A stretch of 64,000 nt of DNA from positions 31,467,501 through 31,531,500 of the forward strand of contig NC_088930.1 in the NCBI RefSeq assembly GCF_038396675.1, given 5' to 3'. The notes beneath the pieces are model-generated. The model was not told where the DNA came from, did no database searches, and saw only the letters and a program-made list of their open reading frames with translations. Both the position numbers and the translations under genes were made by a program. Source of the stretch: Hydra vulgaris. Lineage: Eukaryota > Cnidaria > Hydrozoa > Anthoathecata > Hydridae. Positions 1-64,000 of the stretch are shown in pieces. Every line of letters starts with the position of its first letter. Position 1 is the first letter of the stretch.

Positions 1-860
1 CTTCAGAGATTCCTGAAATTTTAATTCTCGGCCCTATACTCTTTTTAATTTACATTAACGATCTTCCTAGGTCACATCTAAGGTGGCATTGTTCGCTGAT
101 GATACTACCATTTATTCTTGTCTTGATAAGAAGCCAACACTCTCTGATTTCTTGGAGGGGCATTTGAGCTTGAAAAGGATCTCACTTCTGCTACAGCATG
201 GGCTCACAATGGCTTGGTGATTCAGATGAAACTCAATTTTTTTCAGCCAATCGCTATCGCAATAATTTAGATCTTCCTATATTTATGGACGATAATATAC
301 TTGATGAGTCATCAACTCTTCATCTTCTAGGATTAACTCTTACTTCCGATCTTTCTTGGAAACCATATATCAAATCCTTTTTCAAATCCATAAATCAAAG
401 GTGCAAAAACGCATTGTAAAAATAGTTGGACCTGCTCTTGCAGCCAACCTTCAACCATTATCACATCATCGTAATGTTGCTTCTCTTTCTCTTCATTATA
501 GTATTCTACAAATACTATAATGAGCACTGCTCTAAAGAGCTAGCATCTCTTGTGCCATTAACTAAAATTCATTCTTGTGTTACTCATCATTCAATTAAGT
601 CTCATCCTTTTTTTCTGTGACTGTTTCTAAGTGCTCCAAAAACTCTTATTTGTCTAGTTTTTTCCTTGAACATCAGTTCTTTGGAATTCGCTTCCTTCAT
701 CTTGCTTTCCTGATTCATATAATTTGCAATCTTTTAAGTCATCTGTCAATCATTATCTTGCTCTACAATCTTCATCTTTTCTCTTTCAGTAACTTCCAAC
801 TCTAATTAGTGGTTGCTTGCAGCCTTGTTGGAAGTGAAGATGTTTAAAAGAAAAAAAAAA
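1..860 (+). pseudogene. Degraded LINE reverse transcriptase, C-terminal part and 3' end
   Basis: Broken frames read as the C-terminal half of a non-LTR retrotransposon reverse transcriptase. Visible are GPILFLIYINDLP, then an FADD box (ALFADDTTIY) at about 90-115, then a region of the HLLGLTLTSDLSW type near 330, then the LQPLSHHRNVASLSL-type tail. Reading-frame changes and stops occur throughout, so it is dead. A short AT-rich run after 845 marks the 3' end. A second copy of this 3' end lies inverted at 54115-54178. The clade (CR1, L2 or jockey type) cannot be fixed by eye. Confidence 0.8.
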
Positions 861-946
861 TATATATATATATAGTTTGTTGCATTTGGGAAGCACGGAA
901 AGAAAAAAATGATTCTTACGCCAACCCATATGTCACTTTTAATTAC

Positions 947-990
947 TTTTGACTTTCGTCCAACATTTGCGTGTTAGACGAAAGTCAAAA
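947..990. repeat. Short perfect hairpin
   Basis: Arms 947-960 and 977-990 are perfect 14-bp reverse complements (TTTTGACTTTCGTC and its complement) around a 16-nt loop. The stretch 861-1290 holds no gene. It also contains two near-identical copies of GGAGTGCTGCTACATC at about 1106 and 1148, typical of a non-coding repeat tail. Confidence 0.6.
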
Positions 991-1287
991 CCATTAATTT
1001 AATTACAAATTAATCGTTTTTTAAAAAAACCACAAAAACGCAAATTTAATTGACCAAAATGTTTTTAAAAACATTCAGAATGTTTTTAAAAACTGACTCA
1101 CAACGGAGTGCTGCTACATCTACTATCTTTTAGCTTGACCCGAAAGGGAGTGCTGCTACATCGACTGAGGGTTTGGTTGGAGCAGGCAGTCTATCAATTG
1201 ATAAAAAAAAAAAATTCTTGTCTTGCATTTTAATTTTTACTTTTTGTCAACAAAATATGGAAAAAACTTTCAGACAACATATAAGAG

Positions 1288-1438
<151 letters not shown>

Positions 1439-1605
1439 CCAACCTCAATCTTTTAGAGATTGGCATCAGGTCGGCAAAAATTATTTGATACAAAGGTCTT
1501 ACCATAAAACAAAGAAACGAGGTCGGAAATATTTCGCCAACCTTAAACACTTTCAGGTCAACAGTTAGGTGGGCATTGCCAAATGCCAACCCTGATTCCG
1601 AGGGT

Positions 1606-1804
<199 letters not shown>

Positions 1805-2227
1805 CAGTAACTAAACTAATAACCAAACTGATATAAGAATGATAAAATTATTGATGTTATTTGACAAATTCTCTGGTACATATACTATACATACCCTGCA
1901 TACTCACTTGTTGTATAAGTGATTATCAATTTTGATTTTGCTATAAGCTTTGAAATCATCTTTTAAAAGCATTACAGGATGTGCAACATGAGATAACTGG
2001 GATATCTAAAATAAATTCTGAATTAAAATATGACATAAATTTTGTATGTTACATATTTGACCAGACTTTTTTATACTTTCTTTTTGTTTAAACAATATAA
2101 TACTTTTATGTATGCAAAAACATGGAACATTAAGTTTAGGTGTCACACTTTTGTTTAAAAACTAATCAATGGAGTGGCACCTAAATAAAAGAACTAAACA
2201 AAATATAGCAAAATTAAAATTAATAAT

Positions 2228-2371
2228 GTGATAATAAAAAAAATAATATTAATAATAATATTAACAATAACAATAATAATAATAATAACAATAATAACAA
2301 TAATAATAATAACAAAAATAATAATAATAATAATAACAATAATAATAATAACAATAATAATAATAATAATG
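2228..2371. repeat. AAT/AAC trinucleotide repeat
   Basis: An imperfect run of AATAAT and AACAAT triplets. The open frame through it is Ile/Thr-rich low-complexity sequence and is not a gene. The surrounding 1804-2762 shows no recognisable gene. Confidence 0.85.
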
Positions 2372-2762
2372 AGAACATTAAGGTTAGATAAAAGGAGAAT
2401 AGTAAACTGATTTCAGAGCATGTTGGGAAACATATTACCGTATTAAAAAAAACATACTATTAGCTTGTAAGAGTTTTTTATTTAATTGAATAAGATGATA
2501 CTGCCATGATAGGTTTTTGTTCAAAAAAACTTGCATTATTGTATTCAGAGAATTATTCAGAAATATTATAGTATTATGATAAACATCAAATTTATTAACA
2601 AAAAAAGTTTAGACATAAACAATAGAAACTTATAACTGATATACAAAATTAGGTATATCAATTATAAGTAAAAGTAAATTTTATCGTTAAATTGGAAAGA
2701 TATTGGTTTTCGAAATAATTTCATTTCTAATTTCATTTAGAAAAATTATAAAGCTATAATAC

Positions 2763-2897
2763 CGATTGACTGACACCCCACATTAAAACAGCCATTCTTG
2801 GATCTTTAGCTCTGAAGACTTTTACTTTTTGATGGAAAGCTTTCATCTTTTTTCTTTTCGATTTCGTTTTAGTAACAGATTTCTTTATGTTATCCAT
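2763..2897 (-). CDS. PIP4K2: Phosphatidylinositol-5-phosphate 4-kinase (PIP4K2), first coding exon
   Basis: The minus strand opens with ATG at 2897 and reads 45 codons to a GT donor at 2762-2761, where the frame would soon stop. The peptide is Lys-rich at first and then contains QKVKVFRAKDPRMAVLMWGV. This matches the conserved N-terminus of type II PIP kinases (K-V-K-x-F-R-A-x-D-P-x-x-x-V-L-M-W-G-V). The enzyme phosphorylates PI5P to PI(4,5)P2 in the cytosol and at membranes. The kinase core would lie in exons beyond the left edge; I see none of them in 1-2762. Promoter and 5' UTR should lie just above 2897, but I cannot define them. This is the best-preserved host gene in the left flank. Confidence 0.82.
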
Positions 2898-3682
2898 TTT
2901 TTTAAGCAGTAACTTTATAAAAATGATATTTTGTAATTATAGCTTAATTATAGGTAGAAAAACACGAACAAGTTTGCTCACTTGTTTCAATACTTCTTTT
3001 GATAAGTTCGTCTTCTCGGGTGTTTTTATTTTTATTTTTATTTTACGGAATCATCTTTAACTACGATAACAACTTTCGCACTCGTAATCCAGAGTGAAGG
3101 TTATAATTTGTAGATTTAGCGGTTAATCTGCAGCTGTTATACGGAAGTAAAATTTTGATGAAAGTTTAATTTCATTTTAAAAATTAAGTAGTTAAAAAAT
3201 TAAGTAGTTTTTTAAAATCAAATTTTTACCTTAACGTCGAAGGCGTCATGTTTGTATCACGTCAAGCCAAAACAGCTTTAATTAAAATATTTATATATTT
3301 AAAAAAATTTATTCTAGACTTGGTTTTAGAAAAATATTATGAAAAGTTATTGTTAATAATTCTTTTAAATATGAACATTCAAATCGCGATAGTTTTAAAC
3401 AAAAAGCTTTTGAGGTGTTTTAAAAAAAACAAAACAAAAAACAATTAAGTTTGTATTAAAAAATCAGGTTTATATTGAAATTCGTTGTTTTAAAAAAATA
3501 ACTTTAAAGGAATTGAAAACTTTATAACATAAAACAAAACAAAAGTAAAAAAATTAAGTAGTACGTAAGTTGTATAAAATTTAAGGCAATTAAACATTTT
3601 TTTTTTTTTTTTTTGTAGTTATTTAATTGCTTCCATAAGTCCTTACGGTTTAATCTCAGAGCATCGTGGAAAAGTTTATTTG
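2898..3682. other. Intergenic or promoter region, no gene seen
   Basis: AT-rich DNA upstream of the PIP4K2 exon, with poly-A and poly-T runs. A 66-codon frame at 3248-3448 is Lys/Leu/Ile-rich, matches nothing I recognise, and is probably chance. Confidence 0.5.
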
Positions 3683-3797
3683 CCTTTAATTACAAGGCAA
3701 CAAAATTAAAAAAACAAAGAACTTTGTTCTGAGAATAATATAGATTCTCAGAACAAAGTTCTTTGTTTTTTTAATTTTGTTGCCTTGTAATTAAAGG
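3683..3797. repeat. Perfect 54-bp inverted repeat (long hairpin)
   Basis: Arms 3683-3736 and 3744-3797 are exact reverse complements over 54 bp, separated by 7 nt (AATATAG). Perfect identity implies a recent origin or continuing correction. The following 3798-4078 holds no gene. Confidence 0.95.
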
Positions 3798-4078
3798 TTG
3801 GTTCCTAATTTGGACAAGGTGGTCATAAGGGTTGGTTTTCAATAAATAATAATATACTATCAATAAAATAAAAAAATGATGAAAAAGACATTTGCGGTTT
3901 TTGCTGTAACTGGAAAAATCTTATCGGGTTTTGGAACTTTTTTTTGTTTGTTTGTTTGTGAAAAATTAATTTGAGAAATCAGATGAATAATAAATAAAAC
4001 ACAAATAATTCATATTAAAAAAATTAAAGGTTTAAACTGAATTTAAACAATGTCATTAAAAATCATTTTAATATTCAG

Positions 4079-4745
4079 TTAAACACCAACTTGGGCATCT
4101 TTCATATTTAAAATCGTTGCGTAATGATTCATGCATTCGTACTTCGTAATATGTTGAGCAGCACCTGCGCAATCACCACCTAATACTGAATTTTTTGCCC
4201 CAATACTAATTCTTTCCAAATCTGCATTCGTTGTTCCACAATCCCAGCACCAAATACAGATGGAATGCGAATTGCATTTTAACTTTACTTTCAATTTTAG
4301 ACCAGATTGTTTCCATCGGGTTTAACATTGGAGTGTAGAATCCTAAAAGTTACAATTGAGCTAGATAATTTTTAAACACCCTTTCCAAACAAGCGTGGCA
4401 TGGAGTATTGTCTGTTACGATGAACAAATCCTTTAAAATATTCTGGGATGTAACCCACTGGTGAAACATAACCAACACCTACTTGTTACAAGATTCTGCA
4501 TTAAATGATTCTCTGCGACTTTACATCGTGACAGCATTTGTTGTTGGTATAGCTGCAATCAAATGTATATTTGCACGTTTGTTTGGCACGTCCTTGCATT
4601 TTTCGACAAAAAACATTAAAATTTGTTTCATCCAACCAAACTATCTGATAACCATTTGTTCGGTTGTATGTATTTCATGCCGACAAATTGGACAAGTGGG
4701 TTCTGGTTGTTCCGGAAGCGGATGTAAGCTAATTTGGTAAAATAA
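4079..4745 (-). pseudogene. IS630/Tc1-mariner-type DDE transposase, degraded
   Basis: The minus strand carries, in broken frames, three catalytic blocks of a Tc1/IS630-type transposase. These are a first-Asp block (IVWLDETNFN, near 4640), a second-Asp block (TDNTPCHACLE, near 4410), and a Glu block (MLNPMETIWSKIE, near 4310). The usual C-terminal GGDCAGAAQHIT follows at about 4170. Stops and frame changes separate the blocks, so it is inactive. The remainder, to 5530, is gene-free AT-rich DNA. Confidence 0.8.
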
Positions 4746-5530
4746 ATGCTGTCGCGGATTCAATTTAAATGCAGACTTTTTGGTCATAATGCATTGATAA
4801 ATAACACAACGATCTTTTAAATTATTATCGCTGGCGCATAAAAGTGCTTAATTTGATATTATTAACTTATTCAAATTCATGTTCAAGAAAACCTTTTATA
4901 ATGACCTAAAAGCTTACATTATGAATTCGCAATTCAAATTATGACTTTTCATTTACATGTTACGATTTCTTAATTACCATTTATATTTTTTATTGGAATT
5001 ATTTTTTTATTGGATTATATTTTTATCATTTATATTGGAAGGATTGGTGGAACCCTCCCCCTCCTCCTCCCTCACATAAAATCGCCTCTGGCTGCAGTCA
5101 TACTCAGTATATCTGTAAAATAAGGAAACAAGTTAGTATAGTGTTCCAATAAAATTTCCAATATTTTTAATTATAAAATGTTGGTAAATTAGTTTTGTTG
5201 TTCTTACTAATGTGTTAGTGTTGAATCTACGTTTTAAAATGATTGCTACCTCGTTGCAGTTTCTAGTTTTACAAGTAAAGAGAAGTTAGATATCTATAAA
5301 ATTTATTATTTATTATCAAAATCTTTTATCCTGAGTAGGCTCCTTTTTAAACACAAAAACACTCCATTACGAAAGAAGAAGGTTAAAAGTTCGTTAAAAG
5401 TTAAAATATCATTAAGATAATTTAACTTTTAACGAACTTTTAAAGAACATACGTATTTTTTGCAAAGAATTTTTTTTTTTTTACAAATTTTAAAACAAAT
5501 TTTATAAGTTAACATTTGTTATTAATTTAG

Positions 5531-6440
5531 TTGTTAAATATGACAGTTACCAATAGCGAAATAAGAAATATGTTTAGGGAAATGTTCGCTAAGTACAAGA
5601 AAGACATAGAGTTACTAATAAAACAACAAGAAGAAAACGTTTCTAAACTCATTAATGCAAATGCAAAGATAACGAGTGACAGACAACAAAAAGCAGAATT
5701 AAATATTATCGACAGTATGGAAAAAATTAAAAGACTCGAAAAGGATGTATAAAAGGATGTACATAAGTTGATATAAAAGAAAGCTTAAATTTTCACGAAG
5801 AACTCATCGAAAAAAAGATTTAAAATAGTATTGAATCTATCGAGAAAGAGTTTCTAAATATGTAGCACATAAAAATATTGAGTTTACCGACCTTAAAAAA
5901 AAACTAAGAGAAATTGAAGAACGGTCACGAAGAAATAATCTCAGGATCGGTGGACTGAAAGAAAGCGAAAATGAATTATGGGCGGAAAGTGAAACAAATG
6001 TGATCAAACTGTTTGAACAGACTTTAGGGGTAAAAAAAAGTTAAAATTGAACGAGCCCATCGCTGAGGACGCAAAGATGCAAAAAAGCCACGTACAATAA
6101 TGATAAAACCTTTAGATTACAAAGAAAGAGTAGAAGTTTTAAAAAATTCTTTTATAAAAGGGTGAAACTATTTTCATTAATGAAGATTTTTACTATGAAA
6201 CTAACGAGATAAGAAAAGACTTGAGAGATGAAAACTGAAAAGCAGCTGGGAAAATTTGCATATAAATCGTATGATAAGCTAATTATTTGCATATTCAATT
6301 CAATATCGAGGACCTTATTTGTGGAAAAAGTTTCTTAATATTGCAAATACGAAAAAAGTTAGTATACAACAGTTTGAAAATGACTTGAAACTGGTGTTAT
6401 TACTTATGGATTTTAACATATCCGATTTTAAATGCTTCTA
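5531..6440 (+). pseudogene. L1-like retrotransposon ORF1 (coiled coil plus RNA-binding domain), degraded
   Basis: An open N-terminal part (5540-5752) is Lys/Glu-rich coiled coil. After stops and frame changes the sequence reads RSRRNNLRIGGLKESENE, then INEDFYYETNEIRKDLRDE, then GKFAYKSYDKLII. This is the typical order of the Transposase_22 / L1 ORF1p RNA-recognition region. The protein normally binds the element's RNA. No reverse transcriptase follows within 1 kb. Confidence 0.7.
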
Positions 6441-6627
6441 AAGTTCAATTATATAAAATGTCTCAGAATTTATCAACTTTTTTTTCTTGTTTACTTGATT
6501 TGTACTCTTAACATGAATATTGTTCTTGAAATATTTCTTAAACTAATTGTTATTTATAAGACAAAATAATGTCTTCTACTTGCCCCACCAGTGTTTTTAT
6601 TTATAAACTTTTAAATTGTAAAAGTTA

Positions 6628-7386
6628 GAGCAAAAGCGAATCAAACCGATCACCGAACAATAAAAATCAAGTAACTTTATTATTTTTTTAAATTTTTAAA
6701 CTATTTTTTTTAAATAAGATAAAAAATACCAACAAGCACATTATTAATTAATATTTTTTTTTTAATTGTATTTGAAAATATGAAAACTAGAAAAAAAAAT
6801 GATCGCTTTTGGCAGAAAGTCTGTTAAAACCGATCAATATAAAATACATTAAATAAATTTAACATTTTATATATGTAAATGTATATATTTTTATATATTT
6901 TTTATATGGCGTACAGAAATATGCTATATATTTTTTATATAGCATACAGAAATAATAAAAGATTTAAGGTTTGCATTTTTTACAACAAAACAATCTGAAC
7001 CCATTACAAAATTTTTTGGCAAACATGTTTTGTTGCAGAGCCAAGTATTGCAATTTGGATTCTCGCATGACATCATGTCCGAATGTAATTCTTTTTTACA
7101 CTTTCTGCATTTGATAACTTTTCTTTTTTTGGCTGAAGGTGTTGTAATCGGTTCTATATTTTAAGTTACTTCTTTTTCTTTTTTACAACTCTCTTTTAAA
7201 CTTTTATAAATATAAAATGACTGAAAAATTACTTGGATTTTATTTTGACACATTTGAATAGAGGAGATGATTCTCTTTCTTCTGGTGCTTTTATTTTTTA
7301 AATATTCCTATTAGTTCCGGTTTTATTTAAATTTTTTGATCAGTGATCGAAAAAATAGTATGATCGGTTTGACTCGCTTTTAACTC
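6628..7386. mobile_element. TA-flanked pogo/Tc1-class remnant with inverted termini
   Basis: Termini 6628-6654 and 7360-7386 are imperfect inverted repeats (GAGCAAAAGCGAATCAAACC against GAGTTAAAAGCGAGTCAAACC). Each is flanked by TA (6626-6627 and 7387-7388), the usual Tc1/mariner/pogo target duplication. The 759-bp body keeps only a zinc-finger tail on the minus strand. Confidence 0.6.
6955..7145 (-). pseudogene. Cys-rich zinc-finger tail of a transposase
   Basis: The minus strand reads IKCRKCKKELHSDMMSCENP followed by CNTWLCNKTC. This is a CxxC...C...C...C pattern like the PHD/zinc-finger tails found after the catalytic domain of cnidarian pogo-like transposases. No catalytic domain remains. 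It lies inside the TA-flanked remnant. The regions 6441-6627 and 7389-8477 show no gene, only poly-T tracts and a short CCCCTCCCC-rich run near 7970. Confidence 0.45.
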
Positions 7387-8477
7387 TATAACACAATAAA
7401 TTGGAAAAAAAATAATAATAAAATACAAACAAGAAACATTCTGCCATCAAACAAAAAAACAACAGCATTAAAAAGTAAATGAAACTGACACATTAAAAAT
7501 AATTTAAAAAATTTGATCACTGAATCCAATTCTTTCTTCGTTAGTTCGAAGTTTATTTATTTGCGTAAGAACTTTGTTATTGTAATTCGATTTCCTTTTT
7601 TTTTTATTATTATTATTTCATTTTTTTTTCCTCTCTTCTTTTTGGTTTCTATACTTCTCCTTTATCTATTGTTTTTTTCTATTTATTCCTTTTTTATTTT
7701 TCTATGATCTATTTCTATCGTATTTTTTTTAAATTTTTATTCAAACATCTTTTTTTTTAAATATGCCTTTATAAAAAAGCTTGCGCCATCGTGGAAGTCA
7801 TTGCATTTGATAGTAATATTACCGTAGTCATTTACATTGCGGTGAGTAAATTATAAATGAGTTAAATGGATGAGATACCGAAATAAAATCTTTAAACAGT
7901 TTAAAGAAATTTTGTGAATATTAAAATTTGTTATTTTGCTTTTCCAGGGAGAGAGGAGGACAACTGCCCAACCCCTCCCCTCCCCTTCCTTGCCCTAGCC
8001 TGCCGGCGCCTATAAGTGTAAGATTGCTGATATTGTACCGATGCCTACATTGTACTTTTAACATAATTCGTTATTTTTACAACCCACTAGAATTTTTCAA
8101 TTCATTTTTTATCTTTGCTGAATGAAATTAAGGAATCAACTGTTTTTCTTTGTCATTCAACTGCATTAAGGCCAGAGTAAGCTCTTGTTGGTTTGTTATT
8201 GGAGATTTCTTATTTTAGGGATTTATGGCTAAGCGTAATTCATTAAAGAAAGTAGAAAATATGATTTGTTCAGTGTATTTATGTTTAAGCATAATTTATC
8301 TAAATTCGAAATAACTACCTGGAATTTAAAATACGTTATTATTAGTTGTCAAATTTTTTAATTAACCGAATGTCAGATTAGTTGCGTAAATTGTACCTCA
8401 AGGCAGATCCTAAATTGTACCGACGCTACTATTTTGACCGCTAAAAAACGCGTGTAAAATTAAAAAAAAAAAATTTG

Positions 8478-9956
8478 AAATGTCAAAACAGAGATATTTT
8501 TGCTTATCGTAATAGCGATATCGGATTAAATGCCGTTTGTTTAAAATACGTTTGTTTAAAATTCCTAAACCAACCTTTATAAGGTATGTGGAACATAAAA
8601 ACGTATATGCAAATGACTCAACTAAGCATTTTGGTAGGTGTAGTAATTTATCTCCTAAAATTGAGAAAGAGTTAGTTGAATATTAAAACTCGAATCGTGT
8701 ATGTTTGAAATAGCTGAGAAGAATAAAATAACTCATCAGTTTAACAAAGATTTTGGCATGGCTGGAAAGAAGTGGTATTACCAATTTATGAAACGTCACC
8801 CCTGCCTGAGTTTGAGGTTACCTTAACCAACATCTATGGCACTGAAATGAAACTGGAATAAGTACAGTTCAGAAACCAATGAAAAATACCACTGAAGTAT
8901 GTTGCACGAATGCTGTTGGATCTTTTGTACCTCCTATGCTAATTTATAATCGCAAGAGATTTAAAAAGAAGCTCAAAGATGGAGCACCACCATTTTTGGA
9001 TATTCTGATAGTGGTTAGATAACCACAGATTTGTTTATTTTGTGGATTAGGCATTTTATAAACTATCTTTGTCTTAAACTTTTAAACAGAACAAAGAGAG
9101 TACTTCTTATCCTCGATGGTCATTCAACACATACAAAAAATCTAGAAGCTTTAGTTTTAGCTCAAGATCATGGAATAGTAATGCTATCTTTGCCATCACA
9201 TACTACTTATAGGTTACAACCTTTGGATAGATTGTTTTTCAAAGCATTGAATTCTAAATATAACATAGCCTATGATAAATGGATGCGAAGCCATCCAGGC
9301 AGATGTATTACTCAATTTCAAGTGTCTCAACTTTTTGGAGAGGCTTATGCAAAGATTGTTGGTATGTAAACAGCTATTAATGCATTTAGAGACTCTTGGA
9401 TATATCTAGTAGACAACTCAGTGTTTCAGGAAGAAGACTTTACACCTTCCAAATTACTCAGATTACAATCAAAAACTTTCCAAACAGTAAGTAGTTATTT
9501 TCTAGCTTTATATACAAATTGTTTTAATTAAAATTATCCAGTTGTTGTTGGTTATTCAAATTTAACAAATTTTACCATTTTTTTATGTTAACATATTTTT
9601 TTAATTTTGAGATTCCAATTAAAGAAATATCCATTCTTTTAATACGAACTTCACCACTTAAACAAAAAAAGAAAAATTCCAGTACTACTCTTGTATTGAC
9701 AAGTAGTCCTTATAAACATGCACTCTCTAGCTCAGTTTTATCAATATCAACTAAAAAGATAAAACAGGGCAGGAGTGGTGTTAAAAGGTTCAAGCATGCA
9801 AATACATCTTCTCATAGTGAAAGCTGGTTTTGTTACCTTTGTGAAGAAAATATAGAAAAGAATATGATAAAATATCTTGCTTGTCAAGGTTGGTGTCATG
9901 TTGACTGTGTTAATCAAAAACAGAAACAATATATCTGCAACTTTTGTCAAAAATAA
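8478..9956 (+). pseudogene. pogo/Tigger-like DDE_1 transposase with C-terminal PHD-like finger
   Basis: Broken N-terminal frames show DNA-binding helix-turn-helix pieces (GMAGKKWYYQFMKRHPCLS near 8760). A catalytic part follows: NAVGSFVPPMLIYNRKRFKK near 8915, then an intact frame 9073-9369 with LLILDGHSTHTKN (second Asp) and MLSLPSHTTYRLQPLDRLFF, the DDE_1 signature. The C-terminus (9820-9953) has CYLCEEN...CQGWCHVDC...CNFCQK, a PHD-like finger. Stops in the N-terminal half make it inactive. Possible inverted termini with ATTGTACC words lie near 8391-8422 and 10396-10432. Confidence 0.75.
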
Positions 9957-11084
9957 AGTTTTTATGTACTTTATTTTACATTATTTAGTATAACTGTTTT
10001 TAAAACAGATATAGTACATACTGTTTTACATTATTTAGTATAGCTATTTTTAATATCTGTCTTCCTCCTCTATTCTAATCCTAGCTAGCCCATTGGTAAG
10101 CATAAGATTTAAATAAAAATTGTACCATATTTGGTGATACCTGTTGTTGGCATTTTCCAGAAGAAAAAAAAATTCAAATTGCTTAGAGTTTATTAAATAA
10201 AAGACTGTATTTCATTAGATTATGGGCAGCTATGTGTTATGTTATGTTATATCAGAACATTTCCAATTGCCGATTTTACAAAAGCCATTCGTTTTAATCA
10301 GTTCTTTGAATCCCTTAAATCTAAAATCATAAAATATTTGTGAAGTTGTAAAGTATTTGAAATTAAGAAAGTCGTACAATATTGGATTACAATGGTACGA
10401 TTAAGGATCTAGTTTCCTTAATTGTACTCTTAGCACTATTTTTTAAATTTGATTCTTTGAAACTTAACGCTTTTTAAATTATGAGTTTTTTTAACATCTT
10501 TACAACAAACAATCCCTAAACTATGAAATACAATATAGGCTAACAGACATTCAGCCGACGTTCAGCCGATTTGGTTCTGTTTTTTATTTCAATAATACAA
10601 AAAAATACAAATAAAAAACCGAAAATTTTTCTATTAAATTTTAAAAATGGCAGCATCTAAATATTAATACGCTAATTTAATAGTAGTGTTTTCTACTGCT
10701 TTTCTACACGCGGATCAGTACTCCACGCGATCTTTCAAGCAAGGTCTGCAAGCGAATAAGAGCTGATAAATTTTTAGTTTCAACAGGAATCGATGTTGTT
10801 CATTGTTTAATTTTACTATAAAATTAAAAATAAATGTTTGTTTGTTGTTGGTTGTTTGTATTTTTCTAATTTCTATAGCCTGTTCCTTTTCTTTAAATAA
10901 AATAAGACTGTTATTTGTTGACATGTAAGTGTATTTGCATAAATTTGCGTATATTTCAGTATATTCTTTATTTCTCTGTATCTATATGTATATTTTCTTT
11001 TAGATTAAAAAATAAGGTATAGAAAATAATAAAATAGAAAATAGAGAAAGCAGTAGAAAACAAAAAAAAATTATGTTGGAAGTT
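9957..11084. other. No gene seen
   Basis: AT-rich DNA after the pogo-like transposase. A 69-codon minus-strand frame at 10715-10924 has no recognisable motif and I do not call it. Confidence 0.5.
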
Positions 11085-11234
11085 ATAGACGGATTGGAAT
11101 TGTTTTGAGTTTGTCTGTTGATGTATGCGCAAATTCTTGGCAGTCAAAACAAATTGTCGTGGGTTAATTTTTTGCTGGACTTCGCGTAAAACTTCTGAAG
11201 ATGTCGTCAAAATCTTTGTATTTAACCATGTTAA

Positions 11235-11242
11235 ACAGTAGT
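11235..11242. repeat. 8-bp target site duplication, left copy
   Basis: ACAGTAGT here and at 11891-11898 exactly bracket the hAT-like element. An 8-bp duplication is diagnostic of hAT integration. Confidence 0.9.
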
Positions 11243-11890
11243 CAGAGGCGTAGAAAGAATTTTTTGGTGTTCGAGATAGGTAACTTCCAGACATGGAGCA
11301 AACTCCAAACATTTATATGTTCATACTTAGTGAGGGTTTGCAAAAAACTGCGATGATTGGACGCTGGGAACAAAAAAGCCCCAAAATTTTCGACCCCCTG
11401 CCCTAAACGTGAGAGCAACAAGTTAATGAAGTATTTTTTGTACTATTCTTAACTAGACTTATATTCATCCATAAATTTTAGATTTCATTTTAAAATATTT
11501 TAGCGTTCAAAAATTATGACCATATAAACTTTAAACCCACCTCAATTTGAGGGGGTTGGAAATTTTATATGGTAATAATTTTTAAACGCTAATAAATAAT
11601 ACTGTGAAACTTGAAATTTATCGATGAATATAAGTCTAGTTAAGAATTGTACAAAAAATACTTAATCAACTTGTTGCTCTCACGTTTGGGGCGGGGGGGG
11701 GAGGGGAAAGCAAAAATTTAGGGGCTTTTTTGTTCCCAGCCCATCTAGGGGCTTTTTTGTTCCCAATCATCGCAATTTTTTTGCAAACCCTCATTATTTG
11801 ACATAAGTATAAACATATAAATGTTTGGAGTTTGATCCATGTCTGGAAGTTACCTATCTCGAACACCAAAAAATTCTTTCTACGCCTCTG
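11243..11890. mobile_element. Non-autonomous hAT element (MITE)
   Basis: The 648-bp element starts CAGAGGCGTAGAAAG and ends with its complement, matching the CAGxGGCG-type hAT termini. Inverted arms of roughly 200 bp each (11243-11450 and about 11650-11890) leave a short middle with no coding capacity. It is flanked by perfect 8-bp duplications (ACAGTAGT). It sits inside the left inverted repeat of the YqaJ/PHD transposon, so it is younger than that element. Confidence 0.88.
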
Positions 11891-12239
11891 ACAGTAGTTG
11901 TTTTTTTTCCCAGCAAAACATAATCAATAAGAAATTAAACAAATTTAAACAAAGGCTATTGAATGTATTTGGTGTAAGCATAAATCTATCAGGAATAAAA
12001 GGGTAGTTTTCAAACCTTGTTATATAATTATAACATCTAATTATAAGACAAGAGTATATCAGAACTTGAAGAAATTAATGTTATTGCCGCATAAAGATAA
12101 ATTGTATTTTAGTCCGAGCAGCTTAAAATAAAAAATAAAGGAAGGCAATTAAGTAAGATTTTGATAAAACAAAGTCAATAATTATTTGTTAACAACAGAG
12201 CTTTGTGTATTTTGTTAAAAATTTCCCTATTGATTCGTT

Positions 12240-12627
12240 TGAAAACATGAAGAAAAATCATAAATATTATGCACAAGTGCAGGGTTAACTATATGTTCTA
12301 AATAAAGAATATTGTGATTTTTTTGTTTGGGCTTCAAATCATTATTTATTGGTTCGAGTTACAAGAGACTTAGAGTTTATTGATGAAATGATGCCTTTGC
12401 TCTGGAAATTATTCATTGAGTGTTTACCTCCTTAAGTTGTTACATACAAAAATGATGTATGTTTAGACAATAAACAAAAGTATTACTGTATTTACAAAAA
12501 ACCCTGTTTTGAACCAATGATAACATGTGATAAACCAGGTTGTAAAGTTGAGTGGTTTCATTATTCTTGTGTGAAAATTACACAAGTTCCAGTTGGTTCC
12601 TGGATATGCAATAGTTGCTTGAAATAA
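12240..12627 (+). pseudogene. YqaJ-like nuclease C-terminus fused to a PHD finger
   Basis: Frames read HKYYAQVQG, then KEYCDFFVWAS, then the helical tail of a YqaJ/lambda-exonuclease-type domain (Q-V-Q-G and C-D-F blocks). A PHD finger follows: CDKPGCKVEWFHYSCV and WICNSCLK before TAA at 12625-12627. A stop interrupts the QVQG region and the N-terminal half is absent. Cnidarian DNA transposons commonly carry such YqaJ plus PHD proteins; function in transposition is inferred. Confidence 0.7.
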
Positions 12628-13643
12628 AATTGTGTTTAATAGGGTTCTTCTGTCTACACGATTATTTTGCAATGTATTTCGGCTTATAAAAAACGTTTAT
12701 TTACATAGCCACATATTGTTAAAAACATGATTTGGTATTTAATTTTGCCTTTGAAATGATTTTTTTAAAGATTTAGACATTTATCAATTCTTTTATAAAG
12801 CTTCAAATATTTTCTTTTTTTTCAATTAAACTTTGTTTTTTATTTTAAAACTTTTTTTTGAAAGACCTTAAAGGCTTGGTTTAAGGATATTTTGGTATAT
12901 GAGTTAAAGTTACTTATGATATTTTATGCTAGTTCTCATAAAAAAGTTTTGTAAAATATCTCCTTGTCAAAATAATGTTAACAAAATTGAAGTAATTTTT
13001 TTTTATATATTGATTGTGTCTACAATTAGAGATAATGTGTCTTTTTTGTGCTAATCTTGTTATTTTTTAGAATATTTTTGAAGATTTTTTTTTGTGTGTG
13101 TGGCTAAATGTCAAATTTTGTGTAGTTGAAATTCTTTATTTGACCAGTAAAAGTGTACTGAAGATAGCAAAATACACAAAGCTCTGTTGTTAACAAATAA
13201 TTATTGACTTTGTTTTATCAAAATCTTACTTAATTGCCTTCATTTATTTTTATTTTAAATTGCTCGGACTAAAATACAATTTATCTTTATGCGGTAATAG
13301 CATTAATTTCAACAAGTTCTGGTATACTCTTGTCTTTATAATAAGATGTTATAATTATATAACAAGGTTTGAAAACTACCCTTTTATTCCTGATAGATTT
13401 ACGCTTACACCAAACACATTCAATAGCCTTCTGTAAATTTACCTAATTTCTTATTGATTATGCTTTGCTGGAAAAAAAATCACTACTGTTTAGCATGGTA
13501 AAATACAAAGATTTTGACCACATCTTCAGAAGTTTAATACGAAGTCCAGCAAAAAATTAACCCACAACGATTTGTTTTGACTGCCAAGAATTTGCGCATG
13601 CGTACATCAACGGACAAACTCAAAACAATTCCAACCCGTCTAT

Positions 13644-14125
13644 CTGAATATATTTAGATTTTTAAATTTGTTCTTAAATGGTGTTATCTTTTTTTTTTTA
13701 CTTTAGATAAAAATATACTAACTGAAATTGCCAAAAAAATATGGGTATTAACAAATCCTAAATTAAATTGTTAGAGGTTTTTACTTTGAATAATAATTGT
13801 AATAAATTGTTTTAATTTTTGTTTATTAATTTTTGATCCAATGGTTAAGCTAATGAGTTAAATTGTAGAGGTTTATATATCATATATATTCTGAAGTAAT
13901 TGCATTTGATTCTTTTTTTTAAATACATTGCTTAATATTAGGCATTTTGATTTTTTTTCTTTTAAATAGTTAAATAAAATTGTTTTATAGATGAGAAATC
14001 AAGTAAGGTTCAACATTGTGTTTTTGTTTTTGTTACCAAATAATATCTTTTTGTAGATATTATCTATCTTTTTTATATTATTTATCTTTTTGTAGATATG
14101 TTTACCACTTTAGACTTAATATTTT
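13644..14125. other. No gene seen
   Basis: AT-rich spacer between the YqaJ/PHD transposon and the Polinton, with poly-T runs and no supported coding frame. Confidence 0.5.
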
Positions 14126-14131
14126 GATATT
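14126..14131. repeat. 6-bp target site duplication, left (GATATT)
   Basis: GATATT immediately precedes the element's first base and is repeated at 52668-52673 immediately after its last base. A 6-bp duplication is the Polinton/Maverick hallmark. Confidence 0.88.
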
Positions 14132-14684
14132 TGATGAGATGTATTAATCGGTTTTTATTTTTTTCTTCATTATTATCATGAAAATTGCGCCCTAAGAACG
14201 TGATTGGTTGTAATGGTTCTCACATGACCGAAAAGGTGAGGTGGACTGACCAAAAAGGTGAGGGCGTTAAATGGGAAAAGGTAGGGCGTCAAGGGGTGTA
14301 ACAAGTTACAAGTGGTGACATGGTGACATGGTGACAAGTGGTGACAAGTGGTGACATGGTAACAAGTGGTGACATGGCGACAAGTGACATGATGACATGG
14401 TGACATGGTGACAAGTGACAAGTGGTGACATGGTGACAAGTGTTGACATGGTGACAAGTGACATGGTGATAAGTGAAAATGACGTATGCGTGACAGGGTC
14501 ATTCTTGTCACAGTGTGCATGTTGTGACATGGTGATTTATAAAAAAATAAAAAAAATTGCGTTTATATTATTGAATTTATTAAAAAAAAAACAACGGTTT
14601 ATAATCTCGATAGGGTCGTTTGCCATAAATTAAGCGGTTAAAAAAGAAAAAAAAAATGTTTTTATATTATTTCTTCACAGTTGT
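14132..14684. repeat. Left terminal inverted repeat of the Polinton
   Basis: Nearly identical in reverse complement to 52143-52667. The outer 170 bp are unique. Next comes a minisatellite (14308-14480) of GTGACATG and GTGACAAG words, then about 150 bp of AT-rich unique sequence. The left copy has more minisatellite units than the right, which explains most of the length difference. Open frames inside it (Thr/Cys/His-rich) are repeat artefacts. Confidence 0.93.
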
Positions 14685-14938
14685 AAGATAATTCAGAACT
14701 GAGCGCTTCTTCTGCAATAAAATCTTTTTCTTTTTGTGTCAATGATGGCGAATAATTTGGCATTTTTATTCTAATCTAAAAAAAATATTTTTAAACGGGT
14801 TATTCTTTAAGGAAAAAAATTTTCAAGTTTATAAATTTGAATCTGTTAATAAAAAGGTGTTGAAAAAATGGTATAAAAAAAAACGCAAGAAAACGATAAA
14901 AATAATCGATAAAAACTCGGCATTGACATTATTTTTAG

Positions 14939-15085
14939 ATGGAGAAAAATAAACCGTTGCAACAGTTTGAGCAGCCGAAAAAAGTATCAGTCGTGAAACC
15001 GTACAACCCTCAAGACGATAGCACGATCAAGTATCATAATGGTATTCCGTACGATAGCACGCACTATAGTTTCCCTGTGTATTAA
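14939..15085 (+). CDS. Small hypothetical protein (48 aa)
   Basis: ATG follows an ATTATTTTTAG acceptor by one base, and a TATAAAAA sequence lies about 65 bp upstream. The 48-residue product is polar, with KPYNPQDD and HYSFPVY near the C-terminus, and matches no family I recognise. Its position next to the left terminal repeat, a TATA box and an acceptor-like start make a real gene plausible. Chance cannot be excluded at this length. Confidence 0.5.
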   Translation: MEKNKPLQQFEQPKKVSVVKPYNPQDDSTIKYHNGIPYDSTHYSFPVY

Positions 15086-15288
15086 ATTAAAGAGAGTCAT
15101 GGTGGAAAAAAGATTTTTTAAAAAATCAAAAAACTTTTTTGTTATTCGACCGCTTCAGACATGATATAAAAGAATACAGCAATAAAAAATACTAATTTTG
15201 CAATAAAAACGTAAATAATCTTGAAAATTGACTTGTTGTAAAATAAAAAAGTATTAAAATATGAAATAAAAATGTATTATAATAAAGT

Positions 15289-15507
15289 CTATTTACAGTT
15301 TAAAAAAAAATCTTGTTTTAAATGTGGGATGCAAAAATGACATCCCGCACATTGTTCGTCTATATCCCATATAAACGAGCATTCTTTCCAGCAGCATGGT
15401 TTTTCTGGCCAACTGCATAAACAGCAACCAGAGCAAAAATATCTTTTTTCCGGTTTGTCAAAGTCTTTTTTAATTTTCTCAAGCTCTTTCATTTTTTTTC
15501 TTTTCAT
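15289..15507 (-). CDS. Small cysteine-rich protein (72 aa)
   Basis: Contains 11 cysteines in the last 50 residues (for example CSGCCLCSW, KPCCWKEC, CAGCHFC) after a Lys-rich start, suggesting metal binding or disulfide bonding. I recognise no family. A TTTTTTAG acceptor lies at 15556-15555. The first ATG after it (15545) opens a 13-codon frame ending in ATGA that overlaps this start, so the true N-terminus is uncertain. It lies downstream of the two paralogous leftward genes. Confidence 0.55.
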   Translation of the reverse strand: MKRKKMKELEKIKKDFDKPEKRYFCSGCCLCSWPEKPCCWKECSFIWDIDEQCAGCHFCIPHLKQDFFLNCK

Positions 15508-15719
15508 ATCTTTCTCCTTTTCGTTTTTTGTTTTTTTGTAGGCATAATTTATTTCTAAAAAAGAAAAAAAAGTGGTTAGGTTGTGCTCAAGTTTGACATG
15601 TTTATAAATGTATACATACCTTCAGTTGAGATTGTGTTTTCCGTTTCTTTTTTTTCGCAATACCTGTTTCTTTTTCCTGTTCTTCCTTTTTTCATAATTT
15701 TTTTATCCATCTAAAAAAA

Positions 15720-16463
15720 TTATACAAAATATTCGTAAATTATTTTATGATTAAGAAAATAATTTGCATTTATAAATTCGTATTGATTTTTTAACCAATA
15801 AATAGTTTTTAAAATAATATTAAATATATTGTCAAGATATTTTTTGCATTGGTTAACCAAACAAGGTTTAAAATTTATTTCTGCAAAAATACAACTAAAA
15901 ATACTTTGAAGTCCTTTTATTAAAGCTTTTTGTATAATAAAAAAAGACAAATCTGTAGAAGTTCTCCATAGCCAATACGGTCCGCGAGTATAGCTTAAAT
16001 TTTTTATAAATATTCTATGTGTCCTATATTCAGAAAAACCATATTCGTCATGAAATCTCCGCAAGATTTTGTCAAAATTAAATTTGAAATTGACCAAAAT
16101 AGATTCAATTTCATCCATGACTGCTTCCATTTTATTTTTTAACTTTTTTATTGATAATTTTCTTAAACAGAGTTGTTTTAATGACAAATCAATTTCTCCA
16201 TTGGGGTAACATTTTATTTCTTTCATGATTTGATCGTAAATGTCAATATTAAACCAAATTCTTGTGTTTTGTGCCACCTCTTTTAAATAGTAAGAATAAG
16301 GAATAAACTTGTTTTCTCGTTTTGCTTTTTTCCGTTTAATTATTTCTTCCCAGACTATATTTTCTTCTAAATCTCGATGAAAAACACAAAAAAAATCAAC
16401 ATTAGGTTCTTCATAATTTTCCGTGTCACCAATTTCTTGAGTGTATTTTTTAATGTTTTTCAT
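15720..16463 (-). CDS. Hypothetical protein, accessory family A (247 aa)
   Basis: An open frame starting at the first ATG after a TTTTTCAG acceptor (AG at 16466-16465). It is rich in Lys, Ile and aromatics and probably helical. Its C-terminal 40 residues (ILKTIYWLKNQYEF region) align with those of the next gene upstream (TLKTIEWFTDQYNF), so the two are diverged tandem duplicates. No known domain is seen. It is the second-last gene of the leftward TRAF/DED block and is likely an accessory or host-interaction gene. Confidence 0.7.
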   Translation of the reverse strand: MKNIKKYTQEIGDTENYEEPNVDFFCVFHRDLEENIVWEEIIKRKKAKRENKFIPYSYYLKEVAQNTRIWFNIDIYDQIMKEIKCYPNGEIDLSLKQLCLRKLSIKKLKNKMEAVMDEIESILVNFKFNFDKILRRFHDEYGFSEYRTHRIFIKNLSYTRGPYWLWRTSTDLSFFIIQKALIKGLQSIFSCIFAEINFKPCLVNQCKKYLDNIFNIILKTIYWLKNQYEFINANYFLNHKIIYEYFV

Positions 16464-16489
16464 TCTGAAAAAAAAAAAAAAAACTGTTA

Positions 16490-17185
16490 TTAAAGATAAT
16501 CGAGTATACTATTATTACAAATAAATTTTTCATAAATGACAAAGTTATATTGATCGGTAAACCATTCAATAGTTTTTAAAGTAATTTTAAAAAAATGGTG
16601 CAGATAATCTTTATTCAAGTGATAATATTTTTTTTTTGAATATTCAGTTTCATAATATACTTGTGCAAATAAATAAACTAAGTTTATTAAAACATTATGC
16701 TGCAAAATAAAAAATTTTAAATGAGGTTTTATAAACTTGTCCAAGTTTTTTGTTGATACTTTATCAGTTTTTAGTATATATTTGGCAACTTTTTTTTTCA
16801 TCGAATTTTCTTTTCTTTTTTCGAGGTAGTAAAGAAGAGTTTTTTTATCAAAATATTTTTCGAGAACACAAAGTACATTTTGAGTTAAATTTGTCATTTC
16901 TTTTTTTATTCGAATAAATACCATTTTGCGTTTACATAAATCTAATAAAGAAAGTATCGGTTTGTCGGTATAAAGTTCTTGAAACGTGCGAGAAAGATTA
17001 TCTTTACCAAGCCATATCTGAGCTTTATTAATAAACATTTTAGTGTAGTATGTGTATCGTCTCAGCTCTGGATTAAATGAACTATGTTCTCCATTTTCCC
17101 TTATCATTCGAGGACGTTTGTGTTTGATAACAAATAAATTGCTGCTGTATTTTCTTTTAAGAGTCTTCCTTTCTTTCTCCGTCAT
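16490..17185 (-). CDS. Hypothetical protein, accessory family A paralogue (231 aa)
   Basis: An intact frame paralogous to the 247-aa gene: both end with a Y-L-x-x-x-F-x-I-x-L-K-T-I-x-W-x-x-x-Q-Y-x-F pattern and share a Leu/Lys-rich middle. The N-terminus is basic (KRKYSSNLFVIKHKRPRM), possibly a nuclear localisation signal. Unlike its neighbours it has no clear poly-T/AG acceptor before the ATG. Function unknown. Confidence 0.7.
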   Translation of the reverse strand: MTEKERKTLKRKYSSNLFVIKHKRPRMIRENGEHSSFNPELRRYTYYTKMFINKAQIWLGKDNLSRTFQELYTDKPILSLLDLCKRKMVFIRIKKEMTNLTQNVLCVLEKYFDKKTLLYYLEKRKENSMKKKVAKYILKTDKVSTKNLDKFIKPHLKFFILQHNVLINLVYLFAQVYYETEYSKKKYYHLNKDYLHHFFKITLKTIEWFTDQYNFVIYEKFICNNSILDYL

Positions 17186-17458
17186 ATTTTCTTTTTTGGT
17201 TTTTTTCTTTGTTCAATTTTGATTTAAATTTGCTAATCTCAGCGTTGGCAAAGAATCTTCGAGCAGTTTGAAAACTTATCTTTGAAATTTTCTGAAAACG
17301 TTTGAATGTCTTTGTAAATTTACCTTATTTTTGTGAGCATTTTTTTTAGTTGGTTCTAAAACAAAAAAAAATGACAAAAATAATTGTAATATATATTATA
17401 CTGCGTGTGAATAACAACAAAAATTAAAGTTAATATTTATTCTTAATATTATAAAGTA

Positions 17459-17872
17459 TCATTTGCTATAAATATTTAAAAGTTCTTTTTGTTTTGCAAC
17501 CACAACTTCGACCGGATAATTGCTTTTGTTTGGTTGTCCGTCAATTATCGCTGCTTTTGGCGTCTGACCATTTGATAAATTTATGCAGTCTTCATATGTT
17601 GGCAATTGAGGAATTTTCTTCTTATATTTTATATATAAATCCGTTCTTCCGATTATTGCTAACATTTCTAATAAAAGATTGAATTTGCTTTCAGGTGATA
17701 TGAATTCTTTGTTGTCGTGATAAATGGAATATGTGTTAAAGTGTTCCATTAAATCAATGCCATCTTTTATTTGTTCCTTCAAACGGAGCGGTATAGATAG
17801 ACAAAATTTTAAACTACGTGTGTTGTCACTCGTAAGATGATCTGCAAGTTCTCTGAAATATTTTTCAATCAT
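17459..17872 (-). CDS. Death effector domain (DED) protein, FLIP/FADD-like
   Basis: I start at 17872 because TTCTTTAG (AG at 17882-17881) lies 8 nt upstream; the frame also extends to 17908. The first 80 of 137 residues show the six-helix DED pattern: FRELADHL, then SLKFCLSIP, then an EQIKDGIDLMEHF helix, then LLLEMLAIIGRTDLYIKY. The last carries the R-x-D-L motif of DEDs. DEDs join death receptors and adaptors to caspase-8; DED-only viral proteins can block that. The C-terminal 55 residues are unassigned. It lies directly beside the TRAF-like gene. Fold assignment is by motif only; the anti-apoptotic role is inferred. Confidence 0.72.
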   Translation of the reverse strand: MIEKYFRELADHLTSDNTRSLKFCLSIPLRLKEQIKDGIDLMEHFNTYSIYHDNKEFISPESKFNLLLEMLAIIGRTDLYIKYKKKIPQLPTYEDCINLSNGQTPKAAIIDGQPNKSNYPVEVVVAKQKELLNIYSK

Positions 17873-17935
17873 TTTTTTTGCTAAAGAATAAAAAAGTTTT
17901 AATATCAATTATTTAATACATTTAAAAAAAAATAT

Positions 17936-19019
17936 TTAAATGTGATTTTCAATAGACACATTAATATACAGCATGTTGTTTACAATAAAATTTTTCAAAT
18001 GTTCGTGATTTATAAATTCTGTATATCCGATAGCCGGATTATATTCATGAACAGGTTGGTAAAAGTATCGACAATATCCGGCATTTTCAAGTTGACCTTG
18101 GTTATAATTACCAAATGATATTTCCTTTTTCATTTCGTGAACATTATTTCGCAGAGTAACAATAACTCTTCTTTTAAACGGCCATTTTAAAACGTGATCA
18201 TGTGGAGATTGTAAAAGTTGAAAGTAAATGGCCATTTTTTTTTCAGCAATTTCGTACCCATACATTTTTATTCGATAAAAATAACCGTCTGTGGTGTAAG
18301 CAGGGTCGGAATAAAACGGTTCATTGGACAGTAATCTGAGATCCATTTGGTCACATTTGATAATTTGATTATCAGTGATTGGAAAATTTTCTTTTGATAT
18401 TTTCATATCGCAAACAAGAGATTTTGAATTTGCAATTTCTTCATTTTTTTCGTTTATCAAATTTGTCAAGTTTTCTGTTGAGCTTTTGACATGATTTTCA
18501 AATTCTTTATTTTTGCAAGTGACCAAACTTGTCAGTTGAGCAATTTGTTAGTTTGAATTAGAAAGTGAAAGCATACAGTTATTGATTATTTTGTTAAAGA
18601 CATTTGTGTTTGATTTTATGGTTTCGTTTATATTTTCAGATGCCTTTATTATTAATCTTTCTTCTAAATGTGATAAACAATCTGTGACATGGTTTGCCAT
18701 TATTTCAGTTGGTATTTGATGGACGCATAAAAAACACAAAAAGGTGCTTGGTTGAATTTCTTCATATCGGCATTCGTGCGTTTCTAAATTATTTACATTG
18801 ATTCCACAGCAAAAGCAAGAAGTCGAATTAATTTTTTCCAAACAGTTTTGTTGATGATCAAGCAGGTTCTCGATATTTTGCAACATTCCACAATAACAGC
18901 AGCATATTTTTTCAGTGTTTTTGCGACTAAAGAATTAATTTATGAGCCCATTTTTGAAAAAGAAAATACAAAAAAAAAACATTTTTTAAAAACAAAACTT
19001 ACTTGATTAACGGTTCCAT
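17936..19019 (-). pseudogene. TRAF-like protein (zinc fingers, coiled coil, MATH/TRAF-C domain), one in-frame stop
   Basis: Two exons are seen. A 17-nt first exon (19019-19003) starts with ATG and ends at a perfect GTAAGT donor. A 76-nt intron ends in TTCTTTAG. Exon 2 runs 18926-17936. Frame is kept across the junction, which brings in the first zinc-ligand cysteines. Zinc fingers (CFCCGINVNNLETHEC, FLCFLCVHQI...H...C) lead to a Lys/Glu coiled coil and a TRAF-C/MATH domain (SDPAYTTDGYFYRIKMYGY, then VLKWPFKRRVIVTL). One TAA (18550-18548) interrupts it between fingers and coiled coil. TATATAAG at 19080-19073 is a likely promoter. TRAFs link TNF-type receptors to NF-kB. Capture from a host is inferred. 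Confidence 0.82.
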
Positions 19020-19384
19020 TTTTTTTAATTGAAAATTTCAAGTGTGAAATATTTTTTTTTCTAAACTTTAAACTTATATAAAAAAAGTAAATATTTATTA
19101 AACAAGTGTGAAACGACAAAATTAAATGATCGGATTAAAATAAAAAACGACAGTAAACTGTAAAAACAAATTTAAAGAGAAAATGATTTTCATTGATAAA
19201 ATTCTGAGAAAATATTAAAGGTATTTTTGGAAAAAAAAAAATTTAGAAAGATTTTTCCGAGAAAATTTACAAAATTTTATTAATAATCTATTAATTATTA
19301 ATTATCAACTTTAATAATCAACGCGTTTAAATTGCTTATAAACAGTTCGTCGCGTTCAAGACGGTTTTTTCATCGTTTAGCCAT
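19020..19384. other. Spacer upstream of the TRAF-like gene
   Basis: AT-rich, with a TATATAAG box on the minus strand at 19080-19073. No coding frame is supported before the GC-rich insertion. Confidence 0.5.
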
Positions 19385-19906
19385 GACCCCGGGGTCAGGG
19401 GGGCCCATTTTTTGGCCCCCTTGACCCCAGGGATCGGGGTACGGGGTCAAAACCCAGCTAAGAACCTTCTCCCCCTCGAGGACTACCCTCATGCCAAATT
19501 TCATCGAGATCGGTCTGGCGGTTTGGATTTCTATAGAGAACAAACAAACAAACACACACAAACACACATTGCCCTTTATATATATAGCTGGAGTTACCCG
19601 GCGTTGCTCGGGCCAATATTTAAACTGGCTTACCTGATATCTGTACACAAAAATGGGCCCAAAAATGGGCCTAAAAAATCGGCCCAAAAAATGGTCCCCC
19701 CTGACCCCGGGGTCAGGGGGGCCCATTTTTTGGCCCCCTTGACCCCGGGGATCGGGGTACGGGGTCAAAACCCAGCTAAGAACCTTCTCCCACTCGAGGA
19801 CTACCCCCATGCCAAATTTCATCGAGATCGGTCCGGCGGTTTGGATTTCTATAGAGAACAAACAAACAAACACACACACACACATTGCCTTTTATATATA
19901 TAGAAG
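19385..19906. mobile_element. GC-rich tandem retroelement-like insertion (possibly Penelope-like)
   Basis: One full 318-bp unit (19589-19906) is preceded by a 5'-truncated copy (19385-19588). Both end TTTATATATATAG after a CA/AAC-rich stretch and contain CAAATTTCATCGAGATCGGT, a phrase common in dispersed invertebrate retroelement tails. A full copy behind a truncated tandem copy fits Penelope-like insertions, but no coding domain is present. It lies between the TRAF-like gene and the next Polinton gene. Open frames here are artefacts of the repeat. Confidence 0.6.
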
Positions 19907-20072
19907 ATAGAAGATAAATATAGAAGAAAAAATTTTTAAATAGTTTTATTGATGGCAAAAATAAGATATACGCCTAGAACTAAAGAAACAGCCGGTAACT
20001 TTTTTTATTTTGAAAAAAAAAAAACAGTTTGAATATTTTTTAAATAAAATAAAAAATTTGTTTTTAGAATAT

Positions 20073-20342
20073 ATGGCGCGATCAAAAGCTACGGTGCCAC
20101 GCTTAAAGTTTTCAAAATTAACACAAACAAATAATCCGATTACTCTTCAACAAAATCTTCCTAGCAACTGTAAAAACATAGTTATGTGCAAACGTAATAC
20201 AAATAAAAAATATAAAGATAACAAAACAAATCGAAAACTGGGAAGAGTCGGTAAAAAAATAAAACGTTGGCGACAAACAGAAGAAAATTATATACATGGA
20301 AAATTAAACAAAAAACTAAATATATTCTCAAAAAAATTGTAA
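20073..20342 (+). CDS. Small basic protein, family B (89 aa)
   Basis: ATG lies 5 nt after a TTTTTAG acceptor. The product is strongly basic (about one third Lys/Arg). Its middle (CKNIVMCKRNT...YK...N.K.GR.G) aligns with the 22291 gene (CKKILYCKRKT...YKRNRQN), so they are paralogues. It is likely a nucleic-acid-binding or virion core protein. Unknown family. Confidence 0.6.
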   Translation: MARSKATVPRLKFSKLTQTNNPITLQQNLPSNCKNIVMCKRNTNKKYKDNKTNRKLGRVGKKIKRWRQTEENYIHGKLNKKLNIFSKKL

Positions 20343-20525
20343 AAAAAAAATATTTATAATGTTACACGCTGGTTATCAAAGCCGTATTTTTTTAAAAGAT
20401 ATAAAATTTTTCTTTTATGGTTCCGTGCTTTATAGCTTTTACTTCTTCTTTTCTTTTTTTTTCTCTAAAAAAAGTGAAAGAAAATAAACAAAAAAATAAA
20501 AAAAAAGCAAAACTTATTTTTATGG

Positions 20526-20783
20526 TTAAAAAATATTTACCTCTGTAACTTTAAAGTCGATTGAATCTTCATCTTCAACTTTTTCAACGTTATCTTTGAC
20601 TTGCGTAACATTATCTTCGACTGTTAAATCAATCACATTAACTTCTTTTTCTTTCATCGAATCCATGACCATATCATAAGCCGCAATAAAATCTTCAATA
20701 GGCACTCCGTCTGGTTTTAACACCCTTTCATAGAATTCCAAATCCTTATCATCAAATTTAGTGATAACTTCTGTTGTGTTCAT
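20526..20783 (-). CDS. Small acidic protein with a SUMO-interaction-like motif (85 aa)
   Basis: I use ATG at 20783; the frame also opens at 20807 without an ATG. A TTTTTTTCAG acceptor lies about 40 nt upstream. The C-terminal half is acidic and contains VNVIDLTVED, which fits the hydrophobic core plus acidic flank of SUMO-interaction motifs (V-I-D-L-T type). No other domain is seen. SUMO binding is an inference from one short motif. It is convergent with the 20073 gene. Confidence 0.55.
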   Translation of the reverse strand: MNTTEVITKFDDKDLEFYERVLKPDGVPIEDFIAAYDMVMDSMKEKEVNVIDLTVEDNVTQVKDNVEKVEDEDSIDFKVTEVNIF

Positions 20784-21150
20784 TGTGGCGAATTGATATT
20801 TTTTCAAAACAAGCTGCTATTTATCTGAAAAAAACAAGTAATGTTTGCTCAGCTATATTTATTTTTTTATAAATTATTACAAAAGAATTACGTAGTTGAA
20901 AGAAATATTAAATATATGTTATAACAAACATTTTTTTTATTTCTGATCAAAATAATTAAAAAAAACTTTAATAAACTTTAATGTTTGTTCAGCTTTATTA
21001 AACGCTTTTTCTTTTTCTATTCATTCTCTTCAAAGAGTAATGATTTCTGAGAAAAGTGTTTAGAAAAACAAATAACTGTTCTCTTTCTTAGAGCGAAACA
21101 ATAATTTAAAAGATTTCAAAGTACATAAACACATCACGTATACGTAGCAC

Positions 21151-21220
21151 ATCACGTATACGTTCGCATTCTGCACTATGTTGTAATCACGTATACGTTC
21201 GCATTCTGCACTATGTTGTA
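21151..21220. repeat. 35-bp direct tandem repeat
   Basis: ATCACGTATACGTTCGCATT and the following 15 bases occur twice, starting at 21151 and 21186. CACGTATACG is itself nearly palindromic. A GGTTCAAATC word near 21247 resembles a tRNA B box, but I could fold no tRNA around it. Confidence 0.75.
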
Positions 21221-21301
21221 ATCGCCATTCATGAACCGTTCGTGGGTTCAAATCTCAGCTTCGCCCTTAAACTTCGATCTTTATCATGTCATTAAATGTA
21301 A

Positions 21302-21540
21302 AAACACTATAACCGTATGGTTTAGTGAACACTATAACCGTATGGTTTAGTGATGTATTGTCTAGAAAGTTATGTGTAAAAAACACTATAACCGTACGGT
21401 TTAGTGATGTAATGTCTAAAAAGTTATATGTCAAAACACTATAGTCATAGTGAGCGCACTAGACTTGGTGATGTCCGTCAAGAAAGTTATATGTTAACAC
21501 TATAGTTCTGGTGAATACACGAGACTTGGTGATGTCTGTC
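21302..21540. repeat. Iteron-like repeats of an imperfect palindrome
   Basis: CACTATAACCGTATGGTTTAGTG occurs twice, once more with TACGG, and twice further in diverged form, each followed by GTGATGT...GTCTAGAAAGTTAT. Spacing after the first pair is roughly 60-70 bp. This gene-free interval lies between leftward and rightward genes. A replication or transcription control role is inferred. Confidence 0.65.
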
Positions 21541-21544
21541 TAGA

Positions 21545-22150
21545 AAGTTATAAGTAAGCAGGCAAAAAATAAGCATGCAAAAAAAAAAAAATAAGTAAGA
21601 AATAAATTAAGTTAGTAAGCAGGAAAATAAGTAAGCAAGTTAACCGCGGTTAAATAAAAGTAGGCCTACTCATAAGTAAGATGAATAAGTAAGTAAGATG
21701 AATAAGTAAGGCTAAGTAAGACAGTGTCGGGGACACAAAATTTTTTACAAAAAAAAACAAGTCACTAAGCAAGAAAAATAAGTCAGTTAAAATGTCTGTC
21801 GTGGAAGTTATAAGTAAGCAGGCAAAAATTAAGCATGCAAAAAAAAAATTAAGTAAGAAATAAAAATAAGTTAGTAAGCAGGAAAATAAGTAAGCAAGTT
21901 AATACTCATAAGTAAGACAATACTACTCCTAAGTAAGACAATAAGTATGTAAGATGATTAAGTAAGGCCAAGTAAGGCAGTGTCGGGGACACAAAATTTT
22001 TTTATAAAAAACAAAACAAGTCAGTAAGCAGGAAAAATAAGCAAGTTAAAATGAAGAAAAAAATACTCGAAAAGTAAAGTAGGTCTACTAAGTAAGATAT
22101 GCAAGTAAGACAAATAAGGTGTAAAAGTAAGGTAGTGTTGGGAGGCACAA
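21545..22150. repeat. 256-bp tandem repeat rich in AAGTAAG
   Basis: About 2.4 units. Landmarks AAGTTATAAGTAAGCAGGC and the hairpin GTGTCGGGGACAC recur about 256 bp apart (for example 21723 and 21979), with a third decayed copy near 22133. The units are built of shorter AAGTAAG words. Non-coding. Confidence 0.75.
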
Positions 22151-22290
22151 AATATTATTTTAAATAATTATTACAATTGTGTAAAAAAGTAAAGTTAATT
22201 AAACGTGTATATAGAAGAAAAAATACAGCGTAAAATTAAATATTTTTATAAATTTCGTATAAATATATTTTAACAAAATGTACACAATTT

Positions 22291-22557
22291 ATGAAAAAAA
22301 TGTCAAGAACAAGGTCAATAGCATCTAGGCGAGAAATTGATTTTAGAGTTTTTCCTGCCAGTCCTCCACCAGTGAATTTATTAAATTTAGGAATGGGAAT
22401 GAAAGATCTACAAGTAGTTGTAGATCAATTGGATTGTAAAAAAATTCTTTATTGCAAGCGAAAAACAAAGGCAACGTATAAAAGAAATAGACAAAACATC
22501 AAAAATGGACGTGCAGGACAGCCGATATATAAATGGGTCTTGACAAAAAAACATTAG
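22291..22557 (+). CDS. Small basic protein, family B paralogue (88 aa)
   Basis: Paralogue of the 20073 gene through a shared CK.I..CKR.T...YK.N pattern. The N-terminus has SRTRSIASRRE and a Pro-rich stretch (VFPASPPPVNLL). An out-of-frame ATG at 22278 precedes it. It is the first gene of a rightward block of basic proteins (22291-23942) and is probably a virion component. Unknown family. Confidence 0.6.
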   Translation: MKKMSRTRSIASRREIDFRVFPASPPPVNLLNLGMGMKDLQVVVDQLDCKKILYCKRKTKATYKRNRQNIKNGRAGQPIYKWVLTKKH

Positions 22558-22792
22558 ATAAATGTTTACATAAATTTTATATTAACAAAATATTTTATCA
22601 ACAAAACCAAATAATCCTCCATGAAGAACTTGAAGTAAGATAAAAAATAAAGTATTGAATATGTAAAAAAGACTTGATTTGAAATAGAAAAATAAAAAAG
22701 CAAGTATAAAAAGACAAAAGAAAGTTAAAGATTAAATTTAGTCGGAAAACGTGTTTTTTTTAAAAAAAAAAAAAAAATAATCGCGACAATAT

Positions 22793-22927
22793 CATGGAAG
22801 GAGGAGATTTAAAAAACGAGGAAGAGTAAACACTCAAAAACACTATAAAAAACGCGGACAAGGCATTTTAGGAAGCGTACTTGGTAGTATACCATTGCTT
22901 GGACCACTGTTTAACACTATATTTTAA
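22793..22927 (+). CDS. Basic pX-like peptide lacking an ATG start
   Basis: An open frame of about 44 codons reads GRRRFKKRGRVNTQKHYKKR and then a short hydrophobic end (ILGSVLGSIPLLGPLF). The basic head with a Gly/Pro/Leu tail matches the peptides at 51135-51797. No in-frame ATG exists. An ATG at 22794 opens a different 11-codon frame, so either the start was lost by an indel or translation begins by splicing. A TATAAAAAG lies about 90 bp upstream. Confidence 0.45.
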   Translation, partial: HGRRRFKKRGRVNTQKHYKKRGQGILGSVLGSIPLLGPLFNTIF

Positions 22928-22935
22928 AAGAAAAA

Positions 22936-23319
22936 ATGTATAAACGCTGTCATCGAATTGGCACTATTCATCATCAGAAACAAAAATGTTCAACTTGTTT
23001 TTTAAACGCATTTTTTACTATTGTGCAAAATGACGTAAAAACATTTTCTTTGTTGGTAAAAGACATGAAACGTGATGTTAAAGGATACATCAGAAATATC
23101 AGAATGGATGTTTCGAATCGCGGAGAATATATTGTTTTATTTTCATATTTAAACGGTCATTTGGTCGAGATGATATGTGGTAATGTAAATGAAGGTGATT
23201 CGAGTTTAACTTCTTTTTTAGGCGGATTCGAACTTGAATATGTTGTAGCATTAAATATGTACATTGTAAAATATAATGATAGAGTGTTATATGAAGGAAA
23301 GAAATTGCCTTTATTATAA
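22936..23319 (+). CDS. Hypothetical protein (127 aa)
   Basis: An intact frame beginning 8 nt after the preceding stop. The N-terminus is His/Cys-rich (CHRIGTIHHQKQKCSTC), followed by alternating beta-like segments (YIVLFSYLNGHLVEMICG). No family recognised. Tight spacing with neighbours suggests the same transcript as the basic proteins. Confidence 0.6.
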   Translation: MYKRCHRIGTIHHQKQKCSTCFLNAFFTIVQNDVKTFSLLVKDMKRDVKGYIRNIRMDVSNRGEYIVLFSYLNGHLVEMICGNVNEGDSSLTSFLGGFELEYVVALNMYIVKYNDRVLYEGKKLPLL

Positions 23320-23418
23320 GAAAACAAAATTGTATTTTTTGTAAATTAAACAGTGTTTTAATTTTAATTTTTTTTTAATAAATAACGCAACTTTTAAAAA
23401 AAATAACAAGTATTAATC

Positions 23419-23652
23419 ATGGATTTCAAAACATGTTTGGCCGAGTTTTACAATAATTTTTCCTCGCCTTCGCCTGTTTAGGATTTACAACCGTTAGATT
23501 CTTCATATAGCACGTTAAAATCTTTAAATAAAAATTTTAAATTGTTTTTCCGAGTAGACGCAAGCAATCAAATGAAAATAATGCGTTCATCTGATATGGC
23601 TATTATTACATTTATAATTCGGCAAAAAGAAAATAAATTTGAAATGCTATAA
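23419..23652 (+). pseudogene. Hypothetical protein (77 codons) with one nonsense codon
   Basis: ATG at 23419 reads 20 codons to TAG at 23479-23481, then stays open in the same frame to TAA at 23650-23652. The second half (KLFFRVDASNQMKIM) looks like a normal globular protein. Family unknown. A single point change would account for the stop, as in several other genes of this element. Confidence 0.5.
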
Positions 23653-23690
23653 AATGACTTTATTGAAGTGATAAAAGATACATTTCAAAT

Positions 23691-23942
23691 ATGGCTACTC
23701 GAAAGCGAATGAGAAAAACAAGCGCTAAAAATAAAAGACATTTTTTGAGACGAAAAATGAAGAAAACTCGGGGACACGGATTAGCCGATTACATAACTCC
23801 GAAAAACGTGTCAAATGCTTTGCAAGTCGGTTCTCTTTTGTTAAGTTTAAAAAAAGCGTGGAAAGGAAAAAAACCAAACACGGTAAATTTAACAAAAGCT
23901 GTCGAACCTTATATGCAAGATTACTCTTTTGAAGTACGATAA
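23691..23942 (+). CDS. Basic DNA-binding-type protein (83 aa), candidate core protein
   Basis: Starts MATRKRMRKTSAKNKRHFL with many Lys/Arg residues, then a helical part (NALQVGSLLLSLKKAWKG). Composition resembles adenovirus-type core proteins, but no homology can be shown by eye. It is the last gene of the rightward block and converges with the leftward protease block. Confidence 0.6.
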   Translation: MATRKRMRKTSAKNKRHFLRRKMKKTRGHGLADYITPKNVSNALQVGSLLLSLKKAWKGKKPNTVNLTKAVEPYMQDYSFEVR

Positions 23943-24043
23943 AGAAAAAAATTATAATTTGTATTTTATTTTTTATTTAAATAAAATGTATATACAAAAA
24001 TAAATGTTTTTTTATTTTTTGAAAACTTTGGTTTCTGTTGCGT

Positions 24044-24298
24044 TTAATAAAGACTTTTTTTTTTGCCGTTGCAATAATCACAAGTTATGTTAATCTTTGG
24101 TAACTTAAATATCTTTTTCTCGTATGTAACATATAATATATCGTCCTTGATAACGCCAAGACATTTGTTAAATTCTTCCAAAACTGCTTTTTGATTTTCT
24201 TTTGCCAAAATACAATATAATTGACCGTAACCACCACACGTATTGCACAATTGTTCTTCGATAGTGTCGCGTAAAGGACATATAGCTTGTCTTTGCAT
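24044..24298 (-). CDS. Small zinc-ribbon-like protein (84 aa)
   Basis: Two CxxC pairs: CNTCGGYGQLYC near residue 18 and CDYCNG near residue 74, a likely treble-clef or ribbon zinc site. It starts 6 nt after the protease stop, so it is expected on the same leftward transcript. Function unknown. Confidence 0.65.
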   Translation of the reverse strand: MQRQAICPLRDTIEEQLCNTCGGYGQLYCILAKENQKAVLEEFNKCLGVIKDDILYVTYEKKIFKLPKINITCDYCNGKKKSLY

Positions 24299-24304
24299 TT
24301 TTTT

Positions 24305-25468
24305 TTATAACAAGTTGAGATCAAAAAGCCTTTTTAAATGTTCTTTTGTGATGACGTCATCCCAAGGTCTGTCTAAAAATCTGTCTATTGTTTGTAATCG
24401 AGAAAAATTATTCAAGTATATTTGTTTTTTTTCTTCGTTTTGCATTAAATAAATATTTTCTTCAATCATTATAGAAGGTATAGCTAATAAATCCTGCATT
24501 GAGATTTTGTTCCATTGTGTTTCATTATTTGTTCTAAGCAAATCGTGACTTTTTAAAATGTTGCGTACAGTATTATCAGACAATATTTGTGCTTCATATA
24601 TATCACGATTAATTGTTTTGTCTTTGGATTTAGCCGACAGCGAGTCTCTCCAGTTTTTCTTGTTTTTTTTGAAATATAAAGGTAACAAGACGTCTTTTTC
24701 AAACAGTCGTTTGGCTGTTGCATCAAGATAAGGAAAGAATTCTTTTTTTACAAATTTAAAGAATGGAGCCATCTTTAGCAGAATTTGTTCAGAATTATGA
24801 AGCTGAGAAATTTCAAAAAAATGACGGTTTAACAAAGTGTCAAGTAAAGGTATGTAAATAGATGAACTATATCTGTATTCAGGTATGTTAAATAAAATTG
24901 TTAAAAAATATGCCGCGAAAGCACCACACAAACTACTGTTATTCCATTGATAGCAATTTTTGTTGTAAGATAACATGACATTTTTTCGTCCAGTTTCTGC
25001 GCTAAATTTCAAGATGAAATGTGTAAACCAATAAAATTCTTTATTATGAAGTGTCCACTCGTACGGAAAATGTTTTGTGTTTTTTATATAAGAATTAATT
25101 TCAATTTCGTTATAATTTATATTCAAGGTATTAATTTTTAAATTTGTTTGAACTTCGTCTACAGATTCAAACAAATGTCTGTTATATCTTAGATGAAAAG
25201 GAATTTGACGAAGAACGCTTTCTGGACCTAAACTGTCAAAGCAAAAAAAATGACCGTCATCCAATTTTATCAGCGCTCGCCAGTGTTGACCATCTTCTTT
25301 ACTTGTTTCATTGTTATAAATAATAAAAGAACCGTTTTTGTTCATGCGTTTAATAATGTCGATATGGGCTGTGGATCGACTTAATTCGTCAATGCCATAC
25401 ACACCTTTAAAATAATTCTTATACACAGGTTGAGAAAAATACGAAATTAAAGACTCATTTGAGCACAT
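24305..25468 (-). CDS. PRO: Adenain-type maturation cysteine protease (PRO)
   Basis: An intact 387-residue frame with the C5 peptidase layout in the usual order: catalytic His62 in GQHWRAL, Asp78 in FDSLG, Gln174 in YQWNN, Cys181 in SLCGAF. Polinton and adenovirus relatives are about 200 aa; here about 190 extra C-terminal residues follow, without a recognised domain. The enzyme cleaves capsid and core precursors during virion maturation. Likely substrates with L-R-G-G or I-R-G-G sites lie at 51313-51577. Its start overlaps the stop of the upstream 212-aa gene (TAATG), implying coupled expression. Confidence 0.9.
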   Translation of the reverse strand: MCSNESLISYFSQPVYKNYFKGVYGIDELSRSTAHIDIIKRMNKNGSFIIYNNETSKEDGQHWRALIKLDDGHFFCFDSLGPESVLRQIPFHLRYNRHLFESVDEVQTNLKINTLNINYNEIEINSYIKNTKHFPYEWTLHNKEFYWFTHFILKFSAETGRKNVMLSYNKNCYQWNNSSLCGAFAAYFLTILFNIPEYRYSSSIYIPLLDTLLNRHFFEISQLHNSEQILLKMAPFFKFVKKEFFPYLDATAKRLFEKDVLLPLYFKKNKKNWRDSLSAKSKDKTINRDIYEAQILSDNTVRNILKSHDLLRTNNETQWNKISMQDLLAIPSIMIEENIYLMQNEEKKQIYLNNFSRLQTIDRFLDRPWDDVITKEHLKRLFDLNLL

Positions 25469-26106
25469 TATTCTTCAATACTAAAAGAACTTGAAAAAAA
25501 TATTGTTACAACAGCATGTAAAATATTAACAAATAAAGTTTTTTTATCCGTCGGTTCTTCTTTTATTATTCCGTCAATGCTTCTTTTAACAGTTTGTTTT
25601 CGCAAAATTGCCTCGAGTTTTTTAATTAGAGTTGAAGCGGCTGGCAGCACTTTTGTACTAAACGTATCTATAAAACCGTCTGTTTGATCACCTTCTGCTT
25701 CAAACTGGCTTTTATTAGGTTGTGATTCCATGACCAAAACTACAAGTTTTGAATGATAATATTTTGCTATACAGTCTTTTTGATCCATGTAGTCTTTTTT
25801 TAATTTTTCAAAATGATTCTGATGGTCAAAGCAAAGCTGAGGCTCGTTTAAAAGGTGTTTAAAATTGCTATTATTGAAACATTTTTCAATTGAGCTAGAA
25901 TCAAGATTTGCTCGTTTGGAGTTTAATATTTTTTGAAGCAATTCGTTAGAGTATTCATCTTTTGTATGTTCATCATCTGATATAGGAGAATGTGGAGAGG
26001 AGTTGCCAGATTTATTAAACTGGCTGTATCTTTTACTCACTTCGTCTAAAGCGCATACAACGCAGTTGTTGTGAATTCTTTTAATTATACTGTCTACTCT
26101 TTCCAT
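25468..26106 (-). CDS. Hypothetical protein with C-terminal hydrophobic segment (212 aa)
   Basis: Polar, Ser/Asp-rich N-terminal half (NSSPHSPISDDEHTKDEY), helical middle, and a hydrophobic C-terminal stretch (LFVNILHAVVTIFFSSSF) that could be a membrane anchor. Its stop overlaps the protease start (TAATG). A TATAAAAATG-like box on the minus strand lies about 35-40 bp upstream. Unknown family. Confidence 0.65.
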   Translation of the reverse strand: MERVDSIIKRIHNNCVVCALDEVSKRYSQFNKSGNSSPHSPISDDEHTKDEYSNELLQKILNSKRANLDSSSIEKCFNNSNFKHLLNEPQLCFDHQNHFEKLKKDYMDQKDCIAKYYHSKLVVLVMESQPNKSQFEAEGDQTDGFIDTFSTKVLPAASTLIKKLEAILRKQTVKRSIDGIIKEEPTDKKTLFVNILHAVVTIFFSSSFSIEE

Positions 26107-26218
26107 TTTTTTTAATTAAAATTTAAACACATTTAACATTTTTATACTTTTAAAAGTAATTTTCAAAGAAACAGAGGTTATTCATGATTTACAACTCTTT
26201 TTTTTTTAGATATGGTTT

Positions 26219-26491
26219 ATGGATGTCGAATATATTGAAAATACAGAACGACATATATGGGGGAAAAGATGTCTAAGAGAGTTGTGTTTGCGAATGTTTA
26301 ATGGAAACAAAATTTATCACGTTCAAATTTGGCCATGTGTACCTTTTAATAAATTGAGTTTCAAGGAACAAAGTACTTTTAACTTTTGCAATCGTAATAT
26401 TCAAGGATTAACTTATCAACCTGATAATTCCTTTTCTGGCGAACATATTTTTTGTTGTAATACTGACGAATATTTGACTCTTATTTTTTAA
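26219..26491 (+). CDS. Hypothetical protein (90 aa)
   Basis: A TTTTTTTTTAG acceptor (AG 26208-26209) precedes a tiny out-of-frame uORF (ATG 26212) and then this ATG. Contains several Cys and aromatic residues (IYHVQIWPCVPF, FCNRNIQG). No family recognised. It is divergent from the 212-aa gene and precedes another small gene with its own acceptor. Confidence 0.55.
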   Translation: MDVEYIENTERHIWGKRCLRELCLRMFNGNKIYHVQIWPCVPFNKLSFKEQSTFNFCNRNIQGLTYQPDNSFSGEHIFCCNTDEYLTLIF

Positions 26492-26530
26492 AATTATGCA
26501 AACAATTTAGTATTGTTTAAAGGAGGAGAC

Positions 26531-26899
26531 ATGGAAAAAAGTATTCTAAATTCTTTAAATCTCAATTTATATTTCTTTGACTTGAATTATTTAAAATTTC
26601 CAAAAGTGCAAAATATGCGTTATTGGTATGGAGAACAAAAATGTGAATATCATTATACTCATTTGACATTTCAAATTTGTCGTTTACATCACTGTCCAAA
26701 ATATGAAACCAAAATGTTGTTATTATACATGCAAGATTTACTTTATTTTAAAATAGATGAAAATTCATCAAACAATTTTCGAGAATTTTTAAACTTTTTA
26801 AAGGATAACAACTGTAAAAATAAGAATACGTGTACATGTTTTGAAAATGTATTTTTTTTAAATAAAAATTTTTCCAAATATAATATAATTAAAAAATAA
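26531..26899 (+). CDS. Hypothetical Cys/His-containing protein (122 aa)
   Basis: ATG at 26531; an AATTTAG acceptor-like site lies about 22 nt upstream. A CEYHYTHLTFQICRLHHC stretch could bind metal. The remainder is Asn/Lys/Phe-rich. It converges with the 310-aa leftward gene, with only 13 nt between stops. Unknown family. Confidence 0.55.
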   Translation: MEKSILNSLNLNLYFFDLNYLKFPKVQNMRYWYGEQKCEYHYTHLTFQICRLHHCPKYETKMLLLYMQDLLYFKIDENSSNNFREFLNFLKDNNCKNKNTCTCFENVFFLNKNFSKYNIIKK

Positions 26900-26912
26900 C
26901 AAATGTTTCTTT

Positions 26913-27845
26913 TTATGAGTGAAAGACAATTTTCAACTCTTCCTTGTTTGCAATATTTCTTTCTTTATGCTTCAAGTAATCGTAAAGTTTGTCGTCTTTC
27001 TTGTAAAGAATAGCAGATATTGTAAAATTTCTTTTTAAAAAATAAAACCAGTTTGCTTGCGGAAACAATTCAATTGGCGAATTGCGGTAAAAATTACATT
27101 GATTAATAGCTTTGTAAATTAAAACTTTATCTTGCACTATTTTGTATTTTTCAGTTTTTGAAAAATAATCATAAATGCGAATAGGCGTGTATATAGTATA
27201 ATAACCATTGTGAAAGAGTTTGTCATTAAAACTAAAACGGGTATAATTGGCTTGAAGAGTAAACTTTGAAGGTATGTACTTTTTTCGCAATTCTTTATAA
27301 TCGCGGTAATGGTTATTCAAATAATCGCCATGATTATTAATCAAATAAGGAAACAAAAAGTAATATTTGAGAGAAAGTTTGAATTTGTTTTTCCACGTGT
27401 TAAACGAAGCTCGATTAAAGTATTTAAAATTTGCAATAAATTCATCCAGCTTATCTTTGTACAATTTATATATCGGGTGTGTTGATTCCTTTTTGATAAT
27501 TTCTAAAAAAGTTTCATTTATTAGAGCGCAAACTTGATACATTTCCCGAGTCCAATCAAGCGTTTGTTCTTCAAATGACATGCATTCTCTAAAAGATTTT
27601 GCAAACAAGTCCATATTGTTATTATTATCTTTCATTATAAAAACATGATAAAGAACCGAATATTGTTCCTCGGGTAAATTTAATTGAAGATTCCATTTTG
27701 TTAAATATTCTTTTATAATATTAAGCCAATCTTCATACGTGTGATCCAAATGATGAAATTCTTGAAGTATAGGATGAAGTTCATTATTTGGATAAAACAG
27801 TTGTAACGCTTTCTCTACAGATTGATCGACTTGCTTGCTCGTCAT
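26913..27845 (-). CDS. Hypothetical protein (310 aa)
   Basis: An intact, long frame rich in Tyr, Phe, Asn and Lys, predicted mostly helical, with no signal peptide or known motif. A TATAAATAC box on the minus strand at 27890-27881 lies about 40 bp upstream, so it probably has its own promoter. Its length and intactness in a decayed element suggest real coding. Function unknown. Confidence 0.7.
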   Translation of the reverse strand: MTSKQVDQSVEKALQLFYPNNELHPILQEFHHLDHTYEDWLNIIKEYLTKWNLQLNLPEEQYSVLYHVFIMKDNNNNMDLFAKSFRECMSFEEQTLDWTREMYQVCALINETFLEIIKKESTHPIYKLYKDKLDEFIANFKYFNRASFNTWKNKFKLSLKYYFLFPYLINNHGDYLNNHYRDYKELRKKYIPSKFTLQANYTRFSFNDKLFHNGYYTIYTPIRIYDYFSKTEKYKIVQDKVLIYKAINQCNFYRNSPIELFPQANWFYFLKRNFTISAILYKKDDKLYDYLKHKERNIANKEELKIVFHS

Positions 27846-28068
27846 TCTTTTAAAACTGACTGTATTTTAACATTTTCAAAGTATTTATACCCATTGAAAT
27901 TACCTTTTAAGGGAATAAAAAAAGCAATGTTTCTGGTAATAAACTGGTTTTTTTCAAGTTTTTATTAACAATACATTTAAATATCTCAAAAAAAAAAAAA
28001 TTAAATAATATTTAAAATTAAGCTTCTTCTTCTTCAGTTTCCTTTTTCAATTTTTTATTGCCAGTTTC

Positions 28069-28317
28069 TTAAATGGCATTTTCTTTCGCAGCTCTTTTTA
28101 AATTTTGATTAAAATTACGATAACCTTTTTCTTTCAATATGACGTTCATCATGGGAGGTTCAATTGCGGCCAATCTTTCGTGTTCTGAATAATGAAACAT
28201 TTCGTCGTCTTTTGCAAGTCGAATTGCAAAATTGGCAAATTTAACTTCTTTATAAATTTTCGTAACGTTGAACGCGTACACATAAGCTTTATTTTGAATA
28301 ATTTCCAAATCGCTCAT
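28069..28317 (-). CDS. Hypothetical protein (82 aa) or 3' half of the upstream gene
   Basis: The frame opens at 28344 with GTG and has its first ATG at 28317. It overlaps the end of the preceding 125-aa frame by 4 nt. Because a eukaryotic virus would not normally start at GTG, this may be a downstream cistron starting at 28317 or the tail of a single gene split by a frameshift. Contains FNVTKIYKEVKFANFAI and a basic C-terminus. Confidence 0.5.
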   Translation of the reverse strand: MSDLEIIQNKAYVYAFNVTKIYKEVKFANFAIRLAKDDEMFHYSEHERLAAIEPPMMNVILKEKGYRNFNQNLKRAAKENAI

Positions 28318-28340
28318 TAAATTTTCCAAAAATTTCTTTG

Positions 28341-28718
28341 TCACTTTACTTTGCGCATGATGTATAAACGCTTGATAGTTGTTTTCGCCGCCTTTTTATT
28401 TAAAAAACTTTTGTCGTCTTTACTAGTTTTTATTTCTGCTCTATACAGAAAATGAATTTTTTCTCTGTTTTTGCATTGCTGCCTGTATTTTTCAGGAAGC
28501 AATATCCATTCTTCGTCGTTATGATTAGAATAAACCACTTCGTTTTTTGTAAAATCGAATTGAGCGACAGGTTTTACCGGGCATTTTGAATATTGGCCAG
28601 CAATGACATCTTTCTCTCGTTGAATGTCACAAAGCCACAATGTATTTGCAGCCAAATTGCCAAATTTCAAATAACTTTTGTCGTTGCAATATGTAATTTC
28701 AAAATCAACGCCAGCCAT
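28341..28718 (-). CDS. Hypothetical protein (125 aa)
   Basis: ATG at 28718 lies 40 bp below a minus-strand TATAAAAG box. The product is a mixed globular sequence (ITYCNDKSYLKFG, EEWILLPEKYRQQC) ending in a basic tail. No family recognised. It is the promoter-proximal gene of the leftward block that diverges from the dUTPase block. Confidence 0.6.
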   Translation of the reverse strand: MAGVDFEITYCNDKSYLKFGNLAANTLWLCDIQREKDVIAGQYSKCPVKPVAQFDFTKNEVVYSNHNDEEWILLPEKYRQQCKNREKIHFLYRAEIKTSKDDKSFLNKKAAKTTIKRLYIMRKVK

Positions 28719-28757
28719 TTTTTTTTTGTTGAATGAAGAAATATTTTAAACAACTTC

Positions 28758-28765
28758 CTTTTATA
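28758..28765 (-). promoter_or_regulatory. TATA box for the leftward block
   Basis: The minus strand reads CGTATAAAAGGAAG, 40 bp upstream of the 28718 start. It shares the core GTATAAAAGGAA with the rightward box at 28930, so the two form a divergent promoter pair about 170 bp apart. Confidence 0.7.
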
Positions 28766-28929
28766 CGTTTTTTTTTCATTGTTTTTCTTTTTTTTTTTTT
28801 TTAAACAAATAAAATTCAAGATTAAAAAACAAGAATAAAACAAGTTTTTTTTGAACAATAAGCAACGTACGATTGTTGAACTTTGAACTCGATGACGTTT
28901 TTTTGTGTACTTTTCGCTTTAAAAAAGAG

Positions 28930-28937
28930 TATAAAAG
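28930..28937 (+). promoter_or_regulatory. TATA box and leader donor for the rightward block
   Basis: AGTATAAAAGGAACTG fits a strong TATA box. About 35 bp further is a short stretch ending CAA|GTGAGC (donor GT at 28972-28973), a good 5' splice site before any start codon. With acceptors ahead of each downstream gene this suggests a non-coding leader exon. Confidence 0.65.
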
Positions 28938-29062
28938 GAACTGTTTAGTTTAAAAAAAGAACAGAGTGCAAGTGAGCTTGAAATGTATGTATGCGCTAAA
29001 AGTTTAAATGTTTTTTTTAAATGTAATTCTTTGGATACATCGTTTTTTAAATGTTTTTTTAG

Positions 29063-29517
29063 ATGTCAGTTTTGATTGAAGATTTGGAAAACCATTCTTT
29101 TTATGCTACTTCGGGTAGCGCCGGTCTTGATTTGAGAAGTACGCAAGAAGTTATTCTTGAACCGTTTGAAAAAAAACTTGTTTCGACTGGAGTTTCTATA
29201 TTTAAAATGGATAACCATATTCAAGGTTTTTTAACTGCAAAATCAGGTCTTGCTTTAAAATATGGATTAGTGGTATTCAACTCGCCTGCTATCATTGATT
29301 CTGATAATACTCGAGAGATAAAAGTCATGCTTTTTAATAACAGTAAAGAACCTTATAAAGTCGAAAAAAAAGTTTTATTGCTCAAATCACATTTGTACCA
29401 TTTGTTCGAGCTCAAAAGGTTGAAGTTGAATTTGAAGGTTGTCAATCTTTATTTCATGTAGCATCAGCCGTTATTGAAAATAAAAGAGTTGGAGGATTTG
29501 GATCGACTGGACAATAA
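29063..29517 (+). pseudogene. DUT: dUTP pyrophosphatase (dUTPase) with one frameshift
   Basis: ATG directly follows TTTTTTTAG. Trimeric dUTPase motifs are in order: TSGSAGLDLRS (I), AKSGLALKYGLVV (II), NSPAIIDSDNTREIKVMLFN (III), and, after a frame change near 29370-29390, the C-terminal RVGGFGSTG (V). Motif III departs from the usual G-x-I-D-x-D-Y-R-G (Ala for Gly, Asn-Thr-Arg for Tyr-Arg-Gly), which may weaken substrate binding. The enzyme hydrolyses dUTP to dUMP, keeping uracil out of viral DNA. It is first gene after the rightward TATA/donor. Confidence 0.85.
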
Positions 29518-29683
29518 ATATCATATAAAACTTTTTTTGACTTTTAGAACACAAAATTTTCAAACATCGCTTATTTTTTTTATTCGTTAACCTTTTTTTT
29601 TTTTGAAATTGACAGTTATTTTTAATTTTTAAATAAAAATTTTTTTAAAAAAAAAGTCGGCAGGTATAAAAAAAAGTAACTGA

Positions 29684-29779
29684 ATGACAAAACTTTGTGA
29701 CAATTTAAAGGAATTGACTAGTAATATGCAAATTTCTGACGAAATAAACGAATGTTTGTTACAATTTTATAAAGAATAA
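29684..29779 (+). CDS. Possible micro-gene (31 aa)
   Basis: A short frame with a TATAAAAAA sequence 15-20 nt upstream. Product is acidic and helical (ISDEINECLLQFYKE). Too short to assign. It ends just before the acceptor of the next gene. Confidence 0.3.
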   Translation: MTKLCDNLKELTSNMQISDEINECLLQFYKE

Positions 29780-29802
29780 ATTTTTTTTAGGATATAAAAA
29801 AA

Positions 29803-30276
29803 ATGAAATGCAACAGTAGAAACAACTCTGGCAAAGAATGCAGCTTTAATAAAAACGTGGAATGGGCAAAACATAAATGTGAACGTTTGTATATATGGAA
29901 CCGCGTTTTCGATGAAAATCCAAAACATTATGAACATTTCAACACAATTAGAAAAATTTTAAAATATGACAAAGACGATTGGGAAACAAAATGGAGCTCT
30001 GGTACAATAACAAAAATTTTAATGGAGTTAAAACACGATATTGAGAGCATTGATAAAAATTTATTAAGTTTATTGTACATGGATTGCATTTTCAAAATAA
30101 TTAAAAAATGTCACAAAGCCATTTTGGAACTGGAAATTTTAATAAATGAAGAAAATAAATTTATTAAAGAGAGGAACGTTGCCATTTCAAAATATTTAGA
30201 ACTATGTTTTCAATACGACTTTAAAGGACAAATCTTGCAAGATTTTAATTATGTAACACGCAAAGAAAAACTTTAA
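29803..30276 (+). CDS. Hypothetical protein (157 aa)
   Basis: An acceptor TTTTTTTTAG (AG 29789-29790) lies 12 nt before the ATG. N-terminal cysteines (CNSRNNSGKEC, HKCERLY) may bind metal. The remainder is helical, Lys/Glu/Leu-rich. First of a run of small rightward accessory genes, each with its own acceptor. Unknown family. Confidence 0.6.
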   Translation: MKCNSRNNSGKECSFNKNVEWAKHKCERLYIWNRVFDENPKHYEHFNTIRKILKYDKDDWETKWSSGTITKILMELKHDIESIDKNLLSLLYMDCIFKIIKKCHKAILELEILINEENKFIKERNVAISKYLELCFQYDFKGQILQDFNYVTRKEKL

Positions 30277-30344
30277 GTTCATAAAAAAATAATAAAATCT
30301 GTATTTGTATCAATTATAAAACCTGTTTTCTAATTTTTTTTAGA

Positions 30345-30839
30345 ATGTCACAATATAATTTAGTATACAAATCTAAATCTTGGAGAAATCTTGCTTGGTT
30401 AAACTTTGAACTGTATGAATCGTTTTTCCATTTGTTCGAGTGTAAAGACAATGGTGAAGAAGAAAGCGATAATAGAGAATTATATGTCCGTGTAAAAGGT
30501 CATATTCAATCTGAAGTGCAAAAGCACTTTGACCACGACGGAATATCTTTAATAAATATTATTTTAACAAGTCTAAATGATGTTATTGTGGAATATAATC
30601 AAAGTATTAAATTAAATCAAGATTTACTCCAAAACTATTCTTTGTATGCTTACGAAAAAATGTTTGCTTTTTTAAAAGAAAATAATATTCCAGAAGAGAA
30701 AATTGACGAGTTTAAAAACTTGTGTCGAGAATATCGCAAAATGATTGAAGAAAATAGTAAACTCGAATTTGAAAAATTTGTTAGAAATGATTTGTATTTA
30801 ATGTATTGTAAAATTATGAACGATATTATTAATCTTTAA
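30345..30839 (+). CDS. Hypothetical helical protein (164 aa)
   Basis: ATG is 2 nt after TTTTTTTAG. The sequence is helical and acidic (NIPEEKIDEFKNLCREYRKM). No domain recognised. Located in the small-gene array between dUTPase and helicase; probably a host-interaction protein. Confidence 0.6.
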   Translation: MSQYNLVYKSKSWRNLAWLNFELYESFFHLFECKDNGEEESDNRELYVRVKGHIQSEVQKHFDHDGISLINIILTSLNDVIVEYNQSIKLNQDLLQNYSLYAYEKMFAFLKENNIPEEKIDEFKNLCREYRKMIEENSKLEFEKFVRNDLYLMYCKIMNDIINL

Positions 30840-30875
30840 TATATGTATCTATAAAAAAAAATTTATTTTAGTCAA

Positions 30876-31064
30876 GTAAAAATAAAAGTTATCAATTGTT
30901 CTCTAAACACAAAAGAAAGAATATGTTTTGAAAACGAAAAAGGATTTCAAGATTGTGAAAAGTTAATAGAAAATGGCTATACTAATAATTATTTTCCATC
31001 AAAGTGCAATTTTAATAATACGCCTGTCGGTCGCCAATTCATAAAAGATATTGATATGACATGA
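30876..31064 (+). pseudogene. Small gene remnant lacking a start codon
   Basis: After a TTTATTTTAG acceptor (AG 30870-30871) an open frame of about 60 codons runs to TGA at 31062-31064 but has no ATG near its beginning; the expected start position reads GTA AAA ATA. Cys-containing (CFENEKGFQDCEKL). The layout matches its neighbours, so I think the start codon was mutated. Confidence 0.4.
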
Positions 31065-31101
31065 TTGGTTTGTTTGTTTATGTCTTTGTCAGTGTCGAAA
31101 A

Positions 31102-31479
31102 ATGATCGCTTTAAAACAGTTGGACAGTTTTGTTGAAATGATTTGGAAATTTAATAAAGTTTGTTCTTTAAAATTTATTCAACAGGCGGCTTTGAAATGT
31201 TTACAAGAAAATTATAGCACGGACATTTATCAAGTTTCTATTTCAAATTTTGACGTCTGGGTTAAATTATTTACTCTCGAAATGAAATGTTTAAATTTGA
31301 CAAATGTTGAAATTTTAATATTATTACAACACTTTAAAAACTGTTGTCCGTTTTATTATTGTCAAAGTTTTGATGCTTTTTATTTTTATTACAACAGTAA
31401 TAAAAATAAAAAAAAATGGTTGACTGAAATAAATGAAATAATAAAAGATGTTGAAAATATTGAATGGTATGATGATTAA
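31102..31479 (+). CDS. Hypothetical protein, accessory family C (125 aa)
   Basis: A TTGTCAG acceptor precedes the ATG by about 9 nt. The C-terminal half (FDAFYFYYNSNKNKKKWLTE) aligns with the next gene (FDNFYTFYNSEM...FLTK), marking tandem paralogues of a small helical family. Unknown function. Confidence 0.62.
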   Translation: MIALKQLDSFVEMIWKFNKVCSLKFIQQAALKCLQENYSTDIYQVSISNFDVWVKLFTLEMKCLNLTNVEILILLQHFKNCCPFYYCQSFDAFYFYYNSNKNKKKWLTEINEIIKDVENIEWYDD

Positions 31480-31512
31480 ATTTTTTGATTATTTTATTTA
31501 GTTATAAAAATA

Positions 31513-31911
31513 ATGTGTCTTCTCCATATTATGTCGGAAGAAAAATTGAACGACTTTTTGGGACTCTTATTTGAACAAAATTGTTTTTGTCCAGCTACAT
31601 TAAACAAAATTCGAGTTTCCATGCTGTTGTGTGAAGACAATGAAGACACGTGGCAAAGTTTTTTCATGCACGTTGTTGATTTTAACGAATATCCGCAAAA
31701 TTTAAAAAGGATTGTTTTTCAAACGATAAAAGAAAATTTTAGCAATTATTTTAATGAAAACTTTGACAATTTTTATACGTTTTATAATTCGGAAATGTTT
31801 GAAAAATGTAATTTTTTAACCAAGATGAACGATAATATTGCCAATTGGAACGAACAATTAAGTTCATTTGTATATTGTTATTTAGCTTATAAATATTTAA
31901 ATAATTTTTAA
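31513..31911 (+). CDS. Hypothetical protein, accessory family C paralogue (132 aa)
   Basis: TTTTATTTAG at 31492-31501 precedes the ATG by 11 nt. Shares the F-D-x-F-Y-x-x-Y-N-S...L-T-x-x-N block with the preceding gene. Helical and aromatic-rich. Duplicated accessory genes are typical of virus-host conflict regions; the role itself is unknown. Confidence 0.62.
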   Translation: MCLLHIMSEEKLNDFLGLLFEQNCFCPATLNKIRVSMLLCEDNEDTWQSFFMHVVDFNEYPQNLKRIVFQTIKENFSNYFNENFDNFYTFYNSEMFEKCNFLTKMNDNIANWNEQLSSFVYCYLAYKYLNNF

Positions 31912-31921
31912 TTTTTTTTAG

Positions 31922-32134
31922 ATGATTAACAAGCAAATAATTATTGAAAATGTAATCAATTGTCAAACAAAGGAAGAATTTGAAACTTATACAAAAAGTC
32001 TAAATCCAGAAGAAATAATATTTTTGACAGCTTATTTGTCTTCTTTAAATAATAAAAGTTTTTTTTACAACGATAAAATCATGTATTTTTTATGGTTTGT
32101 AAAATTTTTATTTTTGTTTACATTTTCAGAATAA
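31922..32134 (+). CDS. Small protein with C-terminal hydrophobic segment (70 aa)
   Basis: ATG directly abuts a TTTTTTTTTAG acceptor (AG 31920-31921). The last 18 residues (IMYFLWFVKFLFLFTF) form a likely membrane anchor; the N-terminal 50 are polar. Unknown family. Confidence 0.55.
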   Translation: MINKQIIIENVINCQTKEEFETYTKSLNPEEIIFLTAYLSSLNNKSFFYNDKIMYFLWFVKFLFLFTFSE

Positions 32135-32159
32135 ATTATTTTTAGTCAACTAAAAAAAA

Positions 32160-33318
32160 ATGAAACTATCAAGTGAACAAAAACTAGCTTTTAAATGGCT
32201 AGATGACGGAGAAAATTTTTTCACTTTTGGCAATTGCATCTATTAAATAACTTTTTCCACAGAGCCGGCTGTGGAAAAAGTTATTTAATAGATGCAATTG
32301 CCAAAAGTGAACAAATTTATAAACAAATGACTGTCACAGCAAGTACAGGCATAGCCGTCTATTTATTTAACGGAAGTACCGTTCATTTTTTTGCTGGAAT
32401 TGAAACTGGCACCAAAAGTGATGACTATTATATTCGATACATGCATCCAGAATTACACAAAAGATGGTTACAAACAGATGTCCTTATTATTGACGAAATA
32501 TCAATGATAAACGCTGAACTTTTGATTTATTGCACCGATTAGGTTGTAAAATTAGAAAATGTGAAGACGAGTTATTTGGAGGGATCCAAGTCATTGTGTG
32601 CGGTGATTTTTATCAATTAAAACCCATTGTCGGAAATTATGCTCTTCAGTCTTCCATTTGGAAACAGTATATTGTAAAAGTGCTCAAAGAAAGACGACTT
32701 GCAATTTTTCAATGTGCTCAACGAGTTACGTTTAGGTCAAGTGTCTGCCGACTCGATAGAATATTTGACAAAAAGGCATTTTGACGAGGATTCAATCAAC
32801 GACGAATATACGCGTTTGTTTTTTAGAAATTATCTGTTCAATTTTATAATCATAAGAAAATGAAAGGTATTAAATATAAAGAATTTACTTTTTATTCCAA
32901 AGATGTCATAAGAGATCCAAAAGCGTCGGCGTTATTTCGAATTCCTCAAGTTCTCACAGTTAAAGTCCATGCGATTGTTATGCTGATTAAAAATATAAAT
33001 GTCGAAGAAGGTTTGTGTAATGGTGCAATTGGAAAAGTCATTCAAATTGAAAATGACGGAGTTTGGATATTGATAAACAATCGTGAAATTAAAATTGAAG
33101 CGGTGAATGAAGATATTTTAGACAATGCACATTCGACCATTGCTTCTCGTGTTGGAATTCCGCTGCAATTAGCCTTTTCGTTAACCGTACACAAAGCGCA
33201 AGGAAGCACCATGAAAAAAATAGTTTTGGATTTTAATGAAAACGCATTTAACCCTACTCGTTATTACGTTTCGTTGTCGAGAGTTTGCAATATAAACGAT
33301 GTTTATATTTTTGCATAA
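32160..33318 (+). pseudogene. PIF1-like superfamily 1 helicase, damaged
   Basis: Motifs in order: a partial Walker A (AGCGKSYL, near 32265), Walker B VLIIDEISMI, motif III CGDFYQLKPI, then C-terminal VHKAQGSTM and YVSLSRV. PIF1-type helicases unwind DNA for replication or recombination and occur in some large Polintons and adintoviruses. Damage: a 43-bp inverted duplication destroys the start of Walker A, and frame changes occur near 32525, 32690 and 32840. A TTATTTTTAG acceptor lies upstream of the ATG. Confidence 0.88.
32220..32311. repeat. Perfect 43-bp palindromic duplication inside the helicase
   Basis: Arms 32220-32262 and 32269-32311 are exact reverse complements around AGCCGG. The right arm encodes the normal Walker A continuation; the left arm is its mirror copy and replaces expected coding sequence. 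This is best explained by template switching. Confidence 0.95.
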
Positions 33319-33424
33319 AAATAAAGATCAACATGAAAAAATTTTTAAAAATATAAAGGTTAATCAACTTGTTAACGATTATTATCAACAATTTGTAAAA
33401 TAATTTTTTTTTTAGATATAAACA

Positions 33425-34327
33425 ATGAATTTCAAAGAAACTAAAAATGAAGAAACCTTAAAAAATGGAAACATTTATAGTGAATACTTTTATTACATCA
33501 TGGACAACTATAAAAACGAAGATATCATTGATGAAAAAGAATTGAAATATCAACTTCAATCACCTGATGATATTGTTTTTCATATCAACGAAAAACCCAA
33601 CACGGTTTTGAAATTGAACTTGACAAATGCAAATCTTTATTAGAAGTATTTCAAAATTTTCTTATCGCTTTTAATATTGTGACATTATGTGCCAAAACTA
33701 TCGATAATGGTTGGTGCAAAATAATAAAAAGGTGTTACAATTCTCCTGTCTATTTCATTAAGCCGTTAACAGGACTTGTAAATTTACAGTATATTAAAGA
33801 TAACAATATCCATTCTGTATTTAATATTTTAGAGAATGACAGTCAATGGCGCATCATCAGATTATGCAATTTTAAAATCAAAAGTCTAAGTCGATTGACC
33901 GAAACTTCAATGTTAAACTTAAGGAATTTTAATTTATCTGGAAAAAGAAAAATAAATGAAGAAGACAATGATGAAAAGAAGTTTTGCAAATATCGAAAAA
34001 AAAAATTGCAGATGTTTGCCATAAATATTATAAAAAAGATAAAGACAAAATTGCAAAAAACAGCCTGAATATTATGAAAAAAATAAAGACAAAATTGCAA
34101 AAGCTAGACTTGAATATTATGAAAAAAATAAAAACAAAATTTCAGAAAAACGACTTGAACATTATGAAAAAATAAAAGTCCATATTTCAGAAAAATATCA
34201 TGAAAAAAATAAAGACAAAACATTGGACGAATGGGAAGGAGAATGGAATCGTCCACATGACGGCAATATTCGTCGTCCGACAACGTGGACAGTTTTAAAT
34301 TATAATCAGAAAAAAAAATGTTTTTAG
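33425..34327 (+). pseudogene. Lys-rich repeat protein, possibly the N-terminal part of the PolB gene
   Basis: ATG follows a TTTTTTTTTTAG acceptor by 9 nt. After frame changes near 33600 and 34060, the sequence contains repeats of about 14 residues of the type YYEKNKDKIAKARLE (34065-34200). This repeat often precedes DNA polymerase in animal Polinton proteins. The end reads DEWEGEWNRPHDGNIRRPTT before TAG. Whether it is a separate gene or the PolB N-terminus cannot be decided here. Confidence 0.5.
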
Positions 34328-34431
34328 ATTACAGCGGTTTATTTGATTCGGGTCTTTGTTTTATGCTGCTTTAATGATCGGTTTGTTAATTCGAAAATGG
34401 AAAACCAACACCTTAAAAAATGGAATCTTAA

Positions 34432-37400
34432 ATTAAAGATTTTAGTTCTGAAAACGAAATATATCAAATTTTATTTGAAAACACCGAAGATGGTCACTTG
34501 TATACAGCCTTGCAATCTTTAAAAAATAAATGTTACAATATGACATATGAACATCTTTTAGAATTTTGAAAAATATTTTACGAACCTCCTTTTGACAAAT
34601 TAAATTTTAAAACTTTTAGTTTGAGAAAACAAACAAAAAGAATTCGGCTTTTACATCCTCGATTAAAATCGCAATACAAAAAAAAATTGGAATTATTACT
34701 TGAAATTATTTACGAAAGTGCAAATACAACAAGAGAAGACCAAAATCCCTATAAAGACTTTCTTTCAGAAATAGAACGTCAAAAAGCAAACGAAAGAAAA
34801 AATGCTGACAACATCACTAAAATTTGCATAGTTCAAAAACAAGATAACTTTCACCCACTAAGTATGCTTAACAAAAATTATACCGTTTTCCATGAAGAAG
34901 GAATTTATCACTGCGAGAAGTGCGGACAAAAATTTACAGCAAAAAATTCGCATAAAAAATTTGCAAAGGTTTTTACGTTCCTGACAAGTTTATTTATAAT
35001 GACAAAAGGACTTACTACGAGCCACAAGATCAATTTATTAGAGAAAGTCGAAACTGTTTTCCGTTTTTCATTACATATGATTGTGAAACGGCTATTTTAC
35101 AAAGTAATTACATTGCTTCAGATACAATAACGCCGTTATCAGAATTAAGTTATTATTGCCACAGCGTTGTTATTCAGTGTGGAAATGAAAGTTTAGCAAG
35201 AGAATGTTTTGGCTTTGATATTTTTGGAAATATTATCACACAGTGGGTGTTTTATTACGAAAACACAATAGACAGTCTTCAAAAAAATCCTTTAAACGAA
35301 TTGCCTCTTTGTTTTGAAAATGCCATCTCGATTTTACAAAAGACTCATAGAGACAATTTGTGGGAAAAATTAAATAACACAAGAGATACTTGTGAAAATA
35401 TAGAACAGTTAAAATTAGAGTTGCGAGATAATTTGGTGAGATTTTCATATCAAATTTTAAAACCTCGCTTTGAATTTTTAAATATTTCAAAGGAAGATAG
35501 AAATTTAATATGGGAAAAAGAAAATCAGTTGTGCAGTATCTGTCGACTCCCGATAGATAAAATATCATATATAGATATATATAACAAACCGCTGACTCTT
35601 CAAGAATTTGAAATGCAAAACCATAACAATATTAAAATTTTTTCTGATCACCGTATTCGAGTTGTCAATTTTATATTTAAAAAAATATCCAAGTTAGAAT
35701 TGTTTATGACTCCTAAAAAAGTTCAAAATTACTTGATATCGAACAAAGCTGAAAAAATTAAAACTGATCTCTATCAAATATCTTTATGTTTTTATATATG
35801 TTGCAAATGGTGGACTTGCTTTCGTTCTTACAGAGTAAAAAACGGATTATTAAGTCAGTCGGTCCGAATAACGGCTTATGATAATATATCTCATCTTAAA
35901 CTTTTATGTACGCTCATAATGGATGAAGAAGAAATAAAAATATGGTTTGAAGGTGACGAAGTTGATATTATTCATAATCAACCTTCTTTTTTAAACAATC
36001 TCTTTCAAAAATATGTGTCTGAATTTTCTGTCCCATCGATATATTTACAGAATAACGAAATTGATCCTGTCACATTTTTATATTTTATTTCAAAACTAAA
36101 TTTTTCATATTCACAATTGTGGTTTCAATGCATAGTCGATATTGAAAACAAGTATGAAACCGAAATTGTATTTGACAACTTAGTTCGAATAAAAGAGTCG
36201 CGAGAAAAACTATTTGCTCCTTGTAATTTGTTACTTTCTACTTTTGAAGACTATGCCGTTATTGATCATGATCATTTTACTGGTGAAACGTACGGACTCG
36301 CGCATGATTTTTGTAACAAGAACTTGGGCAGAACTGATAATTATTTAGCTTGTCCCATTTTTGCCCATAACGCTTCCTTTGATAACCGGATAATGATTAT
36401 GGAAGGGTTAAAAAAAATACTCGACATTCCTTTATATAATCATTGCGCTGATTCTGAAACAGAATCTTTCGACGCATTATTAAAATATAGCAACATGGAA
36501 AACGTATTTGTTATTGCAAAAAACACAAGCAAACTGAATATAATATGTATAGGAAAACATATAAAATTTGTCGATACGTTAAGATTGCTCAATTGTTCGT
36601 TAGATCAAGCTAGTGGTATGATTTCCAAAAAAGCTCAGCGTGAAATTATTAATACAATGACACGTTATTTAAAACCGTTTTATCCACAAATTCAAAATTT
36701 AATTTTCGATGATGAATTTACAAAATGCTTTATAAAAAAAACTCTGTTTCCCTATTCACAAATTAATGACGAACTGTTAAACATTGAATACAAAAGTGTG
36801 CCTCCAATAGAACTTTTCGCCCAAAACGATCTAATGAAATCTAAAAATTTGGAAGAGGAAATAAAAAAAATTAAAGATTCATACACGACAGTTTCAAAAT
36901 TATGGAGTTTTTTAGAAATAAAAAATTTAAAATCGTTATTGCAAATATATACAGTTTTGTATACTGCCGCGCTTGCTTCTGTTATGATTGATTTTAATGA
37001 AAGAACTTTTAAAAATACCAATTTTCGTATATTGCATCATCTAAGCATGTTTAGTTTTACAAGTAAATTAAACTCTACAAAGAGTTTAATTCAAATACAA
37101 TACTCTCCAACGGCTCAACATCAACAAATGATTGAAAATAGTGTTCGAAGAGAAATGTCTAACAACGGAGCACAACGATACGCTTTAGACACTGATTATT
37201 TTGATTCGAAAATAAAAGAATTGAATTTAAATAATAACATAAGAGGTTGTTTATTATCTATGGACGAAAACGGACAATATGGAGGAGCTCAATCAAAATC
37301 TTTACCTTTTCAGATGAAGTATTCGCTCAATTATGAGTGTCGTACACTAGGCAATGTAATAAAAAAATATTATCGTAAAAACCCGAACGGTTTTTCTACT

Positions 37401-39026
37401 GGCGCGTTGGTACATTGCAAAATTGCGATGGACCCTGCATATCAAGAAAAAGTAGGAGGTTTTTCTCCTATGGTTGAAAAAGATTGTATTCCGTTGGAAA
37501 ATTATTCTCCGACAGAAATAATGGCAAAACGTTACTTGAAAGCAAACGGGTGTTACGGCATCGAAGAAGACAAAACTCTTAAATTATTACTGAAATTAGG
37601 TCCGCACGAAACATGCGAATTTTTAGACACCTTAATATGGTTAACAAAATCTTGCGGTTGCAAAATTTTAGAAATTTATAAAGTTTTACCTCTATGGAGT
37701 ATCCTCTTGCTCGAGACATGGTAAGGCAAAATATAGAACAAAGAAAAGAAGCTGTTAAAAATAATGATAAAGTCAAAGACGCCATTTCAAAATTAATGAC
37801 AAATGGCCACTATGGTACTTTGTCAAAACAAATAATAACGAAATTAAATGTGGATTTTATTAGTTCACGAAGAAAAAGTTTTACAAGATTTAATAAATAA
37901 TATACATGAAATTAGAAAAGTTTTACTAGTTAAAGGATTTTCAGATCAAGCTATTAAAAGTTTGCTGCCTCTTCATATTCAAAATTTATTATACAATGAA
38001 GAAAATTTTAACAATATAGAATCAAATCGTTATAAATTGGATATTTTAAAAAAAAAAATTTTAATTGACCGATACGAAACTGAAGATTATACTTATGACA
38101 ATTATTTTAGAGATTTGTTAATCATTTCAAGCACAAATTACAACACAAAATGCATCTTGATGTTAAATAACAACGGAGAAATAGGAGATTTATTCGATCT
38201 AATAAAATCTGACGATGATTCGATAAAATCATCTCTAATTATAAAATCGTCAGATAAATGCAACATGAAAAACAAATCATTAAGAATTGTCGCTTCACAA
38301 ATTTTATCTTTTGCCAAACTCAATGTCGGTCGTTTTAGCTGGGATCTTGGAGAAGCTTTGCGGAAACACGGAGCAGAAAAACATTTAGTTATAACAGATA
38401 CAGACTCTGGCTGCTTTTTTATTACTCAAAAAAAAGACGAAGAAGAAAAAACTTTTTTTCGACACAAAGTCGAAGAATGGTTAAACAACTCGAAAATTGG
38501 ACAAAAATGGATGGAATATTCAAATTTTCCAAAAGAATACCCCTATTATTCGACAGAATATGCAAAAGAAAGCGATCATTTTCAAAACGAAATTTCGCCA
38601 CCACAGTTTATAGTTCAAACATTTGCTTTAGGGCCAAAATGCTACAGTGTTCATTCTGTTAACGAAAATATGGAAAATAAGCATAAAAACCGTGCAAAAG
38701 GAGTGCCAAATTATAAATTAGTGCCATCTAATTATATAAACGCGTACAATACATATCAAGTAGAAAAATATTTTAGAAATTTACCAGATCAACTTGATAA
38801 CGAAATTCAACCTATTCAACAAAATAGAATGTCTGTCAATTTTAAAAGCATTAGTATAAATCAACACACCATTAGTTTTCTAAAAAAATTTACTCAAAAA
38901 AACTACGTTTTTGATGATGGTATACTTACCGAAATTCGAGACTGTCATACCCTCTATCCCATTGTTGATGCAAATCTAAAAGTTTTACCCGACATTAAAA
39001 AATTTGGTAGTGATGAACATATTTAA
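34432..39026 (+). pseudogene. Protein-primed-type family B DNA polymerase (PolB), broken
   Basis: Exonuclease motif I YDCETA near 35075 and motif II HNASFDNRIM near 36370. Between them are zinc/HNH-like pieces CSICRLP and DHDHFTGETYGLAHDFCN, characteristic of Polinton polymerases. Polymerase motif A SMDENGQYGG (37258), motif B KLMTNGHYG (37790), motif C TDTDSGCFF (38395). Damage: TGA at 34567, frameshifts near 34960, 37690 and 37850. It would replicate the element using a terminal protein as primer. The upstream Lys-rich frame may belong to it. Confidence 0.92.
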
Positions 39027-39165
39027 CATTTGCTAAACATTGAAAAAAGTATAATTAAACAAACCAAGCGTTATAGTACAATGACAACGTTTAATAAAAA
39101 CATTTTAATTCTAATATTATATAATTTAAAATCGAGCATTTAAAATTTTTTTGTTATTATTAAAA

Positions 39166-39729
39166 ATGGAGTGTGCTCTCTGTGATATTACTGAAAAATT
39201 GGCAAACATTTCAGATCTGCAAATTAATAGAGATCTCGCAAAAGGAGAAACAAATTATAAAATTTTAAAAAAAATATTAGAAAATGTATTGGAAGACTCA
39301 AAATTATTGACTTTTGTTACCTTTTGGAAAAGTATTCACGAGAAAATTGCAAATAAAAATAGATTATGTGAAACACATGCACAAATGTGTGTGTCGACAT
39401 CAAAAACCGTTGTTTTAATTTCAAACTATAGTGCAAAACGAATAAAACCTTTAAAAAGAGAATTGTCGCATCTCAATAATGCTCTCGGTAATAGTTTACT
39501 TGCACTACATCTTGTCAACGATGGTATTGTAAGTCAAGAAAGTGACATCTTTGACAGCAAAAATAACGTTATTCGTATAATTGCGAGCACTGTCGAACAA
39601 ATAAGAAACGGATTGGAAATAATGGTGAATGCCAGTTTTAGAAAAAAAGACGTTAACGACGATATTAAATTGGAGAACAAAAAAAACTTTTATTTGGAAA
39701 TTATTCTTAGTGTTACAGTATTCTTTTGA
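39166..39729 (+). CDS. Hypothetical protein upstream of the death-domain gene (187 aa)
   Basis: An intact frame from ATG at 39166. Starts MECALCDITEKLANI, then mostly helical, with a hydrophobic C-terminus (FYLEIILSVTVFF) that could anchor it to a membrane. The helical body with a tail anchor recalls apoptosis regulators, but I see no BH motif and make no such claim. Followed by the death-domain gene after 100 nt. Confidence 0.6.
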   Translation: MECALCDITEKLANISDLQINRDLAKGETNYKILKKILENVLEDSKLLTFVTFWKSIHEKIANKNRLCETHAQMCVSTSKTVVLISNYSAKRIKPLKRELSHLNNALGNSLLALHLVNDGIVSQESDIFDSKNNVIRIIASTVEQIRNGLEIMVNASFRKKDVNDDIKLENKKNFYLEIILSVTVFF

Positions 39730-39829
39730 GTTTGGTTAAAAAACAAAATGTTTAAAAAGAAATATTGTTTGAATATAAATACTTGATTTTTTTTAACTTT
39801 TATTTTTTTTAGAAAAAATAAATAATATT

Positions 39830-40120
39830 ATGAACTCGACAGCATTTTACTGCTTAAAAGTACGAGCAAAAATGCAACAAATGTTAACAGACATTTCACG
39901 AGGTATAGCGAGCGAATGAAAAAGATGTGCCAGTTACTTAAATGTAAGCAAACACGAAATTGAAATGATTGACAATGATCATAATCGAGTAACGGACAAA
40001 GCTTACGGCATGCTCCAAAGATATATGCGAAAGCACAGCAATATAGATATGATCATGTCAGCTTTGGTTGCCATGGGAAGAAACGATTTAAAAAATTCAA
40101 TTTTAACTCGGTACTATTAA
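39830..40120 (+). pseudogene. Death-domain (DD) protein with one in-frame TGA
   Basis: A TTTTTTTTAG acceptor (AG 39811-39812) lies 17 nt before the ATG. The 96-codon frame is a single small domain: CASYLNVSKHEIEMID, a YGMLQRYMRK helix, and IMSALVAMGRNDLKNSIL. This follows death-domain spacing (L-x-x-x-L-x-x-x-x-x-x-I...M-L-x-x-W-like...A-L...R-x-D-L). TGA at 39917-39919 falls just before KRCASYL, where death domains often carry Trp or a charged residue. DDs bind receptor or adaptor DDs such as FADD. With the DED gene at 17459 the element holds both halves of a FADD-like adaptor. Assignment by motif only. Confidence 0.68.
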
Positions 40121-40200
40121 CTTTTTTTGTACTATATTATAAATTGACTTGAAATAAAAATGATTCAAAAAAAAAAAGTTTTTTTGTTTAACAAAAAAAA

Positions 40201-41100
40201 ATGGACAAGGAGACAGAAACTAAAATATCAAACACTCTAAATCAAGGTTCGAAAACGTTGACAGAAATTTTGAAAAAAAAAGGTTTTGACAGTTTTCAAA
40301 TTAGAGGAAAATCCAAAGAGCCAAATTGTCCAAATGAAGCTCCAAAGTTTAACATTTTTAAACCATGCAAAGATGTCTATTCTGAAAATACAATTATAAC
40401 TGGACCGACTAATAGCGGAAAATCGACCATGGCTCGCGATTTAATTCACTTAGGAAAATATCCTGATGCAGAAATGGTATTTCTAATTCAAATGAGAGAA
40501 CCGAGCGAAGCACAGCACAAAATATGGCTAAACATTATAAATTCCCCCAAAAATAATTTACAAGCCTATGATATTTTAACAGTCGACGGTCCTGAAAAGT
40601 TGGACGAAATTGTTCAACGCGTTATCGGTTTTTCCAAAGACAAATTTGGAATTCAAAATAGTGACTACCGTTTATTAAAAACAATATTATTTTTTGACGA
40701 CATTAGCATTTTTTGTTTAAATAGTCAACAATATGTAAGCGCGTGCACGAGCGGATCACATCACGGTGTTGGAACGATAACAATTTTTCATTCGGTTCCT
40801 TTTAAACAAAGTTCGTCTTTGGATAATTTATTATCGCATTATAAATGCATCATCACCTTTGATAATAACAACGAAATTGAAAAAATATTTAAAAACGATT
40901 TTCCATCGTGTGGAAAAATGAATCACGCAATAAGTGATATATTAAATAAAGAAACATCCAAACCTCTCGGTCATTTAGCTTTATTTAAAAAAAATTGCTC
41001 TTTTGCAAGATTGAGAACTAATATTACTAACATTAAAGAACAAAAAGTATTTATTCCGGTCGATATTCAGGGTCAATTAGATTTGACTATGACGGAGTGA
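40201..41100 (+). CDS. A32/FtsK-HerA-type genome-packaging ATPase
   Basis: An intact 299-residue frame. Walker A is ITGPTNSGKST (residues 66-76), Walker B ILFFDDIS near residue 161. The arrangement is that of Polinton and NCLDV packaging ATPases, which pump DNA into preformed capsids. It opens the structural half of the element. No poly-T/AG acceptor is seen before its start, unlike the early-type genes. A 50-bp inverted repeat begins inside its last codons. Confidence 0.92.
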   Translation: MDKETETKISNTLNQGSKTLTEILKKKGFDSFQIRGKSKEPNCPNEAPKFNIFKPCKDVYSENTIITGPTNSGKSTMARDLIHLGKYPDAEMVFLIQMREPSEAQHKIWLNIINSPKNNLQAYDILTVDGPEKLDEIVQRVIGFSKDKFGIQNSDYRLLKTILFFDDISIFCLNSQQYVSACTSGSHHGVGTITIFHSVPFKQSSSLDNLLSHYKCIITFDNNNEIEKIFKNDFPSCGKMNHAISDILNKETSKPLGHLALFKKNCSFARLRTNITNIKEQKVFIPVDIQGQLDLTMTE

Positions 41101-41186
41101 GTGTCAATAAAAAAATTATAAGTTTTTAATCGTTTACGATTGAAAACTTGTAATTTTTTTATTGACACTCATTCCGTTATAGTCAA
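41083..41186. repeat. 50-bp inverted repeat spanning the ATPase stop codon
   Basis: Arms 41083-41132 and 41137-41186 match at 46 of 50 positions around TTTA. The four differences are transitions that leave G-U pairs in RNA, so the transcript could form an uninterrupted 50-bp hairpin. It may end or stabilise the ATPase mRNA, or be a decaying template-switch duplication like that in the helicase. Confidence 0.88.
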
Positions 41187-41189
41187 CCG

Positions 41190-41538
41190 ATAAAAAGAAG
41201 GAAATGGAGTGAAAGCGAGAAAGCAGCATATATTTTAAAAGAAATTAAAAGAAGAAAACGTTATGGAATTTACGACTCTTCAGACGAATCTTCAGAACGA
41301 GAATCTTCAGAATCAGAACGAGATTCTTCTGAATCAGAATGAAATTCAGACAATTGAATGGGACAGCGATGAATTTTTCAAACTATTACAAAGCGATTAC
41401 GAACAATGTAACGACATGAAAAAGAAAAAAACAACAAAACGACAAGACATGCGAAAAAAATTAGCTGTACGCGGTAAAATTTTTATTCCAAAAATGACAA
41501 GTCGAAAAGATATTGATGAAAACGAAATGAAAATATAG
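41190..41538 (+). pseudogene. Ser/Glu/Arg-rich protein, frameshifted
   Basis: One frame gives WSESEKAAYILKEIKRRKR followed by an acidic Ser repeat (DSSDESSERESSESE) to TGA at 41339-41341. Another frame (ATG 41263 to TAG 41538) carries IEWDSDEFFKLLQSDYEQC and a basic tail. The parts look like one gene split by an indel near 41330, its 5' end overlapped by the inverted repeat. Function unknown. Confidence 0.5.
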
Positions 41539-41574
41539 ATAAAAGAAATTTTAACTCGATTTAACGCCGTAAAA

Positions 41575-41991
41575 ATGCTCAAGTGTGAGTTATTATCTGA
41601 CAATGAAAGGTTACAAATCAAAAACGCTTTTCAAGATAACATCTGTCTTGAAATTAAACTTTTTGTAAAAGAGTCGTTATATCCGTACCCAAAATTTAAC
41701 GAAAACGGGAAATTGGATGTGAAAAAAGAAAAAATGAAGGAAAGAAATCAAGCGATATCTGATTTTGTTTCTGATAATTATAAAGTATTAAAAGATTATT
41801 TCAACTCTACTCGTTTCAAACGTTTTCACGTAATAATAAATTATTACTCTAATAAATTAATATCATTTGATACCATACAACCTACAAAAACTGTTATCGA
41901 TTTGTTAAGACAACAATTTGATTCGGATTACAATAAAGAACTTTATTATACTAAAGATAATTTATATTTTTTACATTATGAGCAGATATAA
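41575..41991 (+). CDS. Hypothetical protein (138 aa)
   Basis: An intact frame with ATG at 41575. Mixed composition (VKESLYPYPKFNENGKLD, RFHVIINYYSNKLISFD). No family recognised. Its 3' end overlaps the start of the next gene by 14 nt in another frame, typical of the compact structural block. Confidence 0.62.
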   Translation: MLKCELLSDNERLQIKNAFQDNICLEIKLFVKESLYPYPKFNENGKLDVKKEKMKERNQAISDFVSDNYKVLKDYFNSTRFKRFHVIINYYSNKLISFDTIQPTKTVIDLLRQQFDSDYNKELYYTKDNLYFLHYEQI

Positions 41992-42229
41992 ACCTTATGA
42001 TTTTTCGTCTCCTTTACTTACTCTCCGTAAAATTTTATCTCAAAACGCTTTTCATACCGACATTTATAAAAAAAATAGAGCTTTAGAAGAACATCTAGAA
42101 AATAACACATCGGATAACGCAACAAGTGAACCGCAAGACGAAAATGATCCAAATATTTCTTCGACATTGAATTTTTACGATTTGCCTCAATCTTATAAAT
42201 TATGCCGACAATATAGATTTAGAAATTAG
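41978..42229 (+). CDS. Hypothetical protein (83 aa)
   Basis: ATG at 41978 lies within the end of the preceding gene. Begins MSRYKPYDFSSPLLTL, then an acidic Asn/Asp-rich part. Small polar protein, perhaps a capsid cement or core component; unproven. Confidence 0.55.
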   Translation: MSRYKPYDFSSPLLTLRKILSQNAFHTDIYKKNRALEEHLENNTSDNATSEPQDENDPNISSTLNFYDLPQSYKLCRQYRFRN

Positions 42230-42260
42230 GCTCCATGGCGAAATTCAATTTCAGTAAAAT

Positions 42261-43952
42261 ATGAATAAAATTTTACCTGTGGAAAATTTACTTAATGGCG
42301 ACGTAGCGAGCGGAATACTAGCAGATCAAGAAAAATGGAAACTCTATATAAACGTTGGACAAGATCCTTATGCTTTTAGTCAAATTTTATCCGAAAATAG
42401 ACAAAACGAATTTAATTCGCAAGTCGATCAAAAAAATATAAGCGAGACTTTGCGGTTGATGAGAAATTCGCAAAAATTTTCCATTTTTTCCGATAACAAC
42501 AACCCGATCGAGTCATAACAAAAACACTCTTTGGTTCAAAACAGTTTAAACCTACTTCCTCACTCTGCTCTTACCAAAAATATTGAACAAATTTGCTCAA
42601 AAATTTACGTCTTGACACCGTTGGATAAATTTTTATTTGCAAACGAAGTACCGAAAAAGTCTGAAGTTGTTACATTATTAGCAAACAATCAAGATTTGAA
42701 ACAGCAAGAACTCCAAAAGTATAATATCATTGATCACTTGATAGATATGTGTCAAAATCAAATAAATTATCAATACGGATCTCATCAAATAACTTTAAAA
42801 GTGTACAAACCTAGAACAGAGAAAGCTACTTTGAATAATTTAAAAATTCACATTACATATTTATCGAAAGTTGTAGACGAAGACGAATCGTTGGCAAACA
42901 TTATACAAAATATAACAAATACCACTTTTGAAATAATAGACGATCCTAAACAATATTCGTTTTATTCAAACGAATTTTTAAACTTGTTAACATCTCCAAA
43001 TACTATTGGAAAATTGAGATTTGTTGCTGACTATTATCAAATTAAACATCTTACCTTTGCTAAACTGAGGAATTTTATTCAAAAATACAACTTGCCATTT
43101 CGAAACGAAAAAAAATTAACTTTGGAAGTTTCATACAAAGCTTCGTTAGAAAGTGAACCTTATACTGTACTAACGTCGGCTTTTTTAGAATCTGATTCGA
43201 TAAACACTCAAAGTTATTCAGCCGAAAAAGCATTTAATATATTGTCAAAATCAAAATCTTTGGTCAACTCGTGGCTTGTAAAGTACGCTGAAATGTTTAG
43301 AGGCGACGAATATGATATTTTAAAAGAATATATTCGTAAAAATCATTATTTGTTACAAAATCAAAATATATACGAACTTTTGATATCCAACTATAATGAA
43401 AACGCTGTTAGTAACACGCCCATTGGAGAAAATATGTTATATTTAACATTTAAAACTTTCTTTTCCGACGTTCCTTCTTTACCGTTTCGAGAAACTGACG
43501 AAGTTGTACTGCTTAAAGAAAATGTATTTCAACACGTGCAAGATTATGAAATGTTTTTGAACGAAATGATCAAAAATTCAAATCAATTTTATGATGTCGA
43601 ACCCAACATGAAACAAAAATCATTATTAGAAATGATGATAATAATGGGTACATTGAACAATTCTAATCTTGCACGTTTAAAACCCTTATTAATCGCTTAT
43701 AAAAATTGCTTTGATATATCACTTTACGATGATAGTGTTGAAATATTTATATCCATGTTAAAACAAGACACGGCGTTGCCAAAAAATTTAAACTTGTACA
43801 TTTATCCCAAGTCTGTTCTTCCGCAAACGTTTCCATCAGAATCGCTTTTATTTTCAGAATTAAAAAAAGAACCCTTTGAAGAACTGGCAGCTCAATTCGC
43901 TTACACACCAAAATCAACTTCTAGCAAAAAAACACAAAGCAACACAAATTAA
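42261..43952 (+). pseudogene. Large candidate virion protein (about 560 codons) with one nonsense codon
   Basis: ATG at 42261 reads 85 codons to TAA (42516-42518), then the same frame is open to 43952. Helical and Asn/Leu-rich with a Ser/Thr/Lys tail (KSTSSKKTQSNTN). Position between packaging ATPase and integrase and its size suggest a structural protein, possibly a vertex or IIIa-like component. No diagnostic motif is visible. Confidence 0.6.
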
Positions 43953-44003
43953 AAAAGTTAAATCGGAACCAAAATACAAGTTGAGAGATAAAAAACTGAA
44001 AAA

Positions 44004-45302
44004 ATGAACGAAAATTTGCGAAACAAAATTGACCATTTAGTAACAAAACAAATTACAAACTTGTCAAGTCGTTTATTTGGATTAACAAATACAAGTCAAG
44101 TTAAAAAGGTTTTGACGCAAATCGACTCTATAGAAAAAAACGGCACAGATTTGAAATTATATGAAGAACTGAATCAATTACTCGCCAATTCTATTTTTGC
44201 AAAATGGGAAGGCATGATTACCGCATGGTCCCATCAAACATTATTATTTAAAAAAACAGCAAACGCGTTTTTAAAAATACAAGCTCCAAGAAAACCACAT
44301 GTTTATGAAACTCACCGTTATTCGTACGAAAATGCGCACGAATATTTTCAAGCTGATTTGGCCGACATGAACAGTTTTAATTTAAATTTTAGTCCCCATC
44401 GACTTGAATTTTGTTTGGTTGTTGTAGACGGAGTATCTCGAAAAGTTTATTTAAGAGCGACCAAAAATAAAAGCGCTGAAAAAGTGTTGAACAGTTTTAA
44501 AGTTATATTTAAAGATATTGACAGACCCGACAATAAAAATTTTATATATTTGCAAACTGACCAAGGAACATAGTTTTTTAACAACAAAATGAACGATTGG
44601 TGCGAAAAAGAAAATATACATCAGTTCCATTCTAAAAATTATGGCAAAGCTTATTTGGCCGAAGCAGCTATCGGAAGATTAAAATTGCTGTATCAAAAAT
44701 TGGCAAAATTAGGCCAACTAAAAAAACACAATTGGAGTAAATTTCTTGAACAAATAGAACAAAAATTAAACAGACAAGAAAAAGTAACCACGGGTATTAG
44801 CCCTGAGGAATTGGATGTTAATGACGCAAACGGTAAAGCGTTACGCATGATAGATCAATACGCTTTCGACAAAAGACGACAATACGCATTTAAATCGAAC
44901 ATGTTAAACAGAGTTGAAAAAGAATACAAAAACCAAAAATTAAAAATTTTAAAGCCGTTGACGGTCGGAACAGAATGTTATTTAAGAAAATATAAAAAAG
45001 ATCCACAAGACACGTTTAGCAAATCTTCAACTCGCGATTGGAGTTATTGGGACTCTAAAAAAGTTATCATTTTAAAAGTATCCAAACGCGCCAACCCGTC
45101 AGTAGACGATTACTTACCGGTTTATATATATAAAGTAGGACGAGTAAACGATTTAAATACGACTTGTAAAGTAAAAAGAGAAGATTTGTTTCCGATTGAC
45201 GAAAACGATAAAGGCATTTATTATAAAAACTTTGACGAATATATAAACACATTTTACAAACTGTTGAAAAAATCTTTACATAAAAAACTCAAAATAAAAT
45301 GA
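44004..45302 (+). pseudogene. INT: Retroviral-type (rve) integrase with one nonsense codon
   Basis: The catalytic core shows FQADLADM (first Asp), LQTDQGT (second Asp), and KAYLAEAAIGRLK (Glu). TAG at 44571-44573 sits immediately after TDQGT, where the family usually has Glu-Phe. The frame then stays open to 45302 with a C-terminal SH3-like part (PVYIYKVGRV, KVKREDLFPI). The enzyme would join the element's ends to host DNA with a 6-bp stagger, matching the GATATT duplication. Its stop overlaps the next start (ATGA). Confidence 0.9.
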
Positions 45303-48300
45303 AAAACTTGACTTTTGATGATGTTTTGGATTTGAATAAATATAATTGTAGTACTTTTTATTTTAACGAAATTAAAAATAAAAACGAACAAAGTACGCAT
45401 TATAATGTTTTGAATGATTTTACTCTACCTTTATCAGCTAACGATTTAGATGAACCTAATTTTAAAAATAACACAGTTGTTCATTTAATGTCAATGGACG
45501 TTCCTACAAATCTAACTCGTATAGACGAAAATTTGTCGATATCAGAAAATAATTTTGGTTCAAGTATGGAATCCAATTCGACTATTAAACAATGGTTAAT
45601 AGACCTACAAAATGATATGATTTCAAATCCTACTCGAAAAATTCCTTTTTATCTTTTAACAAAAAAGATTGTCTTGTATGTCAATCATTCGACTTTGCCT
45701 GGCGATACTTTCCCTTGTTACGACATATTAGATGTAGAAAATATGACCTATAAACATCTTAAAGAACTTAATTCCGTGATAACTGACATTAAACTCTATG
45801 GTTCGTTAACAGTAAGTCCTTATCAAGCTGATTTTTTCATATGACGACTTGAACTTTTCAATACGTCTTTAAACAGAAGGCTTACGTTATCGGACTTTTT
45901 TTCAAATTATCACAACAAAAATGAAAAACTTGCAATTTCAAAATATTTAAATTTAAAATATTTGTTTGATTCTAACACGCATCTGCGTTATGTAAATAAT
46001 AGCGAAAACACAATTATTTCAAAATTTAGTTTGGATAAAGACAATGTTAAGTTGTTATTACAAAGTTACTCTTTAATCAACGTTCCCAACTATAATTTTT
46101 TATGGTATTTTAAAAAGAAAATAAATGAAAATAATCCTTCCGGACTGTATCCTATCCGTTCGACCGTCGATCCATCCAAATCCTGGGACTGCGGATTAAC
46201 TTATTTTGGTTTTTTTTCAAACAGAACAACAAATGCTCAATTTGCAATAGAAGACTTTACAAATTTGTTACAATACGATTACAATGTCACTAAATCAAGA
46301 TATGACAATTTGTATAATTTTTCTTTACCAACGCAAAATAGCAAAAACTTTTTAATCTATGTTAAACATCCCAATGTGACTGCAGGAGATATAAACAAAC
46401 TTTCACCTGAAAAAGATGTCATTTTAGACATAAACAGAAAAAACTTTTGTTCGCCCTTTTATACATATTATGATTACGCCTAAATATGGGGGAGCTGTTA
46501 CTAAAAATGCGTTAAATGTAATGGTACCCGACACGAGTGATTCGAATATTTTAAGTGTAGACTTGGATGTTTATGTTAATAATTTATTAAGCAGTTCAGA
46601 AAGCGTTAAATCGTCCAAAATGAAATACATTGTTCTTTGGCAAATTGCATTTTTTTAATTGAAAATAATAAAAAATACAAACACTATAAAAACTCTTGGC
46701 AACGTATTCAATATCGAAACAGAACTCACTTCTGTACCTATTTCTATTAACGCGTTGTGGAAAATTTGGAACAATATGTAATCACGATACAAATGAAAAA
46801 CAGTCTGTAATAGATTTTGCAGTTTTCCTTAAAGCAGCTTTTATATCTATATCGACAAAGAATCTTTACATAAGCTCCTCAGCGACAGGATTTGAACCTA
46901 CAGAGCTATTAGCAAGTTTTTATCAAATTTTTTTTCCCAAAACAAACGAGCGAAAATATTATCGATTTAGCTTGCAAGATATACGGCTTTCTTCTTTACC
47001 AATACCTTTTTTTAATGTTGAACAAATTATATGGCCTGAACGGGAACTAAAAATGATGGATATTTTTACAGCTGCTCTAAATTATAGTTTACCTAATAAT
47101 TTACTCAATTTAAATTTAAACAATATTGCATTCAAAGATTTTGTTTACGAAGGAACAGATCCTAAAAGCAATCAAATTTTATTACGAGGTTATGATTTTT
47201 TAAAAAATCGCTCTTGAATTCCTGCTGACAAATTTAACAACTTTTATTCCTTTTGGTGTCAACCTTCATTTGAAAGACGGTTATTATCGCCAAAAAAAAT
47301 AAGTTTGTCACTCTTAAATGCCCACGCTGAAAGAACAGTTGAATTGAAATCGAATTCGTATTCACCTTACCATATTTTAAATCAAAATAATTTACCATTG
47401 CGAACACCCGATCTGTCTGCCACACCGTTTCAAGTTTTACCATCAAACTTACCTTTAGATGTGTATAATATTGTCACAGCTGATTTATCTTTAATTGCAA
47501 AATATAACGCAGAAACTTTTATCGAAGTTTTACTCTATTGCGAACAAACAAACCCATTTACTCTCCTTCGATCAAAGTACCACTTTTAACTACGGCCTCT
47601 TTTGAAAGAACTACTATACCCAGTTACAAAACATGGTTAAACGGATCAAAAGTCATATTAAACGTTAAAAACGCAAAAGAATTGACGTTTTGTAGCTCAT
47701 CGCTCAACGGTCAGTTTATTTATCAAAAAAATTCGAGTAACGCAATCATATCGTCTTGGGCAAACAGTTTACCGTTGAAAAATATCATTTTAAAAATGTA
47801 TCAACCGCTTGCAAACAACGCGATTCCTTACACACTCTTATTACAAAGAGATCAATATAGCTTAACCAACGAGATTAACTTGTTTACAATGCCGGTCGAT
47901 CAAAGTATGGTCGACTCTATGAATCAAGATTTTAAAATTCCAAAAAGAAAATTCTCTTTTTTAAGGTGTGCATTAACACAAATAAGCAACTTTAATAACA
48001 CTGTTTTAAACTTTCCGAATAGTGCAGATAATTATATTTTTATCAAATGTGATCATGCAACCAACTGCGGCATGTATTTAAACAGAAAATTTGATTCAAA
48101 TATTGTCTCTTTTTTAATTTTGCAGACTATAACAACTCTACACAAGTAACAGTTAATATCGATTTTACAAAAAATCGCAAAACCGAAATTCAAGGACAAA
48201 TAACGACATTTGACATTGTCGATATCGGCGATTGGAAACAAACAAAGTGGTCTTTTTTAAATTCAAATAAAGAACCGCTTACCTTTTCCAATATAAGTAG

Positions 48301-48353
48301 CACAGTTTATTTCAATCCGACTTTAAAAATACAAATGGTACCAATTTACAACT
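45299..48353 (+). pseudogene. Very large candidate capsid/minor capsid protein (about 1000 codons), heavily damaged
   Basis: Successive frames form one long gene: stops TGA at 45842 and 47215, frame changes near 46475, 46700-46780, 47550 and 48115. Beta-rich segments (KIVLYVNHSTLPGDTFPCYD, IYVKHPNVTAGDINKL, TVYFNPTLKIQMVPIYN) fit a virion surface or jelly-roll protein. Lying between integrase and the 49060 gene, it could be a hexon-like or minor capsid protein. ATG overlaps the integrase stop (ATGA). I recognise no definitive family signature. Confidence 0.55.
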
Positions 48354-48371
48354 AAAATTTAATCAAACATC

Positions 48372-48914
48372 ATGCCGTTTAAAACTCTTGGAACACGTTA
48401 TAACAAAAATTTGATCGACTGCGATATTGAACTGTCGGTTAATCCAAACGATAAAATAAATCAATTGAAAAATCATATCGCGCGTTTGCAAAATCAACTC
48501 TTACAATATCCAACAAAAACCGACGTTGAAAATGTAAAATTGGAACTTAATGAAAAATGCAAAATATTAAATAAACAAAATAATTCAGAATCGAACGATC
48601 AAATAAAGCAATCCAATCACTCAATACCTTCTGAACAAAAAAAAAACAAAAAAATTTATCGGAAAAGAAAAATTGAAGAAGTTTCTGAAAATAGCAGTTC
48701 GTCTGATAGCGACACTGAACACAATAGCAAAAAAAATAAAACAAACACTTTATATAAAACTGGTTTCCCCAGTCACGTTTGTTCTAAATGTTATCAAGAA
48801 GTTACCGCAGTAGACAAAATATACTGTTTGTGTAAAAATTGTATAATCCAACAACGAGCTATACTATCCAGTCCACTTTTGCAAAACAACAACGAGAAAA
48901 AAAAAAGAAATTGA
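48372..48914 (+). CDS. Coiled-coil zinc-binding protein (180 aa)
   Basis: N-terminal helix (NHIARLQNQLLQY), Lys/Ser-rich linker with a likely nuclear signal (KKNKKIYRKRKIEEV), acidic Ser run, and a C-terminal zinc module (CSKCYQEV...CLCKNC). A downstream frame shifted by one base continues GYTRALKDVKNKKLPFKK to 49017, so an indel in the A-run near 48897 may have truncated it. Possibly a virion core or regulatory protein. Confidence 0.58.
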   Translation: MPFKTLGTRYNKNLIDCDIELSVNPNDKINQLKNHIARLQNQLLQYPTKTDVENVKLELNEKCKILNKQNNSESNDQIKQSNHSIPSEQKKNKKIYRKRKIEEVSENSSSSDSDTEHNSKKNKTNTLYKTGFPSHVCSKCYQEVTAVDKIYCLCKNCIIQQRAILSSPLLQNNNEKKKRN

Positions 48915-49059
48915 ACAAAAAGAGTTTAATTGAGCTCGGTTATACTCGCGCTTTGAAGGATGTTAAAAATAAAAAACTGCCATTTAAAAAAGACGCAACA
49001 GATTCCGACGAAGAATAAATATATTAAAAATATCCTTCTTTCATTTTTCAAAAAAAAAA

Positions 49060-50868
49060 ATGTCTTCAACAGCAAAATACCAAAGAGGAGGCGACGGAAA
49101 TCAATATACTCCCATTGTGGACGGACAAATTACTCTTGAAGACGTTTTAGCAAAAGCTGAAAATGAAAATAAATTGCTTTAAGAAGCTACCAATGGCAAT
49201 ATAAGCGCCGAATTTAAACAGCAACTCAGTCAAAAATATCCCGGTTTTAAAAGACGAGAAGCTCAAGACGAAGTAATCTCTGTCGGATATCAAAAGTTTT
49301 TTTTTGATATGTCTTCTGATTTCAGTACTTTAATAACATTTATTTTAAAACTTAACGAATGGACTATTCCGCAAGACTACTGGTTGGAATTTGATTGTTT
49401 TTTATATAAAAATTTGAGCACACTGACTAAATTTGAAACAACCAACGAAGAAAAAGCTTTACTCGACAAAATTTGTATAACGCAAAATTTTATATCCTAC
49501 TTGATTAAAACAATGAGATTGTATCCCAATTTGCAAATGAACAATTCTGTACCTGCTAATAATGTCAATTATAACCGTTCGTTTGACAGATTTAAAGCAA
49601 TGTTGGTAAAAAAAACTATTTGAAAAATTTCAGAGATAACATTATTAACAGAAATATGGGTATTTCAGAAAATATGGAGGGTTTTGCAGCTTGGGCCGAA
49701 ACAAAAACATTATGTCAAGCTGCTGACGCAGCCGCCATTATTAGAGCCAATAATGGAGCAGCCGCAGGTTACCAAACCGAGCTAAAAGCTTATAATGCTT
49801 TAATGACAAGTGATAAAGGTTACAGATTTAGAGTCCCTCTTCAACTTTTGGACCTTTTTTTCAAATTAAAGAATATTTTGGAAAAGCTAAAGAATTTAAG
49901 CTTGAATTTTTTATTGAAAACGACATGAATCAATTGTTAGAACTAGTAAGACCCTATACAGATGCCGACGCCACCGCATTAGCAGGAGTTTGAGTCGCAA
50001 TAAGAAATCCAGTTATTTGGGTCAATACTTATCGAATTAAACCAAGCATTCCCTTGGAAAAGGTTTTATATTTAAATAGCAAACCCGACACGCCTTACAC
50101 GGTTGTCAGAATGCCACATTTTGAACAAGTTATTACAAACGTAGAAGGAACGACTGAAATTACAATTAACTCGGGCAACATAAAAACTTCTGACTTGGTA
50201 CCTCACACTATCATTGTTTCATTAATGTCAAAAAAAGAAAATAATCATTTAAGTAAAGCGTGCCTTACACCTGTAGAAATTGATTTGGGCAACAAATTAG
50301 AAGATCAACAATTTTGTTATAGAAGCTATGTTGCTTGGTGCAAAGGAAATTCAGCTTCTACTTTAAATCTCAATAATTTTGCAGATTTTTACACGAAAGA
50401 CGACGACACGTTTATTAAATTACCAAGCGACTATTATAGTAGAACTGCAAATTTGACACTGTTGAAATTGATTTGGGCAACAAATTAGAAGATCAACAAT
50501 TTTGTTATAGAAGCTATGTTGCTTGGTGCAAAGGAAATTCAGCTTCTACTTTAAATCTCAATAATTTTGCAGATTTTTACACGAAAGACGACGACACGTT
50601 TATTAAATTACCAAGCGACTATTATAGTAGAACTGCAAATTTAACAGAGCCTTTAGTCATTGACTGCACAAGCGATTATGGATATGCAAACGACAAACCT
50701 CCAGCAACAATCGCAGGAAACAACGCGTTTCAGATTCATTTTCAATTTATAGACACATTTAAAGGAGTTCTTACTTTGTACCTGCAATACGAATCTGCCA
50801 TTGTTCAAACTGGAGTTCAGCAAAATGAAAATTATAGCTATGCGCCCGCTAAATTTAAATCGTCATAA
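49060..50868 (+). pseudogene. MCP: Candidate double jelly-roll major capsid protein, damaged
   Basis: One gene in pieces: ATG 49060, TAA at 49180, frame changes near 49620 and 49860, TGA at 49991, and a 188-bp internal duplication ending the frame at about 50470. Key segments: RFRVPLQLL, the shifted KEYFGKAKEFKLEFF, PVIWVNTYRIKPSIPLEK, FQIHFQFIDTFKGVLTLYLQ. The V-P-L-x-L-L region followed by a hydrophobic strand resembles Polinton MCPs. Size (about 550 codons) and position before pX-like peptides also fit. The protein at 45299 is the alternative MCP candidate. Confidence 0.58.
50276..50651. repeat. 188-bp direct tandem duplication in the capsid gene
   Basis: GAAATTGATTTGGGCAACAA at 50276 recurs at 50464, with near-identical following sequence up to GCAAATTT(G/A)ACA. 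The unit (188 bp) is not a multiple of three, so it breaks the reading frame. Very few differences between copies imply a recent event. Confidence 0.93.
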
Positions 50869-50980
50869 ATTTCAATTCAAACATTTTTACTTTAATTAAA
50901 ATGACCTTGTATTTAAATTATTCATGTATATATAATATTAATAAAAAAAACAATATTTGTATTTTTTTTACTTTATAAAA

Positions 50981-51142
50981 ATGACTTGTAGACGTTGTCG
51001 AACGAGAAAAGGAGGTCGAAGACATAAAAGAACAAGAGGGAAAGGATTTTTAACAAAAGTTAGAAACTCAGCTAAACGATTTTTAAAATCTGATATGGGA
51101 GGTTACGCTTTAGATTACCTACAAAAACGAAGAAATGGTTAG
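50981..51142 (+). CDS. Small very basic protein (53 aa)
   Basis: Starts MTCRRCRTRKGGRRHKRTRG and continues basic to the end (DYLQKRRNG). Nucleic-acid condensation in the virion is likely by analogy with adenovirus core proteins. The last codons overlap the start of the next basic gene by 8 nt. Confidence 0.65.
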   Translation: MTCRRCRTRKGGRRHKRTRGKGFLTKVRNSAKRFLKSDMGGYALDYLQKRRNG

Positions 51143-51284
51143 AAGAGGACGAGGAAGAGTTTATTTACCCCCACTAAAAGGCGCTGGTAGAAGACGTTTA
51201 AAAAGAAGAATGCGCGGTAAATTTCTTCCAATTTTAGCTGCTATGTTGGCGCCAACTTTATTATCGTCTATATTGCCTCGATAA
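51135..51284 (+). CDS. pX-like basic peptide precursor 1 (49 aa)
   Basis: Arg-rich head (VRRGRGRVYLPP), then RMRGKFLPILAAMLAPTLLS and a short basic end. The basic region plus Pro/Leu/Ala tail resembles adenovirus pX (mu). The M-R-G-K step before F-L-P is shared by its neighbours. Overlaps the previous gene. Confidence 0.65.
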   Translation: MVRRGRGRVYLPPLKGAGRRRLKRRMRGKFLPILAAMLAPTLLSSILPR

Positions 51285-51312
51285 TAAATTAACATTTGAT
51301 TTTTTTTTTACA

Positions 51313-51429
51313 ATGAGGAAAAGAAAACTTTACAAAAGACAGTTTAAAAAGAAAATACGCGGAGGTTCTCTCCCTCTGTTTATGCAAAAATTTGTTGTTC
51401 GAAAACTTGTACAAACTCTTGTCAATTAA
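51313..51429 (+). CDS. pX-like basic peptide precursor 2 (38 aa)
   Basis: MRKRKLYKRQFKKKIRGGSL followed by PLFMQKFVVRKL. I-R-G-G-S fits the adenain consensus (M/I/L)-x-G-G|x, so it may be cut by the protease at 24305. Shorter than its neighbours and possibly C-terminally truncated. Confidence 0.55.
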   Translation: MRKRKLYKRQFKKKIRGGSLPLFMQKFVVRKLVQTLVN

Positions 51430-51436
51430 TTATCTA

Positions 51437-51577
51437 ATGCGTAAAAAAATATCACGTAAAAGACGAATCAAACGAATCAAACAAAAAACAGTTTTGAAAA
51501 AAACATTACGAGGAGGATTTTTACTACCATTTTTTAATCCATGGAAAGCTTATAAAATTGCAGAAAAACGAGAATAA
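51437..51577 (+). CDS. pX-like basic peptide precursor 3 (46 aa)
   Basis: RKKISRKRRIKRIKQKTVLK then LRGGFLLPFFNP. L-R-G-G-F matches the adenain cleavage consensus. It starts 7 nt after the previous stop and ends one nt before the next ATG, so the four peptides are packed as a polycistron. Confidence 0.62.
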   Translation: MRKKISRKRRIKRIKQKTVLKKTLRGGFLLPFFNPWKAYKIAEKRE

Positions 51578-51578
51578 A

Positions 51579-51797
51579 ATGATAAAAAAACATTATAAAA
51601 GACGCTCGTTTCAAAAAAGACGCACTCACCGTTACAAAAAACAGTTACGAGGAAAATTTTTACCCATTTTGACCGCGTTAGGTGTACGACTTTTACCCAC
51701 ATTAGGAGCTTCGATATTACCCACAATTGGAAAAGCAGCTTTAGGCGGATTAGTATCTGGCGGAATTTCGTACAGAATTAATCGAATTGGAAAATAA
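51579..51797 (+). CDS. pX-like basic peptide precursor 4 (72 aa)
   Basis: Basic head (KHYKRRSFQKRRTHRYKKQ), then LRGKFLPILTALGVRLLPTL and a Gly/Ala-rich hydrophobic tail (GKAALGGLVSGGISYRI). The tail could be membrane-active, as adenovirus pVI and pX tails can be. The longest of the family and the last rightward gene before the terminal repeat. Confidence 0.65.
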   Translation: MIKKHYKRRSFQKRRTHRYKKQLRGKFLPILTALGVRLLPTLGASILPTIGKAALGGLVSGGISYRINRIGK

Positions 51798-51825
51798 AAA
51801 TGAACAAATGTTAAAAATAATATAT

Positions 51826-52032
51826 TTATTCGTTTACAACTGTCTCTTTTTTTCGTTCGTTTTGATATTCGTCGACCAAACAATAACAAACGTGAAAAGG
51901 AACAAAAAAAAACATTGCAATACCATTGAAAAATTTCATGAGTAAGCAAGGTATCACTTCCACTATGAATAAACCAGTCAGCCCCAAAGGCACGAATACT
52001 CAATTAAACGCGAGTTTTAATATTTTAAACAT
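51826..52032 (-). pseudogene. Small two-segment membrane protein with one TGA
   Basis: On the minus strand ATG at 52032 reads 10 codons to TGA (52002-52000). The same frame then gives VFVPLGLTGLFIVEVIP and a second hydrophobic run (FFNGIAMFFFVPFHVCYCLV) with a charged end before TAA at 51828-51826. Upstream in frame is a basic stretch without ATG. It is the only leftward gene in the right third. Family unknown. Confidence 0.45.
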
Positions 52033-52142
52033 TTTGGATCTTTTAAATTTATCACACAGAGATTTAAAAATACGCGCTATCGTGCGAAACACTATTCTGA
52101 TACTTTTCTTTTGAGAATCGAACCTTTTTTGACTATTTCTTT

Positions 52143-52667
52143 CAACTGTAAAGAAATAATATAAAAACATTTTTTTTTCTTTTTTAACCGCTTAATATAT
52201 GGCAAACGACCCTATCGAGATTATAAACCGTTGTTTTTTTTTTAATAAATTCAATAATATAAACGCAATTTTTTTTATTCTTTTATAAATTACCATGTCA
52301 CAACATGCACACTGTGACAAGAATGACCCTGTCACGCATGCGTCATTTTCACTTATCACCATGTCACTTGTCACCATGTCACCACTTGTCACTTGTCACC
52401 ATGTCACCATGTCATCATGTCACTTGTCGCCATTTCACCACTTGTCACCATGTCACCACTTGTCACCACTTGTCACCATGTCACCACTTGTAACTTGTTA
52501 CACCCCTTGACGCCCTACCTTTTCCCATTTAACGCCCTCACCTTTTTGGTCAGTCCACCTCACCTTTTCGGTCATGTGAGAACCATTACAACCAATCACG
52601 TTCTTAGGGCGCAATTTTCATGATAATAATGAAGAAAAAAATAAAAACTGATTAATACATCTCATCA
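52143..52667. repeat. Right terminal inverted repeat of the Polinton
   Basis: Reverse complement of 14132-14684 with scattered differences and fewer GTGAC-type minisatellite units (about 52330-52495). Ends CATCTCATCA directly before the GATATT duplication. Confidence 0.93.
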
Positions 52668-52673
52668 GATATT
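52668..52673. repeat. 6-bp target site duplication, right (GATATT)
   Basis: Second copy of the duplication at 14126-14131. Confidence 0.88.
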
Positions 52674-52744
52674 TTTATTTAATTTTTTTTCTCTTTTTTT
52701 TTTGGATGGTTGATATTAGGCTTAAATAAGTTATTAGAAGAAAT

Positions 52745-53880
52745 ACTATCAACTTAAAAATAATTGATAATTTAGTGAAATGATTAGAACTAGGCAAGCT
52801 GATATTAATTGTCATCAAAATGTAAGAAATGCTGCTTGGTAAGAAGAAATTAATTTATACCTAAATTAGAACATCATGGTTAGATGAGTTGAAAGTAATT
52901 ATCACATAAATGAAAGAGATAGCCTTGGCGAGATTAATCTATCTCAAAATGTACAAAATGCTGCTAGACAATCAGAATATATTGTATAGCAAGAAGTGAT
53001 ACTATTCTAGATTATAATTATTAAGGAGAAATGAGCCAGATCTGTCAGCATTGCTGTGCTTAAAACTTTCTTGATGAAATACATTTTTTATGTTGCCATA
53101 ATAGAAAGGTAATTTTGCTTCTATTTTCACTATTTCTGCAAGATTTACAGGAAGTTGTATATAATTCCAATTTTAAAATGTATTAGAACTTATTATGCCT
53201 GTCTTTATTTTGCTTTATTTACTGATAATGTGGTTTAACTTATAAATCATAGGCTGTCGTGTTTTAAAATGTGTATCAAGTTTTTCATTGTGTAGGTAAT
53301 CTTAGACCAGATCAAGATATTCCGCCAACATTATCAACTGTATATCTCTGACCCACCTGCAGCAGTTAATTTTAGAAAGCAATAACATCACAATCAACTT
53401 TGCTTACATAATTTAATGTTTCAGTTGCAAACTATAGTTAGTGAAGTTGCTGTTGTACTCGTTGGAGATGGTTCATCTGCTTTCAGGGAAGTTATTTACC
53501 CAAAAGGTCATTTAAAAATTTTATTGAAAATGTCAGCTATTTTAGATCCTACAGTTTATAATAAACTTTAAGTGGAAATATAGTCTTTGATTAGAAAAGA
53601 CTGCAATTTTTATGATTGTTTTATGTTTATTTATTATTCAGTTGTAACAATAGTAATATTATTGGTAATATGTTTAATGATAGTAGTGAAATTCAAATGG
53701 ATAATATTAGGCTTGACGTTATTGGTGTAAATGGTAATAGGCAACATAAAAATAGTTGTTGTCAAATAAAAGAGATCTAGGTAGGATAAAATTAATCGTT
53801 GTTGAAATGCAAGAAATGCTGCTCGGCGAGCAGATAACTTACTTGCGAGAATTCAGTGTCAAGCAGTGTTAATGTCTGTT
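52745..53880 (+). pseudogene. Helitron-like N-terminal coding remnant
   Basis: Broken frames contain NLRPDQDIPPTLSTVY near 53300, DPPAAVNFRK near 53350, and VAVVLVGDGSSAFREV then IYPKG near 53450-53510. These blocks are typical of the region before the Rep domain in animal Helitron-like proteins. Two diverged copies of a shorter upstream segment with RNAARRAD-like words occur near 52815 and 53800. No Rep or helicase domain survives. Confidence 0.65.
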
Positions 53881-54114
53881 AATTCCATTTTACTTTAGAC
53901 ATTTGAGAACAAAGCAAAGTATGAATTTTTCTATTTATAGTAATATTATTTATATATTTATAGTAATATATTGAGTGATTTATAGTATATATATTTATAA
54001 TAATATTTAGATTAATAACAGTTTATAACAATAATTTATAAACAAACAGTTAATAAAATAAATGATTTTAATTTTTTTTTATAATTTCAAGCATAGTTGT
54101 TCTTTTTTATCGTT

Positions 54115-54178
54115 TATTTTTAAACATCTTCGCTTCCAACAAGGATGCAAGCAACCACAAAATAGAGTTGGAAGTTGC
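54115..54178 (-). repeat. LINE 3' end, second copy
   Basis: About 64 bp nearly identical, in reverse complement, to 788-855 (CAACTCTA...GTGGTTGCTTGCA...CTTGTTGGAAG.GAAGATGTTTAAAA). Confirms a repeated LINE family present at both sides of the window. Confidence 0.85.
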
Positions 54179-54849
54179 CTTTGTCATTATTTGATTAGTT
54201 AGCTTACTGTTGAAACATGGTTTTATATTTGTAAATTTAATATGATGTTAAGTTTACTCTATTAATCATTAGTCAACAGTCAGAGAGAAGCCGGAACTTA
54301 ATTAAGAAATGCTGGGAGTTTATCTTTTAATCAAGGTAAAAATAATTTTGTTTACTGGTAACATAATAAACCAGTTACTATTATCTATTGTGTGTTTTTT
54401 TACTTTTTTTAACATTCTGCTTCGATAACATTTTCTTTCTCTCCCTTTTTCTCTTAGATTAGAGGGAGAATTAATAAAACTTATTACATATTTCTTAATA
54501 TCACAATTGATAATGTGACCATTTATAAGAAATATCTTACAAGTTGTAAAATACAAATTAATAACTATAATTGTCCCTTGATTGTTCAAATATTGTAGCA
54601 AATAAAATCCTTTTAGTTCAAGTATTTTAGTTAATAAAATATCTTATTAAGTTGTGGTGTTATTACGTTATGTTGTCTATCCTTTACATAATAATTTCTT
54701 TTTTAATTATTCTGGAGACACAGTAATGTGTGCTTACAAATATCTTATGCTATGCGCTATTGTTACTGTGTTTTGTGTTGATAGAACTAGGCTGTTATAG
54801 CTATTTTTTTAGTTCTTTTTATTTTCAGTAATATTATCCTAATTCTACT

Positions 54850-54897
54850 AACAATAAAATGCAAATAATACTTTTGTATTATTTGCATTTTATTGTT
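54850..54897. repeat. Perfect 22-bp hairpin
   Basis: Arms 54850-54871 and 54876-54897 (AACAATAAAATGCAAATAATAC and its complement) with a TTTT loop. The surrounding 54179-55314 shows no gene. Confidence 0.9.
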
Positions 54898-55314
54898 TTT
54901 TTTGACTTTCCTTTACTGGTACCTGCTGTGTTGTGACATATTTTAAAAAGAACTTAACTGATGTTAATGCAGTTTTTATGTCGTTAACTATAAGCAATGA
55001 CATTGCTGATCAGGAGTCAAACTTAAGATGTTATTTATAGATAAATTTGTATTTAATCTTTCATATCAAGTTATTAATGTGTTTTATTGTTATAAATGAT
55101 TTAATTATTAATAACCCGTATTACGGGTTGCTTACTGCTAGTACCTCAATGAATGGCGAAGTTCAAAATGGCAAAATTCTGACATAACGACATTTTTTAA
55201 TGCGTAGAAAAGTTGATACTGTTAATTTGTCAAAGAATTTTATTTGATAATATCAGTTAGTATTTATAAAAATAATTTTTTTTTCTTTATTTATAAATAG
55301 ATATTTAAATCAAA

Positions 55315-55757
55315 GTTTATATACCAGTAATTTGATGGTATATAAATCAAGATTATTTATAACACTTTTAAGTTTTAATGATTAAAATTAAAGAGTGTTA
55401 ATAATAATCTTGATTTTATTAATACTATTGATATGTAGAATTGTTGTCAAAATAAATCTAAGTATATATACCAGTATATTTGATGGTATATAAATCAAGA
55501 TTATTTATAACACTTTTAAATTTTAATGATTAAAATTAAAGAGTGTTAATAATAATCTTGATTTTATTAATACTATTGATATGTAGAATTGTTGTCAAAA
55601 TAAATCTAAGTATATATACCAGTATATTTGATGGTATATAAATCAAGATTATTTATAACACTTTTAAATTTTAATGATTAAAATTAAAGAGTGTTAATAA
55701 TAATCTTGATTTTATTAATACTATTGATATGTAGAATTGTTGTCAAAATAAATCTAA
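55315..55757. repeat. Three tandem copies of a 148-bp palindromic unit
   Basis: Units start near 55315, 55462 and 55610 with a period of 148 bp and few differences. Each holds an imperfect palindrome (AAATCAAGATTATT ... AATAATCTTGATTT) around TTTTAATGATTAAAA, like a MITE that was tandemly amplified. Confidence 0.93.
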
Positions 55758-56961
55758 GTATATTCATAATGCAGAAATGCAGGTAAAGTTAAAAAGTTTG
55801 GTGCACAGAGATTAATGAAGTACATAAAGTTCTGGTATTTATAAAATCTGATTTTTGAAATTTCTTTTAAAAAAATTTAATAATAAATTCTGTTAATAAT
55901 TTATTAAGAGTTCGTCCTAATAACACCTTTGCAGCCGTTGGAAAACCTAACCAGTGGAACTGACTCTGATGCCTTTACAGCACTTTTTCTTAAACCGCTG
56001 AATGTTAAAAGTAGTGAGCCACTATCGCCACTTTGTTCTCCACCATTAGTTCCAATGCATATATCTACCCCAATTTCTTCTAAACAACATGTTGATAAAA
56101 ACCAATCACAAATTTCACCTCCTAACATTTCAAATTTTTGTAAACCTTTGAAAGGCTAAGTGTCCGCATCAGCTTCAGTTGGTCCAAAAAAAGCACAAGC
56201 AAATATGCAGGCTTTGATGTGCAAGCTGTTCATGCAATGATGCAGCCGTTATTGCAATGATGCAGGCTTTGACACAGTGCAAGCTGTTCGATATGGTCAA
56301 GCTGTCATTTTGCAAAAATTAGCTTTAATTTCACAATGGCAAGACGGCTTGGCAAACTTAACTCTGAAAGCAATACCTTCATATGAAAGTGTACAAAGAA
56401 AAGTTCCTTTATTTTGTATACCTGATGATCTAGCCAATGTAGATATTGTTTTATCTGAAGAAATATTTCAGTGGCTACTTCAAGAGGGTGGCCGTGATGC
56501 CAATGATCTTTGTGAGCGTTTGCTAAATCTTCTTTTATCAATTGATTTGGCAAAACAAGTTAATCGAAGTGGGAAAAATGGAAAAAATAAAACTTCCAGT
56601 GAAGTTGGAGAAATTTCTAAAGGACTGTATTTTGGCTAAATTTCCAAATGAAACTCGAAATGCTGTTGAGTTGCGCATCATACGATTTTTGCATAATGCT
56701 AAGGATAAGAATGGTGGCAGGGCTGCTAGGAGAAATCCTAAGGATCCCCAAAATATAAGTATTTATGATATATTGTTTTTACAATTGTTAATTTTAAACC
56801 ATTACTTTAAAAAAAAAGAAGCTGTATATAACAAACAGGGTCTCTAAAAATAGCCCCGGGCCCTGAAAACTCTTAATCTGCAACTGTCTTTGTATTTATG
56901 TATGTATGTATGAATCCTTGGTTAGAGTTTTTCCAATGTTTTCTATAAATTGTGATGGGAT

Positions 56962-56963
<2 letters not shown>

Positions 56964-57053
<90 letters not shown>

Positions 57054-57077
57054 TATATGTATATATTTATATATATA

Positions 57078-57109
<32 letters not shown>
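56964..57109. repeat. TA microsatellite
   Basis: TA repeats with a few interruptions, lying in the intron before exon 57120. Confidence 0.93.
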
Positions 57110-57228
57110 ATTTTTATAGGGTCTGTTAAATGCAAGGTGTTAAGCAATGCCAAGGATGCAAATGCTTATGACAGTGCACATTCTGATCCAAAATGCCAAA
57201 GTAACTTTTTGTTTAATTTGTGATACAT

Positions 57229-57439
<211 letters not shown>

Positions 57440-57799
57440 AACAATGTCACCTTTAATAAAAGTTGTTCAACAGTAACCTAACTACGCTATGATTCATATG
57501 TCAAAATTTAATTTTATGCTATTTTTTAGATGCTGCACATAAATTACGAAGACCAATGCCCAGAAAACATCAGATGTTTAGCCAATCTAATTTATTTGAT
57601 GATTCAACAGATTCAAATTAATTTATTTTAAAAATATATTTAATTTTGATTTATATGTGTATATTTTGTGTATATCATGGTAAGTTTAACTTTCAACTTA
57701 CAAACAAATTTTTGACAAACTGATTTCAGTTGCTTACATATATCACTATTTATAAATAAAAAATCAACATATTACCTATTATAAAAAACAATTTCAAAA

Positions 57800-58560
57800 T
57801 GTTATTACTTAAGTAATAAGTTTTAAAATTGATTTTTATAACAGAAAACAACGGAAATATTCATACTTAAGTAATAATATTTTATATTTTTAAATTATTT
57901 TTTATAATAGGTAATATGTTAATTTTTTATTTATAAATAGTTATTAATAAAAATACCTAAGTTTAGGATTTGAAATATAAAAGGGAAGAGACAGGACTGT
58001 AAGGCGAAATTCTATCTACAAGTTATGTAGGAATCCTTGGTATGAATATTTACAATATTTTTTGTAAATTCTTGATGGGTGCATTTAGCAATTAAGGATG
58101 CATTAGGCCAATTTATTTAGGTGCTTTTGAACGTGATAATTCAAAACAATTGTAAGTATTATATTTCTAAGTAAAACAATTTTTGTTAATGAAGTAATAA
58201 TCTTTTTAAACTATTTTTTTATAATAAGTTATATGCTATATTTTTTATTTATAAATAGTTATTAATTTAAATGTAAAAAAACTTTAGGATTTGAATAAAA
58301 GAAAAGAGGCAGAGCTGCAAGGCGAATTTCTAAAGATCCTAAAGGTATAACTATTTTGTGAAATGTTGTTTCAATTGTTTATTTGAAATCATCATTATTT
58401 TTTAAAATGCTATATATAACAATATCCCTATGTATTTATGTATTTGTATTTAAAAATCCTTGGTAATGATATCCAAAAATTTCTATAAATTCTTGATGGG
58501 TGCATTTAGCCATTAAAGCTGCATAAAGTCAACTTATTTAGGTGTTTTGAATGTGATAAT
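57800..58560. repeat. Two tandem copies of an intron-exon segment of the BEN-like gene
   Basis: 57800-58150 and 58170-58560 share TTATTTATAAATAGTTATTAAT, a TTTAGGATTTGAA acceptor region, a GAG(A/G)CAG(A/G)(A/G)CTG exon piece, ATCCTTGG, and TTCTTGATGGGTGCATTTAGC. The first copy has lost the donor. A related older copy lies at 56690-56960. Confidence 0.75.
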
Positions 58561-58688
58561 TCAAAACACAAATCTATGGAAAAAAAAGGATGCAACCTGA
58601 TCCAAAACATTTTAAAAGCTTGTATTTTTTCCATAAGTAATAAAATTGGTAATGCATATATAGTTTGTAGTATATTATATATGTATAC

Positions 58689-58802
<114 letters not shown>

Positions 58803-59439
58803 TACATAGATAAATATCTAATTTTTATAGGGGCTGTTGAATGCAATAAATTAAACAATGCCAAAGATATATTTTGAACGGTGCACATCCTGATCCAAAA
58901 ATCCCAAGTAACTTTTTATTTAATTAGAAATGTATTAATTTTTATATTAGAAATATAAAATAATTGCTTTGTTCTCTCAAATCAAAAGTAGAAACTACGT
59001 TGATTTCTACGTTTCTAAGATGAAATCTACTTTGTGAATTATATTATTTTACTATAACACATATCAATAATACATTTACATATATTATTGATATGTGAAA
59101 ATTTAATTTTATACCATTTTTTAGATGCACACAGTGGATTGTCAGTAAACAAAAAATGTTGGAAGTTCACCCGATCAAATTTATTTGATGATTCAACTGA
59201 TCCAGATTTATTTATTTAAATCAAATATATAATTTTATATTCGTGCTTTAAATATACTTCAGTTGGTTTATCCTTTTTTCTGTAGTTATCTTACATGATA
59301 TATTAACTCTTACATTAAACTGATTTTGGTTGCTGATATTATTCCGATTTATGTTTGTGTGTAAAGATTTGTTTACGATAGTTCATCGTCTGGTCGAGCA
59401 TTTGTGGCTTTTTTTAATCCTCGGGCCTAGATCAGCTGT

Positions 59440-59660
59440 TGACATTAGACCGCCATCCTTCGTTTCCTTACAGAATCGCGTCGGGGCGAGATCGGCCAGC
59501 CGATGATATAAGCGATATTGCGTCGACTTAATATCGGCCAGCCTATGCATCGCGATAGTTTAGGGGGCCAGCCGATGTCGGACCGACATCGATCCGTACG
59601 GACAAAAACGGTTGCGGTCCGATGTCTGCAGCCGAGCTCGGCCCGACATCGGCTTTAACA
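59440..59660. repeat. GC-rich island with short inverted and direct repeats
   Basis: In otherwise AT-rich DNA this 220-bp stretch carries three copies of GGCCAGCC(G/T)ATG and several CCGACATCGG/CCGATGTCGG words in both orientations. No coding frame is supported. It is likely the tip of an unrecognised mobile element. Confidence 0.65.
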
Positions 59661-62432
59661 CAGGGTTTTATAGAGGTTTTCTATTATTGGTTTTGTATTT
59701 ATTGCAAATCATGCATTAAATACATCTCATAGTAATGAAAGGAATTTTATGATGGAGGATAACTGGGATTTTTTTTTTTTGATTAAATATAATATTTTGT
59801 CAATAATTAATAAGAACTGCTTTAAATATATAATATTACTCAGTTAAATAGATTATATCAATTTGTTTATAACTTTAGTTTAAGTTCTTGATAGGAATAT
59901 GTTATCTTTACACATTGCTAAATTTTTTAAAACATCTAATTTAAATATGGCTAATAGTAGAGGTAGAATATAATTAATTTATTATACTATGCTCTGTTTT
60001 ATTTGCTTACACTTATAAATTTAAGAAAGAAAACTGAAAGTTCAATCTAAAAAAAAAAGTTTAACTTTTATCATTTTAAGCATCATTTTTACACACTCCT
60101 TTGATCCTTAATTATGTCTGATAATTCAAGAAGTAAAATTACTAGACTTCTCAAAATAAAAGAAACCAGGTTAGGCGACCTAAGATCGTCGTCGAAATGA
60201 AAGAGATGAGCTAAGACGAGCTTAAATAAATTGTAATCAAAATAAAAGAACTTTTTTTTTTTTCTTTCAGTTTTAGTCGTGTTACATAAAATTCGTAGTA
60301 CAATTGATACATAAACATAAGTCGTAATACAAATCAGCGTACTAACAATATAAAGCTAGGTTCTCAAAAGAAGATGATTAGCATCTTATCATCGGAACCT
60401 TAAAAAGTAAAAATATTTATTTATAACATATATATTAAGCCACTGTCATGTATGGAAGAGCACTTGGCTCAGTGTGCAGCTTATGTATTGTGGATATATT
60501 AACTAATTGCCGAAAAAAAATTTTTCTTTTGAATCTTTAATCTTTTTGGGAAATACAAATTAAAAACGTGCATTTTTCACAATGGAGTCACTTAAGGTCC
60601 GAAATAAAAGCACTCAGGCGGTTTTTGGGAACCACTAAATCCGATCCTTTAAAGTGCTATCTAAATTTTACTGACTACCAACGGAGTTATATTTGTACTT
60701 TAAAATAAAAGAACTCTGAGATGGAGTGAAAAATTTTGAATATTAATTCAGAAACTTTCTTTCTAAGAATTCTAAGAAAAATTCTAAGAAAAAATAAAAA
60801 ATAAATATTCCAAAAGAAATTAGCGGAGTAAATATTTATCTAATAAATTTAGGTTTTAAATACTTAGTTTTTAAATATCATCGGTAAAATTAAAATTAAA
60901 GTATATTTATAAATAAATGTTTATGATTAAACAATCAATTAATATTAAATATAAATAAATCAACAAATGCTTTCACGCCATCTAATTCTAAAAGAATCTT
61001 ACTACTAAACTGATTAAAACCTATAAGAAGTTGTTTTGTTACAAATATTATGGTTTATAATGTAATTTTTAAACATTAAATAACACTTCTTGTATCTTTA
61101 TTTTCCGCAAAGAACTGCTGTTTAAGTTTACATTAAAAAAAGAGTGTTATTGAGTGTTATGAGTGCTTTTCACTAGTTAAATTTATACTTCCATTAATTT
61201 GGTTTACACTTAAATATTGAGTCAAATCTTTTCGTTTAAGAAACAACAACTAATGTTTAATGAAACGTAAAAGTATTATTCAAAATTACTTTCATAACTA
61301 ACAAAATGTTGGTAAAAATTATTTCAAATATAGTAAACCAGGAAATACGACAGAATAATGCTCCACAATCTTCCCAATTAAAACAATTCCATGCTAAATA
61401 TGATAGCTTAGAAGTCGAAAATAAAAAAAAAACTTAATATGTTTTTACGTTATCTGATTATAAAATAAGAAGATCTTGATATAGAAACCCCAACAACTTT
61501 GTACTAAACTAATTACAACTTTAAAAATTTTGTTTCGTTTGCAAATATTACAGTTAACAATGTAATTTTTGAACATTAAATTGTTTAAATATTGAATTAC
61601 AATTCTTGAACCATTGTTTTAGATCTTACTTCGATTTATATCTTTAAGCTCCAACGTTTCCGCAATAAATCACTTTTAAAGTTTGGATTAAAGAAGAGAG
61701 TTAAAGTACAAAAAAAACAGTTGACAGAAAATTAAACAAAATTAATTTGCATGGTACTACATTCTCGCAGAGATTGTGGAGTTTTACTCCACAATTAAGT
61801 GTGGAGTAGCACAACTAATCTACAACTGTGCACAACAAGCCCACGTTTGTGTATAGGAGTTACAGCTGCGCATCAATCTAAAGGAAAACTTCACCCTTTC
61901 CCTTAAAGTGTATTTGTGGAAAAGTGAGAGATGCAACTTTACGAGTTTTGGGACAGAGACTCTAGCTCTAATCAGAGGAGTCGTATATATTCCAACTCTT
62001 CTGTAGAACTGAGTTTGCCAAGACTCAGCACGTTAGATAACTTACTTTTAAACTGATTGATCACCATATTTATAGTTACCTAATAAAAAATGATTGACTT
62101 GAATGTTTAAAGACTATTTTCACAACTAAAAATTATGCACGAACTAAAGTGCATGGTAGCGTTGGTACTTAATTTCATAAGATGCGCTCATACTCTATAA
62201 ACATAAAAATATAAAATTAGCATATCTTTAACAAAATTAAAGTCTATACACATGGGTGTATAGTCTTTAACTTTGTTGAAGCCGAAATACTAAATAGCGC
62301 TTAAGACTAACACCCATAGTTTATATACCCATGTGTTATTTGAAGCATCAATAAAAAATTAATAATCTATATAATAAAATATACCGGGTAATAAAAGATA
62401 ATGAGATTAAGGTTTCAACTTCAATTATTGAT
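59661..62432. other. No supported gene
   Basis: AT-rich. A Helitron-like word (AARRR-type, near 60160-60240) and a hairpin of TCTATACAC and GTGTATAG arms at about 62243-62266 are visible. A 44-codon frame at 61306 has no recognised motif. A moderately GC-richer stretch at 61750-62050 contains repeated GTGGAGT words but no gene. Confidence 0.45.
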
Positions 62433-62438
62433 TTTATT
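62433..62438 (-). promoter_or_regulatory. Polyadenylation signal AATAAA
   Basis: AATAAA on the minus strand, 14 nt after the stop codon of the SWIM-domain gene. Confidence 0.65.
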
Positions 62439-62451
62439 ATTGAACATTATA

Positions 62452-63919
62452 TTAATTTTTTTTTCCAGAAGCTTCCGTCCCAATCGATATTTTTGATGCC
62501 GCTTTTCGTGCGTCATTTGCAATACCAACTCTACCTGAAAGATTCGATTTCTTTTTTTTGATAGGAGGTAGCATGTCGAAGTAAATTTTGTTTGTTTGGC
62601 AAATAGCACGATATCTTTTTTTTTCATGTTCGATAACTAACCCGTGATCTTTACATGTACTTTCTTCACAGTCTTTTAATGGGGTTTGTAGCCTTTCCTC
62701 TAGTTGATCAAATACTTCTTGAGACTCAATTAAGTAAGTCAATGACTTTATTTGATTTAGCAATTCGCGGCAAATAGAAGCTTTACCTTGTTTTGGATAA
62801 CTTTTGATAGGTATATTAGATAGTTGAGATGGATCATCTACAGGACATGGTTCTTTAACCGACATACTTTTAACTATACGCGGTTTCATTACATCAAAGT
62901 CCAAGTTTAAAAAAACAGAGTTCTTGTATTGTGTACCAAACGAATCCCAAGATATTTTATATTTTGTAGTCACAGCGAGCATATGTTTACACGGAAGTAA
63001 GTTTTTTTTCCAATCAAAGCAACTACAACTTGGCATTCGCAATTCATCACCAAAAAAAACTTCATAAATATTATTATTTTTTTCACTCTTCACTTTAAAA
63101 ACTACACCATCTTTATAAATCAAATTGCTTGCTATGAATTTTGATGAATCCAATTTCTCAATACAGTGGGCAACAAACTTTTTGGGTCGGTTATGTAGCC
63201 AAGAAGACAGACTTTGTTGGTAGGAACGGTAATAACCAGACGCTTTAAAATTAGATTCAACATAACTAAAAAATTAGTTTTATAGTTATAAGCTATTTAT
63301 ATGCACACAAACACACACACACATATACGTGTGTGTCAAAACAGCAACACTAAAATATACCTGTTATACTTATCAGGTAAAAATTGCTCCACAAGAACCG
63401 TAATCATTCCACTTAAACATTTATCATGAAATTTACTTAAGTAGCCATATTTAAATTCTTTATTCTTACTTTCCACTCCATTATTTGCATTAACTGCAAC
63501 TTCAAGCAAACCCAGTCGATAGTAACATACCCAGAGCTAATTAAAGAAAATACATATATTAAAATTTATTAAAATGCACTTATCTTTTGCATTAATACAA
63601 TTGACAAAAATTACAGTATAAGTTTTGCTTAAAACTATTTCTCAATACCTCTGAGTAATAAAATTATTCTATTGTACCTGGTGTACTGGAAACCAAGTTT
63701 TGTCGAGCCAATTTCGAAAATTCTTGGAACTATCACTTTTCCAAACCTCACTCGCTTTTAACTCTCTAACATGTTCTTCATATAGATCATGTGTTTCAGA
63801 TGATGTAATCTTTCTTAGCACAACCAAAATTGTTTCTCTTTTATCTCGTAGTCCATTATTATGAGCAGATAACCATTGAACCCATGCTTGCTCCCGGTGG
63901 AAATCGCATAATAAAAGAT
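62452..63919 (-). CDS. SWIM zinc-finger protein (MULE-transposase-derived type), 3' exons
   Basis: Three exons on the minus strand are joined by consensus GT/AG introns: 63919-63678, 63536-63361 and 63265-62452 (stop 62454-62452). Frame is kept at both junctions. The last exon holds the SWIM finger CSCFDWKKNLLPCKHML (CxC...CxH) and a downstream helical part ending in a Lys-rich nuclear-type signal (PPIKKKKSNL). The upstream exon (HREQAWVQWLSAHNNGLRDK) has the look of the segment after a MULE DDE domain. The gene continues past the right edge. Open frames with introns suggest a live host gene derived from a transposase. Confidence 0.75.
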
Positions 63920-64000
63920 CTAAAAAGACGAAAACGATTAATTTTCTTTGCAAGAAAATGTCAAAAAAAATTAATAGTTTTCATCTTTTATTATTTTTGA

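Follow-up and report, generated by a model that had tools for sequence, protein, structure and literature searches.

The 64,000-nucleotide stretch of Hydra vulgaris DNA analyzed here (the window) contains an element of 38.5 kb, bounded by terminal inverted repeats, which encloses a TRAF-like gene and a DED gene. The two are adjacent and both run leftward, on the minus strand, exactly where they had first been placed, and the same arrangement returns in related elements throughout the genome of this animal. Judged by its recurrence and its coding changes, the pair is old and stable as a module, and purifying selection acts on it. What could such a module be for? The reading favored here, held with a confidence only slightly better than even, is that it would be a captured or conserved accessory module, made of two genes and belonging to Hydra Polinton-type elements, that blunts host TRAF and FADD/caspase-8-type death or alarm signaling.

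The borders of the element, and the ORF that serves as its marker, are the following:

14127..14692, plus strand: left terminal inverted repeat (repeat pair 93.3% over 566 columns, about 540–566 bp)
52135..52672, minus strand: right terminal inverted repeat, the partner of the left one
40192..41100, plus strand: ATPase-like ORF, the element marker (Pfam 17.9 and 17.7 bits, both sub-threshold)

The element is assigned to the Polinton type from its terminal repeats, its gene block, and weak matches to core enzymes. It encodes a dUTPase (62.9 bits), and pieces of a PIF1-type helicase and an endonuclease VII domain score above the Pfam cut-offs; the integrase (rve) match is weak (16.3 bits, E 0.012, cut-off 32.6). 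The copy in the window is degraded, with the helicase, for example, spread over two frames. Among the ORFs of the element, no match to a protein-primed PolB was found in Pfam or the PDB and none to capsid proteins in Pfam or PHROGs, and a comparison with a phage collection and PHROGs returned only endonuclease VII, apart from a single weak match to an ATPase. A DTDS motif at 37848–39026, read by eye, is what we take to be a PolB motif. No 6-bp target-site duplication was found where the repeats end, and the true edges are possibly eroded or located elsewhere. Thus, where the sequence-only reading had spoken simply of a Polinton, the terminal inverted repeats agree and the integrase and ATPase matches agree weakly; because PolB and capsid are unmatched by Pfam and the target-site duplication is unseen, the label leans on architecture and kinship. 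Outside the element, at 62452–63153, the window also carries an ORF with a SWIM zinc finger (33.2 bits, above the cut-off), perhaps belonging to another transposon.

The TRAF-like gene spans about 19019 to 17936 and combines three C2HC finger modules, a putative coiled-coil region, and a MATH/TRAF-C domain. Its parts, and the gene that follows it, are arranged in this way:

19003..19019, minus strand: putative exon 1 of the TRAF-like gene (start codon ATG followed by a GTAAGT donor; an acceptor AG at 18927–18928 preserves the frame; sequence reading)
18551..18926, minus strand: N-terminal part of the TRAF-like gene, with the three C2HC modules and the start of the putative coiled coil (from aligned copies; no Pfam zf-TRAF match)
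18548..18550, minus strand: in-frame stop TAA interrupting the TRAF-like gene in the window copy, the frame being open in other copies
17936..18547, minus strand: C-terminal part of the TRAF-like gene, with the end of the putative coiled coil and MATH/TRAF-C (PF21355, E 1.2e-14; PDB TRAFs)
17459..17872, minus strand: DED gene, with a single DED (residues 6–84) and, behind it, a conserved tail some 50 residues long (Pfam DED and host-DED profile match)

With regard to the MATH domain, its presence in the TRAF-like protein is certain from profile matches. The ORF at 17936–18526(−) scores above the Pfam cut-offs with both PF21355 (55.2 bits, E 1.2e-14) and MATH_2 (50.4 bits), and PF21355 is also matched in all 13 aligned copies. 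The closest relative in the PDB is a TRAF (7ypc, E 7.9e-9), and a profile of the element TRAFs matches TRAF3 (8zuk) at positions 85–351, which covers the putative coiled-coil region before the MATH domain. The domain named in the sequence-only reading is thereby borne out, and the motifs quoted in it, WPFKRRVIV included, are present in the sequence. The alignment comprises 13 of 19 distinct intact frames, and 2 further of 21 were omitted since they start only within the fingers.

Fingers and MATH are read in one frame, which the TAA splits in the window copy; in other copies this frame stays open for about 332 aa (roughly 300–394 aa). The finger modules read Cx2Cx11Hx3C, Cx2Cx9HxC, and Cx2Cx11Hx3C, with Cys and His identical in 13/13 aligned copies. 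The modules announced earlier as TRAF-type zinc fingers are present as Cys/His patterns, but no Pfam zf-TRAF model recognizes them in the window scan or in the aligned copies. Of 56 zf-TRAF matches in the whole genome, not one comes closer than 3 kb to an element TRAF (176 places compared); the nearest is about 41 kb away. Such zf-TRAF matches sit on contigs C8 and C15, most of the 56 on C8, and would represent a host expansion. An N-terminal RING is typical of the TRAF family, TRAF1 being a member without it. No Pfam RING family was found in the window TRAF or the aligned copies, and a RING-like pattern occurs upstream of the TRAF in 0/78 loci, some places being counted repeatedly. In the protein database the TRAF has a single relative, Hydra's own (416 candidates): the NCBI entry "TNF receptor-associated factor 4-like [Hydra vulgaris]" is 98% identical to another element copy, in agreement with the cnidarian host initially proposed.

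The DED requires more caution. The ORF scores 32.2 bits with Pfam PF01335 (E 1.3e-7), short of the 35.9 that the curated cut-off requires, and no other Pfam family appears in it at E ≤ 10, hence the protein is without a death domain or a caspase domain. Beyond this sub-threshold match, three further lines support homology of the element protein with recognized DEDs. When 21 diverse copies were scanned one by one, 19 matched the Pfam DED at E ≤ 0.1; the same model, run against the genome, gave 136 matches, with the element copies at 26–32 bits. The 21-copy profile aligns with six Hydra host DEDs (hhalign 91.7%, E 7.8e-7, score 38.3), a score reached by 0/200 column shuffles (best 18.7) and not by the reversed profile (13.1). 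A PDB search with this profile was uninformative, as unrelated chains outranked caspase-8. The closing R-x-D-L pointed out in the sequence-only reading is present (R76-x-D78-L), and RxD[LI] occurs in 40/44 distinct DED proteins. The acidic partner of RxDL in host DEDs aligns to Asn in 21/21 element copies.

Copies 100% identical to the window DED exist at other places in the genome, and 11 DED matches of equal score, length, and identity are distributed over several contigs; these equal matches point to a recent spread. No relative of the DED was found in the protein database (4 candidates with the single sequence, 564 with the profile), nor of either gene in IMG/VR when searched with the TRAF and DED profiles (25 and 250 pattern stretches). 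Many host-like DED matches of 36–59 bits cluster on contigs C1, C2, and C14, which suggests a large host DED expansion.

How general is the pair? One genome was searched, that of Hydra vulgaris (911.5 Mb, 15 contigs), with the window MATH and DED proteins as queries and then with the proteins of a second subfamily; the Pfam scan contributed a small number of MATH places. As each search scored the best 119–150 candidates, all place counts are lower bounds. After merging, there are at least 176 TRAF and at least 189 DED places, and in 137 of the 176 listed TRAF places the DED lies downstream on the same strand, at a gap of 67–462 nt (median 109). In the first, smaller lists 102/144 TRAF places were paired, against a chance expectation of 0.04. 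The pair is thus present in related elements, and not a host insertion absent from other copies, and 119/137 pairs fall outside the subfamily of the window. The marker tells the same story: 101 of 130 listed ATPase places have a TRAF or DED within 45 kb, versus 2.9 expected (99 of them on the other strand, at a median distance of 26 kb). Conversely, and more weakly given the capped lists, 74/137 pairs have an ATPase place within 45 kb among the matches listed. Also among the matches listed, 39 TRAF places and 52 DED places stand without their partner, and near 29 ATPase places both genes are missing; the lack of a partner may reflect losses of the search, because only the best 119–150 candidates were scored. 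Many copies of the two genes are broken and many others have open frames. The sequence work covers 40 of the 102 first-pass pairs plus automatically cut loci, and the remaining pairs are known as coordinates.

Among the genes around the pair, one neighbor is useful as a contrast:

16490..17185, minus strand: gene of unassigned function, limited to the subfamily of the window

This gene is near 18/19 window-subfamily TRAF places and 0/157 others, and 119 pairs are found elsewhere; consequently, the pair persists where this neighbor does not, or the neighbor has diverged past recognition. It has one stray place apart from the window subfamily, and it weakly resembles (about 27%) the minus-strand gene at 15720–16463, both lying beside the DED. 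Other subfamilies carry an additional MATH gene that stands by itself and encodes about 185 aa (PF21355, E 1.2e-18; for example, L104:92-646 and L105:3-527), located about 13 kb from the TRAF. Among its 150 listed places, 101 have a TRAF or DED within 20 kb (96 on the opposite strand), with 1.5 expected; it is absent from the window and was near 0/12 window-subfamily copies checked. Just upstream of the TRAF promoter, at 19370–19900 of the window, a GC-rich repeat occurs in two copies with a common CCGATCTCGATGAAATTTGGC stretch, and it is perhaps a nested insertion.

Between subfamilies the ATPase retains about 63–74% identity, and MATH and DED about 35–50%; the genes of the pair differ by about 60%. 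The median dN/dS is 0.31 for the TRAF (102 of 210 pairs) and 0.285 for the DED (583 of 946 pairs) when pairs are limited to dS 0.1–1.2, and lowering the dS limit to 0.03 gives a TRAF median of 0.33. Pooled independent pairs yield 0.38 for the TRAF (bootstrap 0.32–0.42) and 0.40 for the DED (0.33–0.46), and the MATH part alone 0.46 (0.28–0.54). By these values, both genes are under purifying selection. As for origin, 12 MATH domains from elements group in a single clade (95/99) with a long stem, apart from seven host MATH exons, in a 21-row tree where long-branch joins are possible; the best host identity among these exons is about 34%. Repeated recent capture from host TRAFs is unsupported by this single clade and by so low an identity.

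Another point concerns how the two genes might be expressed. Two signals are recognizable upstream of them:

19073..19080, minus strand: TATA-like box TATATAAG ahead of the TRAF-like gene (from the sequence; similar boxes in other subfamilies)
17881..17896, minus strand: T-rich tract ending in AG, a putative (trans-)splice acceptor just upstream of the DED ATG (from the sequence)

A TATA-like box is found 20–75 nt upstream of 15/16 distinct TRAF starts, 14/48 DED starts, and 805/7,923 control ATGs (10.2%). A T-rich tract with AG within 25 nt upstream precedes 16/16 TRAF and 37/51 DED starts, versus 590/7,980 control ATGs (7.4%). The 16 TRAF contexts all come from outside the window subfamily and are mutually related, and the 51 DED contexts include some mis-assigned ATGs. 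For the TRAF, the acceptor-like site could instead represent a TATA box with an initiator after it. The simplest reading is that the two genes are transcribed as one unit, the DED mRNA probably arising by spliced-leader trans-splicing. In a Hydra operon, trans-splicing has been shown experimentally, with an acceptor that also follows a T-rich stretch (PMC3273482). A scan for bacterial-type promoters remained at chance level. Elsewhere in the window, T-rich tracts with AG precede the ATGs at 29063, 29803, 30345, and 16463, and TATAAA-like boxes are present at 27845 and 28718, as if the element were organized in trans-spliced units.

The favored mechanism can be outlined as follows. The TATA-headed unit would first make a TRAF mimic devoid of a RING, and then, probably via read-through and spliced-leader trans-splicing, the small DED protein with its motif-bearing tail. 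The TRAF mimic would occupy TRAF-binding peptides, or enter TRAF trimers without supplying ubiquitin-ligase activity, and the DED protein would join or cap host DED assemblies; host death or alarm signaling would thereby be blunted during element replication. Expression, trans-splicing, the binding partners, and the blocking direction are all points that we infer. TRAF-C domains bind peptides of receptor tails and adaptors, TRAFs without a RING are classically dominant negative, and a single DED should be able to join or cap DED assemblies. Cnidarians possess DED caspases, and the caspase-8 and TRAF3-like genes of Nematostella are upregulated on dsRNA (PMC11251625). These considerations make blocking the leading reading. 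Counted against it are the sub-threshold DED, the unrelated PDB chains that outranked caspase-8, the Asn at the acidic partner, the unpaired places, the ATPase places with neither gene, the interrupted TRAF of the window, and the behavior of a viral TRAF of fish described next.

Does the pair, instead, activate the host? Both proteins could nucleate caspase-8 or NF-kB-type complexes, resulting in timed death for release or in survival signals. In favor of this direction, ISKNV ORF111L from a fish megalocytivirus, the single viral TRAF with experimental work that was found, promotes apoptosis through caspase-8 (PMC3352826), and KSHV vFLIP switches on the IKK complex (PMC9163697). ORF111L is likewise virus-encoded, is similar in size (296 aa), and has a coiled coil and a C-terminal MATH domain; unlike the element TRAF, it belongs to a fish iridovirus and bears an N-terminal RING, and the cited parts of its description mention no DED partner (PMC3352826). 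The RING of ORF111L has no counterpart found in the element TRAF, and the partner protein, with its one DED and no caspase domain, brings no enzyme of its own; activation is considered unlikely.

The tail of the DED protein opens a different avenue, that of ubiquitin or membrane trafficking, for instance in egress. LPxY/PPxY/YP-type motifs work as late domains, and the tails, encoded at 17459–17600 of the window and at other loci, carry motifs that resemble them. Among 44 distinct DED proteins, LP[ST]Y is present in 44, PPxY in 32, YP[SAV] in 42, and AKQ in 44, whereas shuffled tails contain PPxY in 7.7% of cases and LP[ST]Y in 0.5%. These motifs could mean binding of WW domains or docking onto the partner MATH. 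If they recruited WW-domain ligases, with the MATH as a generic adaptor, death signaling would not be the target at all. However, PPxY is missing from all 9 window-subfamily proteins, the DED copies are related and their conservation counts are not independent, and the DED itself is left unexplained; such a trafficking role is doubtful.

A similarly speculative proposal concerns [PSAT]x[QE]E, the TRAF2-type binding consensus, which occurs in 35/35 tails outside the window subfamily, 0/9 inside it, and 31% of shuffled tails. The tail might be a ligand for the partner MATH, and the two proteins might act as one self-contained viral adaptor that bridges DED assemblies (FADD/caspase-8) to TRAF trimers, short-circuiting both death-receptor arms; the odds are well against it.

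It is very unlikely that the host retains the pair to its own benefit, for instance as a means to resist further infection by elements or viruses. One copy is annotated by NCBI as a host gene, and open frames persist in many copies; on the other hand, the genes follow the elements genome-wide, many copies are broken, and the element lineage alone can yield the selection signal. Finally, large transposons are known to pick up genes of their hosts (PMC6431247), but it is extremely improbable that these are passengers from one insertion with no function for the element, given 137 paired places across subfamilies at about 35–50% protein identity, a dN/dS of about 0.3, and no close host paralogue among the seven host MATH exons; the passenger insertion was rejected on this recurrence over diverged elements and on selection.

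The interpretation that the pair blunts host signaling can be placed beside several known systems. The viral FLIPs (MC159 and KSHV vFLIP) resemble the element DED in being virus-encoded, in carrying RxDL, in having no caspase domain, and in their ties to the TRAF pathway (PMC4558505, PMC5963799, PMC9163697), and in MC159 the RxDL is critical (PMC4558505). MC159 contains two DEDs (PMC4558505), whereas the element protein has one DED and a motif-bearing tail, and its gene sits beside a TRAF mimic. FADD and PEA-15 are cell proteins with a single DED, as in the element, which differs from them in having no death domain and other tail motifs (PMC4558505). A giant Gypsy-like retroelement of planarians is also large and mobile, with MATH_TRAF_C, BIR, and BCL2-like motifs; unlike the Hydra element, it is an LTR retrotransposon, and the cited portion of its description mentions no DED (PMC6431247). 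Polintons/Mavericks and adintoviruses represent the same class as the Hydra element: a Hydra Polinton, P1-HM, is on record, and vertebrate Mavericks have accessory regions of diverse ORFs (PMC4028283, PMC8097293, PMC11071308). By term, no TRAF or DED gene appears in the available text of these three accounts.

Viral TRAFs, viral DED proteins, and TRAF-C in a planarian retroelement are therefore already known separately. The sequence-only reading was not aware of a TRAF and DED pair described in a Polinton, and none was found in the open-licence PMC literature among the top-ranked titles, a search that shows absence weakly. The adintovirus paper is said to deal with accessory genes in animal Polintons, so that parts of the picture may be in print.

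What does this pair mean for Hydra and its relatives? Annotation of the genome may count element TRAFs as host genes, as with the copy named TRAF4-like, and inventories of cnidarian TRAFs may be inflated as a result. The pair itself suggests interference with host cell-death signaling, and it offers a heritable, multi-copy record of virus-like elements carrying TRAF and DED mimics in a cnidarian. Such a record would date the contest over extrinsic cell death to early animal evolution and, Hydra being a tractable animal, the effects of Polintons on their hosts become testable.
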